DNA from: Tahibacter aquaticus
GTDB taxonomy: Bacteria; Pseudomonadota; Gammaproteobacteria; Xanthomonadales; Rhodanobacteraceae
Assembly: GCF_004363655.1 (NCBI RefSeq)
Contig: NZ_SNZH01000016.1
Coordinates: 124,001-188,000 of the forward strand
Direction of reading: 5' to 3'
DNA: 64,000 bases
Both the position numbers and the translations under genes were made by a program. The number at the start of each line of letters is the position of its first letter. Positions within the stretch are counted from its first letter, which is position 1. Positions 1 through 64,000 of this stretch are shown here, piece after piece. A model generated the notes under the pieces. That model had not been told where the DNA came from. It worked only from the letters and a program-made list of their open reading frames with translations, and did no database searches.

Positions 1-1230
1 GGGTTCGGACGCGGCGCCGTACAGCGAGGCTTCGTCGCCGAGCAGGAAAAAATCCACCTGTTGCGAAAGCCGCGTGACCAGTTCGGCAATGCGCCGCGCG
101 CCGCCGTGGGCCGGCGGGAACAGCGCGAACGGTGTGACCAGGATCACGCGCGGGCGCGGTTGTTCGCCCTGCGGCGCCGGTCCGTACCAGTAATCCTTGG
201 TAATGCGCTCGAAACGCAGGCCGCACTGGCGCGCGCGTTCGGTCGCCAGGCGGCTGCGGAACGCGCGCCAGGCCAGGCCGATGCCGCGCAGTTCGCGGCG
301 CGACGGCGCGTCCAGCCGCAGCAGACGGTCCAGCGTGCGCAGCGGGTGGCGTCGGGTCCAGCGATGACGCAGGTCGAACAGCAGCTCGTTGCGCTTGATC
401 ACGCGAGCGACTTCGGCCTCGTCGAAATAGCGCCGCACCGTGCCGCGGTGGTGATGGTGCGCGTGCGAGGCGGGGCAGAACACCAGTTCCCAGCCTTCGC
501 TCCAGGCGCGTATGCCCCAGTCGGCGTCTTCCCAGTAGAACGGGCTGTAGTCGCGCGAATCGGCCACGTAGCGGCGCAATACCTCGGTGCGGCACAGCGA
601 CGAGCCGCCGCCCGGGTACAGATTGCCGCGTGCCACCCGGGTGGCGCCCGGGTCGCGTTCGTAGACTTCGGCGAAATCCGGATTGATATGGAAGTCGGAC
701 CAGCCGGTTTCCTCGCGACGGCGTGTGCTGTCGACGAAGAAGATCTGCGAGGTGATTGCGAATACCTGCGCGTGCCGGTACGGCAGCAGTTGCGCGAGTG
801 CGTCTTCGGCCAGGCGCATGTCGCTGTTGAGCAGATAGCTCCAGCCATGGCGCGCGGCGCGCAGTCCCGCTTCGATCGCACCGTTGTAGCCCAGCGCTGC
901 GGCGTGGAACTGCCAGTCGTAGCCGGGCCAGCGTTGCAGCAGCGCGGCATAGTCTTCGCGCGCTGCGCCGTTGACCACGACGATGACCTGGGTGGGTTCG
1001 CTCAACGGGGCCAGTGCAGCTTCCAGCGCGGCCAGCGTTTCCGCCAGCAGGTCTGGCGTGCCGCGTTCGGGCACGATCACCGACACGCCGCGCAGCGCCG
1101 CTCCGCGCGCCGTGCGCCGCTTGCCCGGGCGCCGGCGGGCGAGCTGGTCGGCCACCAGCAGCGCCGCGGCCAGCGGGAGATGCGGCAGCAGGCGCCAGGC
1201 GGCGCCGGCGAGTTCGCGCAGACGGCTCAT
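1..1230 (-). CDS. Two-domain glycosyltransferase (GT2 plus GT4-like), 3' end beyond window
   Basis: The frame stays open from ATG at 1230 to position 1 (410 codons, no stop), so the C-terminus is missing. The N-terminal part is a GT2 (GT-A) domain: a VSVIVPERGT strand near residue 50, an LNSDMRL segment in the place of the metal-binding DxD, and a WEDADWGIRAW acceptor-side motif near residue 230. From about residue 360 a new domain begins with ILVTPFALFPPAHGGARRI, the usual N-terminus of GT4 (GT-B) enzymes. Such fusions add successive sugars to lipid-linked polysaccharide at the inner membrane. The start overlaps the stop of the upstream gene as ATGA (1227-1230), so the two are probably translationally coupled. 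Donor and acceptor sugars cannot be told. Confidence 0.85.
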   Translation of the reverse strand, partial: MSRLRELAGAAWRLLPHLPLAAALLVADQLARRRPGKRRTARGAALRGVSVIVPERGTPDLLAETLAALEAALAPLSEPTQVIVVVNGAAREDYAALLQRWPGYDWQFHAAALGYNGAIEAGLRAARHGWSYLLNSDMRLAEDALAQLLPYRHAQVFAITSQIFFVDSTRRREETGWSDFHINPDFAEVYERDPGATRVARGNLYPGGGSSLCRTEVLRRYVADSRDYSPFYWEDADWGIRAWSEGWELVFCPASHAHHHHRGTVRRYFDEAEVARVIKRNELLFDLRHRWTRRHPLRTLDRLLRLDAPSRRELRGIGLAWRAFRSRLATERARQCGLRFERITKDYWYGPAPQGEQPRPRVILVTPFALFPPAHGGARRIAELVTRLSQQVDFFLLGDEASLYGAASEP

Positions 1231-2294
1231 ACCAGCCATTCCGCGGCGGGCAGCGCCTCGCCCCGGCGTGCCTGGGCGAACCAGCGCAGCGCCTGTTCGG
1301 CAAACATGGCGCACCAGACATTCGGCAGGCGTTCGGGCGTATCGACACGGAACGGCAGCTGGCCGGCGGCGTCGACGCGCTGGCACAGATTGCGCACCAG
1401 CGTCTCGGCGGCGGCACTGTCGGCGGTACCGGTCAGCAGCAGTACGCGCAAGGTCTGCGCCAGGATGTCGCTGCGCGGCACCGGGGAATCTTCCGCTTCC
1501 GGCAGATTGCCCTGGGCGTCGGCCAGGGCCAGGCAGCGCTGCGCCAGCGTAGCGATGGGCTCGCGGCAGTCGGCTGCGGCGACCAGCATGCCTTCGGCGA
1601 AATACAGCGTGGGATGCAGCATCTGCAGCGGCAGCGTGGCGATCTGCGGCCGGTATGAAGCGGCCAGTTCGCGGCAGGCCGCAGCCAGGGTTTCGGGTAC
1701 GCAATGGTGGCGGGCGGCCAGTTCCACGCGGGAGCTGGCTTTTACCTCGAACGGTCCGCCCAGGGTCGACCAGCGTTCGGGCAGTACATGGCCGGCGTGC
1801 AGCAGGCGTGCCGCGCGGATACGGCCGTCGCTGTCGACGAAGGCGGCGAGTTCTTCCACCAGCCGCGCCACGGCAAACCCGGGCAGCGCGATCAGGCCAG
1901 CCTCGCTGGCGGCGCAGAGACCGCGCAGCAGCATGGCCAGGTCGAAGAAAAACACCGCGTGGTTGCGCCAGTCGTCGCCGTCGCCACCGCCGAGATAGGA
2001 GCGTGTCGCCGGTACCTGGCCACTGGCCAGGGCGCGACCGGCCCAGTCGGCCGCGGCCTGGGCGTGCTGCTGCAGGCGTGCCTCGCCGTGGCTGCCGGCC
2101 ACGTCGCCGAGCCAGTGCAGGTAGTAACCGGTAATTTCCGGATAGACATAGCGCGCACCGCCCTTTGCATCGAACGCGCCGAAGATGCCGCCGGCCTGGG
2201 CGCCGTCGCCGCATTGCACGCTGCCGCTCAGCAGCCACTGGCGCAGGCGCGCGGCGGTGGCGTCGGCTTGGTCGATCAATAGCGCGGCATTCAT
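1227..2294 (-). CDS. Conserved protein of polysaccharide cluster, helical-repeat-like, function unknown
   Basis: 355 residues. ATG at 2294 is preceded by an AAGGA ribosome site; an in-frame extension further upstream has low-complexity, non-coding-like composition. There is no signal peptide or membrane segment. The protein is rich in Ala, Leu and Trp and has repeated aromatic helix motifs (YPEITGYYLHWLGD near residue 50, PNVWCAMFAEQALRWFAQ near the end). This pattern suggests an alpha/alpha-toroid fold of the kind found in glycosidases, lyases and epimerases acting on polysaccharide. That is inference from pattern only, and no catalytic residues can be named. It lies between wecB and a glycosyltransferase in one direction and overlaps the latter by 4 bp, which supports a role in surface glycan synthesis or editing. 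Confidence 0.7.
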   Translation of the reverse strand: MNAALLIDQADATAARLRQWLLSGSVQCGDGAQAGGIFGAFDAKGGARYVYPEITGYYLHWLGDVAGSHGEARLQQHAQAAADWAGRALASGQVPATRSYLGGGDGDDWRNHAVFFFDLAMLLRGLCAASEAGLIALPGFAVARLVEELAAFVDSDGRIRAARLLHAGHVLPERWSTLGGPFEVKASSRVELAARHHCVPETLAAACRELAASYRPQIATLPLQMLHPTLYFAEGMLVAAADCREPIATLAQRCLALADAQGNLPEAEDSPVPRSDILAQTLRVLLLTGTADSAAAETLVRNLCQRVDAAGQLPFRVDTPERLPNVWCAMFAEQALRWFAQARRGEALPAAEWLV

Positions 2295-2507
2295 GACGCT
2301 TCCTTGTCCTGGTCGGGTGGCGGGGCAGTGGCTGGAGCGCGTCCTCAGCGACAGGCAGGGCTGCGATGTTTGCGGCAGGCCTGGCAGTCGAGGTGGCGCA
2401 GGGTAGTTTGAAGGTGTTCGATGTCGAACCGGCGTACGGACGCAGGACGGTGCAAAAACGACGCACCGTGCCCGGCATTGCATGACGACACAACGGCTGC
2501 CGCCATT

Positions 2508-3632
2508 TCAGGCGCGGTCGTGCAGGTGATTCGCGATGGCAGCGGCGATGCGTTCGCCGCTGCGCCCGTCGCCATAGGCCGATTCCGGCGCGAACGGCAG
2601 CCGCAGCGGCGCCGGCACGGCCAGCAGCCGGTTCGCCTCGGCCACGATGCGTTCGGTCTTCAGCGGCACCAGGGTGGCGGCGCCAAGCGCGACGGATTCG
2701 GGCCGTTCGGTGTTTTCCCGCACCACCAGTACCGGCGTGCCGAGATACGGCGCTTCCTCCTGGATGCCGCCGGAATCGGTAATGGCCAGGCGTGCATGGG
2801 CGAGCAGGGCGATGAACGGTCGGTAGTCCAGCGGATCGACCAGGTTGATGCGCGGATGCGCCGAGAGATGCCGGCGGATGCGGCTGCCGACAGCCGGATT
2901 CGGATGCACTGGGCAGACCACGCCGATGTCGTCGTGCAGGTCGAGCAGCTGCAGTACGGCGGCGCACACCAGATCCAGGCCACGGCCGTAGTTTTCGCGC
3001 CGGTGCAGGGTGAGGGCGATATGCCGCGGCGTATCGGGCAGGAATGGCAGCGCCAGCGGGCGCGAATCTTCCACCTGTTCGCGCAGCAGGTCGATCACGC
3101 TGTTACCGACCTGGAAGATGCGTTCGCCGGCGACGCCTTCGCTGCGAAGGTTGGCAGCGGCTTGCGCGGTCGGCGCGAAATTCAGCCGGGCAATCGGCGC
3201 GATGCGGCGGCGGAACAGTTCTTCCGGGAAGGGCCGGTAGGGATGGCTGGTGCGCAGGCCGGCTTCGACATGGGCCAGCGGCAGGCCCAGGTCGCGCGCG
3301 GCCAGTGCGGCGGCATAGGCGCTGGAGGTATCGCCCTGGCTCACGACCAGCGCGGCCGACTGCTCCCGCGCAACCCGGCGTACGCCGTCGCGCAGTGCGG
3401 CCAGTGCATGCGACAGCGAGGCCGAGGCAATCTGGGGGTTGACCAGGTCGCAGTGCAGATCGAGCTGGGCGAAGGTGCGTTCGACCATGGCCTGGTGCTG
3501 GCCGCTGTTGAGCAGCAGCGGCTGCAGCGAGGGCGTGGCGCGCAGGGCGCGTACGACGCTGGCCAATTTCAGGCATTCGGGACGTGTGCCCGCGACGACG
3601 AGGACGCGGGAGTTGGGGCTGTTGGCAGACAT
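2508..3632 (-). CDS. wecB: UDP-N-acetylglucosamine 2-epimerase (non-hydrolysing)
   Basis: 374 residues, the normal length for the family. It interconverts UDP-GlcNAc and UDP-ManNAc in the cytoplasm, supplying ManNAc-type sugars for surface polysaccharide. Visible hallmarks are GTRPE near the N-terminus (usually GTRPEAIK; here ECLK follows), GDTSSAYAAALAAR, HVEAGLRT, HRREN, and the UDP-binding run DSGGIQEEAPYLGTPVLVVR followed by ENTERPE. ATG at 3632 was chosen because it begins directly before the first beta strand (RVLVVAGTRPE); the longer frame upstream lacks family character. It is the first gene of the minus-strand glycan group. A 213-bp spacer without recognisable features separates it from the next gene downstream. 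Confidence 0.93.
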   Translation of the reverse strand: MSANSPNSRVLVVAGTRPECLKLASVVRALRATPSLQPLLLNSGQHQAMVERTFAQLDLHCDLVNPQIASASLSHALAALRDGVRRVAREQSAALVVSQGDTSSAYAAALAARDLGLPLAHVEAGLRTSHPYRPFPEELFRRRIAPIARLNFAPTAQAAANLRSEGVAGERIFQVGNSVIDLLREQVEDSRPLALPFLPDTPRHIALTLHRRENYGRGLDLVCAAVLQLLDLHDDIGVVCPVHPNPAVGSRIRRHLSAHPRINLVDPLDYRPFIALLAHARLAITDSGGIQEEAPYLGTPVLVVRENTERPESVALGAATLVPLKTERIVAEANRLLAVPAPLRLPFAPESAYGDGRSGERIAAAIANHLHDRA

Positions 3633-3711
3633 GGTCGGACGTCGTCCCTGCACGACGGCGTGGCTGGATGCGGTTGGAAAGCGATGTTGCGTGGAGTATG
3701 CGGCGCGCAGC

Positions 3712-5499
3712 TTACAGGGCGGCGCAGGCGGCAGCCAGCCAGTGTTGCGCGGATTCATCCAGCAGCGGCGACAGCTCGGCCTCGACCTGGGCGTGGTACC
3801 AGTCCAGCCAATCGCGTTCGCCGGCTTCCAGCATGTCGCGCTCGACCGGCCGCGTATCGATGGGACAAAGCGTCAAAGTATCGAAAGCCAGAAATTCGCC
3901 GAACTCGCCGCCGCCGGCAGACACCGTGGCAATCAGGTTTTCGATGCGTACGCCGTGGCGGCCGGGCCGGTAGATGCCGGGTTCGTTCGAGGTGACCATG
4001 CCGACGGCGAGCGGCTCGCCGCTGTCGCCGGCAGCCGGTGGACGTATCGACTGCGGCCCCTCGTGCACATTGAGGAAATAGCCCACGCCATGGCCGGTGC
4101 CGTGGCCGTAGTCGATGCCGGCAGCCCAGATCGGAGCCCGGGCCAGCGCATCCAGCTGCTGGCCGCTGGTGCCGCGGGGAAAGCGCGCGCGCGACAGCGC
4201 AATCATGCCCTTGAGCACCAGGGTGTAGTCGCGCCGCTGTTCTTCGCTGGTCGGACCGACGGCGATGGTACGGGTGATATCGGTAGTGCCGCCTTCGTAC
4301 TGGCCGCCGGAATCCACCAGCAGCAGGCCGGCAGGCTCGATCCTGGCATGGCGGCCGGCACTGGCGCGGTAATGCGGCAGCGCACCGTTGGCCATGTAGC
4401 CGGCGATGGTGGCGAAGCTTTCGCCGACGAAGTCGGGCTGGGCCGCGCGCAATTGCCGCAGCTGGGCGGCAATATCCAGCTCGGTCAGGCCGCCGCTGCC
4501 AACGTTGTGTTCCAGCCAGATCAGAAACCTGACCAGGGCGGCGCCATCGTGGCGCATGGTCTGGCGAATCTGCGCCAGTTCGCCCGCTGTCTTGCACGCC
4601 TTGAAGCGCTGGCTGGGATTGACCTGCCGAACCAGCGCCACGCCTTCGGCAATGCTGTCGGTCAGGGCATGTACCACCCGGCGCGGGTCCAGCAGCAGGC
4701 GGGTGTCTTCCGGCAGGGCCGACAGCGCCGCGGTGGCCGCGCCGTAGTCGGCCAGTACGATGCCGTCGGCCCCCAGGGCGCGGCCGAGTTCGGCGGGGAT
4801 CTTGCCCGGCGGCACGAACAGGATGGCGTGCTCCGGGCCGATGAACAGATGCGCCAGGAATACCGGGTTGTAGGGAATGTCGCTGCCGCGCAGGTTGGTG
4901 ATCCAGGCCACGTCGTCGAGCGAGGACACCAGGTGATGACTGGCGCCTGCGGCGGCGACGGCTTCGCGCACCCGAGCCAGGCGTTCGCGCCGGGTCGAGC
5001 TGACCTTGTCGCTGCGATGTTCGCGCACGGCGGCGGTCGGCAGCGACGGACGTTCGTCCCAGATTTTTGCGACCAGGTCCAGGTCGGTGCGCAGGGCCAG
5101 TCCGCAGGCGCCGAGCCGGTTCTGCATCAGTTCCTGCATAGCCAGCGCCTGTACGTCGGCGGCGACGGCAACGACCTGGCCGGGTTCGAGCCGGGCACAA
5201 AGCCAGTCCAGGTGTTCAGGCGCATGTGCCAGCTTCAGGCGCATCAGCTGCACATCGCTGCCGGCCAGCTCCTGTTCGGCCTGCTCGAAATAGCGCGAAT
5301 CGGTCCAGACGCCGGCAAAGTCCGCGGTCACGACCAAGGTGCCTACCGACCCGGTAAAGCCGCTGAGCCAGCTGCGGCCTTTCCAGCGTTCCGGCAGGTA
5401 TTCGGACAAATGCGGGTCCGCCGAGGGTACGACGACGGCATCCACGCCGTGCTGGCGCAGGGCGGCGCGCAAGTCGTTCAGGCGTTCGCTGGGGCTCAT
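3712..5499 (-). CDS. M24B aminopeptidase P family (Xaa-Pro aminopeptidase)
   Basis: 595 residues, matching the long three-domain form of aminopeptidase P: two creatinase-like N-terminal domains (about 1-310), then the pita-bread metallopeptidase domain. It removes an N-terminal residue preceding proline, using two metal ions. Metal-ligand motifs are visible in order: LLVDSGGQYEGGTTDITRT (two Asp), YGHGTGHGVGYFLNVHEGP (His), TSNEPGIYRPGRHGVRIEN (Glu, Glu). There is no signal peptide, so it is cytoplasmic. It ends 79 bp before wecB on the same strand and is divergent from pyrG. It is probably housekeeping peptide turnover and not part of the glycan pathway. Confidence 0.92.
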   Translation of the reverse strand: MSPSERLNDLRAALRQHGVDAVVVPSADPHLSEYLPERWKGRSWLSGFTGSVGTLVVTADFAGVWTDSRYFEQAEQELAGSDVQLMRLKLAHAPEHLDWLCARLEPGQVVAVAADVQALAMQELMQNRLGACGLALRTDLDLVAKIWDERPSLPTAAVREHRSDKVSSTRRERLARVREAVAAAGASHHLVSSLDDVAWITNLRGSDIPYNPVFLAHLFIGPEHAILFVPPGKIPAELGRALGADGIVLADYGAATAALSALPEDTRLLLDPRRVVHALTDSIAEGVALVRQVNPSQRFKACKTAGELAQIRQTMRHDGAALVRFLIWLEHNVGSGGLTELDIAAQLRQLRAAQPDFVGESFATIAGYMANGALPHYRASAGRHARIEPAGLLLVDSGGQYEGGTTDITRTIAVGPTSEEQRRDYTLVLKGMIALSRARFPRGTSGQQLDALARAPIWAAGIDYGHGTGHGVGYFLNVHEGPQSIRPPAAGDSGEPLAVGMVTSNEPGIYRPGRHGVRIENLIATVSAGGGEFGEFLAFDTLTLCPIDTRPVERDMLEAGERDWLDWYHAQVEAELSPLLDESAQHWLAAACAAL

Positions 5500-5695
5500 G
5501 GGAGGCGATTTCGGACTCGGGGGCAGCCGGGCAAGCTAGCAACCCGGCCGTTACAGTACAAGCGCTTGCGCGCGTCGACGCTACGCGCAGCGGTGTCCGC
5601 GCGCGGGCCGTTGCGGCGCAGCAGCCGGGCCGGGCAAAGGCGCTATGTCCGGCGCGCCATTCACTTTTTGGCTCGCAGCGCGGCCGGGTTGCCGG

Positions 5696-8222
<2,527 letters not shown>

Positions 8223-8226
<4 letters not shown>

Positions 8227-8621
8227 AGGCGAGCGCGTTTGCGGCTGCCCTGCTGCTGAGCGGAGCTGCGGCGGCGACGGAGGGTGTGACTTACGCTGGC
8301 CGCATCACGCCTGAGCAACTGCGTGCCATGGATACCACCTCGAAAATATCCCGCGCCGAGGCCGATGCGCTGCTTCGCACCGGCAAGCCTGCGTGCAGCC
8401 GCGGCACGCTGACCGTCGGCTTTGCCGATGGTGCGTTCGTGCGCGAGGAGCGCGCGCTGAGCGCCAAGGCGCTGATCGACGAGGTCAGGCGCGTGCCGCT
8501 GCGCAAGCGTTTCTCCTGCCTGCGCGTGGAGTCGCCGGTGTACGACCGCGAACAGTTCTTCCAGCTCGCCGATGGGCTGACCGACAAGTACAGCGTCAGC
8601 CTGTTCTGGCCCAAGCAATGA
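8223..8621 (+). CDS. Small exported protein of unknown function
   Basis: 132 residues from GTG at 8223, whose start overlaps the kdsA stop as GTGA, so translation is probably coupled. The first 22 or so residues form a signal peptide (hydrophobic [12 protein letters not shown] then ATEG), placing the mature protein in the periplasm. The mature part has two Cys (PACSRGT and RFSCLRV) about 40 residues apart that could form a disulfide. No domain is recognised. The upstream in-frame extension lies inside kdsA and is discarded. It sits where other members of the order often carry a small hypothetical gene between kdsA and eno. Function is open. Confidence 0.7.
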
Positions 8622-8674
8622 GCCCGGCGAATGACTTTTATTTTTCACTCTCGCAACCTTCCCAGAGCCTCTGA

Positions 8675-9973
<1,299 letters not shown>

Positions 9974-9986
9974 GACCTGACCTGAC

Positions 9987-10298
9987 GTGCTGCGCTACGC
10001 CGCCCTGATTCTGCTGATCTTGCTGATCGGCCTGCAGTTGAAGCTGTGGACCGGTGCCGGCGGCGTGCGCGACGTGGACAGCCTGCGCCAGACCGTGGCG
10101 CAGACCAAACGCGAGAACGAGGAGCTGAAGGCGCGCAACGAAGCCCTGGCGGCGGAAGTGCGCGACCTCAAGGAAGGGCGCGCGGCGATCGAGGAGCGCG
10201 CTCGTTCCGAGCTGGGCCTGATCAAGCCGGGCGAGACCTTCTACCAGATCGTCGAACCGTCGGCTGCCGCCCCGGCACCGACGCCGCAGCAGAAATGA
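9987..10298 (+). CDS. ftsB: Cell division protein FtsB
   Basis: 103 residues from GTG at 9987. This is a bitopic inner-membrane protein: a single transmembrane helix (about residues 4-20, AALILLILLIGLQLKLW) followed by a periplasmic coiled coil (about 28-70, heptads in RQTVAQTKRENEELKARNEAL) and a short Ala/Pro tail. FtsB pairs with FtsL and FtsQ to activate septal peptidoglycan synthesis. The family segment ERARSELGLIKPGETFYQIV is present. It lies between eno and ispD exactly as in Escherichia coli and shares an ATGA overlap with ispD. Confidence 0.95.
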   Translation: MLRYAALILLILLIGLQLKLWTGAGGVRDVDSLRQTVAQTKRENEELKARNEALAAEVRDLKEGRAAIEERARSELGLIKPGETFYQIVEPSAAAPAPTPQQK

Positions 10299-10990
10299 GC
10301 CGTCACTGGTGCGTAGTGCCGGCGGCCGGCCGCGGCCGCCGCTTCGGCGGCGAGGTACCCAAGCAATACCTGCGCCTGGGCGAAAAGCCGCTGCTGCTGC
10401 ATACGCTGGAACGCCTGGCCGCGCATCCGCGTATTGCCGGGCTGATGCTGGTGGTGGCGGCCGACGACGCCGGCTGGGCGCAGGGCCTGGTCGAAGTGCT
10501 GGGCAAGCCGTTGCTGCGCACCTGCGGCGGCGCCGAGCGCGCCGACTCGGTGCTGGCGGGATTACGCGCGCTGCCGGATTCGGTCGGCCCGGTGGATTGT
10601 GTACTCGTACATGATGCTGCAAGGCCCTGCGTGCGGCCGCAGGATATTTCCCGTCTGCTCGACCTGGCCGTGCCTGCTGGCGGCGGCCTGCTGGCGGCGC
10701 CGCTGCGCGATACCCTCAAGCGTGCCGACGCGCAGTCGCGCAGCGTGGCGACCGAACCGCGCGAGTCGCGCTGGCGTGCGCTGACGCCGCAGGTGTTTCC
10801 CCGTGCTGCGCTCCAGGCCGCGCTGGCCGACGCGTCTGCGGCCGGCATTGCCATCACCGACGAGGCGATGGCGATGGAACGCGCCGGTTTCGCGCCGCTG
10901 CTGGTCGAAGGCGCCGAGGACAATATCAAGGTGACCACGCCGGCCGATCTGCTGCTGGCGGAGTTTCTGCTCGCGAAGATGGAGCGTTGA
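10295..10990 (+). CDS. ispD: 2-C-methyl-D-erythritol 4-phosphate cytidylyltransferase
   Basis: 231 residues. It transfers CMP from CTP to methylerythritol phosphate, the third step of the MEP isoprenoid pathway. The nucleotide-binding start VPAAGRGRRFGGEVPKQYL has the family's conserved basic residues. LVHDAARPCV and the closing EGAEDNIKVTTPADLLLAE are also diagnostic. The start overlaps the ftsB stop (ATGA, 10295-10298). In most relatives ispF follows directly; here a 226-bp spacer with an inverted repeat intervenes. Confidence 0.96.
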   Translation: MSRHWCVVPAAGRGRRFGGEVPKQYLRLGEKPLLLHTLERLAAHPRIAGLMLVVAADDAGWAQGLVEVLGKPLLRTCGGAERADSVLAGLRALPDSVGPVDCVLVHDAARPCVRPQDISRLLDLAVPAGGGLLAAPLRDTLKRADAQSRSVATEPRESRWRALTPQVFPRAALQAALADASAAGIAITDEAMAMERAGFAPLLVEGAEDNIKVTTPADLLLAEFLLAKMER

Positions 10991-11000
10991 GGTCAATACA

Positions 11001-11188
11001 TAGGTTGGGGTAAGCCGCCAGGCGCACCCCAACATCGAGGTATTTCAACCAACGAAAAGCCCGTGGCGAAGGAAAGACCTCGCTATGCGCTTCCTGGGGC
11101 ATCGACACAGGCGATCGGCTTCGGCATCGGCTTTTGGATGGTGGGCCACCTCGATATCGGGGGGCGCCTGGCGGCTTGCCCCAACCTA
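11001..11188. repeat. REP/BIME-like inverted repeat between ispD and ispF
   Basis: Two 41-bp arms, 11001-11041 and 11148-11188, are inverted copies matching at 37 of 41 positions (hand alignment), separated by 106 bp. The left arm is itself palindromic: GTTGGGGT (11004-11011) pairs with ACCCCAAC (11026-11033) around a 14-nt loop. The right arm keeps only part of that stem. Two inverted palindromic units around a spacer is the layout of BIME-type repeats. The arm ends (TAGGTTGGGG / CCCCAACCTA) resemble a family of intergenic repeats common in gammaproteobacteria; that resemblance is from memory. No target duplication or transposase is seen. Confidence 0.75.
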
Positions 11189-11216
11189 CGTTTTTTTCTT
11201 TTTCCACGAGACGACA

Positions 11217-11690
11217 ATGCGCATCGGACAGGGTTTCGACGTACACGCCTTTGGCCCCGGCGACCACACGATGCTGGGTGGGGTGAAGGTGCCGCACACA
11301 CACGGCGTGGTGGCGCATTCTGACGGCGATGTGGTCATCCATGCCTTGTGCGATGCGCTGCTCGGCGCGTTGGCACTGGGCGATATAGGCCAGCATTTTC
11401 CGCCCAGCGACGAACGCTGGCGCGATGCGGACAGCCGCAGCTTCCTGCGTCACTGCCAGCTGCTGCTGCGCGAGCGCGGCTATCGCCTGGGCAATGCGGA
11501 CATCACCGTGATTGCCGAACGGCCCAAGGTCGGGCCGCACGCGCCGGCCATGCGCGCCGTGCTGGCGGCCGACCTGGACTGCAGCGTGGACGACATCAGC
11601 GTGAAGGCCACGACCAGTGAGAAGCTGGGTTTTACCGGCCGCAGCGAAGGCATTGCGGCGATGGCCGTCGTGCTGTTGCAGCGCGCATGA
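11217..11690 (+). CDS. ispF: 2-C-methyl-D-erythritol 2,4-cyclodiphosphate synthase
   Basis: 157 residues. It cyclises CDP-methylerythritol 2-phosphate, releasing CMP, in the MEP pathway; the enzyme is normally a trimer with zinc at each interface. Metal ligands are visible: Asp8 and His10 in GQGFDVHAF, and the [19 protein letters not shown] segment with His42. [13 protein letters not shown] near the C-terminus is also diagnostic. ATG at 11217 gives the exact family N-terminus ([10 protein letters not shown]). The upstream frame runs into the inverted repeat and is rejected. The stop overlaps the truD start as ATGA. Confidence 0.97.
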
Positions 11691-12724
11691 GTGCCTGGCC
11701 GCGGGCGCACGGCGGAGCAGTGCTGCTGGCGCGCCTGCGCGCGCAGCCGGAAGATTTCTTCGTCGACGAGGACCTGGGCTTTGCCGCCGACGGCAGCGGC
11801 GAGCACGTATTGCTGCGGGTGGAAAAGCGCTCGGCCAATACCGAATGGGTGGCCAAGGCGATTGCGCGCTTTGCCGGCGTGGCGCCCGAAGCGGTCAGCT
11901 ATGCCGGGCTGAAGGACCGCCATGCAGTGACGCGGCAGACATTCTGCGTGCCGGTGCCGATCAAGCGCGAGATCGACTGGAGCACGCTGGCCAACGACGA
12001 ATTCCATGTGCTGGAGGCGCAGCGGCATGGGCGCAAGCTCAAGCGCGGTGCACTCAAGCGCAATTGTTTCCGCATCCAGCTGCGCGAGGTACGGGGCGAT
12101 GCCGCACAGGCCGAGCAGCGCCTGGCCGCGATGCGCGCGGGCGGCGTGCCGAACTATTTCGGCGAACAGCGCTTCGGCCGCGACGGCGACAATGCTGCGC
12201 GTGCGCTGGCCATGTTCGCCGGACGGCGCGTGCCGCGGCACGAACGCAGCCTGCTGCTGTCGGCGGCACGCTCCACCCTGTTCAACGCGGTGCTGGCGCA
12301 GCGCGTCGCCGCGGGAGACTGGGACCAGGCTGTCGAGGGCGATGTCTGGATGCTGGCCGGCACGCACAGCATCTTCGGTCCCGAGGCGGCAACGGACGAG
12401 CTGCGCCGGCGCCTGCGCGAGGGCGATATTCATCCGACCGGCCCGCTCTGGGGCGAAGGCGCGCTGCGCAGTGCGGCTGCCTGCGCCGAGCGCGAACGCA
12501 CGGTGGCTGCGCAGCAGGCGGAACTCGCGGCCGGCCTGGAGAAAGCCGGGCTGGCGCAGGAACGGCGCAGCCTGCGCCTGTACGCCCAGGAGCTGAGCTG
12601 GCAGTGGAACGACGCCGGCCTTTGCCTGCAGTTCGCCCTGCCGGCGGGCTGCTATGCCACGACGTTGCTGCGCGAGCTGGCCGAGTTTGCTGTGGTCGAC
12701 AGCCCAGGGGCGATGCAGGAATAG
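11687..12724 (+). CDS. truD: tRNA pseudouridine(13) synthase
   Basis: 345 residues. It isomerises U13 of certain tRNAs, notably tRNA-Glu, to pseudouridine. Catalytic Asp77 is in the signature [14 protein letters not shown], preceded by the FFVDE and [16 protein letters not shown]-terminal motifs. The inserted TRUD domain follows ([17 protein letters not shown]). Translationally coupled to ispF by an ATGA overlap, in the common order ispF-truD-surE-pcm; here a lipoprotein and an opposing Smr gene are inserted before surE. Confidence 0.95.
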
Positions 12725-12774
12725 GCGCCAGCGACTGCGGCTGTAGCGGAAATCGCGAGTTGGGCCAACGGCGC

Positions 12775-12802
12775 TTCCGCGCTGGAAAACGCTTCCTATA
12801 CT
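12775..12802 (+). promoter_or_regulatory. Candidate sigma-70 promoter for the small lipoprotein gene
   Basis: A near-consensus -10 (TATACT, 12797-12802) lies 59 bp before the lipoprotein start. The best -35 at 16 bp is weak (TTCCGC, 12775-12780). The gene also has a strong AGGAGGA ribosome site, which suggests it is transcribed on its own. Confidence 0.45.
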
Positions 12803-12861
12803 GAATTCACACCGCGCCGCCAGACCGGGCGCACGACGAATTCACGCAGGAGGAATACCCC

Positions 12862-13083
12862 ATGAAACGCGCACTTTGGATCGGCCCGGTAATGCTGCTC
12901 GGCCTGGCTCTGGGCGGCTGTGCCACCAGCGGCGGGCCGTCCTCGGCCAAGGCTAGCTATGGCGACAACGACAGGATCGACCAGGAAAAAATCGTCTCGG
13001 TGAACAAGTGGGCCAGCGATCGCGGCTACGCGGTGACCTGGGTCAACTTGCCGCAGAAGAACAAAAAGAACAGCGACGACTGA
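12862..13083 (+). CDS. Small putative lipoprotein
   Basis: 73 residues with a lipoprotein signal peptide: basic MKR, hydrophobic MLLGLALGG, then a lipobox (LGGC) giving Cys19 as the acylated residue. The mature part is about 54 residues, charged, ending in a Lys/Asn/Asp-rich tail (KKNKKNSDD). The residue after Cys is Ala, so by the Asp+2 rule it would be sorted to the outer membrane. A strong AGGAGGA lies 8 bp before ATG. No known domain is recognised. It sits between truD and a convergent Smr gene with its own likely promoter, so it is probably not part of the ispF-truD unit. Confidence 0.75.
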   Translation: MKRALWIGPVMLLGLALGGCATSGGPSSAKASYGDNDRIDQEKIVSVNKWASDRGYAVTWVNLPQKNKKNSDD

Positions 13084-13092
13084 TCCGACGGC

Positions 13093-13650
13093 TCAGCGCT
13101 TCAGCTTGAGCAATACCACCGCCGCCCCGGTTCCGCCCTGTTCGGACCGGGCCGAGGCGAACGCGACCACGTCGTCGCGCTGACGCAGCATCTTGTCCAC
13201 CAGCCGCTTGATCACCGGACCGCCAGGGCGCGAACGCAGGCCCTTGCCGTGGATCAGCTTGATGCATTGCAGGCCGCGGCGCTGTGCCTCGGCCAGGAAA
13301 CCCACGATCGCTGCACGCGCGACCTCGCCGGTCATCTGGTGCAGGTCGATCTCGTCCTGCACGCTGAAACTGCCGCGCTTGAGCCGCTTGAGCAGGTCCG
13401 GGCGATAGCCGTCGCGCAGGTAGCTCAGCTCTTCGCCGATCTCGATCTCGGCAGGGTCGAACTGCATGGTCAGCAGTTCGTCCAGCACGCGGGCCTCGTC
13501 CAGGGCGAACTGGCGCGCTTCCGGTTCGGGCCGCGGCAGCGCCTGGGCCGGTTCGGCCGGCTGGTGCCGGCGTACCGGGCCTATGGCCTGTTCGAACAGT
13601 TCCCGGTCGGCGTCGCTGACCAGCGGAGTGAGGCGTTGGCGCTTGCGCAT
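13093..13650 (-). CDS. Smr-domain protein (SmrA/SmrB-like)
   Basis: 185 residues. The C-terminal half is an Smr domain: DLHQMTGEVARAAIVGFLAEA, where the usual DLHG has Gln for Gly, then CIKLIHGKGLRS, and EQGGTGAAVVLLK at the end. In Escherichia coli the Smr protein SmrB cuts mRNA at collided ribosomes; the N-terminal half here (acidic, with DEARVLDELLTMQFD and YLRDGYRPDLLKRLKRG) is of the same general design. ATG at 13650 (MRKRQRLTPL) was preferred to an upstream in-frame ATG at 13695. The gene is divergent from surE and convergent with the lipoprotein gene. Assignment as SmrA or SmrB is not possible by eye. Confidence 0.85.
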   Translation of the reverse strand: MRKRQRLTPLVSDADRELFEQAIGPVRRHQPAEPAQALPRPEPEARQFALDEARVLDELLTMQFDPAEIEIGEELSYLRDGYRPDLLKRLKRGSFSVQDEIDLHQMTGEVARAAIVGFLAEAQRRGLQCIKLIHGKGLRSRPGGPVIKRLVDKMLRQRDDVVAFASARSEQGGTGAAVVLLKLKR

Positions 13651-13769
13651 GGAAATCCGGTCGCGGCGTGAGCTTGGCGGCAATGGTGCGGCCAAGCCGG
13701 GCTTGCGGCAATGCGGGAGAGCGGGCCGAATTCCGCTAAACTTTCCGCCTGTCTCAACAGGTTGCCCGC

Positions 13770-14549
13770 ATGCGAGTTCTGGTTTCCAACGATGACGGCG
13801 TGGATGCGCCGGGCATACGCGTACTGGCCGAACGCCTGGCTGTCGCCGGTTCCGTCACTGTCGTCGCACCGGACCGGGACCGTTCCGGCGCCAGCAATTC
13901 GCTCACCCTGGACCAGCCCATCCGTGTCAGCCGCATGGACGACGGCCGTTACCGCGTCGCCGGCACACCGACCGACTGCGTCCACTTGGCCCTGGCCGGA
14001 CTGCTGGATTTCCAGCCCGATATCGTGGTTTCCGGCATCAACAACGCACCCAACCTCGGCGACGACGTGATCTATTCCGGTACCGTGTCGGCGGCGATGG
14101 AAGGGCGCTTCCTTGGCCTGCCGGCGATCGCGGTATCGCTGGTCTGCCATAACCATCAGGCCGAACATTACGAAACCGCGGCCCAGGCCGCCCTGGTGCT
14201 GATGCAGCGCCTGCTGGTCGATCCGCTGCCGGCCGATACCATCCTCAACGTCAACGTACCTGACCGGCCCTGGAATGAAATCCGCGGCTTCGCCGTGACG
14301 CGGCTGGGCCGGCGCCACCGGTCCGCGCCGTGCATCCGCGAACGGGATCCGCGCGGTCGGCCGATCTGGTGGATAGGCCCGGCTGGCGAAGCCGAAGATG
14401 ACGGTCCCGGCACCGATTTCCACGCCGTGCGCGACGGCTACATCTCGATCACGCCGATCCATGTCGATCTGACGCGTTACCAGGCGCTGGAAAAAGTCGC
14501 CGGATGGGTGGTCAGCCTGGAGCAAAGCGCGGAGCAGGCCGGCGCATGA
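13770..14549 (+). CDS. surE: 5'/3'-nucleotidase SurE
   Basis: 259 residues. A metal-dependent phosphatase acting on nucleoside monophosphates and associated with stationary-phase survival. Metal-site motifs are present: [11 protein letters not shown] at the N-terminus (two Asp), RSGASNSLT, and [26 protein letters not shown] hexamer at 13737-13742 is a possible -10. It starts the conserved surE-pcm-yqaA-nlpD-rpoS series, a stress and stationary-phase group, and its stop overlaps the pcm start as ATGA. Confidence 0.97.
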
Positions 14550-15223
14550 GCGCGTACTCGCGCCTGAGTCCGGAAGCGCGCGGCCTGGGCATGACGTCGC
14601 AGCGCGCGCGCGATCGCCTGATCGAGCGCCTGCAGGCCGACGGCATAAAGGATCGCCGCGTACTGGAAGTGATGCGCCAGCTGCCGCGTCATCTGTTCGT
14701 GGAAGAGGCGCTGGCCACGCGCGCCTACGAAGACACCGCCCTGCCCATCGGCCAGGGCCAGACCATCTCGCAGCCCTGGGTGGTCGCACGCATGAGCGAG
14801 GCGCTGCTGGAATTCCAGACGCCGAAGCGGGTGCTGGAAATCGGCACGGGGTCGGGCTACCAGGCTGCGGTGTTGGCTGGCCTGGTCGAGCAGGTGCATA
14901 CGGTCGAGCGTATCGAGGAACTGCTGCGCAATGCGCGCCGGCGCTTTCGCAAGCTCGGCATCGCCAATATCCGCTCCAAGCATGACGACGGCCGCCTGGG
15001 CTGGCCGGAAGAAGCACTTTTTGACGGCATCGTACTTACTGCTGCCGGCGTTACCCTGGAAAATGCCTTGCTCGACCAGCTCGCTCCTGACGGCGTGCTC
15101 GTCGCGCCGGTCGGAGCGGCCGGGCGCCAGCAGCTGGTGCGCATCCGGCCCGACGGCGACGGCCGCGTGCGCGAGGTGCTGTGTGCCGTGAGTTTCGTGC
15201 CGCTGTTGAGCGGCGTTCTGTAA
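14546..15223 (+). CDS. pcm: Protein-L-isoaspartate O-methyltransferase
   Basis: 225 residues. It methylates L-isoaspartyl residues of aged proteins with S-adenosylmethionine so that they can revert to aspartate. Motifs: [17 protein letters not shown] (substrate loop) and the SAM-binding [15 protein letters not shown], then HTVERI and the C-terminal PVG strand. ATG at 14546 overlaps the surE stop (ATGA) and gives a family-length protein; the longer frame upstream lies inside surE. Coupled to surE and followed by yqaA after 29 bp. Confidence 0.96.
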
Positions 15224-15252
15224 ATGTCGATTTGTCCACGGACGGAACGCGC

Positions 15253-15858
15253 ATGAAATTGTTCAAGCCGCTGTACGAAAAAGCCCTGCAATGGGCGGCT
15301 CATCCCCAGGCCGAGCGCCTGTTGGCGGGCCTGAGTTTTGTCGAGGCGATCATTTTCCCGGTGATGCCGGAGGTGATGCTGGCACCGATGACCCTGGCCA
15401 GGCCCAGCCGCTGGGCGCGCTACGCCACCATCAGCATGGTGTTCTCCGTGATCGGTGCCGTGGTCGGCTATGTGCTGGGCCACTACGCTTTCGACCTGTT
15501 GCGGCCGCTGCTGGACTACCTGGGCTGGCTGCCGCGCATCGACGCGCTGGTACTGGAGTTGCGCACGACCGTGGCGAACAGCGCCTGGACCGCTTTCTGG
15601 CTGCTGGTTCTGGCCGGATTCATGCCGGTTCCCCTCAAGATCTTCACCTGGGCCTCGGGCATTGTCGGCGTGCCGATGCTGGCTTTTGTCGCCAGCATGA
15701 TTATCGGCCGCGGCAAGCGCGTCTACCTGCTGGCCGGAGTGATCCGGCTCGGCGGGCCCAGGGCCGAGGCGGTATTGCACAAGTACATCGAGTGGGTGGG
15801 CTGGGCGGCGCTGCTGCTGTTTGCCGGCCTGATCCTCTGGTTGAAGCTGCGGCATTGA
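15253..15858 (+). CDS. YqaA/DedA-family inner membrane protein
   Basis: 201 residues with about five hydrophobic segments. It matches the YqaA branch of the DedA (SNARE-associated/VTT) superfamily: FVEAIIFPVMPEVMLAPM at the N-terminus and GFMPVPLKIFTWASG, which is the re-entrant-loop motif. DedA relatives act in membrane lipid (undecaprenyl phosphate and phospholipid) transport; the exact substrate of this branch is not established. ATG at 15253 begins the recognisable family region (MKLFKPLYEKAL). In many gammaproteobacteria this gene lies between pcm and nlpD, as here. Confidence 0.88.
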   Translation: MKLFKPLYEKALQWAAHPQAERLLAGLSFVEAIIFPVMPEVMLAPMTLARPSRWARYATISMVFSVIGAVVGYVLGHYAFDLLRPLLDYLGWLPRIDALVLELRTTVANSAWTAFWLLVLAGFMPVPLKIFTWASGIVGVPMLAFVASMIIGRGKRVYLLAGVIRLGGPRAEAVLHKYIEWVGWAALLLFAGLILWLKLRH

Positions 15859-15869
15859 AGGAAGACGAC

Positions 15870-16985
15870 GTGACTCACGCGAACAGGGGCGTGGACAGGA
15901 TCTGCCGCGGTACGGCATGGACGCTGGCGCTGCTGCTCAGCGCCTGCGCCACCACGCCGCCGGCGCCGGTGGAAGACATCGCCCTGGATGAACGTCAGCC
16001 GCCGCGCGAAACCGCACCGCGGGCCGTGCGCCAGGGCAGCCAGGTCGCCACGCACAAGGTCGTGGCGGGCGACACCTTGTATTCGATCGCCTTCAAGAAC
16101 GGGCTGGATTTCCGCGAAATCGCCCGCTTCAACCATATCGAGGCGCCGTATCGCATCTATGTGGGGCAGCAGCTGAAGCTGGGCGAGGAAGCACCGCCTG
16201 CCGGCGTCGCCGTTGCGGCAGTGCCGTCCGCGCCAGCGCCGACACGCATCAGCGAGCTGCCGCCGGAACCGCCGCGGCGGCCCGCGCCGGGCGCCAGTGC
16301 GACGACGGCGCCGACCAGCATTCCGGCCAGCGGGCCGAACAGCAAGGTCGATCCGCTGGCGGTGCGCAGCGCCACGCCGCCGAGCAACGAGCGTCCGCCG
16401 GGTACGCTGCCGGCGAGCAAGCCGCCGGCCAATTCGGTTGCCGCGGCGACGCAGCCGATACCGGCGATTGCACCGGTGCCGACACCACCGGCGCCGGCAG
16501 CGACCACGCCTGCGGCCGATCCGGTCGCCCTGCCGGCCAAGTCCGGCGCACTGGCGCCCGGCGCGAATACCACGGCAGTGGCCACGCCTGGGCCGACCAC
16601 GCCGGTACTCAACAGCGGCGGCGTCAGCTGGCGCTGGCCGGCCAGCGGCAAGGTGGTCGGCACCTTCATTGCCGGCGACCAGACCCGCCAGGGCGTTGAT
16701 ATCGCCGGCAGCGCCGGAGCGGCTGTCGCGGCGGCGGCGGACGGTTCGGTCGTCTACAGCGGTAACGGACTGCTCGGTTACGGCGAGCTGATCATCGTCA
16801 AGCATTCCGCCTCGTTCCTGTCGGCTTACGGGCATAACCGCAAACGCCTCGTCAAGGAAGGCGATACGGTCAAGGCTGGCCAGGCTATTGCCGAGATGGG
16901 CGGCTCCAACCGGGAAATGTTGCATTTTGAAATCCGCCGCAACGGCAAGCCGGTCAACCCGCTGGAGTATTTGCCCGCGCGCTGA
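15870..16985 (+). CDS. nlpD: Murein hydrolase activator NlpD (lipoprotein)
   Basis: 371 residues from GTG at 15870, preceded by AAGGAAG. Lipoprotein signal peptide with Cys26 (LLSAC). LysM peptidoglycan-binding domain at about 61-104 (THKVVAGDTLYSIAF to VGQQLKL). A long Pro/Ala/Thr linker follows (about 108-255). The C-terminal domain is a degenerate LytM/M23 peptidase. The first zinc ligand is absent (RQGVDIAG; the family has His before Gly) and the HxH motif reads MLHFEIR, so it should be non-catalytic. Such proteins activate amidase AmiC during cell separation. It directly precedes the rpoS-type gene, and rpoS promoters often lie within nlpD. Confidence 0.93.
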   Translation: MTHANRGVDRICRGTAWTLALLLSACATTPPAPVEDIALDERQPPRETAPRAVRQGSQVATHKVVAGDTLYSIAFKNGLDFREIARFNHIEAPYRIYVGQQLKLGEEAPPAGVAVAAVPSAPAPTRISELPPEPPRRPAPGASATTAPTSIPASGPNSKVDPLAVRSATPPSNERPPGTLPASKPPANSVAAATQPIPAIAPVPTPPAPAATTPAADPVALPAKSGALAPGANTTAVATPGPTTPVLNSGGVSWRWPASGKVVGTFIAGDQTRQGVDIAGSAGAAVAAAADGSVVYSGNGLLGYGELIIVKHSASFLSAYGHNRKRLVKEGDTVKAGQAIAEMGGSNREMLHFEIRRNGKPVNPLEYLPAR

Positions 16986-17221
16986 GCGGCGAAGGAGCGG
17001 CTGCTAGGTTGTCGTGCCCACGACATGCCTGTCGTGAGCACGGCCTTCCTGTGGCGCGGGCGATCCTGTCCGGCTGCGGGCCCGGCCCCGGGTTTATGTC
17101 CGCTTGAGCCTGTCCGCAGCGTTTTTCCGAATATGCATTCGCCTGCCTCGCCGCAGGCCTGGCAACAACGACACCGACGCGCCACAGCTCTGGCGCAACC
17201 GCCTGGGAGTATGCTGGCGCA

Positions 17222-18139
17222 ATGAGTTCACCCCTGCGCGAAGAACCGTCGTTGGACGCTGACGACATGCTGGCCTTGCTCGATGCGATCGAGCCGCCGC
17301 AGGGCGAGGAAACGCGCAATTCCACCAGTGCCTATCTGAACGAAATCGGCCTGATTCCGCTGCTCGACGCGTCCGGCGAGCGGGGCCTGGGCGAGCGCGT
17401 GGCGTTGGGGGACGGCGAGGCGCGGCGGCAGATGATCGAGGCCAACCTGCGCCTGGTCGTGGCGATCGCGCGCAGCTTCGTCGGCCGCGGCGTGCCGCTG
17501 CTGGACCTGATCGCCGAGGGCAATCTCGGCCTGATCCGTGCCGTGGAGAAATTCGATCCGGCCCGCGGCCTGCGATTTTCCACCTACGCCAGCTGGTGGA
17601 TACGCGAGTCGGTGCAGCGCGCGCTGATGCAGCAGGGCCGTACCGTGCGCGTGCCGGTACATGTGCTGCGCGAGCTGGCCCAGGCTTTGCGCGCCCGGCG
17701 CGAACTGCTGCTGAGCCTGGGACGCCAGCCGACCCAGGAAGAACTCGCCCAGGCCCTGAACAAGTCGACTGGCGACGTCGCTGCGCTGTTTTGCGTGACC
17801 GAGGAAATCCGCTCGCTGGATGCTCCGATGTCCGAAGCCGACGATCGTGCCCTGGTCGAGCAGATATCCGCCGAAACCAGCAGCGTTGTCGCTGGCAGCG
17901 AATTCAACGAAATTGCCGGCGGACGCCTGCCACAGTGGCTGGAAAAGCTCAATCCGCGCCAGCGCCTGGTGGTCGAGCGCCGCTACGGCCTGGCCGGGCA
18001 TGCGGCGCAGACGCTGGCCGAGATTGCGGGCGAGCTGGGCCTTACGCGCGAACGCGTGCGGCAGATCCAGGTGGAAGCCTTGGCGCGCCTGCGGCGGATT
18101 GGCGAGGCGGATGGCGTGGGCGGTCCTGAAGCTGGCTAG
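17222..18139 (+). CDS. rpoS: RpoS-type RNA polymerase sigma factor
   Basis: 305 residues, slightly shorter than Escherichia coli RpoS. Region 1.2 is [15 protein letters not shown]. Region 2 contains [37 protein letters not shown] in shorter blocks; region 3 begins [12 protein letters not shown]; region 4 ends with [19 protein letters not shown]. The synteny (surE-pcm-yqaA-nlpD-rpoS) identifies it as the stationary-phase sigma factor better than sequence alone. The 236-bp leader contains GTCGTG (17011), CACGAC (17019) and GTCGTG (17031), which allow two exclusive short hairpins. It faces the convergent small operon ending at 18205. Confidence 0.93.
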
Positions 18140-18204
18140 TGTGGCGTGCGGCCGGGCTGCTGTTCGTCCTGGCGTCGCAAACGGATAGCGCAATGCCCGC
18201 CGTT

Positions 18205-18594
18205 CTACGGAATGCCTGAAGGCGCCGGCAGGATAAACGCCGCAACGACCTTGCGGCCCTCGCCGACCAGCACATTGAAGGTTCTCGCCGCGGCGGCGTT
18301 GTCCATCACTTCGATGCCGATGCCGCGACGCAGGAATTCCGCCAGTATCGCCTGCGACGGAAATACGATGCGCGAGCCGCTGCCGAGGATGACAACGGCA
18401 GGCTTCAGCTCAAGTATCGGCGCGATCGCGGCGGTATCGATCGCGCCGACCGCGTTCACCGGCCAGGCTTCGATGGCCCGGTCCGGTGCCAGCACGAAGC
18501 TGTGTTGCAGCTCGCGGTCGACGACGGTGATTGCCTCGGCGGCAACGCGCCGTATGAACAGGTATTCGCCCGGCCGGTTCAGCGACAGCTGCAT
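18205..18594 (-). CDS. Mth938-like domain protein (DUF498 family)
   Basis: 129 residues, a single-domain protein of the Mth938/AF_2 (DUF498) fold. The core reads PAVVILGSGSRIVFPS then LRRGIGIEVMDNAAAARTFNVL and ends in a beta strand (GEGRKVVAAFILP). Family members are small and soluble. Human NDUFAF3, a complex I assembly factor, shares the fold, but the bacterial role is not settled. It starts 7 bp after the YhbY stop on the same strand, so the two form an operon convergent with rpoS. Confidence 0.85.
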   Translation of the reverse strand: MQLSLNRPGEYLFIRRVAAEAITVVDRELQHSFVLAPDRAIEAWPVNAVGAIDTAAIAPILELKPAVVILGSGSRIVFPSQAILAEFLRRGIGIEVMDNAAAARTFNVLVGEGRKVVAAFILPAPSGIP

Positions 18595-18601
18595 GGCGGA
18601 C

Positions 18602-18898
18602 TCAGCGGGGCAGAGCGATGACCGGCTTTTCCGCGTTGCGGCGGAAATACACCGCGGTACGGCCTATGGTCTGAACGGTTTCGGATTTGGTCGCTTCGGC
18701 CAGCTGGGCGGCGTGGGCGGCAAATTCGCTGCGGTCTTCGGCCGGAATGCGCACTTTGACCAGTTCGTGATGATCCAGGGCCAGGCTGAATTCCTGGATC
18801 AGGGCTTCGGTGACGCCTTTGGCGCCGACCAGGATGACGGGTTTGAGATCGTGGGCGAGACCGCGCAGGTAACGGCGCTGGCTATTGCTGAGGGACAT
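18602..18898 (-). CDS. yhbY: RNA-binding CRM-domain protein YhbY
   Basis: 98 residues, one CRM domain. Start chosen at ATG 18898 (MSLSNSQRRYLRGLAHDLKP) because it gives the exact family N-terminus; the longer frame runs into the opposing rlmE gene. The GxxG loop appears in ILVGAKGVTEALIQE, followed by HHELVKVRIPAEDR and a C-terminal QTIGRTAVYFRRN. YhbY associates with pre-50S ribosomal particles in Escherichia coli. It is divergent from rlmE, as in Escherichia coli, with a 103-bp shared promoter region. Confidence 0.94.
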   Translation of the reverse strand: MSLSNSQRRYLRGLAHDLKPVILVGAKGVTEALIQEFSLALDHHELVKVRIPAEDRSEFAAHAAQLAEATKSETVQTIGRTAVYFRRNAEKPVIALPR

Positions 18899-19001
18899 GG
18901 GAATCGAAGGCAAGACGCGGCGCTGCACCGCAGGCAAGGACGACAGGGTATCATGCCCGGCCCGTTGTCCTTCCTGATCCGGCTCAGCCCGGTAATACGC
19001 C

Positions 19002-19625
19002 ATGTCCTCGCGCAGCAAGAGTAGCCAACGCTGGCTGCAAGAACATTTCAAAGACCCCTACGTCAAGAAAGCCCAGGCCGAGGGCTATCGCTCGCGTGCG
19101 GTTTTCAAGCTGGACGAGCTGCTGGAGCGCGACGATCTGCTCAAGCCGGGCATGACCGTGGTCGACCTGGGCGCTGCGCCCGGCGGCTGGTCGCAGCTGG
19201 TCAACGAAAAACTGAAAGGCAGGGGCCGTATCGTCGCCCTTGATATTCTGCCGATGCAGGGCATTTCCGGAGTGGACTTCATCTGCGGCGATTTCCGCGA
19301 AGAGGCGGTTCTTGCACAGCTGGAGGCGCAACTCAACGGCGCCCAGGTGGATCTTGTACTGTCGGACATGGCACCCAATATGAGCGGCGTGGACCTGGTC
19401 GACCAGACGCGGGCCATGCATCTGTCCGAACTGGCGCTGGATTTTTCCGGCCGCTGGCTCAAGCCCGGAGGCGATTTCCTGATCAAGCTGTTCCAGGGCA
19501 TCGGCTTCGACGAGTACGTTAGGAACTTGCGGACGGCATTTACCCGCGTCAGCATCCGTAAACCCAAGGCTTCGCGGGCGCGATCCAACGAAGTCTATGC
19601 GCTGGCTCGGGGCCGGCGTAAGTAA
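19002..19625 (+). CDS. rlmE: 23S rRNA 2'-O-ribose U2552 methyltransferase
   Basis: 207 residues. It methylates the ribose of U2552 in the A loop of 23S rRNA late in 50S assembly. The SAM site is [14 protein letters not shown]. The K-D-K-E catalytic tetrad can be followed in [28 protein letters not shown] and the final [10 protein letters not shown] strand. Paired with ftsH 12 bp downstream, the usual arrangement, and divergent from yhbY. Both neighbours act on the large ribosomal subunit. Confidence 0.96.
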
Positions 19626-19637
19626 GGAGTGTTATAG

Positions 19638-21563
<1,926 letters not shown>

Positions 21564-21582
21564 GCGAGTCTGCAATACCTGC

Positions 21583-21615
21583 GCAAAGGGCCGCATCTGC
21601 GGCCTTTTGCTTTTG
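21583..21615 (+). terminator. Rho-independent terminator after ftsH
   Basis: A GC-rich stem (GCAAAGGGCCGCA with TGCGGCCTTTTGC, one G-T wobble) around a short loop is followed by TTTTGT. It starts 20 bp after the ftsH stop. Confidence 0.85.
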
Positions 21616-21678
21616 TGTATTTTGTCTTTTCCGGGGTGGCTTTCGTCCACGTCCGCCAATACGGAGCGAGCCAATAGC

Positions 21679-22569
21679 ATGATCCACCCAACCCTCGACT
21701 GCGCCGGCCGCGAGCTGGTGCTGGACCGGCCGCTGGTCTGCGGCATCGTCAATGTCACGCCCGATTCGTTCTCCGACGGCGGCGATCACTTCGATGCGGC
21801 GGCGGCGATCGCACACGGCCTGCAACTGGTCGAGCAAGGCGCCGACCTGCTCGACATCGGCGGCGAATCCACCCGACCGGGGGCGGCAGCCGTCGGCGAA
21901 GATGAAGAACGCCGCCGCGTCATCCCCGTGATCGAGGCCTTGGCGCGGCAGACGCACGTACCGATTTCCATCGATACCTCCAAGCCCGGCGTGATGCGCG
22001 CCGCTGTCGCCGCTGGCGCCGGCCTGATCAATGACGTGCATGCGCTGCGCCTGGACGGCGCACTCGATGCCGCAGCCGATCTGCAGGTGCCGGTCTGCCT
22101 GATGCATATGCAGGGTGAGCCGCGCAGCATGCAGGCTGAGCCGCACTACGACGAAGTGGTCGCTGACATCAAGCGCTTCCTCGCCGATCGCATCTTCAGC
22201 TGCGAGCTGGCCGGTATTCCGCGCAAGCGCCTGCTGGTCGATCCGGGCTTCGGTTTCGGCAAGACGCTCGAACACAACCTGGCCTTGCTGCGCGAGTTGC
22301 AGCAGTTTGCCAACCTCGGCGCGCCGCTGTTGGTCGGCCTGTCGCGCAAATCTTTCCTCGGCGCCTTGAGTGGGCGCCAGGCACCGGCCGAGCGCGTATA
22401 CGCCTCGGTCGCTGCGGCGCTGATCGCGGCCCAGCGCGGTGCCGCGATCCTGCGCGTCCACGACGTGGCCGCGACCGTGGATGCGCTCAAGATCTGGCTG
22501 CCGGTGGCCCAACCTGCGGCCGTGCGCAAGAGTGCAGCGCCCAGCCTGCGCTGGGGCGACGACGACTGA
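21679..22569 (+). CDS. folP: Dihydropteroate synthase
   Basis: 296 residues. It joins p-aminobenzoate to 6-hydroxymethyl-dihydropterin diphosphate in folate synthesis and is the sulfonamide target. Motifs in order: CGIVNVTPDSFSDGGDHF, DIGGESTRPGA, SIDTSKPGVM, DPGFGFGKTLEHNL, GLSRKSFLG and ILRVHDVAATVDAL. ATG at 21679 was chosen because it lies beyond the ftsH terminator and gives the normal N-terminus; the longer frame would begin inside the terminator tail. It is followed by glmM after 61 bp, the standard ftsH-folP-glmM order. Confidence 0.96.
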   Translation: MIHPTLDCAGRELVLDRPLVCGIVNVTPDSFSDGGDHFDAAAAIAHGLQLVEQGADLLDIGGESTRPGAAAVGEDEERRRVIPVIEALARQTHVPISIDTSKPGVMRAAVAAGAGLINDVHALRLDGALDAAADLQVPVCLMHMQGEPRSMQAEPHYDEVVADIKRFLADRIFSCELAGIPRKRLLVDPGFGFGKTLEHNLALLRELQQFANLGAPLLVGLSRKSFLGALSGRQAPAERVYASVAAALIAAQRGAAILRVHDVAATVDALKIWLPVAQPAAVRKSAAPSLRWGDDD

Positions 22570-22630
22570 GAGGCGTCCCGCAACAGCCCGCGCTATGCTT
22601 GCCGACCCTTAAGGCAAACCGAGCCCCCGC

Positions 22631-23986
22631 ATGAGCAAGCGCACGTATTTCGGCACCGACGGCATCCGCGGCCGCGTGGGGCAGTGGCCGATCACCGCCG
22701 AATTCATGCTCAAGCTGGGCCGTGCCGCCGGCAAGGTACTGACCGGACCGGACGGCGACGCGACCGTCGTCATCGGCAAGGACACGCGCATCTCCGGCTA
22801 TATGTTCGAATCGGCGCTGGAAGCCGGCCTGGTTGCCGCTGGTGCCAATGTACGGCTGCTCGGGCCCATGCCGACGCCGGCTGTTGCCTATCTCACGCGC
22901 AGCCTGCGCGCCAGCGCCGGCATCGTGATCAGCGCTTCGCACAACCCGCACCAGGACAATGGCATCAAATTCTTTTCCGCCGATGGCGAGAAGCTGGCCG
23001 ACGACGTCGAGGCGGCGATCGAGCGCGAACTCGAAGCGCCGTTCGAAACCGTGCCGTCGGAACAGATCGGCAAGGCCGTGCGCGTCAGCGACGCGGCCAC
23101 GCGCTACGGCGAATTCTGCAATTCCACTTTTCCGCATGACCTCAGCTTGCGCAGCCTCAAGCTGGTGGTCGACTGCGCCCACGGCGCCACTTACCAGATC
23201 GCACCCAAGCTGTTCGAGGAGCTGGGCGCGCGCGTCAGCAGCATAGGCACCCAACCCGACGGCCTGAATATCAACCGCGACTGCGGTTCCACCAGTCCGG
23301 CGGCGTTGCAGCGTGCCGTGGTCGAGCAGGGTGCCGACCTCGGCATCGCCTTCGACGGCGACGGCGACCGCGTACTGTTCGTCGATGCTGGCGGGCGCCT
23401 GGTCGATGGCGACGACATCCTCTACGTACTGGCCAGCGACTGGCAGCGCAGCGGCCGCCTCAGCGGTCCGGTGGTGGGCACGTTGATGACCAATTACGGC
23501 CTGGAGCGCGCATTTGCTGCAGCGGGAATCGGTTTTCTGCGTGCCAAGGTGGGCGACCGCTATGTGATGCAGGCACTGAAGGAAACCGCCGGCATGCTCG
23601 GCGGCGAAGCCTCGGGTCATATCCTGTGCCTGGACAGCGCCTCGACCGGCGACGGTATCGTGGCGGCGCTGCAGCTGCTGGAAGTGCTGGTGCGCAACGG
23701 CCAGACCCTGGCCCAGGCCTGTACCGGCTGGGAACGCCTACCGCAGATCACGCGCAATGTGCGCGTCAGCGGCAATGCCGGCCGCCTGCTCGAACATGTC
23801 CAGGTGCTGGCCGAGCGCAGCGTGGTCGAACGCGAACTGGAAGGCCGCGGCCGCCTGGTGCTGCGGGCTTCCGGTACCGAGCCGCTGATCCGCGTCACCA
23901 TCGAGGCGGCCGATGCGGCCCTGGTCGACGCGCTGGCCGGGCGGCTCGCCCGCGCCGTAGAATCCGCGGCCACAGAATCTGCCTGA
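22631..23986 (+). CDS. glmM: Phosphoglucosamine mutase
   Basis: 451 residues. It converts glucosamine 6-phosphate to glucosamine 1-phosphate, on the route to UDP-GlcNAc for peptidoglycan and lipopolysaccharide. Four-domain phosphohexomutase: [11 protein letters not shown] at the start, active-site phosphoserine Ser103 in [15 protein letters not shown], metal loop [10 protein letters not shown], sugar-binding GGEASGH and the phosphate-binding [19 protein letters not shown] hexamer at 22594-22599 may be a -10 of its own promoter. Its product feeds the WecB step seen at 2.5-3.6 kb. Confidence 0.97.
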
Positions 23987-24067
23987 ATTCGGCCAGCGCT
24001 GCCGCGGCGGCGGCGCACTCGCAGCGGTGTCCTGCGCCGCTTGTTCCCCAAGCTCCGGAACCTACTC

Positions 24068-25003
24068 ATGTCAGCCATCCCGACCCTGGACATCCGCCGC
24101 TACGACACCGACCGCGACGCCTTCGTTGCCGAACTGGGCGCCGCCTACCGCGAATGGGGCTTTGCCGGCATTCGCGGCCACGGCATCGATACCGCGCTCA
24201 TCGACGGCGCCTACGAACGTTTCCGCGAGTTCTTCGCCCTGCCGTCCGAAACCAAGATGCAGTACCACCTCAAGGGCAGCGGCGGTGCGCGCGGCTATAC
24301 CGCGTTCGGTGTGGAAACGGCGAAAGATTCCCACTATCCCGATCTGAAAGAGTTCTGGCATATCGGCCGGGAAATTCCCCGCGATTCGCGCTTCGCCGAC
24401 GTGATGCCGCCGAACCTGTGGCCCAGCGAAGTTGCCGGCTTTCGCGAATACGGCTACGCCTTGTATACGGCGCTGGACGAACTCGGCACGCGCGTGCTGC
24501 GCGCACTGGCGCTGCATATCGAGCTGCCGGAGAACTTCTTCGAAGACAAGACCGATGTCGGCAATTCCATCCTGCGTCCCATCCACTATCCGCCAATCAC
24601 CGCGCCGGATATTCCGAATGTGCGCGCCGGTGCGCACGAAGACATCAACTTCATCACCTTGCTGGTCGGTGCCAGCGCCGCCGGCCTGGAAGTGAAATCG
24701 CGCGTCGGCGATTGGGTGCCGTTCACGTCCGACGCCGACACCATCGTGGTGAATATCGGCGACATGCTGCAGCGCCTGACCAATCACGTCTATCCGTCGA
24801 CGACCCATCGCGTGGTCAATCCGCCGGGCGAACTGGCGCGCAAGCCACGCTATTCGGTGCCGTTCTTCCTGCATCCGAATCCGGACGTGGTACTCGATCC
24901 GCTGGCCTCGTGCATCAGCACCGACAATCCCAGCCGCTACAGCGAATCGATCACCTCGCACGAATACCTGATGCAGCGCCTGCGCGAGATCAAGCTCGCC
25001 TGA
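24068..25003 (+). CDS. 2-oxoglutarate/Fe(II)-dependent dioxygenase (isopenicillin N synthase-like)
   Basis: 311 residues if started at ATG 24068 (MSAIPTLDIRRY); an ATG at 24041 would add nine atypical residues. It has the DIOX_N region (FGFAGIRGHGID-type start, reading WGFAGIRGHGIDTALID) and the jelly-roll oxygenase domain. The iron ligands are His and Asp in AHEDINFITLL and His in STTHRVVNPP; the 2OG-binding Arg is in KPRYSVPFFLHP. Members oxidise diverse small molecules, so the substrate cannot be assigned. It stands alone after glmM with an 81-bp spacer and ends at a bidirectional terminator. Confidence 0.88.
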   Translation: MSAIPTLDIRRYDTDRDAFVAELGAAYREWGFAGIRGHGIDTALIDGAYERFREFFALPSETKMQYHLKGSGGARGYTAFGVETAKDSHYPDLKEFWHIGREIPRDSRFADVMPPNLWPSEVAGFREYGYALYTALDELGTRVLRALALHIELPENFFEDKTDVGNSILRPIHYPPITAPDIPNVRAGAHEDINFITLLVGASAAGLEVKSRVGDWVPFTSDADTIVVNIGDMLQRLTNHVYPSTTHRVVNPPGELARKPRYSVPFFLHPNPDVVLDPLASCISTDNPSRYSESITSHEYLMQRLREIKLA

Positions 25004-25055
25004 CGCACCCGCGCGGAGCGCCAGCGCCGACCGACCGAGCGAACGAAGGGAAAAT

Positions 25056-25085
25056 GGAAAAAGCGCGCCATGGCGCGCTCTTTCC
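25056..25085. terminator. Bidirectional terminator between convergent genes
   Basis: The palindrome GCGCGCCATGGCGCGC (25063-25078) is flanked by A-rich sequence on the left and TCTTTCC on the right. Read on the minus strand the stem is followed by TTTTTCC, a good intrinsic terminator for the GT-C gene ending at 25093; on the plus strand it can end the dioxygenase transcript. Confidence 0.75.
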
Positions 25086-25092
25086 CCGCCAG

Positions 25093-26952
25093 CTACGGCG
25101 CGCTGGCCGTTGCCGGCGGTAGCGTCACTACGTCGACGTGGTCTGGTGTCGCGTGCACGTTCAAGGTCCAGTCCACGGCATCGCCGCGATCGCGCGGTGC
25201 GCGGTAGATCGCGGTGATCTGATCGCGATACAGCGGCTGCAATGCCTCGCCGCCAGCGCTGGCCGCGGTCACGGCGAACGGCTCGTAGAAGGCGGCCCGA
25301 TGCGCCACTACGACCAGTTCGCCGGCAGCGGATTTTCCGTTCACGACAAAATCGCGCGGGCTTACCGCAAGGCCCGGATGCGCCGGAAACAGTCCCGGCA
25401 CGGCAGCGGGCGATGGCGAACCCGCATGCCAGATCGCACCGATTGGCGTATAGCCCAGATGGGCAAGGCGCTGCGGCGCCGTTTCGCCGATCTGTGCCCA
25501 GGCATGGTCGCGCAGGCCGAGCAGCGCCTGGCCCTGCGGCGGGCCACCGATCTGGACCTGGTTCCTGTGCCCGCAGCGGGCGAGCAAACCCACGCCCAGC
25601 GACTGGTCGATGAACTCGGCGTAGTGCGCATACAGCGTGGTCGGTACGCACAGCGGTGCTGTGATCGCGTAGCGGTCCTGCAGCGGCAGCAGCAGGATGG
25701 TATGGCGTTCGGCCCCCGTCAGGTGCTGGATAGCATCCATCAGGCCCTGCTGGCCCGGCCGGGCCAGCGGCAGCAGCGCCTCGCTGGCCGGGTGGGCCAG
25801 GGTCCAGTGGATCGCCAGCGAGCTGCCGCTCCACAGGGCCAGCAGGGCCCAGGTCAGCCAGCGTGCGGCGCGGCCGGCCTGCAGCAGGCGTTGCAGGCCC
25901 AGGGCAACCAGCAAGGCCAGTAGCGGCAGATGCGCAAACAACATCCAATATGGCGTTACCGGGCGCAGCGCGAGTACGAAGAAGGATTGCAGCGGCAGCA
26001 GTGCGAGCAGGGTCCAGGCCAGCTGGCGCCGTTGCGGCATCTGCGCATGCACGGCGGCAACCAGGCAGGCGGCCAGGCCGGACAGATGCGCCGCCATCAG
26101 CGCGCGACGCCAGCCCGGCGTCAGCTCCAGCCAATAGCGCGCCGCATAATCGGCGCCGTAGCCAGCCAGGCTCAGCAGCATCGCGGCCAGGCGTGTCAGG
26201 GTCGGGGCCGCCGGATCGCGCGCTGCATAGCCCTGCAAGGTGGCGAGGTCGGTATAGCCGGCCTGGACCTGGGCGATCAGCATCGGCATCAGACTGAGCA
26301 GGCCGATCAGGCCAACGACAGCCAGGTCGCGCAGTCGGCATGTCCACTTGTCGACACTGCTCAGCGCATGCAATACGAACAGGCTGCCCAGCAGCAGCGT
26401 GGTCGGATGAGCATGCAACATTGCGGTCGCAGCCAGTCCCAGCACCAACGCGCGCGCCGGCCCCGGACGGTCACGGTAGTACAGGCTGCTCCACAGACCG
26501 AACAGTACGGCGGCTTCTACGGCCGTGGTATGCGTCATCGCAGCGAGCGCGAAAGACGACCAGCCCGGCGCAAAACTGGCCAGCACGAACAGCAGTCCGA
26601 GCTGGGCGCCGCCGTAGCGGCGGCCGATCAGATACGCCAGCAGGTATTTCAGTGCGGCGACAAGGGCGATCGTCGCCGGCACGGTCAGTGGAAAGGGCAG
26701 CAGCCACAGGCTGGCGCCGAGCAGGTAGTACCACAGTGGCCCCAGGTGCAGGGTGTTGTAGATCACCGGCCCATCCAGCGGCCATTGCGCCCCCGTGGCC
26801 AGTTGCTGCGCGAAATACATGTCGCGCAAGGTGTCGGGCGTGCCGGCCATGCCCAGCGCCGTGCAGACCTGCAGCGCGGCCAAGCCGCACAGAAGCAGCC
26901 AATGCCACCAGACTGCCGGCGCAAGCTGCGCCGCCGGCGGCGCTGGCGTCAT
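25093..26952 (-). CDS. GT-C family polytopic membrane glycosyltransferase-like protein
   Basis: 619 residues. About ten to twelve hydrophobic helices fill the first 430 residues; a soluble, probably periplasmic domain of about 190 residues follows. The first loop, MAGTPDTLRDMYFAQQLATG then PVIYNTLHLGPLWYYLLGAS, resembles the catalytic first loop of GT-C transferases (PMT/ArnT type) that use lipid-linked sugar donors. The acidic residue there would be catalytic, but this is inference. ATG at 26952 overlaps the stop of the dehydrogenase gene (ATGA), so the two are coupled. Target and sugar are unknown. Confidence 0.75.
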   Translation of the reverse strand: MTPAPPAAQLAPAVWWHWLLLCGLAALQVCTALGMAGTPDTLRDMYFAQQLATGAQWPLDGPVIYNTLHLGPLWYYLLGASLWLLPFPLTVPATIALVAALKYLLAYLIGRRYGGAQLGLLFVLASFAPGWSSFALAAMTHTTAVEAAVLFGLWSSLYYRDRPGPARALVLGLAATAMLHAHPTTLLLGSLFVLHALSSVDKWTCRLRDLAVVGLIGLLSLMPMLIAQVQAGYTDLATLQGYAARDPAAPTLTRLAAMLLSLAGYGADYAARYWLELTPGWRRALMAAHLSGLAACLVAAVHAQMPQRRQLAWTLLALLPLQSFFVLALRPVTPYWMLFAHLPLLALLVALGLQRLLQAGRAARWLTWALLALWSGSSLAIHWTLAHPASEALLPLARPGQQGLMDAIQHLTGAERHTILLLPLQDRYAITAPLCVPTTLYAHYAEFIDQSLGVGLLARCGHRNQVQIGGPPQGQALLGLRDHAWAQIGETAPQRLAHLGYTPIGAIWHAGSPSPAAVPGLFPAHPGLAVSPRDFVVNGKSAAGELVVVAHRAAFYEPFAVTAASAGGEALQPLYRDQITAIYRAPRDRGDAVDWTLNVHATPDHVDVVTLPPATASAP

Positions 26953-27767
26953 TGAATCGGTTCCTGCACGCGGAAATCCTTGGAGCGGCGTTGCACCATG
27001 GCCAGGGCGAACGAATCCGGCAGCAGTTTCATCAGGCCCTTGATGAAACGGTTGGCACGGCCGGTTACGTAGACAATATCGCCGCGCTCGGTTGCCTCCA
27101 CACCTTCGCGCGCGACCGCGGCGGCAGTCATCCACATCCATTTCGGCATCTTCGATACCTGTTCGCGCGAGCCGACCACATCGTGGAATTCCGACCAGGT
27201 AAAGCCCGGGCAGACGGCGCAGACATTCACGCCCTTGTCGCGGTTTTCCAGTGCCAGCGACTGCGAGAACTTGATCAGGAAGGCCTTCGACGCGGCGTAC
27301 ATGGTGTGGCCGGCCGAGCCTGGCACGTGGCCGGCCAGCGATGCGATATTGGCAATGCGGCCGTAGCCACGCTGCTGCATGCCCGGCAGCAGGCGGTATG
27401 CCAGTTCGCAGGGCGCAGTCACCAGTACCTGCAGAAAATCCGCATGGCGCTGCCAGGGCTGGCTCAGGTAATGGCCGGGTACGCCGTAGCCGGCGTTGTT
27501 GACCAGCACATCGATGGCCAGACCGCGGCGTTCGAGTTCCGCGCAGAGATCGGCCACGGCAGCCGGTTCGGCCAGGTCGGCGGCAATCGTATCGACGGCA
27601 ATGCCGTGTGCGCGGGTCAGTTCCGCTGCCAGTGTGCTCAGGCGATCTTCGCGCCGGGCGGTCAGTACAAGGTTATGCCGGCGCGCGGCCAGCTCGCGCG
27701 CGAACGCTTCGCCGATGCCGGCGGACGCGCCGGTGACCAGAGCCCAGCGGGTGGGGGCAGGGGACAT
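26949..27767 (-). CDS. Short-chain dehydrogenase/reductase
   Basis: 272 residues, classical SDR. Cofactor motif TGASAGIGEAFA near the N-terminus with TARRED after the second strand (Arg suggests NADP(H)); NNAGYG; catalytic Ser in IASLAGHVPGSA and YAASK (Tyr/Lys). The C-terminal part carries a hydrophobic-basic segment (RFIKGLMKLLPDSFALAMVQRR) seen in membrane-associated acyl/keto-reductase SDRs. Substrate unknown. It is upstream of, and overlaps, the GT-C gene, so the two probably modify the same lipid or glycan; that is inference. It is divergent from tpiA. Confidence 0.88.
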   Translation of the reverse strand: MSPAPTRWALVTGASAGIGEAFARELAARRHNLVLTARREDRLSTLAAELTRAHGIAVDTIAADLAEPAAVADLCAELERRGLAIDVLVNNAGYGVPGHYLSQPWQRHADFLQVLVTAPCELAYRLLPGMQQRGYGRIANIASLAGHVPGSAGHTMYAASKAFLIKFSQSLALENRDKGVNVCAVCPGFTWSEFHDVVGSREQVSKMPKWMWMTAAAVAREGVEATERGDIVYVTGRANRFIKGLMKLLPDSFALAMVQRRSKDFRVQEPIQ

Positions 27768-27846
27768 GACTATCCTTTTGGCAGACTGGCGGCCGCGGCC
27801 GGAATGCGCGATTCAACCCGACTGACCGCGCACTATCAATGGCGCA

Positions 27847-27875
27847 TTGCGCCGGCGCAGGCGCATCGCTATCCT
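27847..27875 (+). promoter_or_regulatory. Candidate sigma-70 promoter of tpiA
   Basis: TTGCGC (27847-27852), a 17-bp spacer and TATCCT (27870-27875) end 29 bp before the tpiA start, in the divergent spacer with the dehydrogenase gene. It would drive tpiA, secG and probably the tRNA-Leu. Confidence 0.6.
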
Positions 27876-27904
27876 GCGCGCCCTTTCACGGATGTGGCCG
27901 ATCC

Positions 27905-28651
27905 ATGCGTCGCAAGCTCGTTGCCGGAAACTGGAAGATGCACACCACTGCCGCCAGCGCGGCGGAACTGGTGCGCGCCATCCAGGCCGCGGCGCCGGCG
28001 CATTGCGATGTGGCTGTATTCCCGCCTGCGCTTTACGTAGCTGCACTCGCTGCCGAGCATGCCGGCAGCGCTCTGGGTTTCGGCGTGCAGGACGTCAGCG
28101 AACACGCCCAGGGTGCCTATACCGGCGAGCTGGCTGCATCGATGGCGCAGGACGTCGGCTGCCGCTACGCGCTGGTCGGTCATTCCGAGCGCAGGCAGTA
28201 TCATGCCGAGTCGAACGAGCGCGTCGCGGCCAAGTTTGCCCAGGCCCAGGCCGCCGGACTGGTGCCGGTACTCTGCGTCGGCGAAACCCTGCAGCAGCGT
28301 GAGGCGGGCGAGACCGAAGCCGTCGTTGCCGCGCAGATCGATGCGGTCGTCCAGGCTTGCGGCATCGGCGCTTTCGCACGCGCCGTGGTGGCCTACGAAC
28401 CGGTCTGGGCGATCGGTACCGGCCGCACCGCCAGCGCCGAACAAGCCCAGGCCGTACATGCGTTTATTCGTAGCCAACTCGCTAAATGCGATGCTACAAT
28501 CACGAACTTGCTGCGCATCCTTTACGGTGGCAGCGTCAAACCTTCCAACGCTGCCGAGCTGTTTGCTCAGGCCGACGTGGATGGCGGATTGATCGGCGGC
28601 GCCTCCCTGGTTGCGGCCGATTTTCTCAAGATTTGTGAGGCGGCGCGTTGA
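27905..28651 (+). CDS. tpiA: Triosephosphate isomerase
   Basis: 248 residues. It interconverts dihydroxyacetone phosphate and glyceraldehyde 3-phosphate. Catalytic residues are in AGNWKMH (Lys near position 12), VGHSERRQ (His) and VAYEPVWAIGTG (Glu); the phosphate-binding LYGGSVKPSN and GGLIGGASL are present. ATG at 27905 yields the standard N-terminus (MRRKLVAGNWKMH). It is followed by secG after 25 bp, an order typical of gammaproteobacteria. Confidence 0.97.
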   Translation: MRRKLVAGNWKMHTTAASAAELVRAIQAAAPAHCDVAVFPPALYVAALAAEHAGSALGFGVQDVSEHAQGAYTGELAASMAQDVGCRYALVGHSERRQYHAESNERVAAKFAQAQAAGLVPVLCVGETLQQREAGETEAVVAAQIDAVVQACGIGAFARAVVAYEPVWAIGTGRTASAEQAQAVHAFIRSQLAKCDATITNLLRILYGGSVKPSNAAELFAQADVDGGLIGGASLVAADFLKICEAAR

Positions 28652-28676
28652 GCGCGCGGCCAGACTGAGTAGAGAA

Positions 28677-29147
28677 ATGCTGCTTACGATCTTCAACGTC
28701 TTTTATATCCTGATCGCGGTGGCGATGGTGGCGCTGATCCTGCTGCAGCGCGGCGCTGGTGCAGACGCGGGGTCCGGTTTCGGATCCGGTGCGTCGGCAA
28801 CAGTGTTCGGCGCGCGCGGGTCTGCGAACTTCCTGTCGCGTGCCACGGCGGTCCTGGCCGGTTTGTTCTTCCTGCTCAGTCTGGGCATGGGCATGTACCT
28901 CGGTCGCGGCGGCATTGCAAAGCCGCAAAACGACCTCGGCATCATGTCCGGCGTAGAAGTGCCTGCAGCCCCCGCCACGACCGCTCCCGCTGCAGCATCG
29001 CCCGCCAGCGATGTGCCGCAGGCTCCGGTCGCAGCACCGGCAGCCGGTACCGAAACGCCCGCGGTGCCCCAGCCCGCTACTCCTGCCGTCGCCACCAAGG
29101 CCGACGACAAGACCGAAGCCAAGGCGGACGAGTCGAAGAAGAACTAG
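28677..29147 (+). CDS. secG: Preprotein translocase subunit SecG
   Basis: 156 residues. Two transmembrane helices (about 4-22 and 56-73) enclose the cytoplasmic SecG signature: LLQRGAGADAGSGFGSGASATVFGARGSANFL in outline. SecG stimulates SecYEG-dependent protein export. The family is usually 75-110 residues. Here a Pro/Ala-rich C-terminal tail of about 75 residues is added, ending in alternating Lys and Asp. ATG at 28677 starts immediately before the first helix. It ends 12 bp before tRNA-Leu, so the tRNA is probably processed from the same transcript. Confidence 0.93.
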   Translation: MLLTIFNVFYILIAVAMVALILLQRGAGADAGSGFGSGASATVFGARGSANFLSRATAVLAGLFFLLSLGMGMYLGRGGIAKPQNDLGIMSGVEVPAAPATTAPAAASPASDVPQAPVAAPAAGTETPAVPQPATPAVATKADDKTEAKADESKKN

Positions 29148-29159
29148 TTGGAACACCAT

Positions 29160-29244
29160 GCCCAGATGGCGGAATTGGTAGACGCACTACCTTGAGGTGG
29201 TAGCGACTTAGGTCGTGGGGGTTCGAGTCCCCCTTTGGGCACCA
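29160..29244 (+). tRNA. tRNA-Leu (anticodon GAG)
   Basis: 85-nt class II tRNA with encoded CCA. Acceptor GCCCAGA pairs with TTTGGGC (one G-T); anticodon stem CTACC/GGTAG encloses TTGAGGT with GAG; a long variable arm (GACTTAGGTC region) and T arm GGGGG-TTCGAGT-CCCCC follow. It lies between secG and nuoA, its conserved place in this order. Confidence 0.97.
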
Positions 29245-29323
29245 ATCTAGTTACGGTCGTGCGGCATTCAGCACAGCGCGCGGCCGCTGATGCATCTTCA
29301 ACGATGCGGAGGTTCGCGGACTC

Positions 29324-29680
29324 GTGCTTGCCGAATATTGGCCCATCCTGTTGTTTCTCGTCATCGCCACCGGACTCGGTCTGGTCCTGCTGGCGGTAGG
29401 TACTGTCCTCGGGCCCAAGCGTCCGGACGCCCAAAAACGATCAGCTTACGAATGCGGCTTCGAAGCCTTCGAAGACGCGCGCATGAAATTCGACGTGCGC
29501 TATTACCTGATCGCCATCCTGTTCATCATCTTCGATCTGGAAATCGCCTTCCTGTTTCCCTGGGCGGTGGTGTTCAAGCAGATCGGCATCATCGCGCTGA
29601 TCGAGATGGGCCTGTTCCTGGCGCTGCTCGTGGTCGGCTTCGTCTATGTCTGGAAGAAGGGAGCGCTGGAATGGGAATGA
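29324..29680 (+). CDS. nuoA: NADH-quinone oxidoreductase subunit A
   Basis: 118 residues from GTG at 29324, ten bases after a GGAGG ribosome site. Three transmembrane helices. The conserved [23 protein letters not shown] stretch, carrying the loop between helices 1 and 2 that lines the quinone site, is present in outline. NuoA belongs to the membrane arm of complex I next to NuoH and NuoJ. First gene of a complete 14-gene nuo operon. A small hairpin (29301-29316 region) lies in the leader after the tRNA. The last codons overlap the nuoB start. Confidence 0.97.
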
Positions 29681-30225
29681 CCGACAGCCTCAGCCGGGTC
29701 ATGCACAATCCGGTACCGGTCTCCAGCGTCGACGACATCCTGCGTCCGGGTGACGACAATCCGCTGGTCGAACGCGGGTTCGCCATCACCTCGGCCGATG
29801 CGCTGATCAACTGGGCGCGTACCGGTTCGATGTGGCCGATGACCTTTGGCCTGGCCTGCTGCGCCGTGGAAATGATGCATGCCGGTGCGGCGCGTCTGGA
29901 CCTTGATCGCTACGGCGTGGTGTTCCGTCCCAGCCCGCGCCAGTCCGACGTGATGATCGTCGCCGGCACTCTGGTCAACAAGATGGCGCCGGCGCTGCGC
30001 AAGGTCTACGACCAGATGCCGGATCCGAAATGGGTCATCTCCATGGGGTCCTGCGCCAACGGCGGCGGCTACTACCACTATTCCTACGCGGTGGTGCGCG
30101 GCTGCGATCGCATCGTGCCGGTCGACATCTACGTGCCGGGCTGTCCGCCGACGGCCGAGGCGTTGATCTACGGCATCCTGCAGTTGCAGAAAAAGATCCG
30201 CCGCACCAACACCATTGCGCGCTAA
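29671..30225 (+). CDS. nuoB: NADH-quinone oxidoreductase subunit B
   Basis: 184 residues. A hydrophilic subunit at the junction with the membrane arm, holding cluster N2, the last iron-sulfur centre before quinone. Cluster ligands are visible: the tandem Cys of [11 protein letters not shown], Cys in GSCANGGG and Cys in [10 protein letters not shown]. Two in-frame ATGs exist. The one at 29671 has GGAG at good distance and gives an N-terminus ([14 protein letters not shown]) like relatives; 29677 would form an ATGA overlap with the nuoA stop. The first is preferred. Confidence 0.97.
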
Positions 30226-30237
30226 CGGAACCTCCGC

Positions 30238-30972
30238 ATGAGCGACAACCTGCCTGATACGCTGGCGCAGCGCCTTACCGCGCGCTTGGGCGCCGATATC
30301 GTTGCTGCGACCGAGTGGCGCGGCGAAACCGTGATTGAAGTGCTGCCGGAAAACTGGCTGCGCGTGGCGCAGCTGCTGCGCGACGAGGCCGAGTTCCGTT
30401 TTGAACAAGTGGTCGATGTCTGCGGTGTGGACTACCTGAGCTACGGCCAGGCTGAGTGGGATACCACCGACGTGTCCAACCAGGGCTTCTCCCGCGGCGT
30501 CGAAGGGCAGGGGCCAGGGCGCTTCCGCTGGTCCGAACGTCCACTGGTGGCAGCGCGGCACGGCCGCTTCGCCGTGGTGGCGCAGCTGCTGTCGCTGACG
30601 CACAACCGGCGCCTGCGCCTGAAGAGCCATTGCCACGACGACGCACTGCCGATCATGCCTTCGCTGACGGCGCTGCACCCGGGTGTGAACTGGTTCGAGC
30701 GCGAAGCGTTCGATCTCTACGGCATCGTCTTCGACGGCCATCCGGATCTGCGCCGTATCCTCACCGACTACGGTTTCGTCGGCCATCCGTTCCGCAAGGA
30801 TTTCCCGCTGATCGGCAACGTCGAAGTACGCTACGACGCGGAAAAACAGCGCGTCATCTACGAGCCCGTCAGTATCGATCCGCGCGTGCTGGTGCCGCGC
30901 GTGATCCGCGACGATTCGCGCTACGACCAGGCCCAGGCCGAAGCGGCCACCAGCGCGGCCGCGGGGAAGTAA
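30238..30972 (+). CDS. nuoC: NADH-quinone oxidoreductase subunit C
   Basis: 244 residues, the 30-kDa peripheral subunit of complex I that packs against NuoD. The family signature [29 protein letters not shown] is present in outline, followed by [17 protein letters not shown]. It carries no cofactor. NuoC and NuoD are separate genes here, unlike the fused nuoCD of Escherichia coli, which agrees with Xanthomonadales. The C-terminus ends in an Ala-rich tail. It lies 12 bp after nuoB and 3 bp before nuoD. Confidence 0.97.
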
Positions 30973-30975
30973 GCC

Positions 30976-32229
30976 ATGCAGGAAATCCGCAACTACACCA
31001 TCAACTTCGGCCCGCAGCATCCGGCCGCACACGGCGTGCTGCGTCTGGTGCTGGAAATGGACGGCGAGACCATCATGCGCGCCGATCCGCACATCGGCCT
31101 GCTGCATCGCGGCACCGAGAAGCTGGCCGAGTCGAAGCCGTTCAACCAGTCCATCGGCTACATGGACCGGCTCGACTACGTGTCGATGATGTGCAACGAG
31201 CACGCCTATGTGCGGGCGATCGAGAAGCTGGTCGGCGTCGAAGCGCCGATCCGCGCGCAGTACATCCGTACCCTGTTCGACGAAATCACGCGCATCCTCA
31301 ACCACCTCATGTGGATAGGTTCCAACGCGCTCGATCTCGGCGCCATGGCGGTGTTCCTGTATGCGTTCCGCGAGCGCGAAGAGCTGATGGACTGCTACGA
31401 GGCAGTTTCCGGCGCGCGCATGCATGCCACGTACTACCGCCCCGGCGGCGTCTACCGCGACCTGCCCGAGCGCATGCCGCAGTACAAGGAGTCGCGCTGG
31501 CACAAGGGCGGCGACCTCAAGCGCATGAATGCCTGGCGCGAAGGCTCGATGCTCGATTTCCTCGAAGCCTTCTGCAAGGATTTCTACAGCAAGGTCGACG
31601 AATACGAGACCCTGCTCACCGATAACCGCATCTGGAAACAGCGCACCGTCGGCATCGGCGTGGTCACCCCGGAACAGGCCAACGCCTGGGGCATGAGCGG
31701 CCCCATGCTGCGCGGCTCCGGCGTTGCCTGGGATCTGCGCAAGAAGCAGCCTTATGCCGCTTATGCCAATGTGGATTTCGATATTCCGCTGGGCACCAAG
31801 GGCGACTGCTACGACCGTTACCTGGTCCGCGTCGAGGAAATGCGCCAGTCCAACCGCATCATCGAGCAGTGCGTGAAATGGCTGCGCGCCAATCCGGGCC
31901 CGGTGATGATCGAGAACTTCAAGGTCGCTCCGCCGTCCCGCGAGGAGATGAAGGACGACATGGAAGCGCTGATCCACCACTTCAAGCTGTTCACCGAAGG
32001 CTATTGCGTGCCGGCGGGCGAGACCTACAGCGCGGTGGAAGCGCCCAAGGGCGAGTTTGGCATCTATCTGATTTCCGATGGGGCGAACAAGCCGTTCCGC
32101 CTGAAGGTGCGTGCGCCGGGTTTTGCTCATCTGTCGTCGATGGACGAGATCGTGCGCGGCCACATGCTGCCCGACGTCGTCGCGATGATCGGTACCTATG
32201 ACGTCGTGTTCGGCGAAATCGATCGCTGA
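30976..32229 (+). CDS. nuoD: NADH-quinone oxidoreductase subunit D
   Basis: 417 residues, the 49-kDa subunit that forms the quinone pocket with NuoB. It derives from the large subunit of NiFe hydrogenase but lacks the nickel ligands. Hallmarks: [21 protein letters not shown] at the N-terminus, [32 protein letters not shown] and the C-terminal [24 protein letters not shown] in outline, ending in the usual GEIDR. Full family length. Confidence 0.98.
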
Positions 32230-32247
32230 GGCGACGGGAGCACATTC

Positions 32248-32775
32248 ATGAAAGCCACTGGCACATACAACCAAGTCAAGGATGTCGACCCGCTGGTCGC
32301 ACTGACCGAGCACACGCGCAAGCACATCGACCATTGGGTGTCGAAGTTTCCGCCGGACCGCAAGCGCTCGGCGCTGATCCAGGGCCTGATGGCCGCACAG
32401 GAACAGCAGGGCGGCTATCTGACCGACGAACTGACCACGGCCGTGGCCAGGTACCTCGATCTGCCCACGGTCTGGGCGTACGAAGTCGCCAGTTTCTATT
32501 CGATGTTCGAGACCTCGCCGGTCGGCCGCAACAACGTCGCCATCTGCACCAACATCTCGTGCTGGCTCAACGGTGCCGAAGACGTGGTGCGGCATTGCGA
32601 GAAGAAGCTCGGCGTCAAGCTCGGCGAGTCCACCAGCGACGGCCGCATCTACCTCAAGCGCGAGGAAGAATGCCTGGCTGCCTGCTGCGGCGCGCCGATG
32701 ATGGTCGTCAACGGCCACTACCACGAGAACCTGACCACCGAATCGGTGGACCAGATTCTCGACGGTCTGAAGTGA
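32248..32775 (+). CDS. nuoE: NADH-quinone oxidoreductase subunit E
   Basis: 175 residues, thioredoxin-like 24-kDa subunit of the NADH dehydrogenase module, carrying one [2Fe-2S] cluster (N1a). The four Cys ligands are in CTNISC and CLAACCG. The N-terminal helical part ([20 protein letters not shown]) is standard. It lies 18 bp after nuoD and 8 bp before nuoF, its partner in the flavin subcomplex. Confidence 0.97.
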
Positions 32776-32783
32776 GGCAGGAC

Positions 32784-34115
32784 ATGGCACAGCATTCCAC
32801 TGGCCCGGTCGGCCCGGCCCCGCAGGATCACCAGGTCGTCTACACCACGCTGCATTTCGACAAGCCCTGGGCCTACGACAACTACCTCAAGGTCGACGGC
32901 TACGAGGCCTGGAAGAAGATCCTGGCCGAGAAGCCCGACCCCGCCACGCTGATCGAGGAACTGAAGAAGTCCTCGCTGCGCGGACGCGGCGGCGCCGGCT
33001 TCCCGACCGGCCTGAAGTGGTCGTTCATGCCGCGTACCGCGCCGGGGCAAAAGTATATTCTTTGCAATTCAGACGAATCCGAGCCGGGTACCTGCAAGGA
33101 TCGCGACATCCTGCGCTTCAACCCGCATTCGGTGATCGAAGGCCTGGCTGTCGCCTGCTATTGCACCGGTTCCACCGTTGCCTACAACTACCTGCGCGGC
33201 GAGTTCCATCACGAGCCGTTCGAGCATTTCGAAGAAGCGCTGAAAGAAGCCTATGCCGCCGGCCTGCTGGGCAAGAACATCCTGGGCTCGGGCGTCGACG
33301 TGGACATCTATACGGCGCTGGGCGCCGGTGCCTACATCTGCGGCGAGGAAACCGCGCTGATGGAATCGCTGGAAGGCAAGAAAGGACAGCCGCGCTTCAA
33401 GCCGCCGTTCCCTGCCGGTTTCGGCCTGTACGGCCGGCCGACCACGATCAACAACACCGAAACCTATGCCTCGGTGCCGGCCATCCTGCGCAAGGGCGCG
33501 GAGTGGTTCCTCAACCAGGGCAAGCCGAACAACGGTGGTCCGAAGATATTTTCTGTTTCCGGACACGTGGCCAAGCCGGGCAATTACGAAATCCGCCTGG
33601 GCACACCGTTCAAGGATCTGCTCGAACTGGCCGGCGGCATCCGCAACGGCCGCCAGCTCAAGGCGGTGATTCCGGGTGGCTCCTCCATGCCGGTGCTGCC
33701 AGCGGCGACCATGCTCGACTGCACCATGGACTACGACTCGATCCAGAAAGCCGGCTCTGGCCTGGGTTCGGGCGCGGTCATCGTGATGGACGATTCCACC
33801 TGCATGGTGCGCGCCTGCCAGCGCATCAGCCGTTTCTACTACGCCGAATCCTGCGGCCAGTGCACGCCGTGCCGCGAAGGCACGGGCTGGATGTACCGCC
33901 TGCTCACGCGCATTGTCGACGGCAAGGCGGAACTGAGCGACCTGGCCATGCTCAAGCAGGCGGCCGGACAGATCGAAGGCCATACCATCTGCGCGTTCGG
34001 CGAAGCCGCGGCCTGGCCGGTACAGGGCATGCTGCGTCACTTCTGGCATGAATTCGAATACTTCATCGTCAACAAGCGCTCGCTCGTGGACGACCAGCTC
34101 GGCAAGGCCGCTTGA
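32784..34115 (+). CDS. nuoF: NADH-quinone oxidoreductase subunit F
   Basis: 443 residues. It binds NADH and FMN and the [4Fe-4S] cluster N3, starting electron flow through complex I. Motifs: [16 protein letters not shown] (NADH/FMN), [27 protein letters not shown] and the cluster ligands in [15 protein letters not shown] with a distant Cys in [11 protein letters not shown] at 32784 follows a GGCAGG site 8 bp after the nuoE stop; upstream in-frame sequence lies within nuoE and is rejected. Confidence 0.98.
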
Positions 34116-34128
34116 GGACGAATTACGC

Positions 34129-36474
34129 ATGAGCGCCCAGCCCGTCAACCCGAATACACCGCCCGATCACGTCAATATCGAGATCGACGGCAAGCCGATG
34201 ACCGCGCCGAAAGGCTCGATGATCATCCATGCCGCCGACAAGGCCGGCGTGCCGATCCCGCGGTTCTGCTACCACGACAAGCTGCCCATCGCGGCCAACT
34301 GCCGCATGTGCCTGGTCGAAGTGGAAAAGTCGCCCAAGCCCATGCCCGCCTGCGCCACGCCGGTGATGGAAGGCATGAAGGTGCAGACGCGTTCGCAGAA
34401 GGCCCTGAGCTCGCAGCGCAACGTGATGGAATTTCTGCTGATCAATCATCCGCTGGACTGCCCCATCTGCGACCAGGGCGGCGAATGCGAGCTGCAGGAC
34501 ATCTCGATGGGCTATGGCCGTTCGGTCAGCCGCTTCGTCGAGCGCAAGCGCGCTGTCGCCGACGAGGACATCGGTCCGCTGATCGCCACCGAGATGACGC
34601 GCTGCATCCAGTGCACGCGCTGCGTACGTTTCGTCGGCGAAGTCGCCGGCACGTACGAACTGGGCGGCATGAGCCGTGGCGAAAATCTGGAAATCGGTAC
34701 TTACGTCGGCAAGACCATCGAGAGCGAGATCGGCGGCAACATCATCGATGTCTGTCCGGTCGGCGCACTGACCAACAAGCCGTTCCGCTTCCAGGCCCGC
34801 GCCTGGGAACTGATTGCGCGCGAAGGCCTCGGCTATCACGATGCGCAGGGTTCCAACCTGTGGCTGCATACGCGTCGCGGCGAAGTGCTGCGCCACGTAC
34901 CGCGCGACAACGAAGCGATCAACGAGTGCTGGCTGTCCGACCGCGACCGCTACAGCCATCAGGGCCTGTATGCCGACGATCGCGCCACGCAGCCGCTGAT
35001 GAAGAAAAACGGCGAGTGGGCGGCAGTGAGCTGGGAACAGGCGCTTGATGCCGTTGCCGAGAAACTCCGCACGGTGCGCGGCGACGATCTCGGCGCCCTG
35101 GTGCATCCGGCCACCTCGAACGAGGAAGGCCACCTGCTGGCCGAATTCGTCCGCGCGCTGGGCTCCAAGCATATCGACCACCGCCTGCGCCAGCTCGACT
35201 TCACCGACGCGGCGGCAGGCTGGGGCTTTGCCAGCAGCATGGCCGAGGTGGAGAAGGCCGATGCGGTATTCCTGCTCGGCAGCAACCTGCGCCACGAACT
35301 GCCGCTGGTAAATCACCGCGTGCGCAAGGCGGCCAAGCGTGGCGCCAAGGTATATGCGCTCAACCCCATCGATTTCGATTTCAACTACGACTTCGCCGGC
35401 AAGGTGATCGCCGCGCCGGCGGCACTCGTCGACGAAGCGGCGAAACTGGCCAAGGCCGCTGCCGAACTGGGCGTCGATGTGCCGACGGAACTCGCTGCAC
35501 TGCTGGCCTCGGCCGCGACCGATGACGCCGCAAGGGCCCAGGCCAAGGCCTTGAAGGATGCCAGCGGCTCGCTGCTGATCTTTGGCGAAAGCGCGGCCAT
35601 GCATCCGCAGGCCTCGCTGCTGCGCGCCTGCGCGCGCTTCGTCGCCCAGGCTACTGATTCGGCCTATAACGAAGTGCCGCTCGGTGCCAACGCAATCGGC
35701 CTGAGCCGCGTCGGCGCGCTGCCGGCTGCCGGTGGGCTGGATGCGCGCACCATGCTGGCCCTGCCGCGCAAAGGCTACCTTGTATACGGCGCCGAGCCGC
35801 CGTTCGATTTCGGCGACGGCGGCCTGGCCATGACCTCGCTGAGCAAGGCCGATGCCGTGATCGCGTTCAGCGCATTCGCGTCCGAAGCGCTCAAGGCCGT
35901 GGCTACCATCATCCTGCCGATTGCGGCACTGCCTGAGATTGAAGCCACCCTGGTGAATTTCAACGGCACCAGCCAGAGCGTCAACGCCGGTGCCAAGCCG
36001 CCGGGAGAGGCACGTCCGGGCTGGAAGGTGCTGCGTGCGCTCGGTGCCAAGCTGGGACTGACCGGTTTCGATTTCACCGACATCGGCGAAGTACGCGCAG
36101 CGCTGGCGGCCAAGCCGGCGCAGACCGTCCCCCAGCTGCAGGCCAAGATCGCCAGCCGCCACGACGGCAAGGGCCTGGCGCGCATTGCCAGCGTCGCGAT
36201 CTACCGCGCCGACGCGGTGCTGCGCCGTGCCGCGGCGCTGCAGGCACATCCGCTCAACAGCGGCGCAGGGCTGGGCCTGAATCCGGCCGATGCCGCCGGC
36301 CTCGGCGTGGAAAACGGCAGCATGGTCAAGATCAACGGTGCCGCCGGTACCGCGACCCTGCCCGTGGTAGTCAGTGCCGGCGTGCCCAGGGGCGGCGCCT
36401 GGTTGGAGGCGGGTTACGTAGAAACCGCTGCGCTGCCGGCTTACGGCGCCGAACTCAGTATCAGCAAGGCATAA
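34129..36474 (+). CDS. nuoG: NADH-quinone oxidoreductase subunit G
   Basis: 781 residues, the largest peripheral subunit. N-terminal ferredoxin-like [2Fe-2S] domain ([20 protein letters not shown] and ACATPV), a His-Cys3 [4Fe-4S] site ([18 protein letters not shown]), a further [4Fe-4S] site ([10 protein letters not shown] with CPVGALTN), then a molybdopterin-oxidoreductase-like domain without cofactor that serves a structural role. The C-terminal third is Ala-rich. The DxxxHxxxC [N7-type] ligands of the Escherichia coli protein were not looked for residue by residue. 13 bp after nuoF. Confidence 0.96.
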
Positions 36475-36478
36475 GCGC

Positions 36479-37543
36479 ATGGACTCGGTAATCGCGCTGT
36501 TCAATTCCTTCGTCAACGACTGGCCCAACCTGTCGCTGGCCATAGGCCTGATCCTGCTGCCGCTACTGCCGCTGATCATCTCGGTGGCGATGTACGTGTG
36601 GTGGGAACGCAAGGTCATCGGCTGGATGCACGTGCGCATGGGGCCGAACCAGGTCGGTCCGCTGGGCTTGGCCCAGGCCTTCGCCGACGTGTTCAAGCTG
36701 CTGTTCAAGGAAATCACGGTGCCGGAAAAAGCCAGCACCTTCCTGTTCTACCTGGCGCCGCTGATCGCGCTGGTGCCGGCCATGGCGGCCTGGGCCGTCG
36801 TGCCGATCGGCGACAAGATGGCCTGGTCGAACGCGAATGCAGGCCTGCTGTACCTGCTGGCGATGACCTCGCTCGGCGTCTACGGCATCGTGCTGGCCGG
36901 CTGGGCATCGAATTCCAAATACGCCTTCCTCGGTGCGATGCGCGCTGCCGCCCAGGTGGTTTCCTACGAAATCGCCATGGGCATGGCCATCGTCAGCGTG
37001 CTGATCCTGACCGGTTCGCTCAATCTCAGCGACGTGGTGCAGGCGCAGGCCGGCAGCAAGGGTTTCCTGGAATGGTACTGGCTGCCGCTGCTGCCGATGT
37101 TCGTGATCTATTTCATCTCGGGCGTGGCCGAAACCAACCGCGCGCCATTCGACGTGACCGAAGGCGAATCGGAAATCGTCGCAGGTTTCCATGTGGAATA
37201 TTCCGGCTCGGCCTTCGCCATCTTCTTCCTGGCCGAATACGCCAACATGATCCTGGTGGCGTTCCTGTCCTCAGTGCTGTTCCTTGGCGGCTGGCTGTCG
37301 CCGCTGCAGGGCTGGGGCCTGGGCATACTGTCGGCACCGGGCTGGTGGTGGCTGTTCGCCAAGGCCTTCGTGATGGCCTTCCTGTTCCTCTGGTTCCGCG
37401 CGACGTTTCCGCGCTACCGCTACGACCAGATCATGCGCCTGGGCTGGAAGGTGTTCATTCCGATCACCATCGCCTGGACCTTCGTTGCCGGCTGCCTCGC
37501 CTTTTTCGGCGGTGTGACCATCGGCCCGGGAGGCACTCCGTGA
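36479..37543 (+). CDS. nuoH: NADH-quinone oxidoreductase subunit H
   Basis: 354 residues with eight or so transmembrane helices. It forms the heel of the membrane arm and much of the quinone channel. Signature segments: [57 protein letters not shown] in outline, and [19 protein letters not shown]. The stop overlaps the nuoI GTG start (GTGA, 37540-37543), so the two are translationally coupled. Confidence 0.98.
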
Positions 37544-38031
37544 ACCGCGTCATCAGCTACATCAAAAGCCTGTTCCTGCTGGAACTGCTGCAGGGCATGT
37601 GGGTAACCGGCAAATACTTCGTCAAGCCGAAGTACACCATGCAATACCCGATGGAAAAGATTCCCAAGTCGAATCGTTTCCGCGGCCTGCATGCGCTGCG
37701 CCGCTATCCCAACGGCGAGGAACGCTGCATCGCCTGCAAGCTGTGCGAAGCGGTCTGCCCGGCCCTGGCCATCACCATCGATGCGGCGCCGCGCGCCAGC
37801 GACGGCCAGCGCCGCACCACGCGCTACGAGATCGACCTGTTCAAGTGCATCTTCTGCGGCTTCTGCGAAGAGTCCTGCCCGGTCGACTCCATCGTCGAGA
37901 TGGACATCCACGAATACCATTTTGAAAAACGCGGCGAAAACATCCTGACCAAGGAAAAGCTCCTGGCTCTGGGCGACCGATACGAGGCCGAGATCGCGGC
38001 CGCACGCGCGCAAGACGCGGCCTTCCGCTGA
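37540..38031 (+). CDS. nuoI: NADH-quinone oxidoreductase subunit I
   Basis: 163 residues from GTG at 37540. A ferredoxin-like subunit with two [4Fe-4S] clusters (N6a, N6b) held by [12 protein letters not shown] and [12 protein letters not shown]. The N-terminal amphipathic helix ([18 protein letters not shown]) docks on the membrane arm. The start overlaps the nuoH stop. Longer in-frame sequence upstream belongs to nuoH in another frame and is discarded. Confidence 0.98.
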
Positions 38032-38050
38032 GCGTGCAGGAGAACGCCCG

Positions 38051-38665
38051 ATGACGACCCAACTGGTTATCTTCTACTTTTTCGCCACGGTGCTGGTGGC
38101 CTCGGCGCTGGCGGTGATCACGCTGAAGAATTCGGTCCACGCCGCGCTGAGCCTGGTGCTGACCTTCTTCACCGCCGCCGGCATCTGGATCCTGGCCGAA
38201 GCCGAATTCCTCGGCCTGGCCCTGATCGTGGTCTACGTTGGCGCCGTGATGGTGCTGTTCCTGTTCGTGGTGATGATGCTCGACATCAAGCCCGAATCGA
38301 TGCGCGAAGGCTTCATCCGCTTCCTGCCGGTCGGCGTCATCGTCGCGCTGGTGATGCTGGTGGAAATGCTCAGCCTGATCGGCGTGAAGGCGCTGCAGGC
38401 GCAGGCGCTGCCGCCGAACCCGGCCCTGGCCGACGGCAGCAACACCGCCTGGCTGGGCAAGGCCTTGTATACGCAATTCCTGCTGCCGTTCGAAATTGCT
38501 GCGCTGATCCTTACCGTCGCGCTGATCGCCGCCGTCACGCTGACCCTGCGCAAGCGCAGCGGCGTGCGCACGCAGAAGCCGAGCGAACAGGTACAGGTGC
38601 AGCGCAACGAGCGTCTGCGCGTGGTCAAGATGGCCAGCGAAGGCAAACCCGGAGAATCCGCATGA
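38051..38665 (+). CDS. nuoJ: NADH-quinone oxidoreductase subunit J
   Basis: 204 residues, five transmembrane helices. The conserved third helix with its pi-bulge region reads [25 protein letters not shown] in outline. The cytoplasmic C-terminal tail (about residues 172-204, [19 protein letters not shown] onwards) is basic. It sits between nuoI and nuoK and overlaps nuoK by 4 bp (ATGA, 38662-38665). Confidence 0.96.
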
Positions 38666-38967
38666 TCTCGCTCGCGCATTTCATCGTGCTGGGCACGATC
38701 CTGTTCTGCATCTCGGTCGCCGGCATTTTCATCAACCGCAAGAACGTCATCGTGCTGCTGATGTCGATCGAGCTGATGCTGCTGGCCGTGAACATGAACT
38801 TTGTCGCGTTCTCGCGCTTTCTCGGCGATCCGTCCGGCCAGGTCTTCGTGTTCTTCATTCTCACGGTCGCCGCGGCGGAAACCGCGATCGGCCTGGCCAT
38901 CCTGGTCGTGCTGTTCCGCAATCGCGGCACGATCAACGTGGCCGAAATCGATTCGATGAAGGGATAG
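38662..38967 (+). CDS. nuoK: NADH-quinone oxidoreductase subunit K
   Basis: 101 residues, the normal length, with three transmembrane helices. Two buried glutamates of the proton path are in [14 protein letters not shown] and [13 protein letters not shown]. The start overlaps the nuoJ stop as ATGA. Homologous to MrpC antiporter subunits. Followed by nuoL after 7 bp. Confidence 0.98.
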
Positions 38968-38974
38968 GCTTCCG

Positions 38975-41074
38975 ATGATCACGCCCAAGCTCATTCTCCT
39001 CGTCACCGCGCTGCTGCCACTGTTCGGCGCCATCGTCGCCGGCCTGTTCGGCAAGCGCGTCGGCCGCGCCGGTGCGCATACGGTCACCATCGCCGGCGTG
39101 CTGGGGTCGTTCCTGCTGTCGTGCTATGCGCTCTACCAGCTGGCCACCGGCGGCTGGGGCGTGTTCAACGAAAATCTGTACACCTGGTTCGAAGTGGGCA
39201 ACCTCAGTGCCCATGTCGGCTTCCTGGTCGACCGCCTGACCGCGGTGATGATGGTCGTGGTCACCTCGGTGTCGCTGCTGGTGCACGTCTACACCATCGG
39301 CTACATGCGCGACGATCCGGGCTACCAGCGCTTCTTCAGCTACATCTCGCTGTTCACCTTCTCCATGCTCATGCTCGTCATGAGCAACAACTTCATGCAG
39401 CTGTTCTTCGGCTGGGAAGCGGTCGGCCTGGTGTCGTACCTGCTGATCGGTTTCTGGTTCAAGCGGCCGTCGGCGATCTTCGCCAACATGAAGGCGTTCC
39501 TGGTCAACCGCGTCGGCGACTTCGGCTTCCTGCTCGGCATTGCAGCGGTGCTGTTCTGGTTTGGTTCGCTCGACTACGCAACCGTGTTCCGCAGCGCCGA
39601 TGCGACGCTGGCGGGCAAGACGCTGGAAATCTTCGCCGGCCATCCCTGGCAGGCAGCGACGGTGATCGGCGTGCTGCTGTTCATCGGCGCGATGGGCAAG
39701 TCGGCCCAGGTGCCGCTGCACGTCTGGCTGCCCGATTCGATGGAAGGCCCGACGCCGATCTCGGCACTGATCCACGCCGCCACCATGGTGACGGCGGGCA
39801 TCTTCATGGTTGCGCGCATGTCGCCGCTGTACGAACTGTCGGAAACGGCGCTGTCGTTCGTGATGATCATCGGCGCCACCACGGCGCTGTTCACCGGCCT
39901 GATCGGCATCGTACAGAACGACATCAAGCGCGTGGTGGCGTATTCCACCTTGTCGCAACTGGGCTACATGACCGTGGCCCTGGGCGTGTCGGCCTATTCC
40001 GCTGCGATCTTCCACCTGATGACCCACGCCTTCTTCAAGGCGCTGCTGTTCCTGGGCGCCGGCTCGGTCATCATCGCCATGCACCATGAGCAGGACATGC
40101 GCCACATGGGCGGGCTGAAGAAGTACATGCCGATCACCTTCATCACCGGCTGGATAGGCACGCTGGCGTTGACCGGGTTCCCCGGCTTCTCCGGCTTCTT
40201 CTCCAAGGACGCGATCATCGAAGCCGTGCACGAATCGCATCGCTTCGGTTCCGGCTACGCGTATTTCTGCGTGCTGACCGGCGTTTTCGTCACCGCGCTG
40301 TACAGCTTCCGCCTGATCTATCTGACCTACCACGGCAAGGAACGCTTCGTCGTCGAGCACGCACCGCAGGCTCACGCTGCGCATCACGATGCGCACGCAG
40401 ACAAGCACGGCCACGACGATCACGCTTACGCCGGCCATGGCAAGAACGAGCACGCCCACGACGACCACGGCCATCACGCGCCGGGGCATCTGGAGCACGC
40501 GCCGCACGAGTCGCCCTGGGTGGTCACTCTGCCGCTGATCCTGCTGGCGATTCCGTCGGTCATCATCGGCTGGCTCACCATCGGGCCCATGCTGTTCGGC
40601 GATTTCTTTGCCGGTGCCATCGTGGTGAAGGAGGGCGGTCCGCTGGCCGAGCTTGCGCATCACTGGCACGGCCCCTGGGCCATGCTGCTGCACGGCCTGA
40701 TGGCGCCGCCGTTCTGGCTGGCCCTGGCCGGCTTCGCCGTGGCGACGTATGTGTACATGTTCAACCAGTCGATTGCCGACCGCGCAGCGAAGATGTTCGC
40801 GCCGCTGTACCGGCTGCTGCAGAACAAATACGGCATCGACGATCTGTACTTCGCCGTGTTCGCCCGCGGCGGCCTCAAGCTCGGCCGCGGCCTGTGGCGC
40901 GGCGGCGATGTGGCGGTGATCGACGACGGCCTGGTCAATGGCTCGGCTGCCCTGGTCGGCCGCATTGCCGCCAGCGTGCGCCGCGTGCAGTCGGGTTTTC
41001 TGTATCACTACGCGTTCGCGATGATTCTGGGCCTGATCGTGCTGCTCGGCGGTCTGTGGATGGCGGCGCGCTGA
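38975..41074 (+). CDS. nuoL: NADH-quinone oxidoreductase subunit L (His-rich loop)
   Basis: 699 residues, longer than the 613 of Escherichia coli. The distal antiporter-like proton pump subunit, ending in the long lateral helix and a terminal helix. Conserved helices carry GWEAVGLVSYLLIGFW, GKSAQVPLHVWLPDSMEGPTPISALIHAATMV in blocks, and RVVAYSTLSQLGYM. A His-rich segment at about 462-511 contains 17 His plus many Asp (for example DKHGHDDHAYAGHGKNEHAH) and accounts for much of the extra length. It lies between predicted membrane helices, so it is a loop. Such loops could bind metals or be plain spacers. Confidence 0.97.
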   Translation: MITPKLILLVTALLPLFGAIVAGLFGKRVGRAGAHTVTIAGVLGSFLLSCYALYQLATGGWGVFNENLYTWFEVGNLSAHVGFLVDRLTAVMMVVVTSVSLLVHVYTIGYMRDDPGYQRFFSYISLFTFSMLMLVMSNNFMQLFFGWEAVGLVSYLLIGFWFKRPSAIFANMKAFLVNRVGDFGFLLGIAAVLFWFGSLDYATVFRSADATLAGKTLEIFAGHPWQAATVIGVLLFIGAMGKSAQVPLHVWLPDSMEGPTPISALIHAATMVTAGIFMVARMSPLYELSETALSFVMIIGATTALFTGLIGIVQNDIKRVVAYSTLSQLGYMTVALGVSAYSAAIFHLMTHAFFKALLFLGAGSVIIAMHHEQDMRHMGGLKKYMPITFITGWIGTLALTGFPGFSGFFSKDAIIEAVHESHRFGSGYAYFCVLTGVFVTALYSFRLIYLTYHGKERFVVEHAPQAHAAHHDAHADKHGHDDHAYAGHGKNEHAHDDHGHHAPGHLEHAPHESPWVVTLPLILLAIPSVIIGWLTIGPMLFGDFFAGAIVVKEGGPLAELAHHWHGPWAMLLHGLMAPPFWLALAGFAVATYVYMFNQSIADRAAKMFAPLYRLLQNKYGIDDLYFAVFARGGLKLGRGLWRGGDVAVIDDGLVNGSAALVGRIAASVRRVQSGFLYHYAFAMILGLIVLLGGLWMAAR

Positions 41075-41089
41075 GGCCACAAGGGAATA

Positions 41090-42610
41090 ATGACAATGTT
41101 TGCAAACTGGCCCTTGCTTAGCCTGCTCATCTGGCTGCCCATACTCGGCGCGATTCCGGTGCTGCTGGCGGGCGACAAACGTCCCGACACGGCGCGCCTG
41201 CTGGCGCTGATCGTCGCGGTGCTGACCTTTGCCGTCAGCCTGTGCATGCTGCCCGGCTTCGATTCGTCCAGCGCGGCGATGCAGCTGCAGGAAAACCACA
41301 GCTGGATCGAAACGCTGAACGTGCGCTACCACCTCGGTGTCGACGGCATCTCGGTCGCGCTGGTGCTGCTGACCACCTTCACCAGCGTGCTGGTCATCAT
41401 CCTCGGCTGGGGTTCCATCGACGAGCGCGTCAGCCAGTACATGGCGGCGATGCTGGTGCTGGAAGGCCTGATGGTTGGCGTGTTCTGCGCCATGGACGCG
41501 CTGCTGTTCTATGTCTTCTTCGAAGGCATGCTGATTCCGATGTTCATCCTGATCGGCATCTGGGGCGGCGCGCGGCGCGTGTACGCCACCTTGAAGTTCT
41601 TCATCTACACCTTCTTCGGTTCGATCTTCATGCTGATCGGACTGATCTACCTGTACTTCAAGACCGGCAGCTTCGAACTGGCTACGCTGGCCCAGGTCGG
41701 CCTTAGCGGCAAGGAGCAGGCCTGGCTGTTCTTCGCTTTCCTCATCGCGTTCGCGGTGAAAGTGCCGATGTGGCCAGTGCACACCTGGCTGCCGGATGCC
41801 CACGTCGAGGCGCCGACCGGCGGTTCGGTGGTGCTGGCGGCGATCATGCTTAAGATCGGCGGCTACGGCTTCATCCGCTTCTCGCTGCCCATCGTGCCCG
41901 ACGCCAGCATGGAATACGCCTGGGTCGTCATCGCCATGTCGCTGGTCGCGGTGGTCTACGTCGGCTATGTCGCCCTGGTGCAGGAAGACATGAAGAAGCT
42001 GATCGCCTATTCGTCGATCGCACACATGGGCTTCGTCACGCTCGGCATCTTCGTGTCCCTGTCGCTGGCACGCGGCGGCAACGCCACCGGCGCGGCGATC
42101 GGCATCCAGGGCGCGATGGTGCAGATGATTTCCCACGGCTTCATTTCCGGCGCGATGTTCTCCTGCGTCGGCGTGCTGTACGACCGCCTGCATACACGCA
42201 TGATCCGCGACTACGGTGGCGTGGTGAATACGATGCCGCGTTTTGCCACCCTGTTCGTGCTGTTCGCCATGGCCAACTGCGGCCTGCCGGGCACCAGCGG
42301 CTTCGTCGGCGAGTTCTGGGTGATCCTGGCGGCATTCCAGTCCAACCCGCTGGTCGGCGCGCTGGCGGCGTTCACCCTGATCATCGGCGCGGCGTATACC
42401 TTGTGGCTGGTCAAGCGCGTGATCTTCGGCGAAGTGGCCAACGACAAGGTCGCCGGCCTCAGCGACATGAATGCGCGCGAGACCTTCGTGCTCGTCACCT
42501 TCGCCATCGCGGTGCTGCTGTTCGGCCTGTGGCCGCAGCCGCTGGGCAATCTCATGGATGCGCCGATCGCCGAGCTGGTGAAGCACATCGTCATCAGCAA
42601 GGGCGCGTGA
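41090..42610 (+). CDS. nuoM: NADH-quinone oxidoreductase subunit M
   Basis: 506 residues, about fourteen transmembrane helices, an antiporter-like proton pump subunit homologous to NuoL and NuoN. Key segments: HLGVDGISVALVLLTTFTSV, FEGMLIPMFILIGIWGG (buried Glu), AFAVKVPMWPVHTWLPDAHVEAPTGGSV in blocks (buried Lys) and KKLIAYSSIAHMGF. A second ATG two codons on could also serve as start. 15 bp after nuoL, 10 bp before nuoN. Confidence 0.97.
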   Translation: MTMFANWPLLSLLIWLPILGAIPVLLAGDKRPDTARLLALIVAVLTFAVSLCMLPGFDSSSAAMQLQENHSWIETLNVRYHLGVDGISVALVLLTTFTSVLVIILGWGSIDERVSQYMAAMLVLEGLMVGVFCAMDALLFYVFFEGMLIPMFILIGIWGGARRVYATLKFFIYTFFGSIFMLIGLIYLYFKTGSFELATLAQVGLSGKEQAWLFFAFLIAFAVKVPMWPVHTWLPDAHVEAPTGGSVVLAAIMLKIGGYGFIRFSLPIVPDASMEYAWVVIAMSLVAVVYVGYVALVQEDMKKLIAYSSIAHMGFVTLGIFVSLSLARGGNATGAAIGIQGAMVQMISHGFISGAMFSCVGVLYDRLHTRMIRDYGGVVNTMPRFATLFVLFAMANCGLPGTSGFVGEFWVILAAFQSNPLVGALAAFTLIIGAAYTLWLVKRVIFGEVANDKVAGLSDMNARETFVLVTFAIAVLLFGLWPQPLGNLMDAPIAELVKHIVISKGA

Positions 42611-42620
42611 AGGACCGACC

Positions 42621-44060
42621 ATGATCAGCCTTACCGACATCCTGACCCTGCTGCCCGAGTCGTTCCTGACCGTGGCTATCTGCGCTCTGCTGCTGCTGGA
42701 CCTGTTCCTCAAGCCCGGGCAGCGCAGCATCACCCATTACCTGGCGATTGCCGTGCTGGGCGTGACCGGCTGGCTGGTGCTGCAGCACTACGGCGCGCCG
42801 CGCGCCTTCGGCGGCATGTTCGTGCGCGACGGCATCGCCGACGTGTTGAAAGTGTTCCTGCTGCTGACCACAGCGCTGGTGTTCGTCTACGCACGGCCTT
42901 ACCTGCGCGATCGTGGCCTGTTCGTCGGCGAGTACTACATCCTCAGCCTGTTCGCCGTGCTCGGCATGATGCTGCTGGTGTCTGCCGGCAGCATGGTGAT
43001 GATCTATCTCGGCCTGGAACTATTGGCCCTGTCGTCGTACGCACTGGTGGCGTTGAACCGCGATTCGCCGCTGTCGTCCGAAGCGGCGATGAAATACTTC
43101 GTTCTTGGTGCGCTGGCCTCGGGCATGCTGCTGTACGGCATGTCGATGATCTACGGCGCTACCGGCACGCTCGACCTGGACAAGATCCACGCTGCTGCCG
43201 CTGCTACGCCGCAGCGCGGCATGCTGCTGTTCGGCGTGGTCTTCGTCGTGGTAGGCATCGCGTTCAAGTTCGGCGCTGCACCTTTCCACATGTGGCTGCC
43301 CGACGTCTATCAGGGCGCGCCCACGGCGGTGACCGCATTCATCGGCTCGGCGCCCAAGCTGGCTGCGTTCGGCATGGCTTACCGCATGTTCGAATCGGGC
43401 CTGGGCAGCGTTGGCCCGTACTGGCAGCAGATGCTGGCCGTACTGGCGGTGATGTCGCTGGCGATCGGCAATATCGCTGCGATCATGCAGAGCAATCTCA
43501 AGCGCATGCTGGCGTATTCAACAATCTCGCACGTGGGCTTCCTGCTGCTCGGCCTGGTCAACGGCCAGCCGGCGGGCTATGCCGCGGCCATGTTTTACGC
43601 GATCAGCTACGCGCTGACCGCAGCGGCGGCCTTCGGCATGATTCTGCTGCTGTCCCGCGCTGGCTTCGAATCGGAAGAGATCGACGACTTCAAGGGACTG
43701 AACCAGCGCGCGCCGTGGTACGCCTTCCTGATGGCCCTGGTCATGTTCTCACTGGCCGGCGTGCCGCCGCTGTTCGGCTTCTTCGGCAAGTTGCTGGTGC
43801 TCAAGGCCGCGGTCGACGCGGGCGCGCTCTGGCTGGCCATTGTCGGCGCCGTGTTCGCGATCATCGGCATCTACTACTACCTGAGAGTGGTCAAGGTGAT
43901 GTACTTCGACGGCGCCGACGATGCTTCCGCATTGCCGCCCGTAGCCGATGCGCCGGTGCGTACGCTGATTTCCATCAACGCGCTTGCATTGCTGGTACTT
44001 GGCCTCACCTGGGGTCCGTTGTACGGCTGGTGCGCCCGTGCGCTGGGTATCGCGCAGTAA
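42621..44060 (+). CDS. nuoN: NADH-quinone oxidoreductase subunit N
   Basis: 479 residues, polytopic, the third antiporter-like pump subunit, next to NuoK in the complex. Conserved segments: IYLGLELLALSSYALVAL (buried Glu), GIAFKFGAAPFHMWLPDVYQGAPT in blocks (buried Lys) and KRMLAYSTISHVGFLLLG. Last gene of the nuo operon. The 256 bp that follow (44061-44316) hold no convincing gene; they contain a CCCTCT/AGAGGG hairpin at 44133-44151 and a 12-bp palindrome TCTCTGCAGAGA at 44206-44217, neither with a T-run, and then the promoter of the initiator tRNA. Confidence 0.97.
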   Translation: MISLTDILTLLPESFLTVAICALLLLDLFLKPGQRSITHYLAIAVLGVTGWLVLQHYGAPRAFGGMFVRDGIADVLKVFLLLTTALVFVYARPYLRDRGLFVGEYYILSLFAVLGMMLLVSAGSMVMIYLGLELLALSSYALVALNRDSPLSSEAAMKYFVLGALASGMLLYGMSMIYGATGTLDLDKIHAAAAATPQRGMLLFGVVFVVVGIAFKFGAAPFHMWLPDVYQGAPTAVTAFIGSAPKLAAFGMAYRMFESGLGSVGPYWQQMLAVLAVMSLAIGNIAAIMQSNLKRMLAYSTISHVGFLLLGLVNGQPAGYAAAMFYAISYALTAAAAFGMILLLSRAGFESEEIDDFKGLNQRAPWYAFLMALVMFSLAGVPPLFGFFGKLLVLKAAVDAGALWLAIVGAVFAIIGIYYYLRVVKVMYFDGADDASALPPVADAPVRTLISINALALLVLGLTWGPLYGWCARALGIAQ

Positions 44061-44274
44061 CGCAGCAGCGGTGAGTTGCAGTGAATCTGGCTGTGTTGCG
44101 CGTGTGTTGCGGCGCAGTCAGTAGTGGTACCGCCCTCTGCGGTCGAGAGGGGATGGAACAGGGCAATCGGTGCAGCAGTGTGCCGTCTGCGCGTCCATCG
44201 ACGCGTCTCTGCAGAGATTTGCGCCCGAGCACCAGGAGCGACATCGATGAATGCATCGAACTTGCTCTTAACGC

Positions 44275-44303
44275 TTGCGTAAATCCCTCAAGGTACGTAG
44301 ACT
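44275..44303 (+). promoter_or_regulatory. Candidate sigma-70 promoter of tRNA-fMet
   Basis: TTGCGT (44275-44280), a 17-bp spacer, TAGACT (44298-44303). The 5' end of the mature tRNA lies 13 bp further on, a usual distance for a stable-RNA promoter with a short leader. Confidence 0.65.
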
Positions 44304-44316
44304 TCCGTTTCTCTGA

Positions 44317-44393
44317 TGCGGGGTGGAGCAGTCTGGCAGCTCGTCGGGCTCATAACCCGAAGGTCGCAGGTTCAAATCCTGCCCCCGCTACCA
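44317..44393 (+). tRNA. Initiator tRNA-fMet (anticodon CAT)
   Basis: 77 nt with encoded CCA. Initiator identity is shown by three consecutive G-C pairs in the anticodon stem (TCGGG-CTCATAA-CCCGA), the A11-U24 pair in the D stem, and the lack of a Watson-Crick 1-72 pair. Positions 1 and 72 are both T, giving a U-U mismatch instead of the familiar C-A. Its location ahead of rimP-nusA-infB matches metY-type placement in gammaproteobacteria and puts it beside the gene of its own initiation factor. Confidence 0.96.
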
Positions 44394-44404
44394 GGATTCA
44401 AGCG

Positions 44405-44429
44405 AAAGGCCACCTAGTGTGGCCTTTTT
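44405..44429 (+). terminator. Rho-independent terminator after tRNA-fMet
   Basis: AAAGGCCAC pairs with GTGGCCTTT around a 5-nt loop, and the stem runs straight into a T tract. It lies 11 bp after the tRNA CCA. Read-through into rimP is likely to be partial, as known for the Escherichia coli metY operon. Confidence 0.85.
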
Positions 44430-44442
44430 GCTAGAGCCGGAG

Positions 44443-44566
44443 CACCGATCTTACGAGCTAGATCGGTGTCGGCCGGCAAAAGAAAGCGCAGGATGCGCGC
44501 GTTGCCGATGTTGGGAAGCGAGACAACGGCGGACTATGGAATGGGCCTTAGTGCCCATTTTTTTTT
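44443..44566 (+). promoter_or_regulatory. rimP leader RNA with terminal intrinsic terminator
   Basis: Three hairpins precede rimP. First, CACCGATCT (44443-44451) pairs perfectly with AGATCGGTG (44460-44468). Second, GCGCA/TGCGC sits at 44486-44498. Third, ATGGGC (44541-44546) and GCCCAT (44553-44558) form a stem that runs into nine T residues (44558-44566). The last is a strong terminator only 17 nt before the rimP GTG, so it must be passed for operon expression. Leader terminators ahead of rimP have been described in gammaproteobacteria; a match to that family was not tested. No convincing promoter was found between this leader and the tRNA terminator. Confidence 0.7.
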
Positions 44567-44583
44567 GTGCAGAAAGAAGCAGC

Positions 44584-45159
44584 GTGAAAGACGACGAACT
44601 CATCCAGTTGATCAATCCTGTAGTTGCCGACCTGGGCCTCGAATGCCTTGGCATCGAGTACGCCCCCAGCCGCGGCAATAGTCTGCTGCGCATCTATATC
44701 GACCATCCCGAACGTCCCATCGCGATCGAAGATTGCGAAGCCGTCAGTCGCGAACTGTCCGCTCAGCTGGACGTGAATGATCCGATCAGCGGCCGCTACA
44801 CCCTCGAAGTTTCCTCTCCCGGCATCGACCGTCCGCTGTTCACGCCCGCGCAGTTCACCCGCTTCCTGGGCGAAAAGGTCAAGGTGTCGCTGAACCTGCC
44901 GGTAAACAACCGCCGCCGCCTGCAAGGCCCGATCCGCGCCGTTGACGGCGAGCGCATCACCATCGAGCAGGACGGTGTCGACGTTGTCGTCGATCACGAC
45001 AATATCGAGAAGGCGCGTATCGTTCCCGATTACGTTGCCCTGGGTCTGGCGCCGGAAAAACCGAAAAATCTCAGAAACCCCAGCAAGCCGGGCCCTGCGC
45101 CCGATGCTGCCGACCCTGCTGCTGCGCCTGCAGTTGCCAAGAAAAAGCCAACGAAGTGA
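44584..45159 (+). CDS. rimP: Ribosome maturation factor RimP
   Basis: 191 residues from GTG at 44584 ([20 protein letters not shown]). It assists 30S subunit maturation. The conserved core [40 protein letters not shown] and the Sm-like C-terminal domain are complete by about residue 158. A Pro/Ala/Lys tail of about 30 residues follows (absent from the 150-residue Escherichia coli protein). Upstream in-frame sequence crosses the leader terminator and is rejected. First gene of the rimP-nusA-infB-rbfA operon. Confidence 0.95.
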
Positions 45160-45199
45160 ATAGTGCCGGCGTCGGCGACGCGGGCTGGAGTGACAAGCG

Positions 45200-46690
45200 A
45201 TGAGCAAAGAACTTTTGCTGGTAGTGGACGCAGTCGCCAACGAAAAGGGCGTGGACAAGGCTGTCATCTTCGACGCCATGGAAGCGGCGCTGGCGTCGGC
45301 GGCGAAGAAACGCTACGTCGACCAGGACGTGTCGATTCGTGTATCGATCAACCGCACCAACGGCGACTACGAGACGTTCCGCCGCTGGGAAGTGGTCGCC
45401 GACGACATCGTGATGGAATCGCCCGAGCGCATGATCCGTCTGATGGACGCCGAGGACGAGAAGCCCGGCTCGGTGATCGGCGATTTCGTCGAGGAACCGA
45501 TTGAAAACCCCGAATTCGGCCGCATTGCAGCGCAGGCCGCCAAGCAGGTGATCGTGCAGCGTGTCCGCGAAGCCGAGCGCGCCCAGGTGGTGGACGCGTT
45601 CCGCGACCGCATCGGCGAACTGATCACCGGCGTGGTCAAGCGGGTGGAGCGCGGCGCGGTATACCTGGACCTCGGCGGCAATGCCGAAGCGTTCATCGCC
45701 CGCGACAAGACCATTCCGCGCGAAACCGTGCGCACCGGCGACCGCGTGCGCGGCTATCTGTACGATGTGCGCGCCGAAGCGCGCGGTCCGCAGCTGTTCG
45801 TATCGCGTACGGCGCCGGAATTCATGATGGAGCTGTTCAAGCTCGAAGTGCCGGAAGTCGGCCAGGGCCTGGTGCAGATCAAGGCCTGTGCCCGCGATGC
45901 GGGCGACCGCGCCAAGATCGCCGTGCTGGCCACCGATACGCGCACCGATCCGATCGGCGCCTGCATCGGCATGCGCGGTTCGCGCGTGCAGGCCGTGTCG
46001 AACGAGCTCAATGGCGAGCGCATCGACATCGTGCTGTGGAACGACAACCCGGCCCAGTTCGTCATCAACGCGATGGCGCCGGCGGAAGTGCAGTCCATCA
46101 TCGTCGATGAAGACAGGCACTCCATGGACATCGCCGTAGCCGAGGACAAGCTGTCCCAGGCCATCGGCCGCGGCGGTCAGAACGTGCGTCTTGCCAGCAA
46201 GCTTTCCGGCTGGCAGCTCAACGTGATGACCGAAGCGCAAGTACGCAACAAGAGCGAATCCGAACAGGAGTCCGCGCGCCAGTTGTTCATGTCGCGCCTG
46301 GAAGTGGATGCGGAAATCGCCGCTATCCTGGTCCAGGAAGGATTTTCCACGGTGGAAGAAATCGCCTATGTACCCACTGGCGAGCTGCTGGCGGTGGAGG
46401 GCTTCGACGAGGATATCGTCGAGGAACTGCGCGCCCGTGCCCGCGACGCGCTGCTTACCGAGGCGCTGGCAGTGGAAGAAGACATTGACGAGCACAAACC
46501 GGCCGACGACCTCGTCGCGGTCGAGGGCATGGACGAAGCGCTGGCCTATACCCTGGCCCAGCACGGTGTCGTGACCCGCGAAAACCTCGCGGATCTCGCT
46601 ACCGATGAACTTATCGAGTTCGCAATCGAAGGGATGGACGAAGATCGTGCCGCTGCGTTGATCGTGGCTGCGCGCGCTGCCGAGACGTAA
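45200..46690 (+). CDS. nusA: Transcription termination/antitermination factor NusA
   Basis: 496 residues, the standard gammaproteobacterial form. N-terminal RNA polymerase-binding domain (1-130), S1 domain (about 135-200, [22 protein letters not shown]), two KH domains ([20 protein letters not shown] and [16 protein letters not shown]), and two acidic C-terminal helix-hairpin-helix repeats (about 360-495) that bind the alpha subunit or N protein. It modulates pausing, termination and antitermination. It may regulate its own operon through the leader terminator at 44541; that is inference from Escherichia coli. Confidence 0.97.
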
Positions 46691-46748
46691 TCCGCCGCAG
46701 GCTATGCGACGGCAGCAGGGGCAGCAGGCGGATCACGGAGTAACCAAC

Positions 46749-49649
46749 ATGTCGGACGTCACTATCAAACAATTGGCCCAGGTTCTGGGCACGCCGGTCG
46801 AAAAGCTGCTTTCGCAGCTTGCCGAAGCCGGTATGAAATTCAGCAACGCCGACCAGGTGATCAGCAGCACCGAGAAGGTGAAACTGCTTGGCTTCCTGCG
46901 CCGCACGCACGGCAAGACCGAACCGGTCAGCGAAGATTCGGCACCGCGCCAGATCACGCTCAAGCGCAAGACCGTCAGCGAAATCACCGTCAACCAGGGC
47001 GCCGCCCGCGGCAAGACGGTGAACGTGGAAGTGCGCCAGAAGCGGACCTACGTCAAGCGCAGCTCGGTAGAGGAAGAACAGAAGGTCGATGTCGAACGCG
47101 AAGACGCACGGCGCAAGCTCGGCGAATCCACGCTGCGCCGCGAGGGCGAGGAACTGGAACGCGTCGCGCAGGAAAAACGCCGCGCCGAGGAAGATGCCAA
47201 GGCCGCCGCCATTGCTGCGCTGACTGCGGTGACCGAGGAAGCAAGCCGGCGCGAAGAAGAAGCCCAGGCTCCTGTCGCTGCCGAGCAGGCACCGGCATCC
47301 GCCACGCCGCCGGCCGCGACGCCGGCCACACAGCCGCCGCCGCAACAAGCCGTACCGCAGGCACAGCCGCAAGCGCCGGCACAGCCGTCCTCGCCGCCGT
47401 CGCATGCACCGCAGCGGCCCTCGTCGCCGCCGTATTCGTCGGGTCGCCCAGGTGGCCGGCCAGATTCTCCGCGTCCGGGTTCGAGCTCGGGTCCGGGCGG
47501 TTCTGCCCGACCGGGTGGTCCGGGCGGCGGCGCACCGCGTCCGGGTGCCGGTGGCGCTCCGGGCAGCGCCGGCGCACGTCCGCCGGCGGCCGGCGATGCC
47601 ACGCGTCCGGCACCGCCGCGCCGCGATGCAACCGCACATCACGTGCCGCATCGTCCGCCGGCACCGCCGGCCAAGCGCAACGACGAACCGGGCAATCGCA
47701 ACCGCGTCAAGCACGGTTCGCACCGCATGACCGAAGGTCCGTCGCCGGACGCCGCCCACCGCTTCTCCGGCGGCGAGCTGCATCTGACAGCGGAAGAGCG
47801 TGCACGCCGTTCCAACCGCAAGAAGCCGCGCGGCAAGCCCGATCTCAGCCGTATCACCGGACAGCACGGCTTTGCCAAGCCGACTGCGCCGGTAGTGCGT
47901 GAAATCGCCCTGGGCGAAGCCGTGATCGTGGCCGACCTTGCCGCGAAGATGGCAGTGAAGGGGTCCGACGTGGTCAAGGCGCTGTTCAAGATGGGCGTCA
48001 TGGCGACGATCAACCAGGTCATCGACCACGACACCGCCGTGCTGGTGGTGGAAGAACTCGGCCACAAGGCAGTGAAGGCCAGCGACAACGATGCGGAATC
48101 GGCGCTGATCGCGCATTCCGAATCCGAGCAGGGCGACAAGGAAACGCGCGCCCCGGTCGTCACCATCATGGGCCATGTCGACCACGGCAAGACCTCGCTG
48201 CTGGATTACATCCGCCGCACCAAGGTCGCTTCCGGCGAGGCTGGTGGCATCACCCAGCATATCGGCGCATACCACGTGACGACCGATCGCGGCGTGATCA
48301 CTTTCCTCGACACGCCAGGCCATGCGGCCTTCACTTCGATGCGTGCCCGCGGCGCCAAGCTGACCGACATCGTCGTGCTGGTGGTTGCAGCCGACGACGG
48401 CGTGATGCCGCAGACCGTGGAAGCGGTCAAGCATGCCCGCGCTGCCGGCGTGCCGATGATCGTTGCGGTCAACAAGATGGACAAATCCGAGGCCAACCCG
48501 GACAACGTCAAGCAGGGCCTGGTACAGCACGAAGTCGTGCCGGAAGAGTGGGGTGGCGATACCCAGTTCGTACCGCTGTCGGCCAAGACCGGCATGGGCG
48601 TGGACGCGCTGCTCGACGCCATCACGGTACAGGCCGAAGTGCTGGAACTGCGCTCCGTGCGCGACGGCCGCGCCTCTGGCGTGGTGATCGAATCCAGTCT
48701 CGACAAGGGCCGTGGCCCGGTGGCTACGGTGCTGGTCCAGGCCGGTACGCTCAAGCGCGGCGACTTCCTCGTCTGCGGCGTCGAATACGGCCGTGTGCGT
48801 GCGATGTTCGACGAAACCGGCGGCCAGGTGAACGAAGCCGGTCCGTCGATTCCGGTGCAGGTACTGGGTCTCTCGGGCGTACCCGATGCCGGCGACGATT
48901 TCGTCTCCGTCGCCGACGAGCGTCTGGCCAAGGACGTGGCGCAGCAGCGTAATCAGAAGCGACGCGAGTCACGCCTGATCCGCCAGAGCACCAAGCTCGA
49001 AGACATCATGGCGACGATGACCCAGGGCGGCGAACAGCAGACCCTGAACCTGGTCGTGAAAGCCGACGTGCAGGGTTCTTCCGAAGCACTGCGCGATGCG
49101 CTGACCAAGCTGACCAACGATCTGGTCAAGGTCAACGTGATCGTCTCCGGCGTCGGCGGCATCACCGAATCCGATGCAACCCTGGCGGCGGCTTCCAAGG
49201 CCACCATCATCGGTTTCAACGTGCGTGCCGATGCCTCGGCGCGCAAGGTGATCGATGCGAACGGCCTGGACCTGCGCTACTTCTCCATCATCTACGACGT
49301 GATCGACCAGGTGAAGCAGGTGGCTTCCGGCCTGCTCGGCATGGAAGTGCGCGAAGAAATCATCGGCGTGGCCCAGGTGCGCGACGTGTTCCGCAGCTCC
49401 AAGTTCGGCGCGGTCGCGGGCTGCATGGTCATCGAGGGTTTCGTCAAGCGCAACAAGCCGATCCGCGTGCTGCGCGACAACACCGTGGTATTCCAGGGCG
49501 AACTGGAATCGCTGCGCCGTTTCAAGGACATCGTCGACGAAGTGCGCAACGGCATGGAATGCGGTATCGCCGTGAAGCAGTACAACGACGTCAAGGCTGG
49601 CGACCAGATCGAGTGCTTCGAGCGTATCGAAGTGCAGAGAACGTTCTGA
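46749..49649 (+). CDS. infB: Translation initiation factor IF-2
   Basis: 966 residues. The GTPase that places initiator tRNA on the 30S subunit. IF2_N domain ([20 protein letters not shown]), an associated basic/charged region to about 175, a long low-complexity Pro/Ala/Gly/Arg linker at about 177-330, a second IF2_N-like region, then the G domain with GHVDHGKT from Gly475, DTPGHAAF and NKMDK, domains II and III, and the tRNA-binding C-terminal domain. ATG at 46749 gives the standard start. A short isoform from an internal start, known in Escherichia coli, is possible but not determined here. It lies 2.4 kb from the tRNA-fMet gene it serves. Confidence 0.97.
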
Positions 49650-49664
49650 TCGCTGCGTAATCGC

Positions 49665-49797
49665 GTTGCCGGGGATTCTCGTCCCCGGTTGCCTGTCGGC
49701 AACAGCCTCGCCGAACCCTTGCAATGCAAGGGTTCGTCAGTTCCCTCGATGCAGCGGGCTGCATTGCAAGCAACACAGTCCGGCTTTTTTAGTTGCC
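49665..49797 (+). promoter_or_regulatory. Structured infB-rbfA spacer with exclusive pairings
   Basis: Three hairpins lie in this spacer: CCGGGGA/TCCCCGG (49669-49688); a 23-nt near-perfect palindrome GAACCCTTGCA-A-TGCAAGGGTTC (49713-49735); and ATGCAG/CTGCAT (49749-49764). CTTGCAATGCA (49718-49728) is also fully complementary to TGCATTGCAAG (49760-49770), which would break the second and third hairpins. GGCAAC (49698-49703) can pair with GTTGCC at 49665-49670 or at 49792-49797. A T6 tract follows at 49785-49790. Function unproven. Confidence 0.5.
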
Positions 49798-49892
49798 TGG
49801 TTCGCGACCGCTGTTTCGGTCCGGGGGCTTTATCACCGCAACACCAAAGTGCAACGGCAAGGGCTTGCTCGCAGCACGGGAGTAGATCCGCC

Positions 49893-50255
49893 ATGCCTCA
49901 GACCTTCAATCGCGCCGACCGCATTTCCGCCGAGCTGCGCCGCCTGGTTGGTACGATGGTGCACGAAGTCGTACGCGACAACGCACTGCCTTCGGTCAGC
50001 GTGTCCGATGTGGAAGCCTCGCGCGAGCTCGACAGCGCGACGGTCTACGTCACGGCCCTGCTGTCCGAGCAGGGGCCGCCGGCGGTCAAGCTGCTCAATG
50101 GCATGGCCAAGGATTTCCGCCGCGAGCTGTCGCGCATGATGCGGCTGCGCCGCGTGCCGGAACTGCGTTTCAAATACGATGATTCGGTCGACAAGGGCGA
50201 ACGCATCGAGCAGTTGCTGCGCGCCGACAAGGAACGCGGTCCCGCGTCGGAGTGA
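49893..50255 (+). CDS. rbfA: Ribosome-binding factor A
   Basis: 120 residues, single KH-like domain. It helps 16S rRNA 5'-end processing and 30S maturation, especially in the cold. Start MPQTFNRADRISAELRRLV chosen at ATG 49893 by family N-terminus. The segment LRRVPELRFKYDDSVDKGERIEQLL is characteristic. The 243-bp gap to infB is larger than usual and highly structured. In relatives truB would follow directly; here the sigma/kinase island intervenes on the opposite strand. Confidence 0.95.
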   Translation: MPQTFNRADRISAELRRLVGTMVHEVVRDNALPSVSVSDVEASRELDSATVYVTALLSEQGPPAVKLLNGMAKDFRRELSRMMRLRRVPELRFKYDDSVDKGERIEQLLRADKERGPASE

Positions 50256-50260
50256 TGCCC

Positions 50261-50281
50261 GCCCTCCCGCAACGGGAGGGC
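50261..50281. terminator. Perfect GC hairpin after rbfA
   Basis: GCCCTCCCG and CGGGAGGGC form a 9-bp perfect stem with a CAA loop, between the convergent rbfA and the small secreted-protein gene. There is no T-run on either side, so if it terminates, it does so without the canonical tail. Confidence 0.55.
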
Positions 50282-50295
50282 AGGCGCTCATACGG

Positions 50296-50727
50296 TCATT
50301 GTCCGCAGCAGTACACGACGGTGCCCGGCATAGGCAGGTAGGCTTCCCAGGCGTCGCCGTTCTCGTTGCGCAGCCCGGGCAGGGTCGGCAGCGCGCCGTC
50401 GTAGGTGTCCGACTCGTAGTCGTCGATGATGAAATCGGAGGCTGAGTCCACCGGCGTGGAGATGACGCTGAAGTAGCGCGTGAGCTGCGTCGAGTACGAG
50501 CCATTCTGGTTGTTCTTCAGGATCAGGACGGAGTCGCCGACGTTGGCGCTCATGCTCGAGGCGACATCGATCGCAATCGTGGTCGAGGTTGCGGCGTTGC
50601 GCGGATTGCAGGTCATGCCCGGATGGTCGTTGCAGGCGAAGCGGAGTTCCTTCGCGGACGCGGCGGCGCCGCAGGCGAGCAGGGCCAGGCCGGCGAGGCT
50701 GGTGAGGGAACGGGCGAGAAGGTTCAT
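50296..50727 (-). CDS. Small secreted protein of unknown function
   Basis: 143 residues. ATG at 50727 has a good AAGGAAA site; the longer upstream frame is not protein-like. A signal peptide of about 24 residues (hydrophobic SLAGLALLACGAAASA, then KELRF) predicts export. LLACG is only lipobox-like and has a good Ala-x-Ala cleavage site downstream, so it is probably not a lipoprotein. The mature part has Cys pairs (FACNDHPGMTCN and a C-terminal VVYCCGQ) and a Ser/Thr/Asp-rich middle. No family is recognised. It is the last minus-strand gene of the sigma/kinase island, 142 bp after kinase 1, and could be a regulated target; that is a guess from position. Confidence 0.6.
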   Translation of the reverse strand: MNLLARSLTSLAGLALLACGAAASAKELRFACNDHPGMTCNPRNAATSTTIAIDVASSMSANVGDSVLILKNNQNGSYSTQLTRYFSVISTPVDSASDFIIDDYESDTYDGALPTLPGLRNENGDAWEAYLPMPGTVVYCCGQ

Positions 50728-50869
50728 CGGAAATTTCCTTGCGAATGGACGAAGGGGGCGCACACGCCACGCGTGCGCGCTGCCGGAAGCGGGCGCCGTT
50801 GTGATCGGTGCTGCGCTCCCATCCTGTCTATCGGCAACTACGCCAAAACTGGTCCATGCGGCTGCTGCT

Positions 50870-53497
50870 TCACAGGCCGATGGTTCTGGCGATGGTCTCG
50901 GCGCGCATGCGCACGTCATGCGGCCAGCGCGTCCATACGCGTAGCGTTGTCAGGATCTCCGGCGTCAGCCGGGCACGAGCGCCATCGAAGTCGTACAGGC
51001 GGAAACGCGCGTAGGCGATGTCGCCGTTGAGGTAGGCAACCTGTTGGCAGTCGCCGCAGGCCTCGATCATGTACGGCAACGCGCTTTCCGCAAACAGCGC
51101 CGCCTCGAAATAGTCACCGCTGGCAATCAGGGTTTCGGCCAGCGCCCGGCTGGTAAAGGCATGGTTTTCGCGCGATTCGGCCGGCGTGACCGCAAACGCC
51201 AGGCCAGCGAAACGCTTGGCCGCGGCATAGTCGTGGTAGTTGTTGCGATAGATCAGTGCCAGCGCATCGTAGTACGTCGCGGTACTGCGCTTCTCGTTAT
51301 TGAGCGTGAGCGAAATGCGCAATGCCTCGCGGACCAGCTGCTCGCCTTCGGGCGCACGGCCTATCTCGCTGTAGATGGTGCCGAGCTGTTCGAGCATATA
51401 TGCCAGCTCGGAATAGCTGTCGCCGTAGTTCTTGCGAAAGCCGGCAATGGCACGTTCGAGCACATCGATCGCGTCGTCGTTGCGGCGCAGCCGATAGTAG
51501 GCCTGTCCCAGGCTGCGCAGCGTGCCGATCACGGCAGCGTCGTCGTCGGGCAGGCGTTTGCGCTGCGTCGCGAGCAGGGTTTCCAGCAATACCAGCGCGT
51601 CGTCGGGAGCGCCGTTCGTGGACAGCTGCCGGGTCAGCATGTGCAGCACCGGCTCCAGGCGTGCCGGTGGTATGTCCGCACGCTGCCGTAACGCGTCATA
51701 GCTGCGGCGCAGATAGGCGATCGCCTGGGCCGGGTGCCCGGCGAAACGCAGGGTGTGGCCTTTGATCAGCGCAAGCCGTACCTCGGCATCGGTATCGCGG
51801 AACGCAGGATCGGCCGCGATCAGCGCTGCAGCAGCGTCGAGCGAGCCCGTCGCATCGCGATAGCGACTTTCCAAGGCCGCCAGCTCGGCATCCACGGCGT
51901 GCTGGCGTACGCGGCTTTCGGTCGATGCGTCTGGCGTTCTCGCCATGGCATCGCGCGCCAGGCGTGCCTGCTCGTTGGCTGCGTCCATCATATCGAGGCG
52001 GATGTACAGCTGCGCCAACGTCTGCGCCACGGCCGCCGTCAGCGCCGTGTCGCTGGGCGGCACGCTGCCTAGTGAGCGGGCGGCGCTTTGCAGCAGCTCG
52101 CTTGCGCGCACGTCGCGGCTGCGTGTCTTGAACACCGCTGCGTTCTCGAACGCGTTGACCAGAAATTCGACTACGCCGCGCGCGTGGTCGCGTTCGTGCT
52201 CGGCCACGGCGCGTGCGGCGATGGCCCGGCGCGATTGCTGGACCGTCATGCCAATGGCAGCGATGGCGACGATAGTGGCCAGCAGCGCGATACCGACCGC
52301 GGCCTGATTGCGCCGCACGAAGCAGCGCAGGCGATAGCCGCGTTCGCGCGCACGCTGCGCAATTGGCCGCGCGCCGAGCACATTGCGCACGTCCTCGGCG
52401 AGCGCGTCGACCGACCCGTAGCGGTCGTCCGGCGGCTTGCGCAGGGTCTTGGCGGCGATGAGATCGAGATCGCCGCGCAGCGCTGCGGCGAGCGAGGTGG
52501 CGTCGGCATGGCCGCGCCGTGTCCAGCTGCCGTCGCTGCGCGCGACCGAGCGGCTGGGCGGCGGCGGATCTTCTTTCAGGATGCGTTCGACCACGGTTTC
52601 GCGCGCCTGGTCGGTGAAGTCGAACGGTTTGCATCCACAAAGCAACTCGTACAGAAGGCAGCCGAGACCGTAGATATCGGTGGCGACGCCGGTGGTGCGG
52701 CCGGCCACTTGCTCGGGTGCGGCGCAATCGGGCGAGAAGAAGCCGCCGTCGAGTGTTGCATCGGTAGCGGCGACACCGTCGGTCGCCTTGGCGATGCCGA
52801 AGTCGAGCAAGCGCACGCGGCCGTCGCGGTCGACCAGGATATTGCCGGGCTTCAGGTCGCGATGCAGCACGAAGCGCCGGTGCGCGTAGGCGACCGCATC
52901 GCAGACGCGCAGGAACAGCGCCAGCCGTGCCGGCAAGGTGAGCCTGTGCTGGTCGCAGTAGTGCGTGATGCGTTCGCCGTCGACGTATTCCATGGCGAAG
53001 TAGGGCCGGCCGTCGGCGAGTTCGCCGGCATCGATCAGTCGCGCGATGTCCGGATGGTCCAGCCCGGCCAGGATGGCGCGTTCGCGCCGCAACTGCTCGA
53101 CCAGGCGGCCGTCGCGCAAAGCCAGCGGCACCACTTTCAGTGCCACGTGCTGCGGGCGTCCGTCGACGTCGCGCGTAGCCAGGAACACGCTGCCCATGCC
53201 ACCGCTGCCGAGTAGCGACTCGATGCGGTAGCTGCCGATCTCGGCACCGGGCAGCAGGCGGTCGTCGCGAGACAGCTCGTGCACTGCCTGCGCCACCAGC
53301 GCGGCGCCGGGCACGGCGTCCTGCGTCGACAGGTACTCGTCGTGGATCGTGAGCAGGCGCCGCACGGCGACAACGACGGCGCTATCGCCAGAGGCCGCGT
53401 CGATGAAGCCTGCACGCGCTGGTCCGGGCTGTTCGAGCGCCTGGTCGAACAGGTGCTGCACCTGGCGCCAATGCGTGGTGTCGGTCGCAGGTTTCAT
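50870..53497 (-). CDS. Membrane Ser/Thr protein kinase with C-terminal TPR-type sensor (copy 1)
   Basis: 875 residues. A helical N-terminal region (1-85) precedes the kinase domain (about 91-375). Glycine loop is LGSGGMGSVFLA; Lys121 in VALKVV; catalytic HRDLKPGN with Asp214 and Asn219; DFG at 232-234; APE at 260-262, so it should be active. One membrane helix follows (about 401-420). The C-terminal 450 residues are helical repeats of TPR type (for example LRSLGQAYYRLRRNDDAIDVLERAI), predicted outside the cytoplasm. The start overlaps the sigma factor stop as ATGA (53494-53497). Sigma factors of this ECF group are typically encoded beside such kinases, and the kinase is thought to regulate its sigma partner by phosphorylation. 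Confidence 0.9.
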   Translation of the reverse strand: MKPATDTTHWRQVQHLFDQALEQPGPARAGFIDAASGDSAVVVAVRRLLTIHDEYLSTQDAVPGAALVAQAVHELSRDDRLLPGAEIGSYRIESLLGSGGMGSVFLATRDVDGRPQHVALKVVPLALRDGRLVEQLRRERAILAGLDHPDIARLIDAGELADGRPYFAMEYVDGERITHYCDQHRLTLPARLALFLRVCDAVAYAHRRFVLHRDLKPGNILVDRDGRVRLLDFGIAKATDGVAATDATLDGGFFSPDCAAPEQVAGRTTGVATDIYGLGCLLYELLCGCKPFDFTDQARETVVERILKEDPPPPSRSVARSDGSWTRRGHADATSLAAALRGDLDLIAAKTLRKPPDDRYGSVDALAEDVRNVLGARPIAQRARERGYRLRCFVRRNQAAVGIALLATIVAIAAIGMTVQQSRRAIAARAVAEHERDHARGVVEFLVNAFENAAVFKTRSRDVRASELLQSAARSLGSVPPSDTALTAAVAQTLAQLYIRLDMMDAANEQARLARDAMARTPDASTESRVRQHAVDAELAALESRYRDATGSLDAAAALIAADPAFRDTDAEVRLALIKGHTLRFAGHPAQAIAYLRRSYDALRQRADIPPARLEPVLHMLTRQLSTNGAPDDALVLLETLLATQRKRLPDDDAAVIGTLRSLGQAYYRLRRNDDAIDVLERAIAGFRKNYGDSYSELAYMLEQLGTIYSEIGRAPEGEQLVREALRISLTLNNEKRSTATYYDALALIYRNNYHDYAAAKRFAGLAFAVTPAESRENHAFTSRALAETLIASGDYFEAALFAESALPYMIEACGDCQQVAYLNGDIAYARFRLYDFDGARARLTPEILTTLRVWTRWPHDVRMRAETIARTIGL

Positions 53498-54087
53498 GCG
53501 GTGTCGGCCAGCTGTTCGTGCAGCCAGGCGCGCGCGAATTGCCAGCAGCGCTTGGCGGTGGAGGCGGAATAGCCCGCCGTGTCCGCTGCCTCGTGGATGG
53601 ACAGGCCGGCAAAGAAGCGCAATTCGACCAGCTTGGCGGCGCGGCTGTCGATGCGGGCAAGCTGTGTCAGCAGCCGGTCGACATCGAGCAGGCCTATGCC
53701 TTCGGGGGCCGTGGGCAGATCGTCGATGGCGGCCAGCGTGACCCGCTCCAGACCGCCGCCGCGCTTCTGCGCCTGCCGTTCGCGGCAGATATCGACCAGC
53801 ACGTTGCGGATGGTCAGCGCCGCGACGGCATAGAAATGGCGGCGGTGGTTGTAGTCCGCGTCGTGCGCAGCGAACAGGCGCAGATAGCTTTCATGCACCA
53901 GTTCGGTCGGACTCAGTGTGATGGCGGCGCCGCGCAGGCTGCGCCGCGCGAGGGCCTGCAGCAGCGGATAGACTGCTTCGACAAGCGCGGATTCGGCGGC
54001 GGAATCGCCGGCGCGCCAGCGCGTCAGCAGTTGCGTGATGGCGCCGGTCTCGTCCGGTGTGCAGGGCTGGGCTGGTTTGTGGTCCAT
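53494..54087 (-). CDS. ECF sigma factor of the kinase-linked type
   Basis: 197 residues, sigma-2 plus sigma-4 only. Region 2 is AITQLLTRWRAGDSAAESALVEAVYP to RRHFYAVAALTIRNVLVDICRER in outline, with TELVHESYLRLF. Region 4 is SRAAKLVELRFFAGLSIHEAADTAGYSASTAKRCW in blocks. The long helix containing LSPTELVHE is typical of the ECF group whose genes adjoin Ser/Thr kinase genes and which have no membrane anti-sigma factor. It is coupled to kinase 1 by an ATGA overlap. The 73-bp spacer upstream follows kinase 2, so all three genes may be one transcript. Confidence 0.9.
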   Translation of the reverse strand: MDHKPAQPCTPDETGAITQLLTRWRAGDSAAESALVEAVYPLLQALARRSLRGAAITLSPTELVHESYLRLFAAHDADYNHRRHFYAVAALTIRNVLVDICRERQAQKRGGGLERVTLAAIDDLPTAPEGIGLLDVDRLLTQLARIDSRAAKLVELRFFAGLSIHEAADTAGYSASTAKRCWQFARAWLHEQLADTA

Positions 54088-54160
54088 GAGTCAATAATCG
54101 AAGTGGCGCGGCCTGGGTGATCAGCCGCCAGCGCGGCAGGATGGTTGCGCGTCGGCTGCC

Positions 54161-56791
54161 TCAGATCCCTATCGTCCTGGCGACGGTCTCGGCATGCAGG
54201 CGCACATCGTGCGGCCAGCGCGTCCATACACGCAATGTCGTGAGAATCTCTGGCGTCAGCCGCGTGCGTGCGCCGTCGAAGTCATACAGGCGGAAACGCG
54301 CATAGGCGATATCGCCCGTCAGGTAAGCGACCTGCTGGCAGTTGCCGCACGACTCGACCATGTATTGCAGCGCGCTTTCCGCATACAGCACGGCTTCGAA
54401 GTAGTCGCCGCTGGCGATCAGTGTTTCGGCCAGTGTGCGGCTGGTATAGGCGAGGCTGTCGCGGGATTCGGCCGGCGTGACCGCAAATGCCAGTCCCGCG
54501 AAGCGCTTTGCGGCGGCGTAGTCGCCATGGCCATTGCGATAGACCAGTGCAAGCGAATCGTAGATGAGCGCCGCGCCGCGCTTGTTGGTGTCGATCGCGT
54601 GCGTGATCCGCAACCCCTCGCGCATCAGTTGTTCGCCCTCCTGCGCACGCCCCTCCTCCAGATAGAGATTGCCGAGCAAGTTATACATTGCCGCCAGTTC
54701 CGAGTACGTGTCGCCGTAGTACTTGCGCTGGCCGGCGATGGCGCGCTCGAGCACGTCGATCGCCAAGTCGTTGCGACGCAGGCGATAGTAAGCCTGCCCC
54801 AGGCTCTGCAACGTGGGGATCAAGGCAGGGTCGTCTTCAGGCAAGCGTTTGCGCTGTGACGCGAGCAGGGTTTCGAGCAGTTCCAGCGCGTCGTCGGCAT
54901 TTCCGTTCAACGAGAGCTGTCGGGTGAGCCGGTGCAGCAACGGTTCCAGGCGCGACGGCTGTATATCCGCCCGTCGCCGCAATGTGTCGTAGCTGCGGCG
55001 CAGATAGGCGATGGCCTCGGCGGGATGTCCGTCCAGGCGCAAGGTGCGGGCCTTGACCAGCGCAAGCCGCACTTCGGCGTCAGGATCGCTGTAGCTGGAA
55101 TCCGCCGCGATCCGTGCGGCAGCGTCGTCGATCGCCCGTGTTGCGTCGCGATAGCGGCTTGCCAGAGAAGCCAGCTCGGCGTCGATGACATCCTGGCGCA
55201 CGCGCTGTTCACTCGATGCATCCGGTGTTTTTGCCATCGCTTCCCGCGCCAGCTGCGCCTGCCCCTCGGCCGGCTCGATCATGTCGAGTCGGATGTACAA
55301 CTGTGCCAGTGTCTGCGCCACTGCTGCCTTCAACGCCGTATCGTCCGGCGACACGCTGCCCAGCGATCGCGCGGCACTCTGCAGCAGTTCGCTGGCACTG
55401 ACGTCGCGGCTGCGTGTCTTGAAGGCCGAGGCGTTCTCGAACGCGTTGACCAGAAACTCGACCACCCCGCGCGCGTGATCGCGCTCGTGCTCGGCCACGG
55501 CGCGTGCGGCGACGGCGCGGCGCGACTGCTGGACCGTCATGGCGATCGCGGCGATCGCGACAACGCCGGCCAGCACAGCGGCGCCGACCGAAACGCGATG
55601 TCGTCGCACGAAGCAGCGCAGGCGATAGCCGCGTTCGCGCGCACGCTGTGCGATCGGGCGCGCGGCGAGCACACTGCGCACGTCCTCGGCCAGCGCGTCG
55701 ACCGAACCGTAGCGGTCGTCCGGCGGCTTGCGCAGCGTCTTGGCGACAATGAGATCGAGATCGCCGCGCAGCGCAGCGACGAGCGAGGCAGCGTCGGCAT
55801 GGCCGCGCCGCGTCCAGCTGCCGTCGCTGCGCACGATGGCGCGACTGGGCAGCGGCGGATCTTCGCTCAAGATGCGTTCGACGATGGTTGTGCGCGCTTG
55901 CCCGGCGAAGTCGAACGGCTTGCATCCACAAAGCAATTCGTACAAAAGACTGCCGAGCCCGTAGATGTCGGTGGCGACGCCGGTGTTGCGGCCGGCCACT
56001 TGTTCGGGTGCGGCGCAGTCGGGCGAGAAGAAGCCGCTGTCGATCGTCGCGTCGGTGGCAACGACGCCATCGGTGGCCTTGGCGATGCCGAAGTCGAGCA
56101 GGCGCACGCGGCCGTCGTGGTCGACCAGGATATTGCCGGGCTTCAGATCGCGGTGCAGTACGAAGCGCCGGTGCGCATGGGCGACTGCGTCGCAGACGCG
56201 CAGAAACAGCGCCAGCCGGGCGGGCAATGCCAGGGCACGCTGGTCGCAGTAATGTGTGATGCGTTCGCCGTCGACGTATTCCATGGCGAAGTAGGGCCGG
56301 CCGTCGGCGAGTTCGCCCGCATCGATCAGTCGCGCGATGTCCGGATGATCCAGGCCGGCGAGGATGGCGCGTTCGCGCCGCAGGTGTTCGACGAGGCGGC
56401 CGTGACGCAAGGCCAGCGGTACCACTTTCAGCGCCACGCGCTGCGGCCGTCCGTCGACGTTGCGCGTGGCCAGGAACACATTGCCCATGCCGCCGCTGCC
56501 GAGCAGCGAATCGATGCGGTAGCTGCCGATCTCGGCGCCGGGCAGCAGGCGTTCGTCCTGCTGGGCGAGTGAGCGTACCGCCTCTGCAACCAGCGCCGCG
56601 CCGGGCATGACGTCCTGCGTCGCCAGGTAGTCGTCGTGGAGGGCGAGCAGCCGGCGCACGGCGTCGGCAATCGCCGGGTCAGCCGCAGCGGTGTCGATGA
56701 ATGTATGGCGGGACTGTTCGGGCTGCTCGATCGCGGCGTCGAACAGGCGTTGTACGTTGCGCCAGTGCGCAGTGTCGGTCGTTGGAGTCAT
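54161..56791 (-). CDS. Membrane Ser/Thr protein kinase with C-terminal TPR-type sensor (copy 2)
   Basis: 876 residues, a close paralogue of the gene at 50870-53497, with the same order: N-terminal helices, kinase domain with all catalytic motifs (Lys122, HRDLKPGN with Asp215, DFG, APEQ), one membrane helix, then helical repeats. Over the 204 residues from the glycine-loop strand onward the two proteins differ at 16 positions by hand count; the N-terminal 60 residues and the repeats differ more. The start overlaps the stop of a 35-codon frame (56788-56895) that ends like the sigma factor. The sensor repeats diverging faster than the kinase domain would suit recognition of different ligands. 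Confidence 0.9.
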   Translation of the reverse strand: MTPTTDTAHWRNVQRLFDAAIEQPEQSRHTFIDTAAADPAIADAVRRLLALHDDYLATQDVMPGAALVAEAVRSLAQQDERLLPGAEIGSYRIDSLLGSGGMGNVFLATRNVDGRPQRVALKVVPLALRHGRLVEHLRRERAILAGLDHPDIARLIDAGELADGRPYFAMEYVDGERITHYCDQRALALPARLALFLRVCDAVAHAHRRFVLHRDLKPGNILVDHDGRVRLLDFGIAKATDGVVATDATIDSGFFSPDCAAPEQVAGRNTGVATDIYGLGSLLYELLCGCKPFDFAGQARTTIVERILSEDPPLPSRAIVRSDGSWTRRGHADAASLVAALRGDLDLIVAKTLRKPPDDRYGSVDALAEDVRSVLAARPIAQRARERGYRLRCFVRRHRVSVGAAVLAGVVAIAAIAMTVQQSRRAVAARAVAEHERDHARGVVEFLVNAFENASAFKTRSRDVSASELLQSAARSLGSVSPDDTALKAAVAQTLAQLYIRLDMIEPAEGQAQLAREAMAKTPDASSEQRVRQDVIDAELASLASRYRDATRAIDDAAARIAADSSYSDPDAEVRLALVKARTLRLDGHPAEAIAYLRRSYDTLRRRADIQPSRLEPLLHRLTRQLSLNGNADDALELLETLLASQRKRLPEDDPALIPTLQSLGQAYYRLRRNDLAIDVLERAIAGQRKYYGDTYSELAAMYNLLGNLYLEEGRAQEGEQLMREGLRITHAIDTNKRGAALIYDSLALVYRNGHGDYAAAKRFAGLAFAVTPAESRDSLAYTSRTLAETLIASGDYFEAVLYAESALQYMVESCGNCQQVAYLTGDIAYARFRLYDFDGARTRLTPEILTTLRVWTRWPHDVRLHAETVARTIGI

Positions 56792-56895
56792 GCGGTGTCG
56801 GCGAGTGGGTCGTGCAGACGCTGGAAAACGATGAGGGTAGGGCGCGGCGCGACGAGCGCGGCAAATTGCGCCACAACCGGGCGCCGCTCCTGCAT
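56788..56895 (-). pseudogene. Remnant of a second ECF sigma gene ahead of kinase 2
   Basis: A 35-codon frame from ATG 56895 ends LHDPLADTA, against LHEQLADTA at the end of the intact sigma factor, and stops in the same ATGA overlap with the kinase start. The preceding 26 residues (MQERRPVVAQFAALVAPRPT onward) show no convincing sigma-4 match. What survives is thus the last nine or so codons, enough to keep translational coupling to the kinase. It may still be translated as a small leader peptide. It could also be read as a chance frame kept only for coupling. Confidence 0.65.
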
Positions 56896-57035
56896 GGATT
56901 GTCGTACATAGGGCACAGCCGGATTGGCGCTGCGGCGAAGGTCAGTCGCCGCCGTGCGCATTCCGTTGGCCGGTACCGATTCGCCGCGTGCGGCAAAGAT
57001 GACAGAATGGCCGGCTTCCGACGATTCTTTGGCGC

Positions 57036-57986
57036 ATGAGCAAGAAAAAAGACCCTACGCCCTGGCGCGAAGTACATGGCATCGTGCTGCTGGACAAGCC
57101 ATCGGGGCTTAGCTCCAACCAGGCGCTGCAGAAGGCGCGCCGCCTGTTCCTGGCGGACAAGGGCGGCCATACCGGCAGCCTGGACCCCCTGGCCACCGGC
57201 CTGCTGCCGCTGTGCTTCGGCGAAGCCACCAAGATCGCCGGTTACCTGCTCGGCGCGGCCAAGGCCTATCGAGCCACGGTACAGCTCGGTACGACCACGA
57301 CGACAGCGGATGCCGAAGGCGAAGTGCTGCTGCGCCGGCCGGTGCCGCCGCTGGATGCAAGCCGGATCGAGGCGGGGCTCGCGCGTCTGCGCGGCCGCAT
57401 CACCCAGGTGCCGCCGGTCTACAGTGCGATCAAGCTCGACGGCGTGCCGCTGTACCGCCGTGCCCGCGACGGCGAGGATGTCAGTGCCGCGCCGCGCGAG
57501 GTTGAGGTGTTCCGGCTCGACCTGCTGCTGCACCAGGGCGAACAGCTGGAGCTGGCCGTCGAATGCGGTTCCGGCACTTATGTGCGCAGTCTTGCCACCG
57601 ACCTGGGCGAATTCCTCGGCTGCGGTGCTCATCTCACCGCATTGCGGCGGACCTGGGTCGATCCGTTCCGTGACGCGACGGCCTGGACCTTGGATCACCT
57701 GGAAACCTTGCTGATGACCCAGGGCCGCGAATCCATCGATGCCTTGCTGCTGCCCACCGACGCTGGCCTGGCCAACCTGCCCCTGCGGGCGCTGGACGCG
57801 GCGCAGGCGCACCGCCTGGCCCTGGGCCAGCCGGTGCCCGGCATGGGGACTGCGGCTGAATTGTGCCGTGTACACGACGACAGCGGACATCTGCTTGCTC
57901 TGGGCGAGGTCGACGGTGCAGGTATTTTGCGCGTGCGCCGCGGTCTCAACCTGCCGCGCTCCGCAGTTCTGGCGGGCGCGTTTTGA
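57036..57986 (+). CDS. truB: tRNA pseudouridine(55) synthase
   Basis: 316 residues. It makes the T-loop pseudouridine 55 in tRNAs. HGIVLLDKPSGLSSNQALQK at the N-terminus; catalytic Asp50 in HTGSLDPLATGLLPLCFG; PPVYSAIKLDGVPLY; and a C-terminal PUA-like domain. No clear Shine-Dalgarno is seen before ATG 57036. It would normally follow rbfA directly; the 6.7-kb island at 50.3-56.9 kb separates them. The 140 bp upstream, shared with the divergent kinase 2, must hold both promoters, but no consensus is obvious. Confidence 0.96.
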   Translation: MSKKKDPTPWREVHGIVLLDKPSGLSSNQALQKARRLFLADKGGHTGSLDPLATGLLPLCFGEATKIAGYLLGAAKAYRATVQLGTTTTTADAEGEVLLRRPVPPLDASRIEAGLARLRGRITQVPPVYSAIKLDGVPLYRRARDGEDVSAAPREVEVFRLDLLLHQGEQLELAVECGSGTYVRSLATDLGEFLGCGAHLTALRRTWVDPFRDATAWTLDHLETLLMTQGRESIDALLLPTDAGLANLPLRALDAAQAHRLALGQPVPGMGTAAELCRVHDDSGHLLALGEVDGAGILRVRRGLNLPRSAVLAGAF

Positions 57987-58006
57987 ACACGGATAATCTT
58001 TCAGGC

Positions 58007-58036
58007 TTGTTGCGCCGCGGCGTCTGGCGTTAAAAT
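58007..58036 (+). promoter_or_regulatory. Candidate sigma-70 promoter of rpsO
   Basis: TTGTTG (58007-58012), an 18-bp spacer and TAAAAT (58031-58036). Transcription from here would give a leader of about 95 nt including the hairpin at 58066-58116. A TTGACA at 58049-58054 has no matching -10. Confidence 0.55.
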
Positions 58037-58065
58037 CCCGCGGCTCTCTTGACAACTCATCCCAC

Positions 58066-58116
58066 GCGGGGCTTGTGCAGCGCCTTCGGACTACGGTCGC
58101 GCTGCACAAGCCTCGT
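58066..58116 (+). promoter_or_regulatory. Long hairpin in the rpsO leader (possible S15 autoregulatory site)
   Basis: GGCTTGTGCAGCGC (58070-58083) pairs perfectly with GCGCTGCACAAGCC (58099-58112), 14 bp. Outer G-U and G-C pairs can extend it to about 58066-58116. Inside, GAC (58089-58091) and GTC (58096-58098) form a small inner stem next to a 5-nt bulge. It ends about 21 nt before the rpsO start. Ribosomal protein S15 represses its own mRNA through leader structures in several bacteria, and their shapes differ between lineages. That this hairpin is such a site is inference. Confidence 0.55.
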
Positions 58117-58137
58117 CTAGCTTTCAAGGTCTCAAAA

Positions 58138-58404
58138 ATGTTGAACGTCGAACAAACCCAGAAAATCCTCGCCGACTTCGGCCGCGTCCCGAACGACACC
58201 GGCTCGCCGGAAGTCCAGATCGCCCTGCTGTCCGCCCGTATCGATAGCCTGTCCGGCCATTTCGCCAAGCACGCCAAGGATCACCATTCCCGCCGCGGCC
58301 TGCTCAAGATGGTCAACCAGCGCCGCCGCCTGCTGACCTATCTCAAGGCCAAAGACGCCACCCGTTACAAGACGTTGATCGACCGCCTCGGCATCCGCCG
58401 CTAA
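58138..58404 (+). CDS. rpsO: 30S ribosomal protein S15
   Basis: 88 residues plus initiator Met, the standard length. It binds the central domain of 16S rRNA early in 30S assembly. Conserved segments: [36 protein letters not shown] and [17 protein letters not shown] at 58138 gives the family N-terminus ([16 protein letters not shown], where the common form begins with a Ser or Thr). Paired with pnp 24 bp downstream, as across gammaproteobacteria. Confidence 0.98.
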
Positions 58405-58428
58405 GCGCAACAGCACGAGGAGATGGCA

Positions 58429-60546
58429 GTGGCGAAAGTAACCAAGTCGTTCCAGTACGGTAATCACGAAGTCACGCTGGAAACGGGCGAAATCGCCCGC
58501 CAGGCTAGCGGTGCGGTTCTGGTCAGCATGGGCGGAACCGTCGTGCTGGTCACGGCAGTAGCAGCCGGCAAGGCGCGCGAGGGGCAGGATTTCTTCCCCC
58601 TCACCGTCGACTATCAGGAAAAGTTCTATTCCGCCGGACGCATTCCCGGCGGCTTCTTCAAGCGCGAAGGCCGTCCCACCGAAAAGGAAACGCTGACCTC
58701 GCGCCTGATCGACCGGCCGATCCGCCCGCTGTTCCCGGAAGAGTTCCGCAACGAAGTCCAGATCATTGCGACGGTGATGTCGCTGAATCCGGAAGTCGAC
58801 GGTGACATCCCGGCCCTGATCGGTGCTTCCGCCGCCCTCTGGCTGGCCGGCGTTCCGTTCAACGGTCCGATCGGTGCGGCCAAGGTCGGTGTCATCGACG
58901 GCCACTACGTGCTGAATCCCAGCGCTTCCGAGCTGAAGACCTCGTCGCTGGAACTGGTTGTCGCCGGCACCAACAATGCCGTGCTGATGGTGGAATCCGA
59001 AGCCAAGCTGCTGAGCGAAGAAGTCATGCTCGGCGCCGTCACCTTCGGCCACACCGCGCTGAAGAGCGCCATCACCGCGATCGAAGCCCTTGCCGCCGAA
59101 GCCGGCCGCAAGACCTTCAAGTGGACCGCGCCGGTCCGCAACGACGCCCTGTTCGCTGCGCTGGAAGGCCATATCGGCAACCGCATGGCCGACACGTTCC
59201 AGATCCGCGACAAGCTGGCCCGCCGTGACGCGCAGTCCGCGCTGAAGAGCGAAGTCAAAGCCGCCATCGCCGAAGCTGCCGCCAGCAACAAGTGGACCGA
59301 CAGCGAAATCGGCTACGCCTTCGGCGACATCGAATACCGTACCCTGCGCGAAGGCGTGCTCAAGACCAAGGTCCGCATCGACGGCCGCGCCCTCGATACC
59401 GTCCGCGGCATCGACATCCGCGTCGGCGTGCTGCCGCGTACCCATGGCTCGGCCCTGTTCACCCGCGGCGAAACCCAGGCCCTGGTCACCGTGACCCTGG
59501 GTACCACCAAGGATTCGCAGATCATCGACGCGCCGGAAGGCGAATCGAAAGATACCTTCCTGTTCCATTACAACTTCCCGCCGTTCTCGGTCGGCGAATG
59601 CGGCCGCATGGCCGGCCCGAAGCGCCGCGAAATCGGCCACGGCCGTCTCGCCAAGCGCGGCGTGCAGGCCGTCAAGCCGAGCATGGAAGCCTTCCCCTAC
59701 GTGCTGCGCGTGGTGTCGGAAATCACCGAATCCAACGGTTCCTCGTCGATGGCCTCGGTGTGCGGTTCCTCGCTCGCCATGATGGACGCCGGCGTGCCGC
59801 TGACTTCGCCGGTGGCCGGCATCGCCATGGGCCTGGTCAAGGAAGGCAACGATTTCGTCGTGCTGTCCGACATCCTCGGTGACGAAGACCACCTCGGCGA
59901 CATGGACTTCAAGGTCGCCGGCACGCAGGACGGTATCTCTGCGCTGCAGATGGACATCAAGATCGACGGCATCACCGAAGAAATCATGCGCGTGGCGCTG
60001 GAACAGGCCAAGCGTGGCCGTCTGCACATCCTCGGCGAAATGAACAAGGTGATCACCTCGGCGCGCTCGGAAATGAGCGAATTCGCGCCGCGCCTGCTCA
60101 CCATGCGCATCCACCCGGACAAGATCCGCGAAGTCATCGGCAAGGGCGGTTCGGTCATCCGTGCGATCACCGAAGAAACCGGCACCACCATCGACATCCA
60201 GGACGACGGCAGCATCGTCATCGCCTCGGTCAACCGCGCTGCGGCGGAAGAAGCGAAGAAGCGCATCGAGATGATCGTCTCCGACGTCGAACCGGGTCGC
60301 ATCTACGAAGGCAAGGTTGCCAAGCTGATGGACTTCGGCGCTTTCGTCACCATCCTGCCGGGCAAGGACGGTCTGGTCCACGTTTCGCAGATCTCCAACG
60401 AGCGCGTCGAGAAGGTTTCCGACAAGCTCAAGGAAGGCGACATGGTCCGCGTCAAGGTGCTGGAAGTCGACAAGCAGGGCCGTATCCGCCTGTCGATCAA
60501 GGCCGTGCTGGAAGACGAGCAGGCTGCAGCAGCCGGTACCGCCTGA
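58429..60546 (+). CDS. pnp: Polyribonucleotide nucleotidyltransferase (PNPase)
   Basis: 705 residues. A phosphorolytic 3'-5' exoribonuclease of the RNA degradosome. Two RNase PH-like domains (about 5-230 and 310-550; [39 protein letters not shown] and [19 protein letters not shown] in blocks), then KH ([20 protein letters not shown]) and S1 ([20 protein letters not shown]). Start site: GAGGAG ends at 58422, directly against an ATG at 58423 but six bases from GTG at 58429. The GTG, giving [11 protein letters not shown], is therefore preferred and also fits relatives. A strong terminator follows. Confidence 0.96.
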
Positions 60547-60569
60547 TCCTTGCGGTCATTGCTTGAATG

Positions 60570-60596
60570 AAAAAGCCGGCCCTGGGCCGGCTTTTT
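60570..60596 (+). terminator. Rho-independent terminator after pnp
   Basis: AAAAAGCCGGCC pairs perfectly with GGCCGGCTTTTT around CTG, 24 bp after the pnp stop. The A/T symmetry means it also works for transcripts arriving from the minus strand. Confidence 0.92.
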
Positions 60597-60707
60597 CTTG
60601 TCTGCTGCATGGCGCGCAGCGCCAATGCGCGGAATTGCTGCGTGGCGGCAGGCCGGTAGGGAAGGCTGCTGGACGCAGCCGATCCCCACCGCTGCCATCT
60701 TTTTGCC

Positions 60708-61526
60708 TTACGGCGTCGGCAATTCGAAGCCATCCTTGAAGATGCTGGTTTCCACGGCACCCGTGCCGTCGAGCCGCATCGGCAGCGTCTGGTTGAAGGT
60801 GCTGCCTGTATCCACGATCAGCGCCCAGGTGCTGGTCGATACCGTCAGCTGCTGCGCATTGCCCGAGGCGTTCTGTCCCGGAATGGTCACGAACGGTGCA
60901 AACGGACCCGAGGCGACCGAGCCGGTCAAGGACCAGTCCAGCCAATACGTACCCGGGGTGAGATTTATCGACAGGTTGCCGGCCGTCGCGCCCATGATGG
61001 CGCGCTGCCCGTTGGTCAGCGCCGCACCGGTAGTCCGGTAGATGCCGGAGAAGGTGGACGACGTCATCACATTGGTGGTGGTGTCGCCGAAAACCACCGT
61101 CGAGGCGGGCAGCGACGGATCGCCATTCCAGATGCGCAAGGTCATGGTCGTCAGCGTCGAGGTCGTATTCGATGCTGCCTGGGTCTGGTAGGCATAAACC
61201 GTAACGCCGGTTAGCGTCCAGCCACCGGCGGGAACGGTGAAATCTTCCGCCAGGCGGAAATCGCCCGTCGCCGTGGCACCAAAACTGCTCGAGGCACCCT
61301 GCAGCGCGCTGGTGTCGGCGCCGCCGAAACCGGCGCCGGGGTTGGTGATCATCAGGGCACGCGAATCGAACAGGGCCGGCGTGCCCTGCGGCTGCGGCAC
61401 CCAGGACTCGACGAAGCCGGATGGTGCTGCGGTGGACGGGCCGCCGAAAGTCGAGTTATCCGACTGGGCGAATGCGGCGGTAGAACACAATGCGAGCGGC
61501 AGCAAACAACGCAAAAGCTGTTTCAT
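60708..61526 (-). CDS. Secreted protein with C-terminal DGFE-type tail, function unknown
   Basis: 272 residues. ATG at 61526 starts a clear signal peptide (MKQLLRCLLPLALCSTAAFA, cleavage before QSDN). The mature protein is rich in Thr, Ser, Gly and Ala with alternating beta-strand pattern (for example TLTGVTVYAYQTQ, TTMTLRIWNGDPSLP, NLTPGTYWLDWSL), suggesting a beta-sandwich like those of secreted adhesins or lectin domains. No catalytic motif or known domain is recognised. It ends ETSIFKDGFELPTP. Short IF.DGFE ends seem recurrent on exported proteins of this bacterial group (from memory, untested). The 274 bp upstream hold no gene, only a CGGGCCC/GGGCCCG hairpin at 61735-61753. Confidence 0.75.
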   Translation of the reverse strand: MKQLLRCLLPLALCSTAAFAQSDNSTFGGPSTAAPSGFVESWVPQPQGTPALFDSRALMITNPGAGFGGADTSALQGASSSFGATATGDFRLAEDFTVPAGGWTLTGVTVYAYQTQAASNTTSTLTTMTLRIWNGDPSLPASTVVFGDTTTNVMTSSTFSGIYRTTGAALTNGQRAIMGATAGNLSINLTPGTYWLDWSLTGSVASGPFAPFVTIPGQNASGNAQQLTVSTSTWALIVDTGSTFNQTLPMRLDGTGAVETSIFKDGFELPTP

Positions 61527-61800
61527 GGGGAAACTCCGTGCAGGGGCAAGGGAGCGCATGCGGGCATCGCGGAAACCATACCGCCGCGCCGCTGGCGTAT
61601 CCGATTAGAGCATACGCTGACGTTTGTGTGGCATTTGCACCGTTTGTTGGAAGTTAGCGGCAGATTGTCCAGCGCTGTTCCGGCTGGCTGTGTGGTTCTG
61701 CCGGACATGCGTGGCGACGGTATCGCCTGCAGCGCGGGCCCATGCCGGGCCCGTGCGACAACGCGTCGGCATGGTGCGGGGGCGAATGGCGCAGCGGCAC

Positions 61801-62454
61801 TCAAGGCCACGTCATCAATAGCCCGCCGCCAACGGCCTGCGCGGCAGTCCAGCCATGGCGTGGCGTACTGCCGCTCAGCAGGCGCGGAAAACGGCTGACT
61901 CCGCGACACACGCCGCTGGCGATGGCGCCGGTCATTACCAGCATGGCGGCCAGGTGCAGGCCAACGGCTGCCATGGCCAGGATCACCGAACCAGAGGCGG
62001 TGATCGCACGTGCCGGGTTGTCGCTCATGCACAGCGGCAGCAGCGCTGGTACCAGCATCAGGCCAGCTCCGTGCGCAGTGGCCATCAGGCAGGACCACAC
62101 GGCGATGCCGGCATGGCCGGCCTGCGTGTCGACATCGAGGCAGACGAGATGTCGGCTGCTCCTGCGCGCGGTAGCGCCCCCTAGCCCGCGATACAGCGCC
62201 ACGCCGGTCAGCAAGACACCGGCCCACCGCTGTACCAGCAGGCGGTCTATCAGAACGCCCTGTGCGACGGCTAAAACCACGATGACTATCGATGCCGCGT
62301 GCCCGAGCGCGATCGGCAGCAGGGCGCGCCACGCCTGTGCAGTGCGGCGGCTGCCAAGGCCACAGGCGGCGGCGAACATCCAGCCGTTTGCCGGGCTCAG
62401 CCCATGCAGGGCGCCGAGCCCGGCCATCGTCAGCCATGGCCACACGGTTTCCAT
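61801..62454 (-). CDS. Polytopic membrane protein with HGLSPANGW motif
   Basis: 217 residues. ATG at 62454 follows the last 28 bp after the DUF899 gene; the longer frame upstream overlaps that gene and is rejected. Five or six membrane helices. Conserved-looking polar residues inside helices: GLGALHGLSPANGWMFAAA at the N-terminus, ALGHAASIVIV, and SCLMATAHGAGLMLVPALLP. Paired His residues within membrane helices of this kind recall metal or small-ion transporters of the UreH/RcnA type, but that is only a resemblance. It probably shares a transcript with the DUF899 gene. Confidence 0.7.
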   Translation of the reverse strand: METVWPWLTMAGLGALHGLSPANGWMFAAACGLGSRRTAQAWRALLPIALGHAASIVIVVLAVAQGVLIDRLLVQRWAGVLLTGVALYRGLGGATARRSSRHLVCLDVDTQAGHAGIAVWSCLMATAHGAGLMLVPALLPLCMSDNPARAITASGSVILAMAAVGLHLAAMLVMTGAIASGVCRGVSRFPRLLSGSTPRHGWTAAQAVGGGLLMTWP

Positions 62455-62482
62455 CGCGTGCTCCCGATGCGGCCAGACAGGC

Positions 62483-63268
62483 TCAGGCTGGCGAGGCGCA
62501 ACAGCTGGTCGCCGGCAGTGGCCCTGCCGGCGTTTCCGCGGCGTAGCGATCATGGTGACGTACCCAGGCCATCGAATAGTCCAGGCCGTCCTCGTCGCGA
62601 CCCTTGGGCGTGAGTTCCAGCAGCGGGTAGGTGTGCATCATCGTTTCCACGCCGCGGCCATAGCGCGAGTAGGTATGCACGACCTCGCCCGCGTCATTGC
62701 GGCAGAACACGCTGATGCCGGGGGCTTCCTCGTGCGGGAAGGGCTGACGCCGGTAGTTGTAGTTCACCGCCCCGCTGGCCAGTTCGTCCTGGCTGAAACT
62801 GACGCCGAAGTCGTGGTTGAAGTCGCTGCCGTGCGAAGAAACCCAGCCGAACTGCCAGCCCATGCGCTGGCGAAAACGCTCGATCTCGGCCAACGGCGCG
62901 CGCGAGACGGCGAGCAGCGTGACGTCGCGCTGCGCCAGATGAGTGTTCGCGCCGTCGTGATGGTCGGCCATGAAAGAGCAGCTCTTGCAGCCCTGCTGCC
63001 AGCCCGGCGCCAGCATGAAATGCTGCACCAGCAGCTGGCTGCGGCCGTCGAACAGCTGAGCGAGGCTGCGCGGGCCTTGCCGCGTATCGAAGACGTAGTC
63101 TTTCGTCACACGCACCCAGGGTAGGGCGCGGCGCTCGCGGGCGATCTGGTCCTGCAGGCGGGTCAGCTCCTTCTCGCGCGCCAGCAGCGTCAGGCGGGCG
63201 GCTAGCCACTGCTCGCGCGATACGATGGGATGATCGGCAGCGTCGATGGCGGCAATCGCGGTATTCAT
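62483..63268 (-). CDS. DUF899 thioredoxin-like protein
   Basis: 261 residues. ATG at 63268 begins MNTAIAAIDAADHPIVSREQ, the usual N-terminal region with EKELTRLQDQIARERRALPW. The thioredoxin-fold core has the DUF899 signature APGWQQGCKSCSFMADHHDG with a CxxC pair, and the C-terminal GVETMMHTYPLLELTPKGRDE. Catalysis is unproven for the family; the CxxC suggests a redox role in the cytoplasm (no signal peptide). Upstream non-coding sequence (63269-63485) contains a perfect 10-bp hairpin GGGCGATGCG/CGCATCGCCC at 63302-63328 and a GCCCGC/GCGGGC hairpin at 63393-63413. Confidence 0.88.
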   Translation of the reverse strand: MNTAIAAIDAADHPIVSREQWLAARLTLLAREKELTRLQDQIARERRALPWVRVTKDYVFDTRQGPRSLAQLFDGRSQLLVQHFMLAPGWQQGCKSCSFMADHHDGANTHLAQRDVTLLAVSRAPLAEIERFRQRMGWQFGWVSSHGSDFNHDFGVSFSQDELASGAVNYNYRRQPFPHEEAPGISVFCRNDAGEVVHTYSRYGRGVETMMHTYPLLELTPKGRDEDGLDYSMAWVRHHDRYAAETPAGPLPATSCCASPA

Positions 63269-63485
63269 GGTGCACTCCTCGGCCCAGGTTGGGCCATCGT
63301 GGGGCGATGCGCGGATCTCGCATCGCCCGGGCAAGGCATAGCCGTATCCGGTCGGCAAACCGGAAGGACTGCAGGGCTTGGGTCTTCGATAGGCCCGCAT
63401 CGGCGACGCGGGCTGTCTGCGCGTCAGTTCCAGCGGCGGGGCGGACAGTCGCTGTCGGGGAGGACGCCGCGCCCGGCCTGGCAGC

Positions 63486-64000
63486 CTAGGGCATCGGTTT
63501 CGGTCGCCGTACCGCGCGGATTTTTCCGCTGGGGCCGCCGCCGCAATAGAACAGGCCGGCGCCGTCGGACTCCAGTCCGCTGACGCCTGCACCGCGCGGC
63601 ATTTCCAGTCGTTCCAGTACGGCACCGCTGGCCGGATCGATCTGGCGCAGATCGCTCTCGTCGCCGTCCCAGGTGCCGTGCCAGAGCTCGCCGTCGACCC
63701 AGGTCACTCCAGTGACGAAGCGATTCGATTCGATCGTGCGCAGGACGGCGCCGGTGGCGGGGTCGACCTGGTGGATCTTGCGATCGCGGTACTGGCCTAC
63801 CCACAGACTGCCCTCGGCCCAGGTCAGGCCCGAGTCGCGCCCTTCGCCCGGTGCGGGAATCGACGCCACGACGGTGCCGGTAGACGGGTCGATCTTGTCG
63901 ATACGCGCTTCAGCGATCTGGTAGAGGTAGCTGCCGTCGAACGCGGTACCGGCGTCAGCCGCACAGGCCAGCGTTTGCACGACCTCGCCGCTGTCGGGAT
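63486..64000 (-). CDS. Beta-propeller protein fragment (virginiamycin B lyase/glutamine cyclotransferase-like), 5' end beyond window
   Basis: The frame is open to the window edge, so the N-terminus is missing; at least 171 codons are present. The sequence is made of repeats of about 45 residues, each with a turn of the form DP.TG.V...I (IDPSTGTVVASI, VDPATGAVLRTI, IDPASGAVLERL, and PDSGEVVQTL at the edge) and a G.TW..G.LW strand (GLTWAEGSLWVGQY, GVTWVDGELWHGTW). That is a classic beta-propeller blade pattern as in SMP-30, virginiamycin B lyase-like and glutamine cyclotransferase-like proteins. No enzyme residues can be assigned. Confidence 0.8.
   Translation of the reverse strand, partial: PDSGEVVQTLACAADAGTAFDGSYLYQIAEARIDKIDPSTGTVVASIPAPGEGRDSGLTWAEGSLWVGQYRDRKIHQVDPATGAVLRTIESNRFVTGVTWVDGELWHGTWDGDESDLRQIDPASGAVLERLEMPRGAGVSGLESDGAGLFYCGGGPSGKIRAVRRPKPMP

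Follow-up and report, generated by a model that had tools for sequence, protein, structure and literature searches.

A Hanks-type kinase encoded alongside the sigma gene has been given as a hallmark of ECF43 sigma factors, and in Xanthomonas citri the kinase PknS, a transmembrane protein extended by ~83 aa at its N terminus and carrying a periplasmic TPR region, phosphorylates the ECF43 sigma factor EcfK (PMC13147305). In the EcfP-PknT system of Vibrio parahaemolyticus, also ECF43, the sigma factor is activated by phosphorylation of a threonine in region 2.2, which is present there instead of acidic residues (PMC8999054). As far as the available portions of these accounts go, each pairs one kinase with one sigma factor (PMC13147305, PMC8999054), and two kinases sharing one ECF43 sigma factor were not found among the openly licensed papers listed, as judged by title and opening of the abstract. 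In contrast to EcfK and EcfP, the sigma factor described here is flanked by two kinases, and the locus departs in this respect from the one-to-one pairing.

The window, by which we mean the whole stretch of 64,000 nucleotides that was analysed, comes from the genome of Tahibacter aquaticus (7.27 Mb in 82 contigs). Between two genes that we take to be rbfA and truB, three open and intact genes lie on the minus strand in the transcription order kinase K2, sigma factor S1, kinase K1, and these probably constitute one operon. A scan of 50250-57100 for sigma-70 promoters found none, with 0.7 expected. The features are as follows, G002 and G007 being relatives of the same genus.

49893..50255, plus strand: presumed rbfA, left flank (translation and matches in relatives)
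50870..53497, minus strand: K1, Hanks-type Ser/Thr kinase of 875 aa (PF00069, 2e-40; TPR_12, 1.2e-14; hydropathy; motifs)
53494..54087, minus strand: S1, ECF sigma factor of 197 aa (PF07638, 3.7e-43; TIGR02999, 1.8e-55; motif alignment)
54088..54160, minus strand: spacer of 73 bp between K2 and the sigma gene (weak local alignment to the sequence 5' of the solitary sigma gene in G007)
54161..56791, minus strand: K2, second Hanks-type kinase, 876 aa (80% identity to K1; catalytic motifs intact)
56788..56817, minus strand: echo of the sigma gene 3' end (26 bp) with ATGA overlap (junction comparison, local alignment, 30-mer scan)
56788..56895, minus strand: putative 35-codon frame (predicted) ending LHDPLADTA and overlapping the K2 start
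56971..57016, strand not applicable: truB-proximal stretch common to the window and G002 (score 43, 0 of 300 shuffles)
57036..57986, plus strand: presumed truB, right flank (matches in 41 of 41 genomes)

S1 appears to be an ECF43-type sigma factor. It scores 148 bits with PF07638 and 187.7 bits with TIGR02999 (cut-off 126.15), models that we take to correspond to ECF43, and the hallmark kinase is encoded on both sides of it, as K1 and K2. In a register taken from the printed motifs of EcfK, Thr62 of S1, in the motif SPTE of region 2.2, falls at the position of EcfK T51 and replaces the acidic residues of DxxD. A region 2.2 threonine is thus found in S1 as in EcfK, where the motif is QATE (PMC13147305), and S1 resembles EcfP in having it in place of acidic residues, its phosphorylation being a prediction (PMC8999054). 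In contrast to the STTA motif of EcfP, S1 has an acidic residue adjoining the threonine, as does EcfK (PMC8999054, PMC13147305). The genome encodes 28 PF07638 sigma factors including S1, and of 20 sigma loci aligned from it, 18, including S1, have threonine at the acceptor position.

K1 and K2 share the layout described for PknS (PMC13147305): Pfam matches and hydropathy indicate an N-terminal extension, a kinase domain, one predicted transmembrane segment and a predicted periplasmic TPR region. In K1 these correspond to an N-terminal segment (1-87), the kinase domain (~88-385), a hydrophobic stretch (399-417) and the C-terminal TPR domain, and the single hydrophobic 19-mer of each kinase lies at 399-417 in K1 and 402-420 in K2. 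From this predicted topology, both appear to be PknS-like membrane receptors whose kinase lies in the cytoplasm and whose TPR sensor lies in the periplasm. The motifs GSGGMG, VALK, HRDLKPGN, DFG and APE are all retained in both proteins. Because the two kinases are 80% identical (703 of 876 aa; ~81% at the DNA level, and 90% within the kinase domains), we regard it as certain that they arose by duplication.

The two kinase genes also begin alike. The initial annotation had reported that K1 is joined to an intact ECF sigma gene by an ATGA overlap and that K2 starts in the same context after a short frame ending LHDPLADTA, almost the LHEQLADTA of the sigma factor, and both junctions are as it described. 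The short frame opens with the ATG at position 56895, and a simple AGGAGG check revealed no ribosome-binding-like motif for it. From these junctions the initial annotation had drawn a history in which a sigma-kinase pair was duplicated and one sigma gene was then deleted. The duplication holds, given the identity of the kinases; the deletion is likely though unproven, 26 bp of sigma DNA being what remains. The homology between the two copies takes in the final 26 bp of the sigma gene and runs on to ~12 bp beyond the kinase stop, and the matches per ten bases upstream from the ATG are 10, 6, 7, 4, 1, 7, 5, 5, 4 and 2. An absence of DNA similarity beyond the nine codons had been named in advance as evidence against the deletion, and this is literally what the alignment before K2 gave. 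Once the 30 bases nearest the ATG, which contain the echo, were excluded, no longer sigma remnant was detected there (best alignment to the sigma gene, p 0.68). Nor did this region show any trace of a sigma 5' flank (p 0.99 against the flank of G007). Outside the truB-proximal stretch, which is probably the upstream region of truB rather than sigma sequence, the leader of K2 has no homology to that of the G002 kinase (p 0.62). When a source of the ~150 bp upstream of K2 was sought across the genus, the matches listed were short and weak, except for the window itself and the truB-proximal stretch of G002.

We lean modestly toward the following explanation as a whole. An ancestral ECF43-like sigma-kinase pair would have resided between rbfA and truB, and would have been duplicated in tandem in the lineage of the window, after which the first sigma gene would have been deleted save for its last 26 bp, giving K2-sigma-K1. 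Each kinase, on its own signal, would phosphorylate S1, presumably at Thr62 in region 2.2, so that either one would switch on the same regulon, and occasional gene conversion would preserve the likeness of the kinase domains as the outer domains drift apart. Alternatively, a second sigma gene may never have existed, and a copy of K1 with the terminal 26 bp of the sigma gene may have landed between truB and the sigma gene through a single ectopic insertion, which we consider rather doubtful. Such kinase-only copying would account for both edges of the homology block and for the presence of neither sigma remnant nor sigma 5' flank beside truB; furthermore, the 73 bp in front of S1 bear a weak resemblance to the sequence 5' of the G007 sigma gene (p = 0.039; p = 0.073 against a longer flank), as if the placement of K2 had left the sigma gene undisturbed. 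It requires, however, a non-tandem insertion at an adjacent site. Because a simple tandem copy of the kinase would give sigma-K-tail-K, whereas the order here is tail-K2-sigma-K1, duplication of the pair followed by loss of the sigma gene beside K2 appears to fit better.

The same site in seven genomes of the genus contains a sigma gene only in G007, one kinase gene only in G002, and neither in the other five. A full second sigma gene in a close relative, which the initial annotation had proposed as support for the deletion, was absent in all seven. The lone sigma factor of G007 is an orthologue of S1 (72% identity, compared with 71% for TruB). Because one genome has the sigma gene alone and another the kinase gene alone, these comparisons show that the two can part company at this locus, and the ancestral site plausibly held both. 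They also make these two genomes ready comparisons for the role of each part without the other. No traces of a lost module were detected in the 157-bp rbfA-truB gap of G005 (four tests, p 0.49 to 0.93), and one scan of genome contigs for further relatives with two peptide patterns returned a single locus. In the best tree of the C-terminal parts K1 groups with the G002 kinase and K2 falls outside (support 64), and AU tests retained all three rootings, so that the duplication of K1 and K2 may be older than the split from G002.

The proposal that K1 and K2 both feed S1 is supported indirectly, because both kinases are intact, their pairwise omega is low (0.31 in the N-terminal segment, 0.16 in the kinase domain and 0.18 in the C-terminal part), and dS is lower in the kinase domain. 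Positive selection on the sensor was not supported, the K1/K2 omega being at most 0.58 across 18 windows of 50 columns. Counting against the favoured explanation, the substrate of K2 might be one of the 27 other PF07638 sigma factors. It is conceivable, albeit unlikely, that K2 is now an orphan receptor for one of these or for some other protein and no longer serves S1, considering that the 28 sigma genes offer other partners and that of the genome's 48 PF00069 matches, 19 lie more than 5 kb from any PF07638 sigma gene or other PF00069 match. Likewise, a lone kinase of the same type is kept at the site in G002, and G006 has a distant kinase (about 40%) at another place, the 15 kb examined there containing no S1-like match. 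However, the kinase domain of K2 is 90% identical to that of K1, with a dS less than half that of the C-terminal part, and the K2 gene ends 73 bp before S1.

The dS between K1 and K2 is 0.33 in the kinase domain and 0.79 in the C-terminal part, and fourfold sites differ at 33 of 170 in aa 88-390 compared with 97 of 257 elsewhere (p 6e-5). This is what gene conversion would give, and we infer conversion as the cause. Codon constraint, or misalignment of the C-terminal parts, could lower the apparent synonymous divergence without any conversion, and kinase regions compared across loci (24 pairs) are also somewhat lower in fourfold divergence. Nevertheless, K1 and K2 show no such contrast when compared with the G002 kinase (0.37 v 0.42, p 0.44, and 0.36 v 0.42, p 0.32, respectively), and two kinases of a G007 array, B7 and C7, share 99% of residues across the kinase domain and 51% across the C-terminal part, the change being abrupt near residues 68 and 392, although another block of similarity occurs at 443-517. 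We consider constraint or misalignment an improbable explanation.

Two other loci resemble K2-S1-K1 in placing two or more PknS-like kinases near a single sigma gene and in showing greater similarity between the kinase domains than between the C-terminal parts; unlike K2-S1-K1, where they are on both sides, the kinases found there lie downstream of the sigma gene. One, a sigma-K-K locus, lies at about 537-544 kb of G000:C1 in the same genome (kinase 0.81 v C-terminal 0.57, fourfold contrast not significant, p 0.16), and the other is the sigma-K...K-K-K array of G007 (G007:C1; up to 0.99 v 0.51). Among 12 same-locus pairs, from loci chosen by eye among the arrays listed in the genus, the fourfold contrast reached p < 0.001 in four (K1/K2 and three pairs among A7, B7 and C7 of G007) and p < 0.01 in two more. 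Homogenisation as a general rule for tandem kinase pairs was not supported, since the remaining six pairs lack the contrast at 0.01. Across 24 cross-locus pairs, one had p < 0.001, three more p < 0.01 and one more 0.01. As a tentative idea, less probable to us than not, receptor kinases that lie in a cluster and have one ECF sigma factor in common may evolve in concert in this genus, conversion re-copying the kinase (output) domain while the periplasmic sensors diverge. If so, such a locus would be a modular input stage from many signals to one sigma factor, and a sigma gene would become dispensable, the sigma factor of a cluster mate serving all receptors. With its homogenised-looking kinase domains and diverging sensors, the K-sigma-K locus offers a natural test of how several receptors are wired to one sigma factor and of whether conversion is what preserves the connection.

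It is highly improbable that the nine-codon echo is chance or a convergent translation-start context rather than a sigma relic: the echo is short, a local alignment blind to the kinase start recovers the same 26 bp at p 0.013 (300 shuffles), which is weaker evidence, and an ATGA or GTGA overlap between sigma gene and next long frame recurs in 6 of the 20 sigma loci examined, S1 included, but the echo is contiguous with a homologous kinase gene, and a degenerate junction 30-mer, picked after inspection of both junctions, matches the 64-kb window, with at most three mismatches allowed, nowhere but at 53494-53523 and 56788-56817, two such matches occurring in 0 of 100 shuffles.

K2 and K1, two PknS-like Hanks-type Ser/Thr kinase genes, flank the ECF sigma gene S1 in the rbfA-truB gap of the window (G000:C16:124001-188000), which belongs to a 7.27 Mb genome in 82 contigs that we compared with seven same-genus genomes (G001-G007). 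The genes around this locus are presumably infB, rbfA, truB, rpsO and pnp.

56791-54161, minus strand, K2, full-length Hanks kinase
54087-53494, minus strand, S1, Sigma70_ECF / X6 sigma
53497-50870, minus strand, K1, full-length Hanks kinase

Both kinases have intact catalytic motifs, one hydrophobic stretch and C-terminal TPRs. No ribosome-binding-like motif was found by a simple check before the ATG of either kinase, so translation of K2 may hinge on the upstream frame and that of K1 on the sigma gene. Of 20 sigma loci of this genome, six, S1 counted, have a start-stop overlap (ATGA in five, GTGA in one). Between K1 and rbfA lies an ORF of 143 aa (50296-50727, minus strand) with an N-terminus judged by eye to be signal-like, and its sole Pfam match, PF20381, is sub-threshold (16.9 bits vs 26).

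K1 and K2 can be aligned end to end (703/876 aa), and the DNA block they share (53523 to 50858 and 56817 to 54149) starts with the last 26 bp of the sigma gene and ends ~12 bp beyond the kinase stop. The initial annotation was right in describing a sigma-like tail before K2, because a 30-mer pattern built from both junctions was found at those two places only in the window (0 of 100 shuffles gave two matches), and the 26-bp match, scored without using position, had a p of 0.013. Upstream of this echo, similarity to the sigma gene is at background level, and the lack of DNA similarity past the nine terminal codons counts, by that annotation's own reckoning, against its proposal that a sigma-kinase pair was duplicated and one sigma gene then deleted. 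The order tail-K2-sigma-K1 nevertheless fits a history in which the pair was duplicated and the upstream sigma gene then lost. Alternatively, a single ectopic kinase copy may have been put upstream of the sigma gene, a possibility slightly favoured by a weak resemblance between the S1 spacer and the 5' flank of the G007 sigma gene (p 0.039; p 0.073 with a longer flank). A simple kinase-only tandem copy would set the tail-bearing kinase downstream, unlike the observed order.

No second sigma gene was found at the site in any of the seven relatives. The G002 gap contains one kinase (63.7% identical to K2 and 64.7% to K1) and no sigma, the G007 gap one sigma (72% to S1) and no kinase, and those of G001, G003, G004, G005 and G006 neither. 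The window and G007 sigma proteins are about as similar as the two TruB proteins (71%), a level expected under vertical descent. In a tree built from InfB, RbfA, TruB, NusA and Pnp (NusA missing from short contigs of G003 and G005; Pnp of genome G009 left out), G007 grouped with G004 (support 85-100), G002 with G005 (99-100) and the window with G003 (87-88), with weak support for the root and for G006 (43-64). The simplest reading is that an ancestor carried the module vertically and several losses followed, although the module may have been inserted repeatedly at one site. Among 233 family genomes, at the thresholds used and with no more than four kinase and 13 sigma candidates taken from each, kinases over 47% identical to K2 were confined to G000 and G002, and sigma proteins over 50% identical to S1 to G000 and G007. 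The G007 sigma gene (L056 1203-1805), alone between truB and rbfA, retains the motif SPTE, and its stop lies ~16 bp from the rbfA end. Read by eye from DNA, the RbfA tail RADxERGPA is common to G000, G002, G005 and G007; three of these harbour genes of the module in the rbfA-truB gap. RbfA ends differently in the remaining four genomes.

In the C-terminal part, K1/K2 dS is 0.79, vs 0.83-0.89 against the G002 kinase. For residues 391-875, K1 groups with the G002 kinase in the best tree (support 64), which argues against a duplication younger than the split from G002; AU tests on these residues retained all three rootings. The kinase-part tree placed K1 with K2, and of the alternatives K1+G002 was rejected (p 0.011) and K2+G002 kept (p 0.18). 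Here K1/K2 dS is only 0.33, and fourfold-degenerate sites differ at 33/170 in residues 88-390 vs 97/257 elsewhere (p 6e-5). When K1/K2 was scanned in windows and compared with shuffled sites, p ranged from 0.0004 to 0.021 across six window sizes. Against the G002 kinase there was no fourfold contrast for K1 (p 0.44) or K2 (p 0.32), and scans gave p 0.18 to 0.81 (three sizes each).

Three PknS-like kinases also stand in tandem at G007:C1 ~133-141 kb (L123 5247-13432), with a sigma-kinase pair ~1.5 kb upstream of them. For B7 and C7, two members of this trio, identity is 99% across the kinase domain but 51% across the C-terminal part, and sharp edges near residues 68 and 392 give the stretch a conversion-like appearance; a second similar block at 443-517 extends their likeness beyond the kinase domain. 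We infer that gene conversion probably underlies both this and the K1/K2 pattern. Such homogenisation is not universal: among the matches listed, with loci chosen by eye, four of 12 same-locus pairs gave p < 0.001, two more p < 0.01 and six neither. Of 24 cross-locus pairs, p was below 0.001 in one, below 0.01 in a further three and printed as 0.01 in another, so some general codon effect or misalignment of diverged C-termini is present.

For the ECF43 pairs EcfK-PknS (PMC13147305) and EcfP-PknT (PMC8999054), the reports describe a receptor that phosphorylates its sigma on a region 2.2 threonine, located where other sigma factors have acids, so that the sigma can bind RNA polymerase. S1 carries Thr62 within SPTE, and by analogy the receptors here would phosphorylate it at this threonine and permit RNA polymerase binding. 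Thr is kept at the acceptor position in 18 of 20 aligned sigma loci, S1 counted, out of 29 sigma places in the genome. Pairwise omega between K1 and K2 is 0.31 in the N-terminal part, 0.16 in the kinase part and 0.18 in the C-terminal part. The likeliest predicted function is that of two receptors with related yet diverging sensors acting on one sigma.

At E <= 1e-8, this genome has 28 matches to PF07638 and 48 to PF00069; its seven relatives have 16 to 27 (E <= 1e-12) and 24 to 47 (E <= 1e-18), respectively. With 5-kb grouping, the 28 sigma genes fall into 26 clusters, each with at least one kinase, and 19 kinases stand alone. Only three clusters have more than one kinase, one of these by counting a partial kinase, and the kinase-sigma-kinase order is found at the window locus alone. 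A partial kinase at L139 5894-6361 (G000:C7 ~50.0-50.4 kb) is flanked by a sigma-kinase pair and another sigma. At L140 2454-7665 (G000:C7 ~72-77 kb), one kinase is preceded by two tandem sigma genes, the reverse of the stoichiometry at the window locus.
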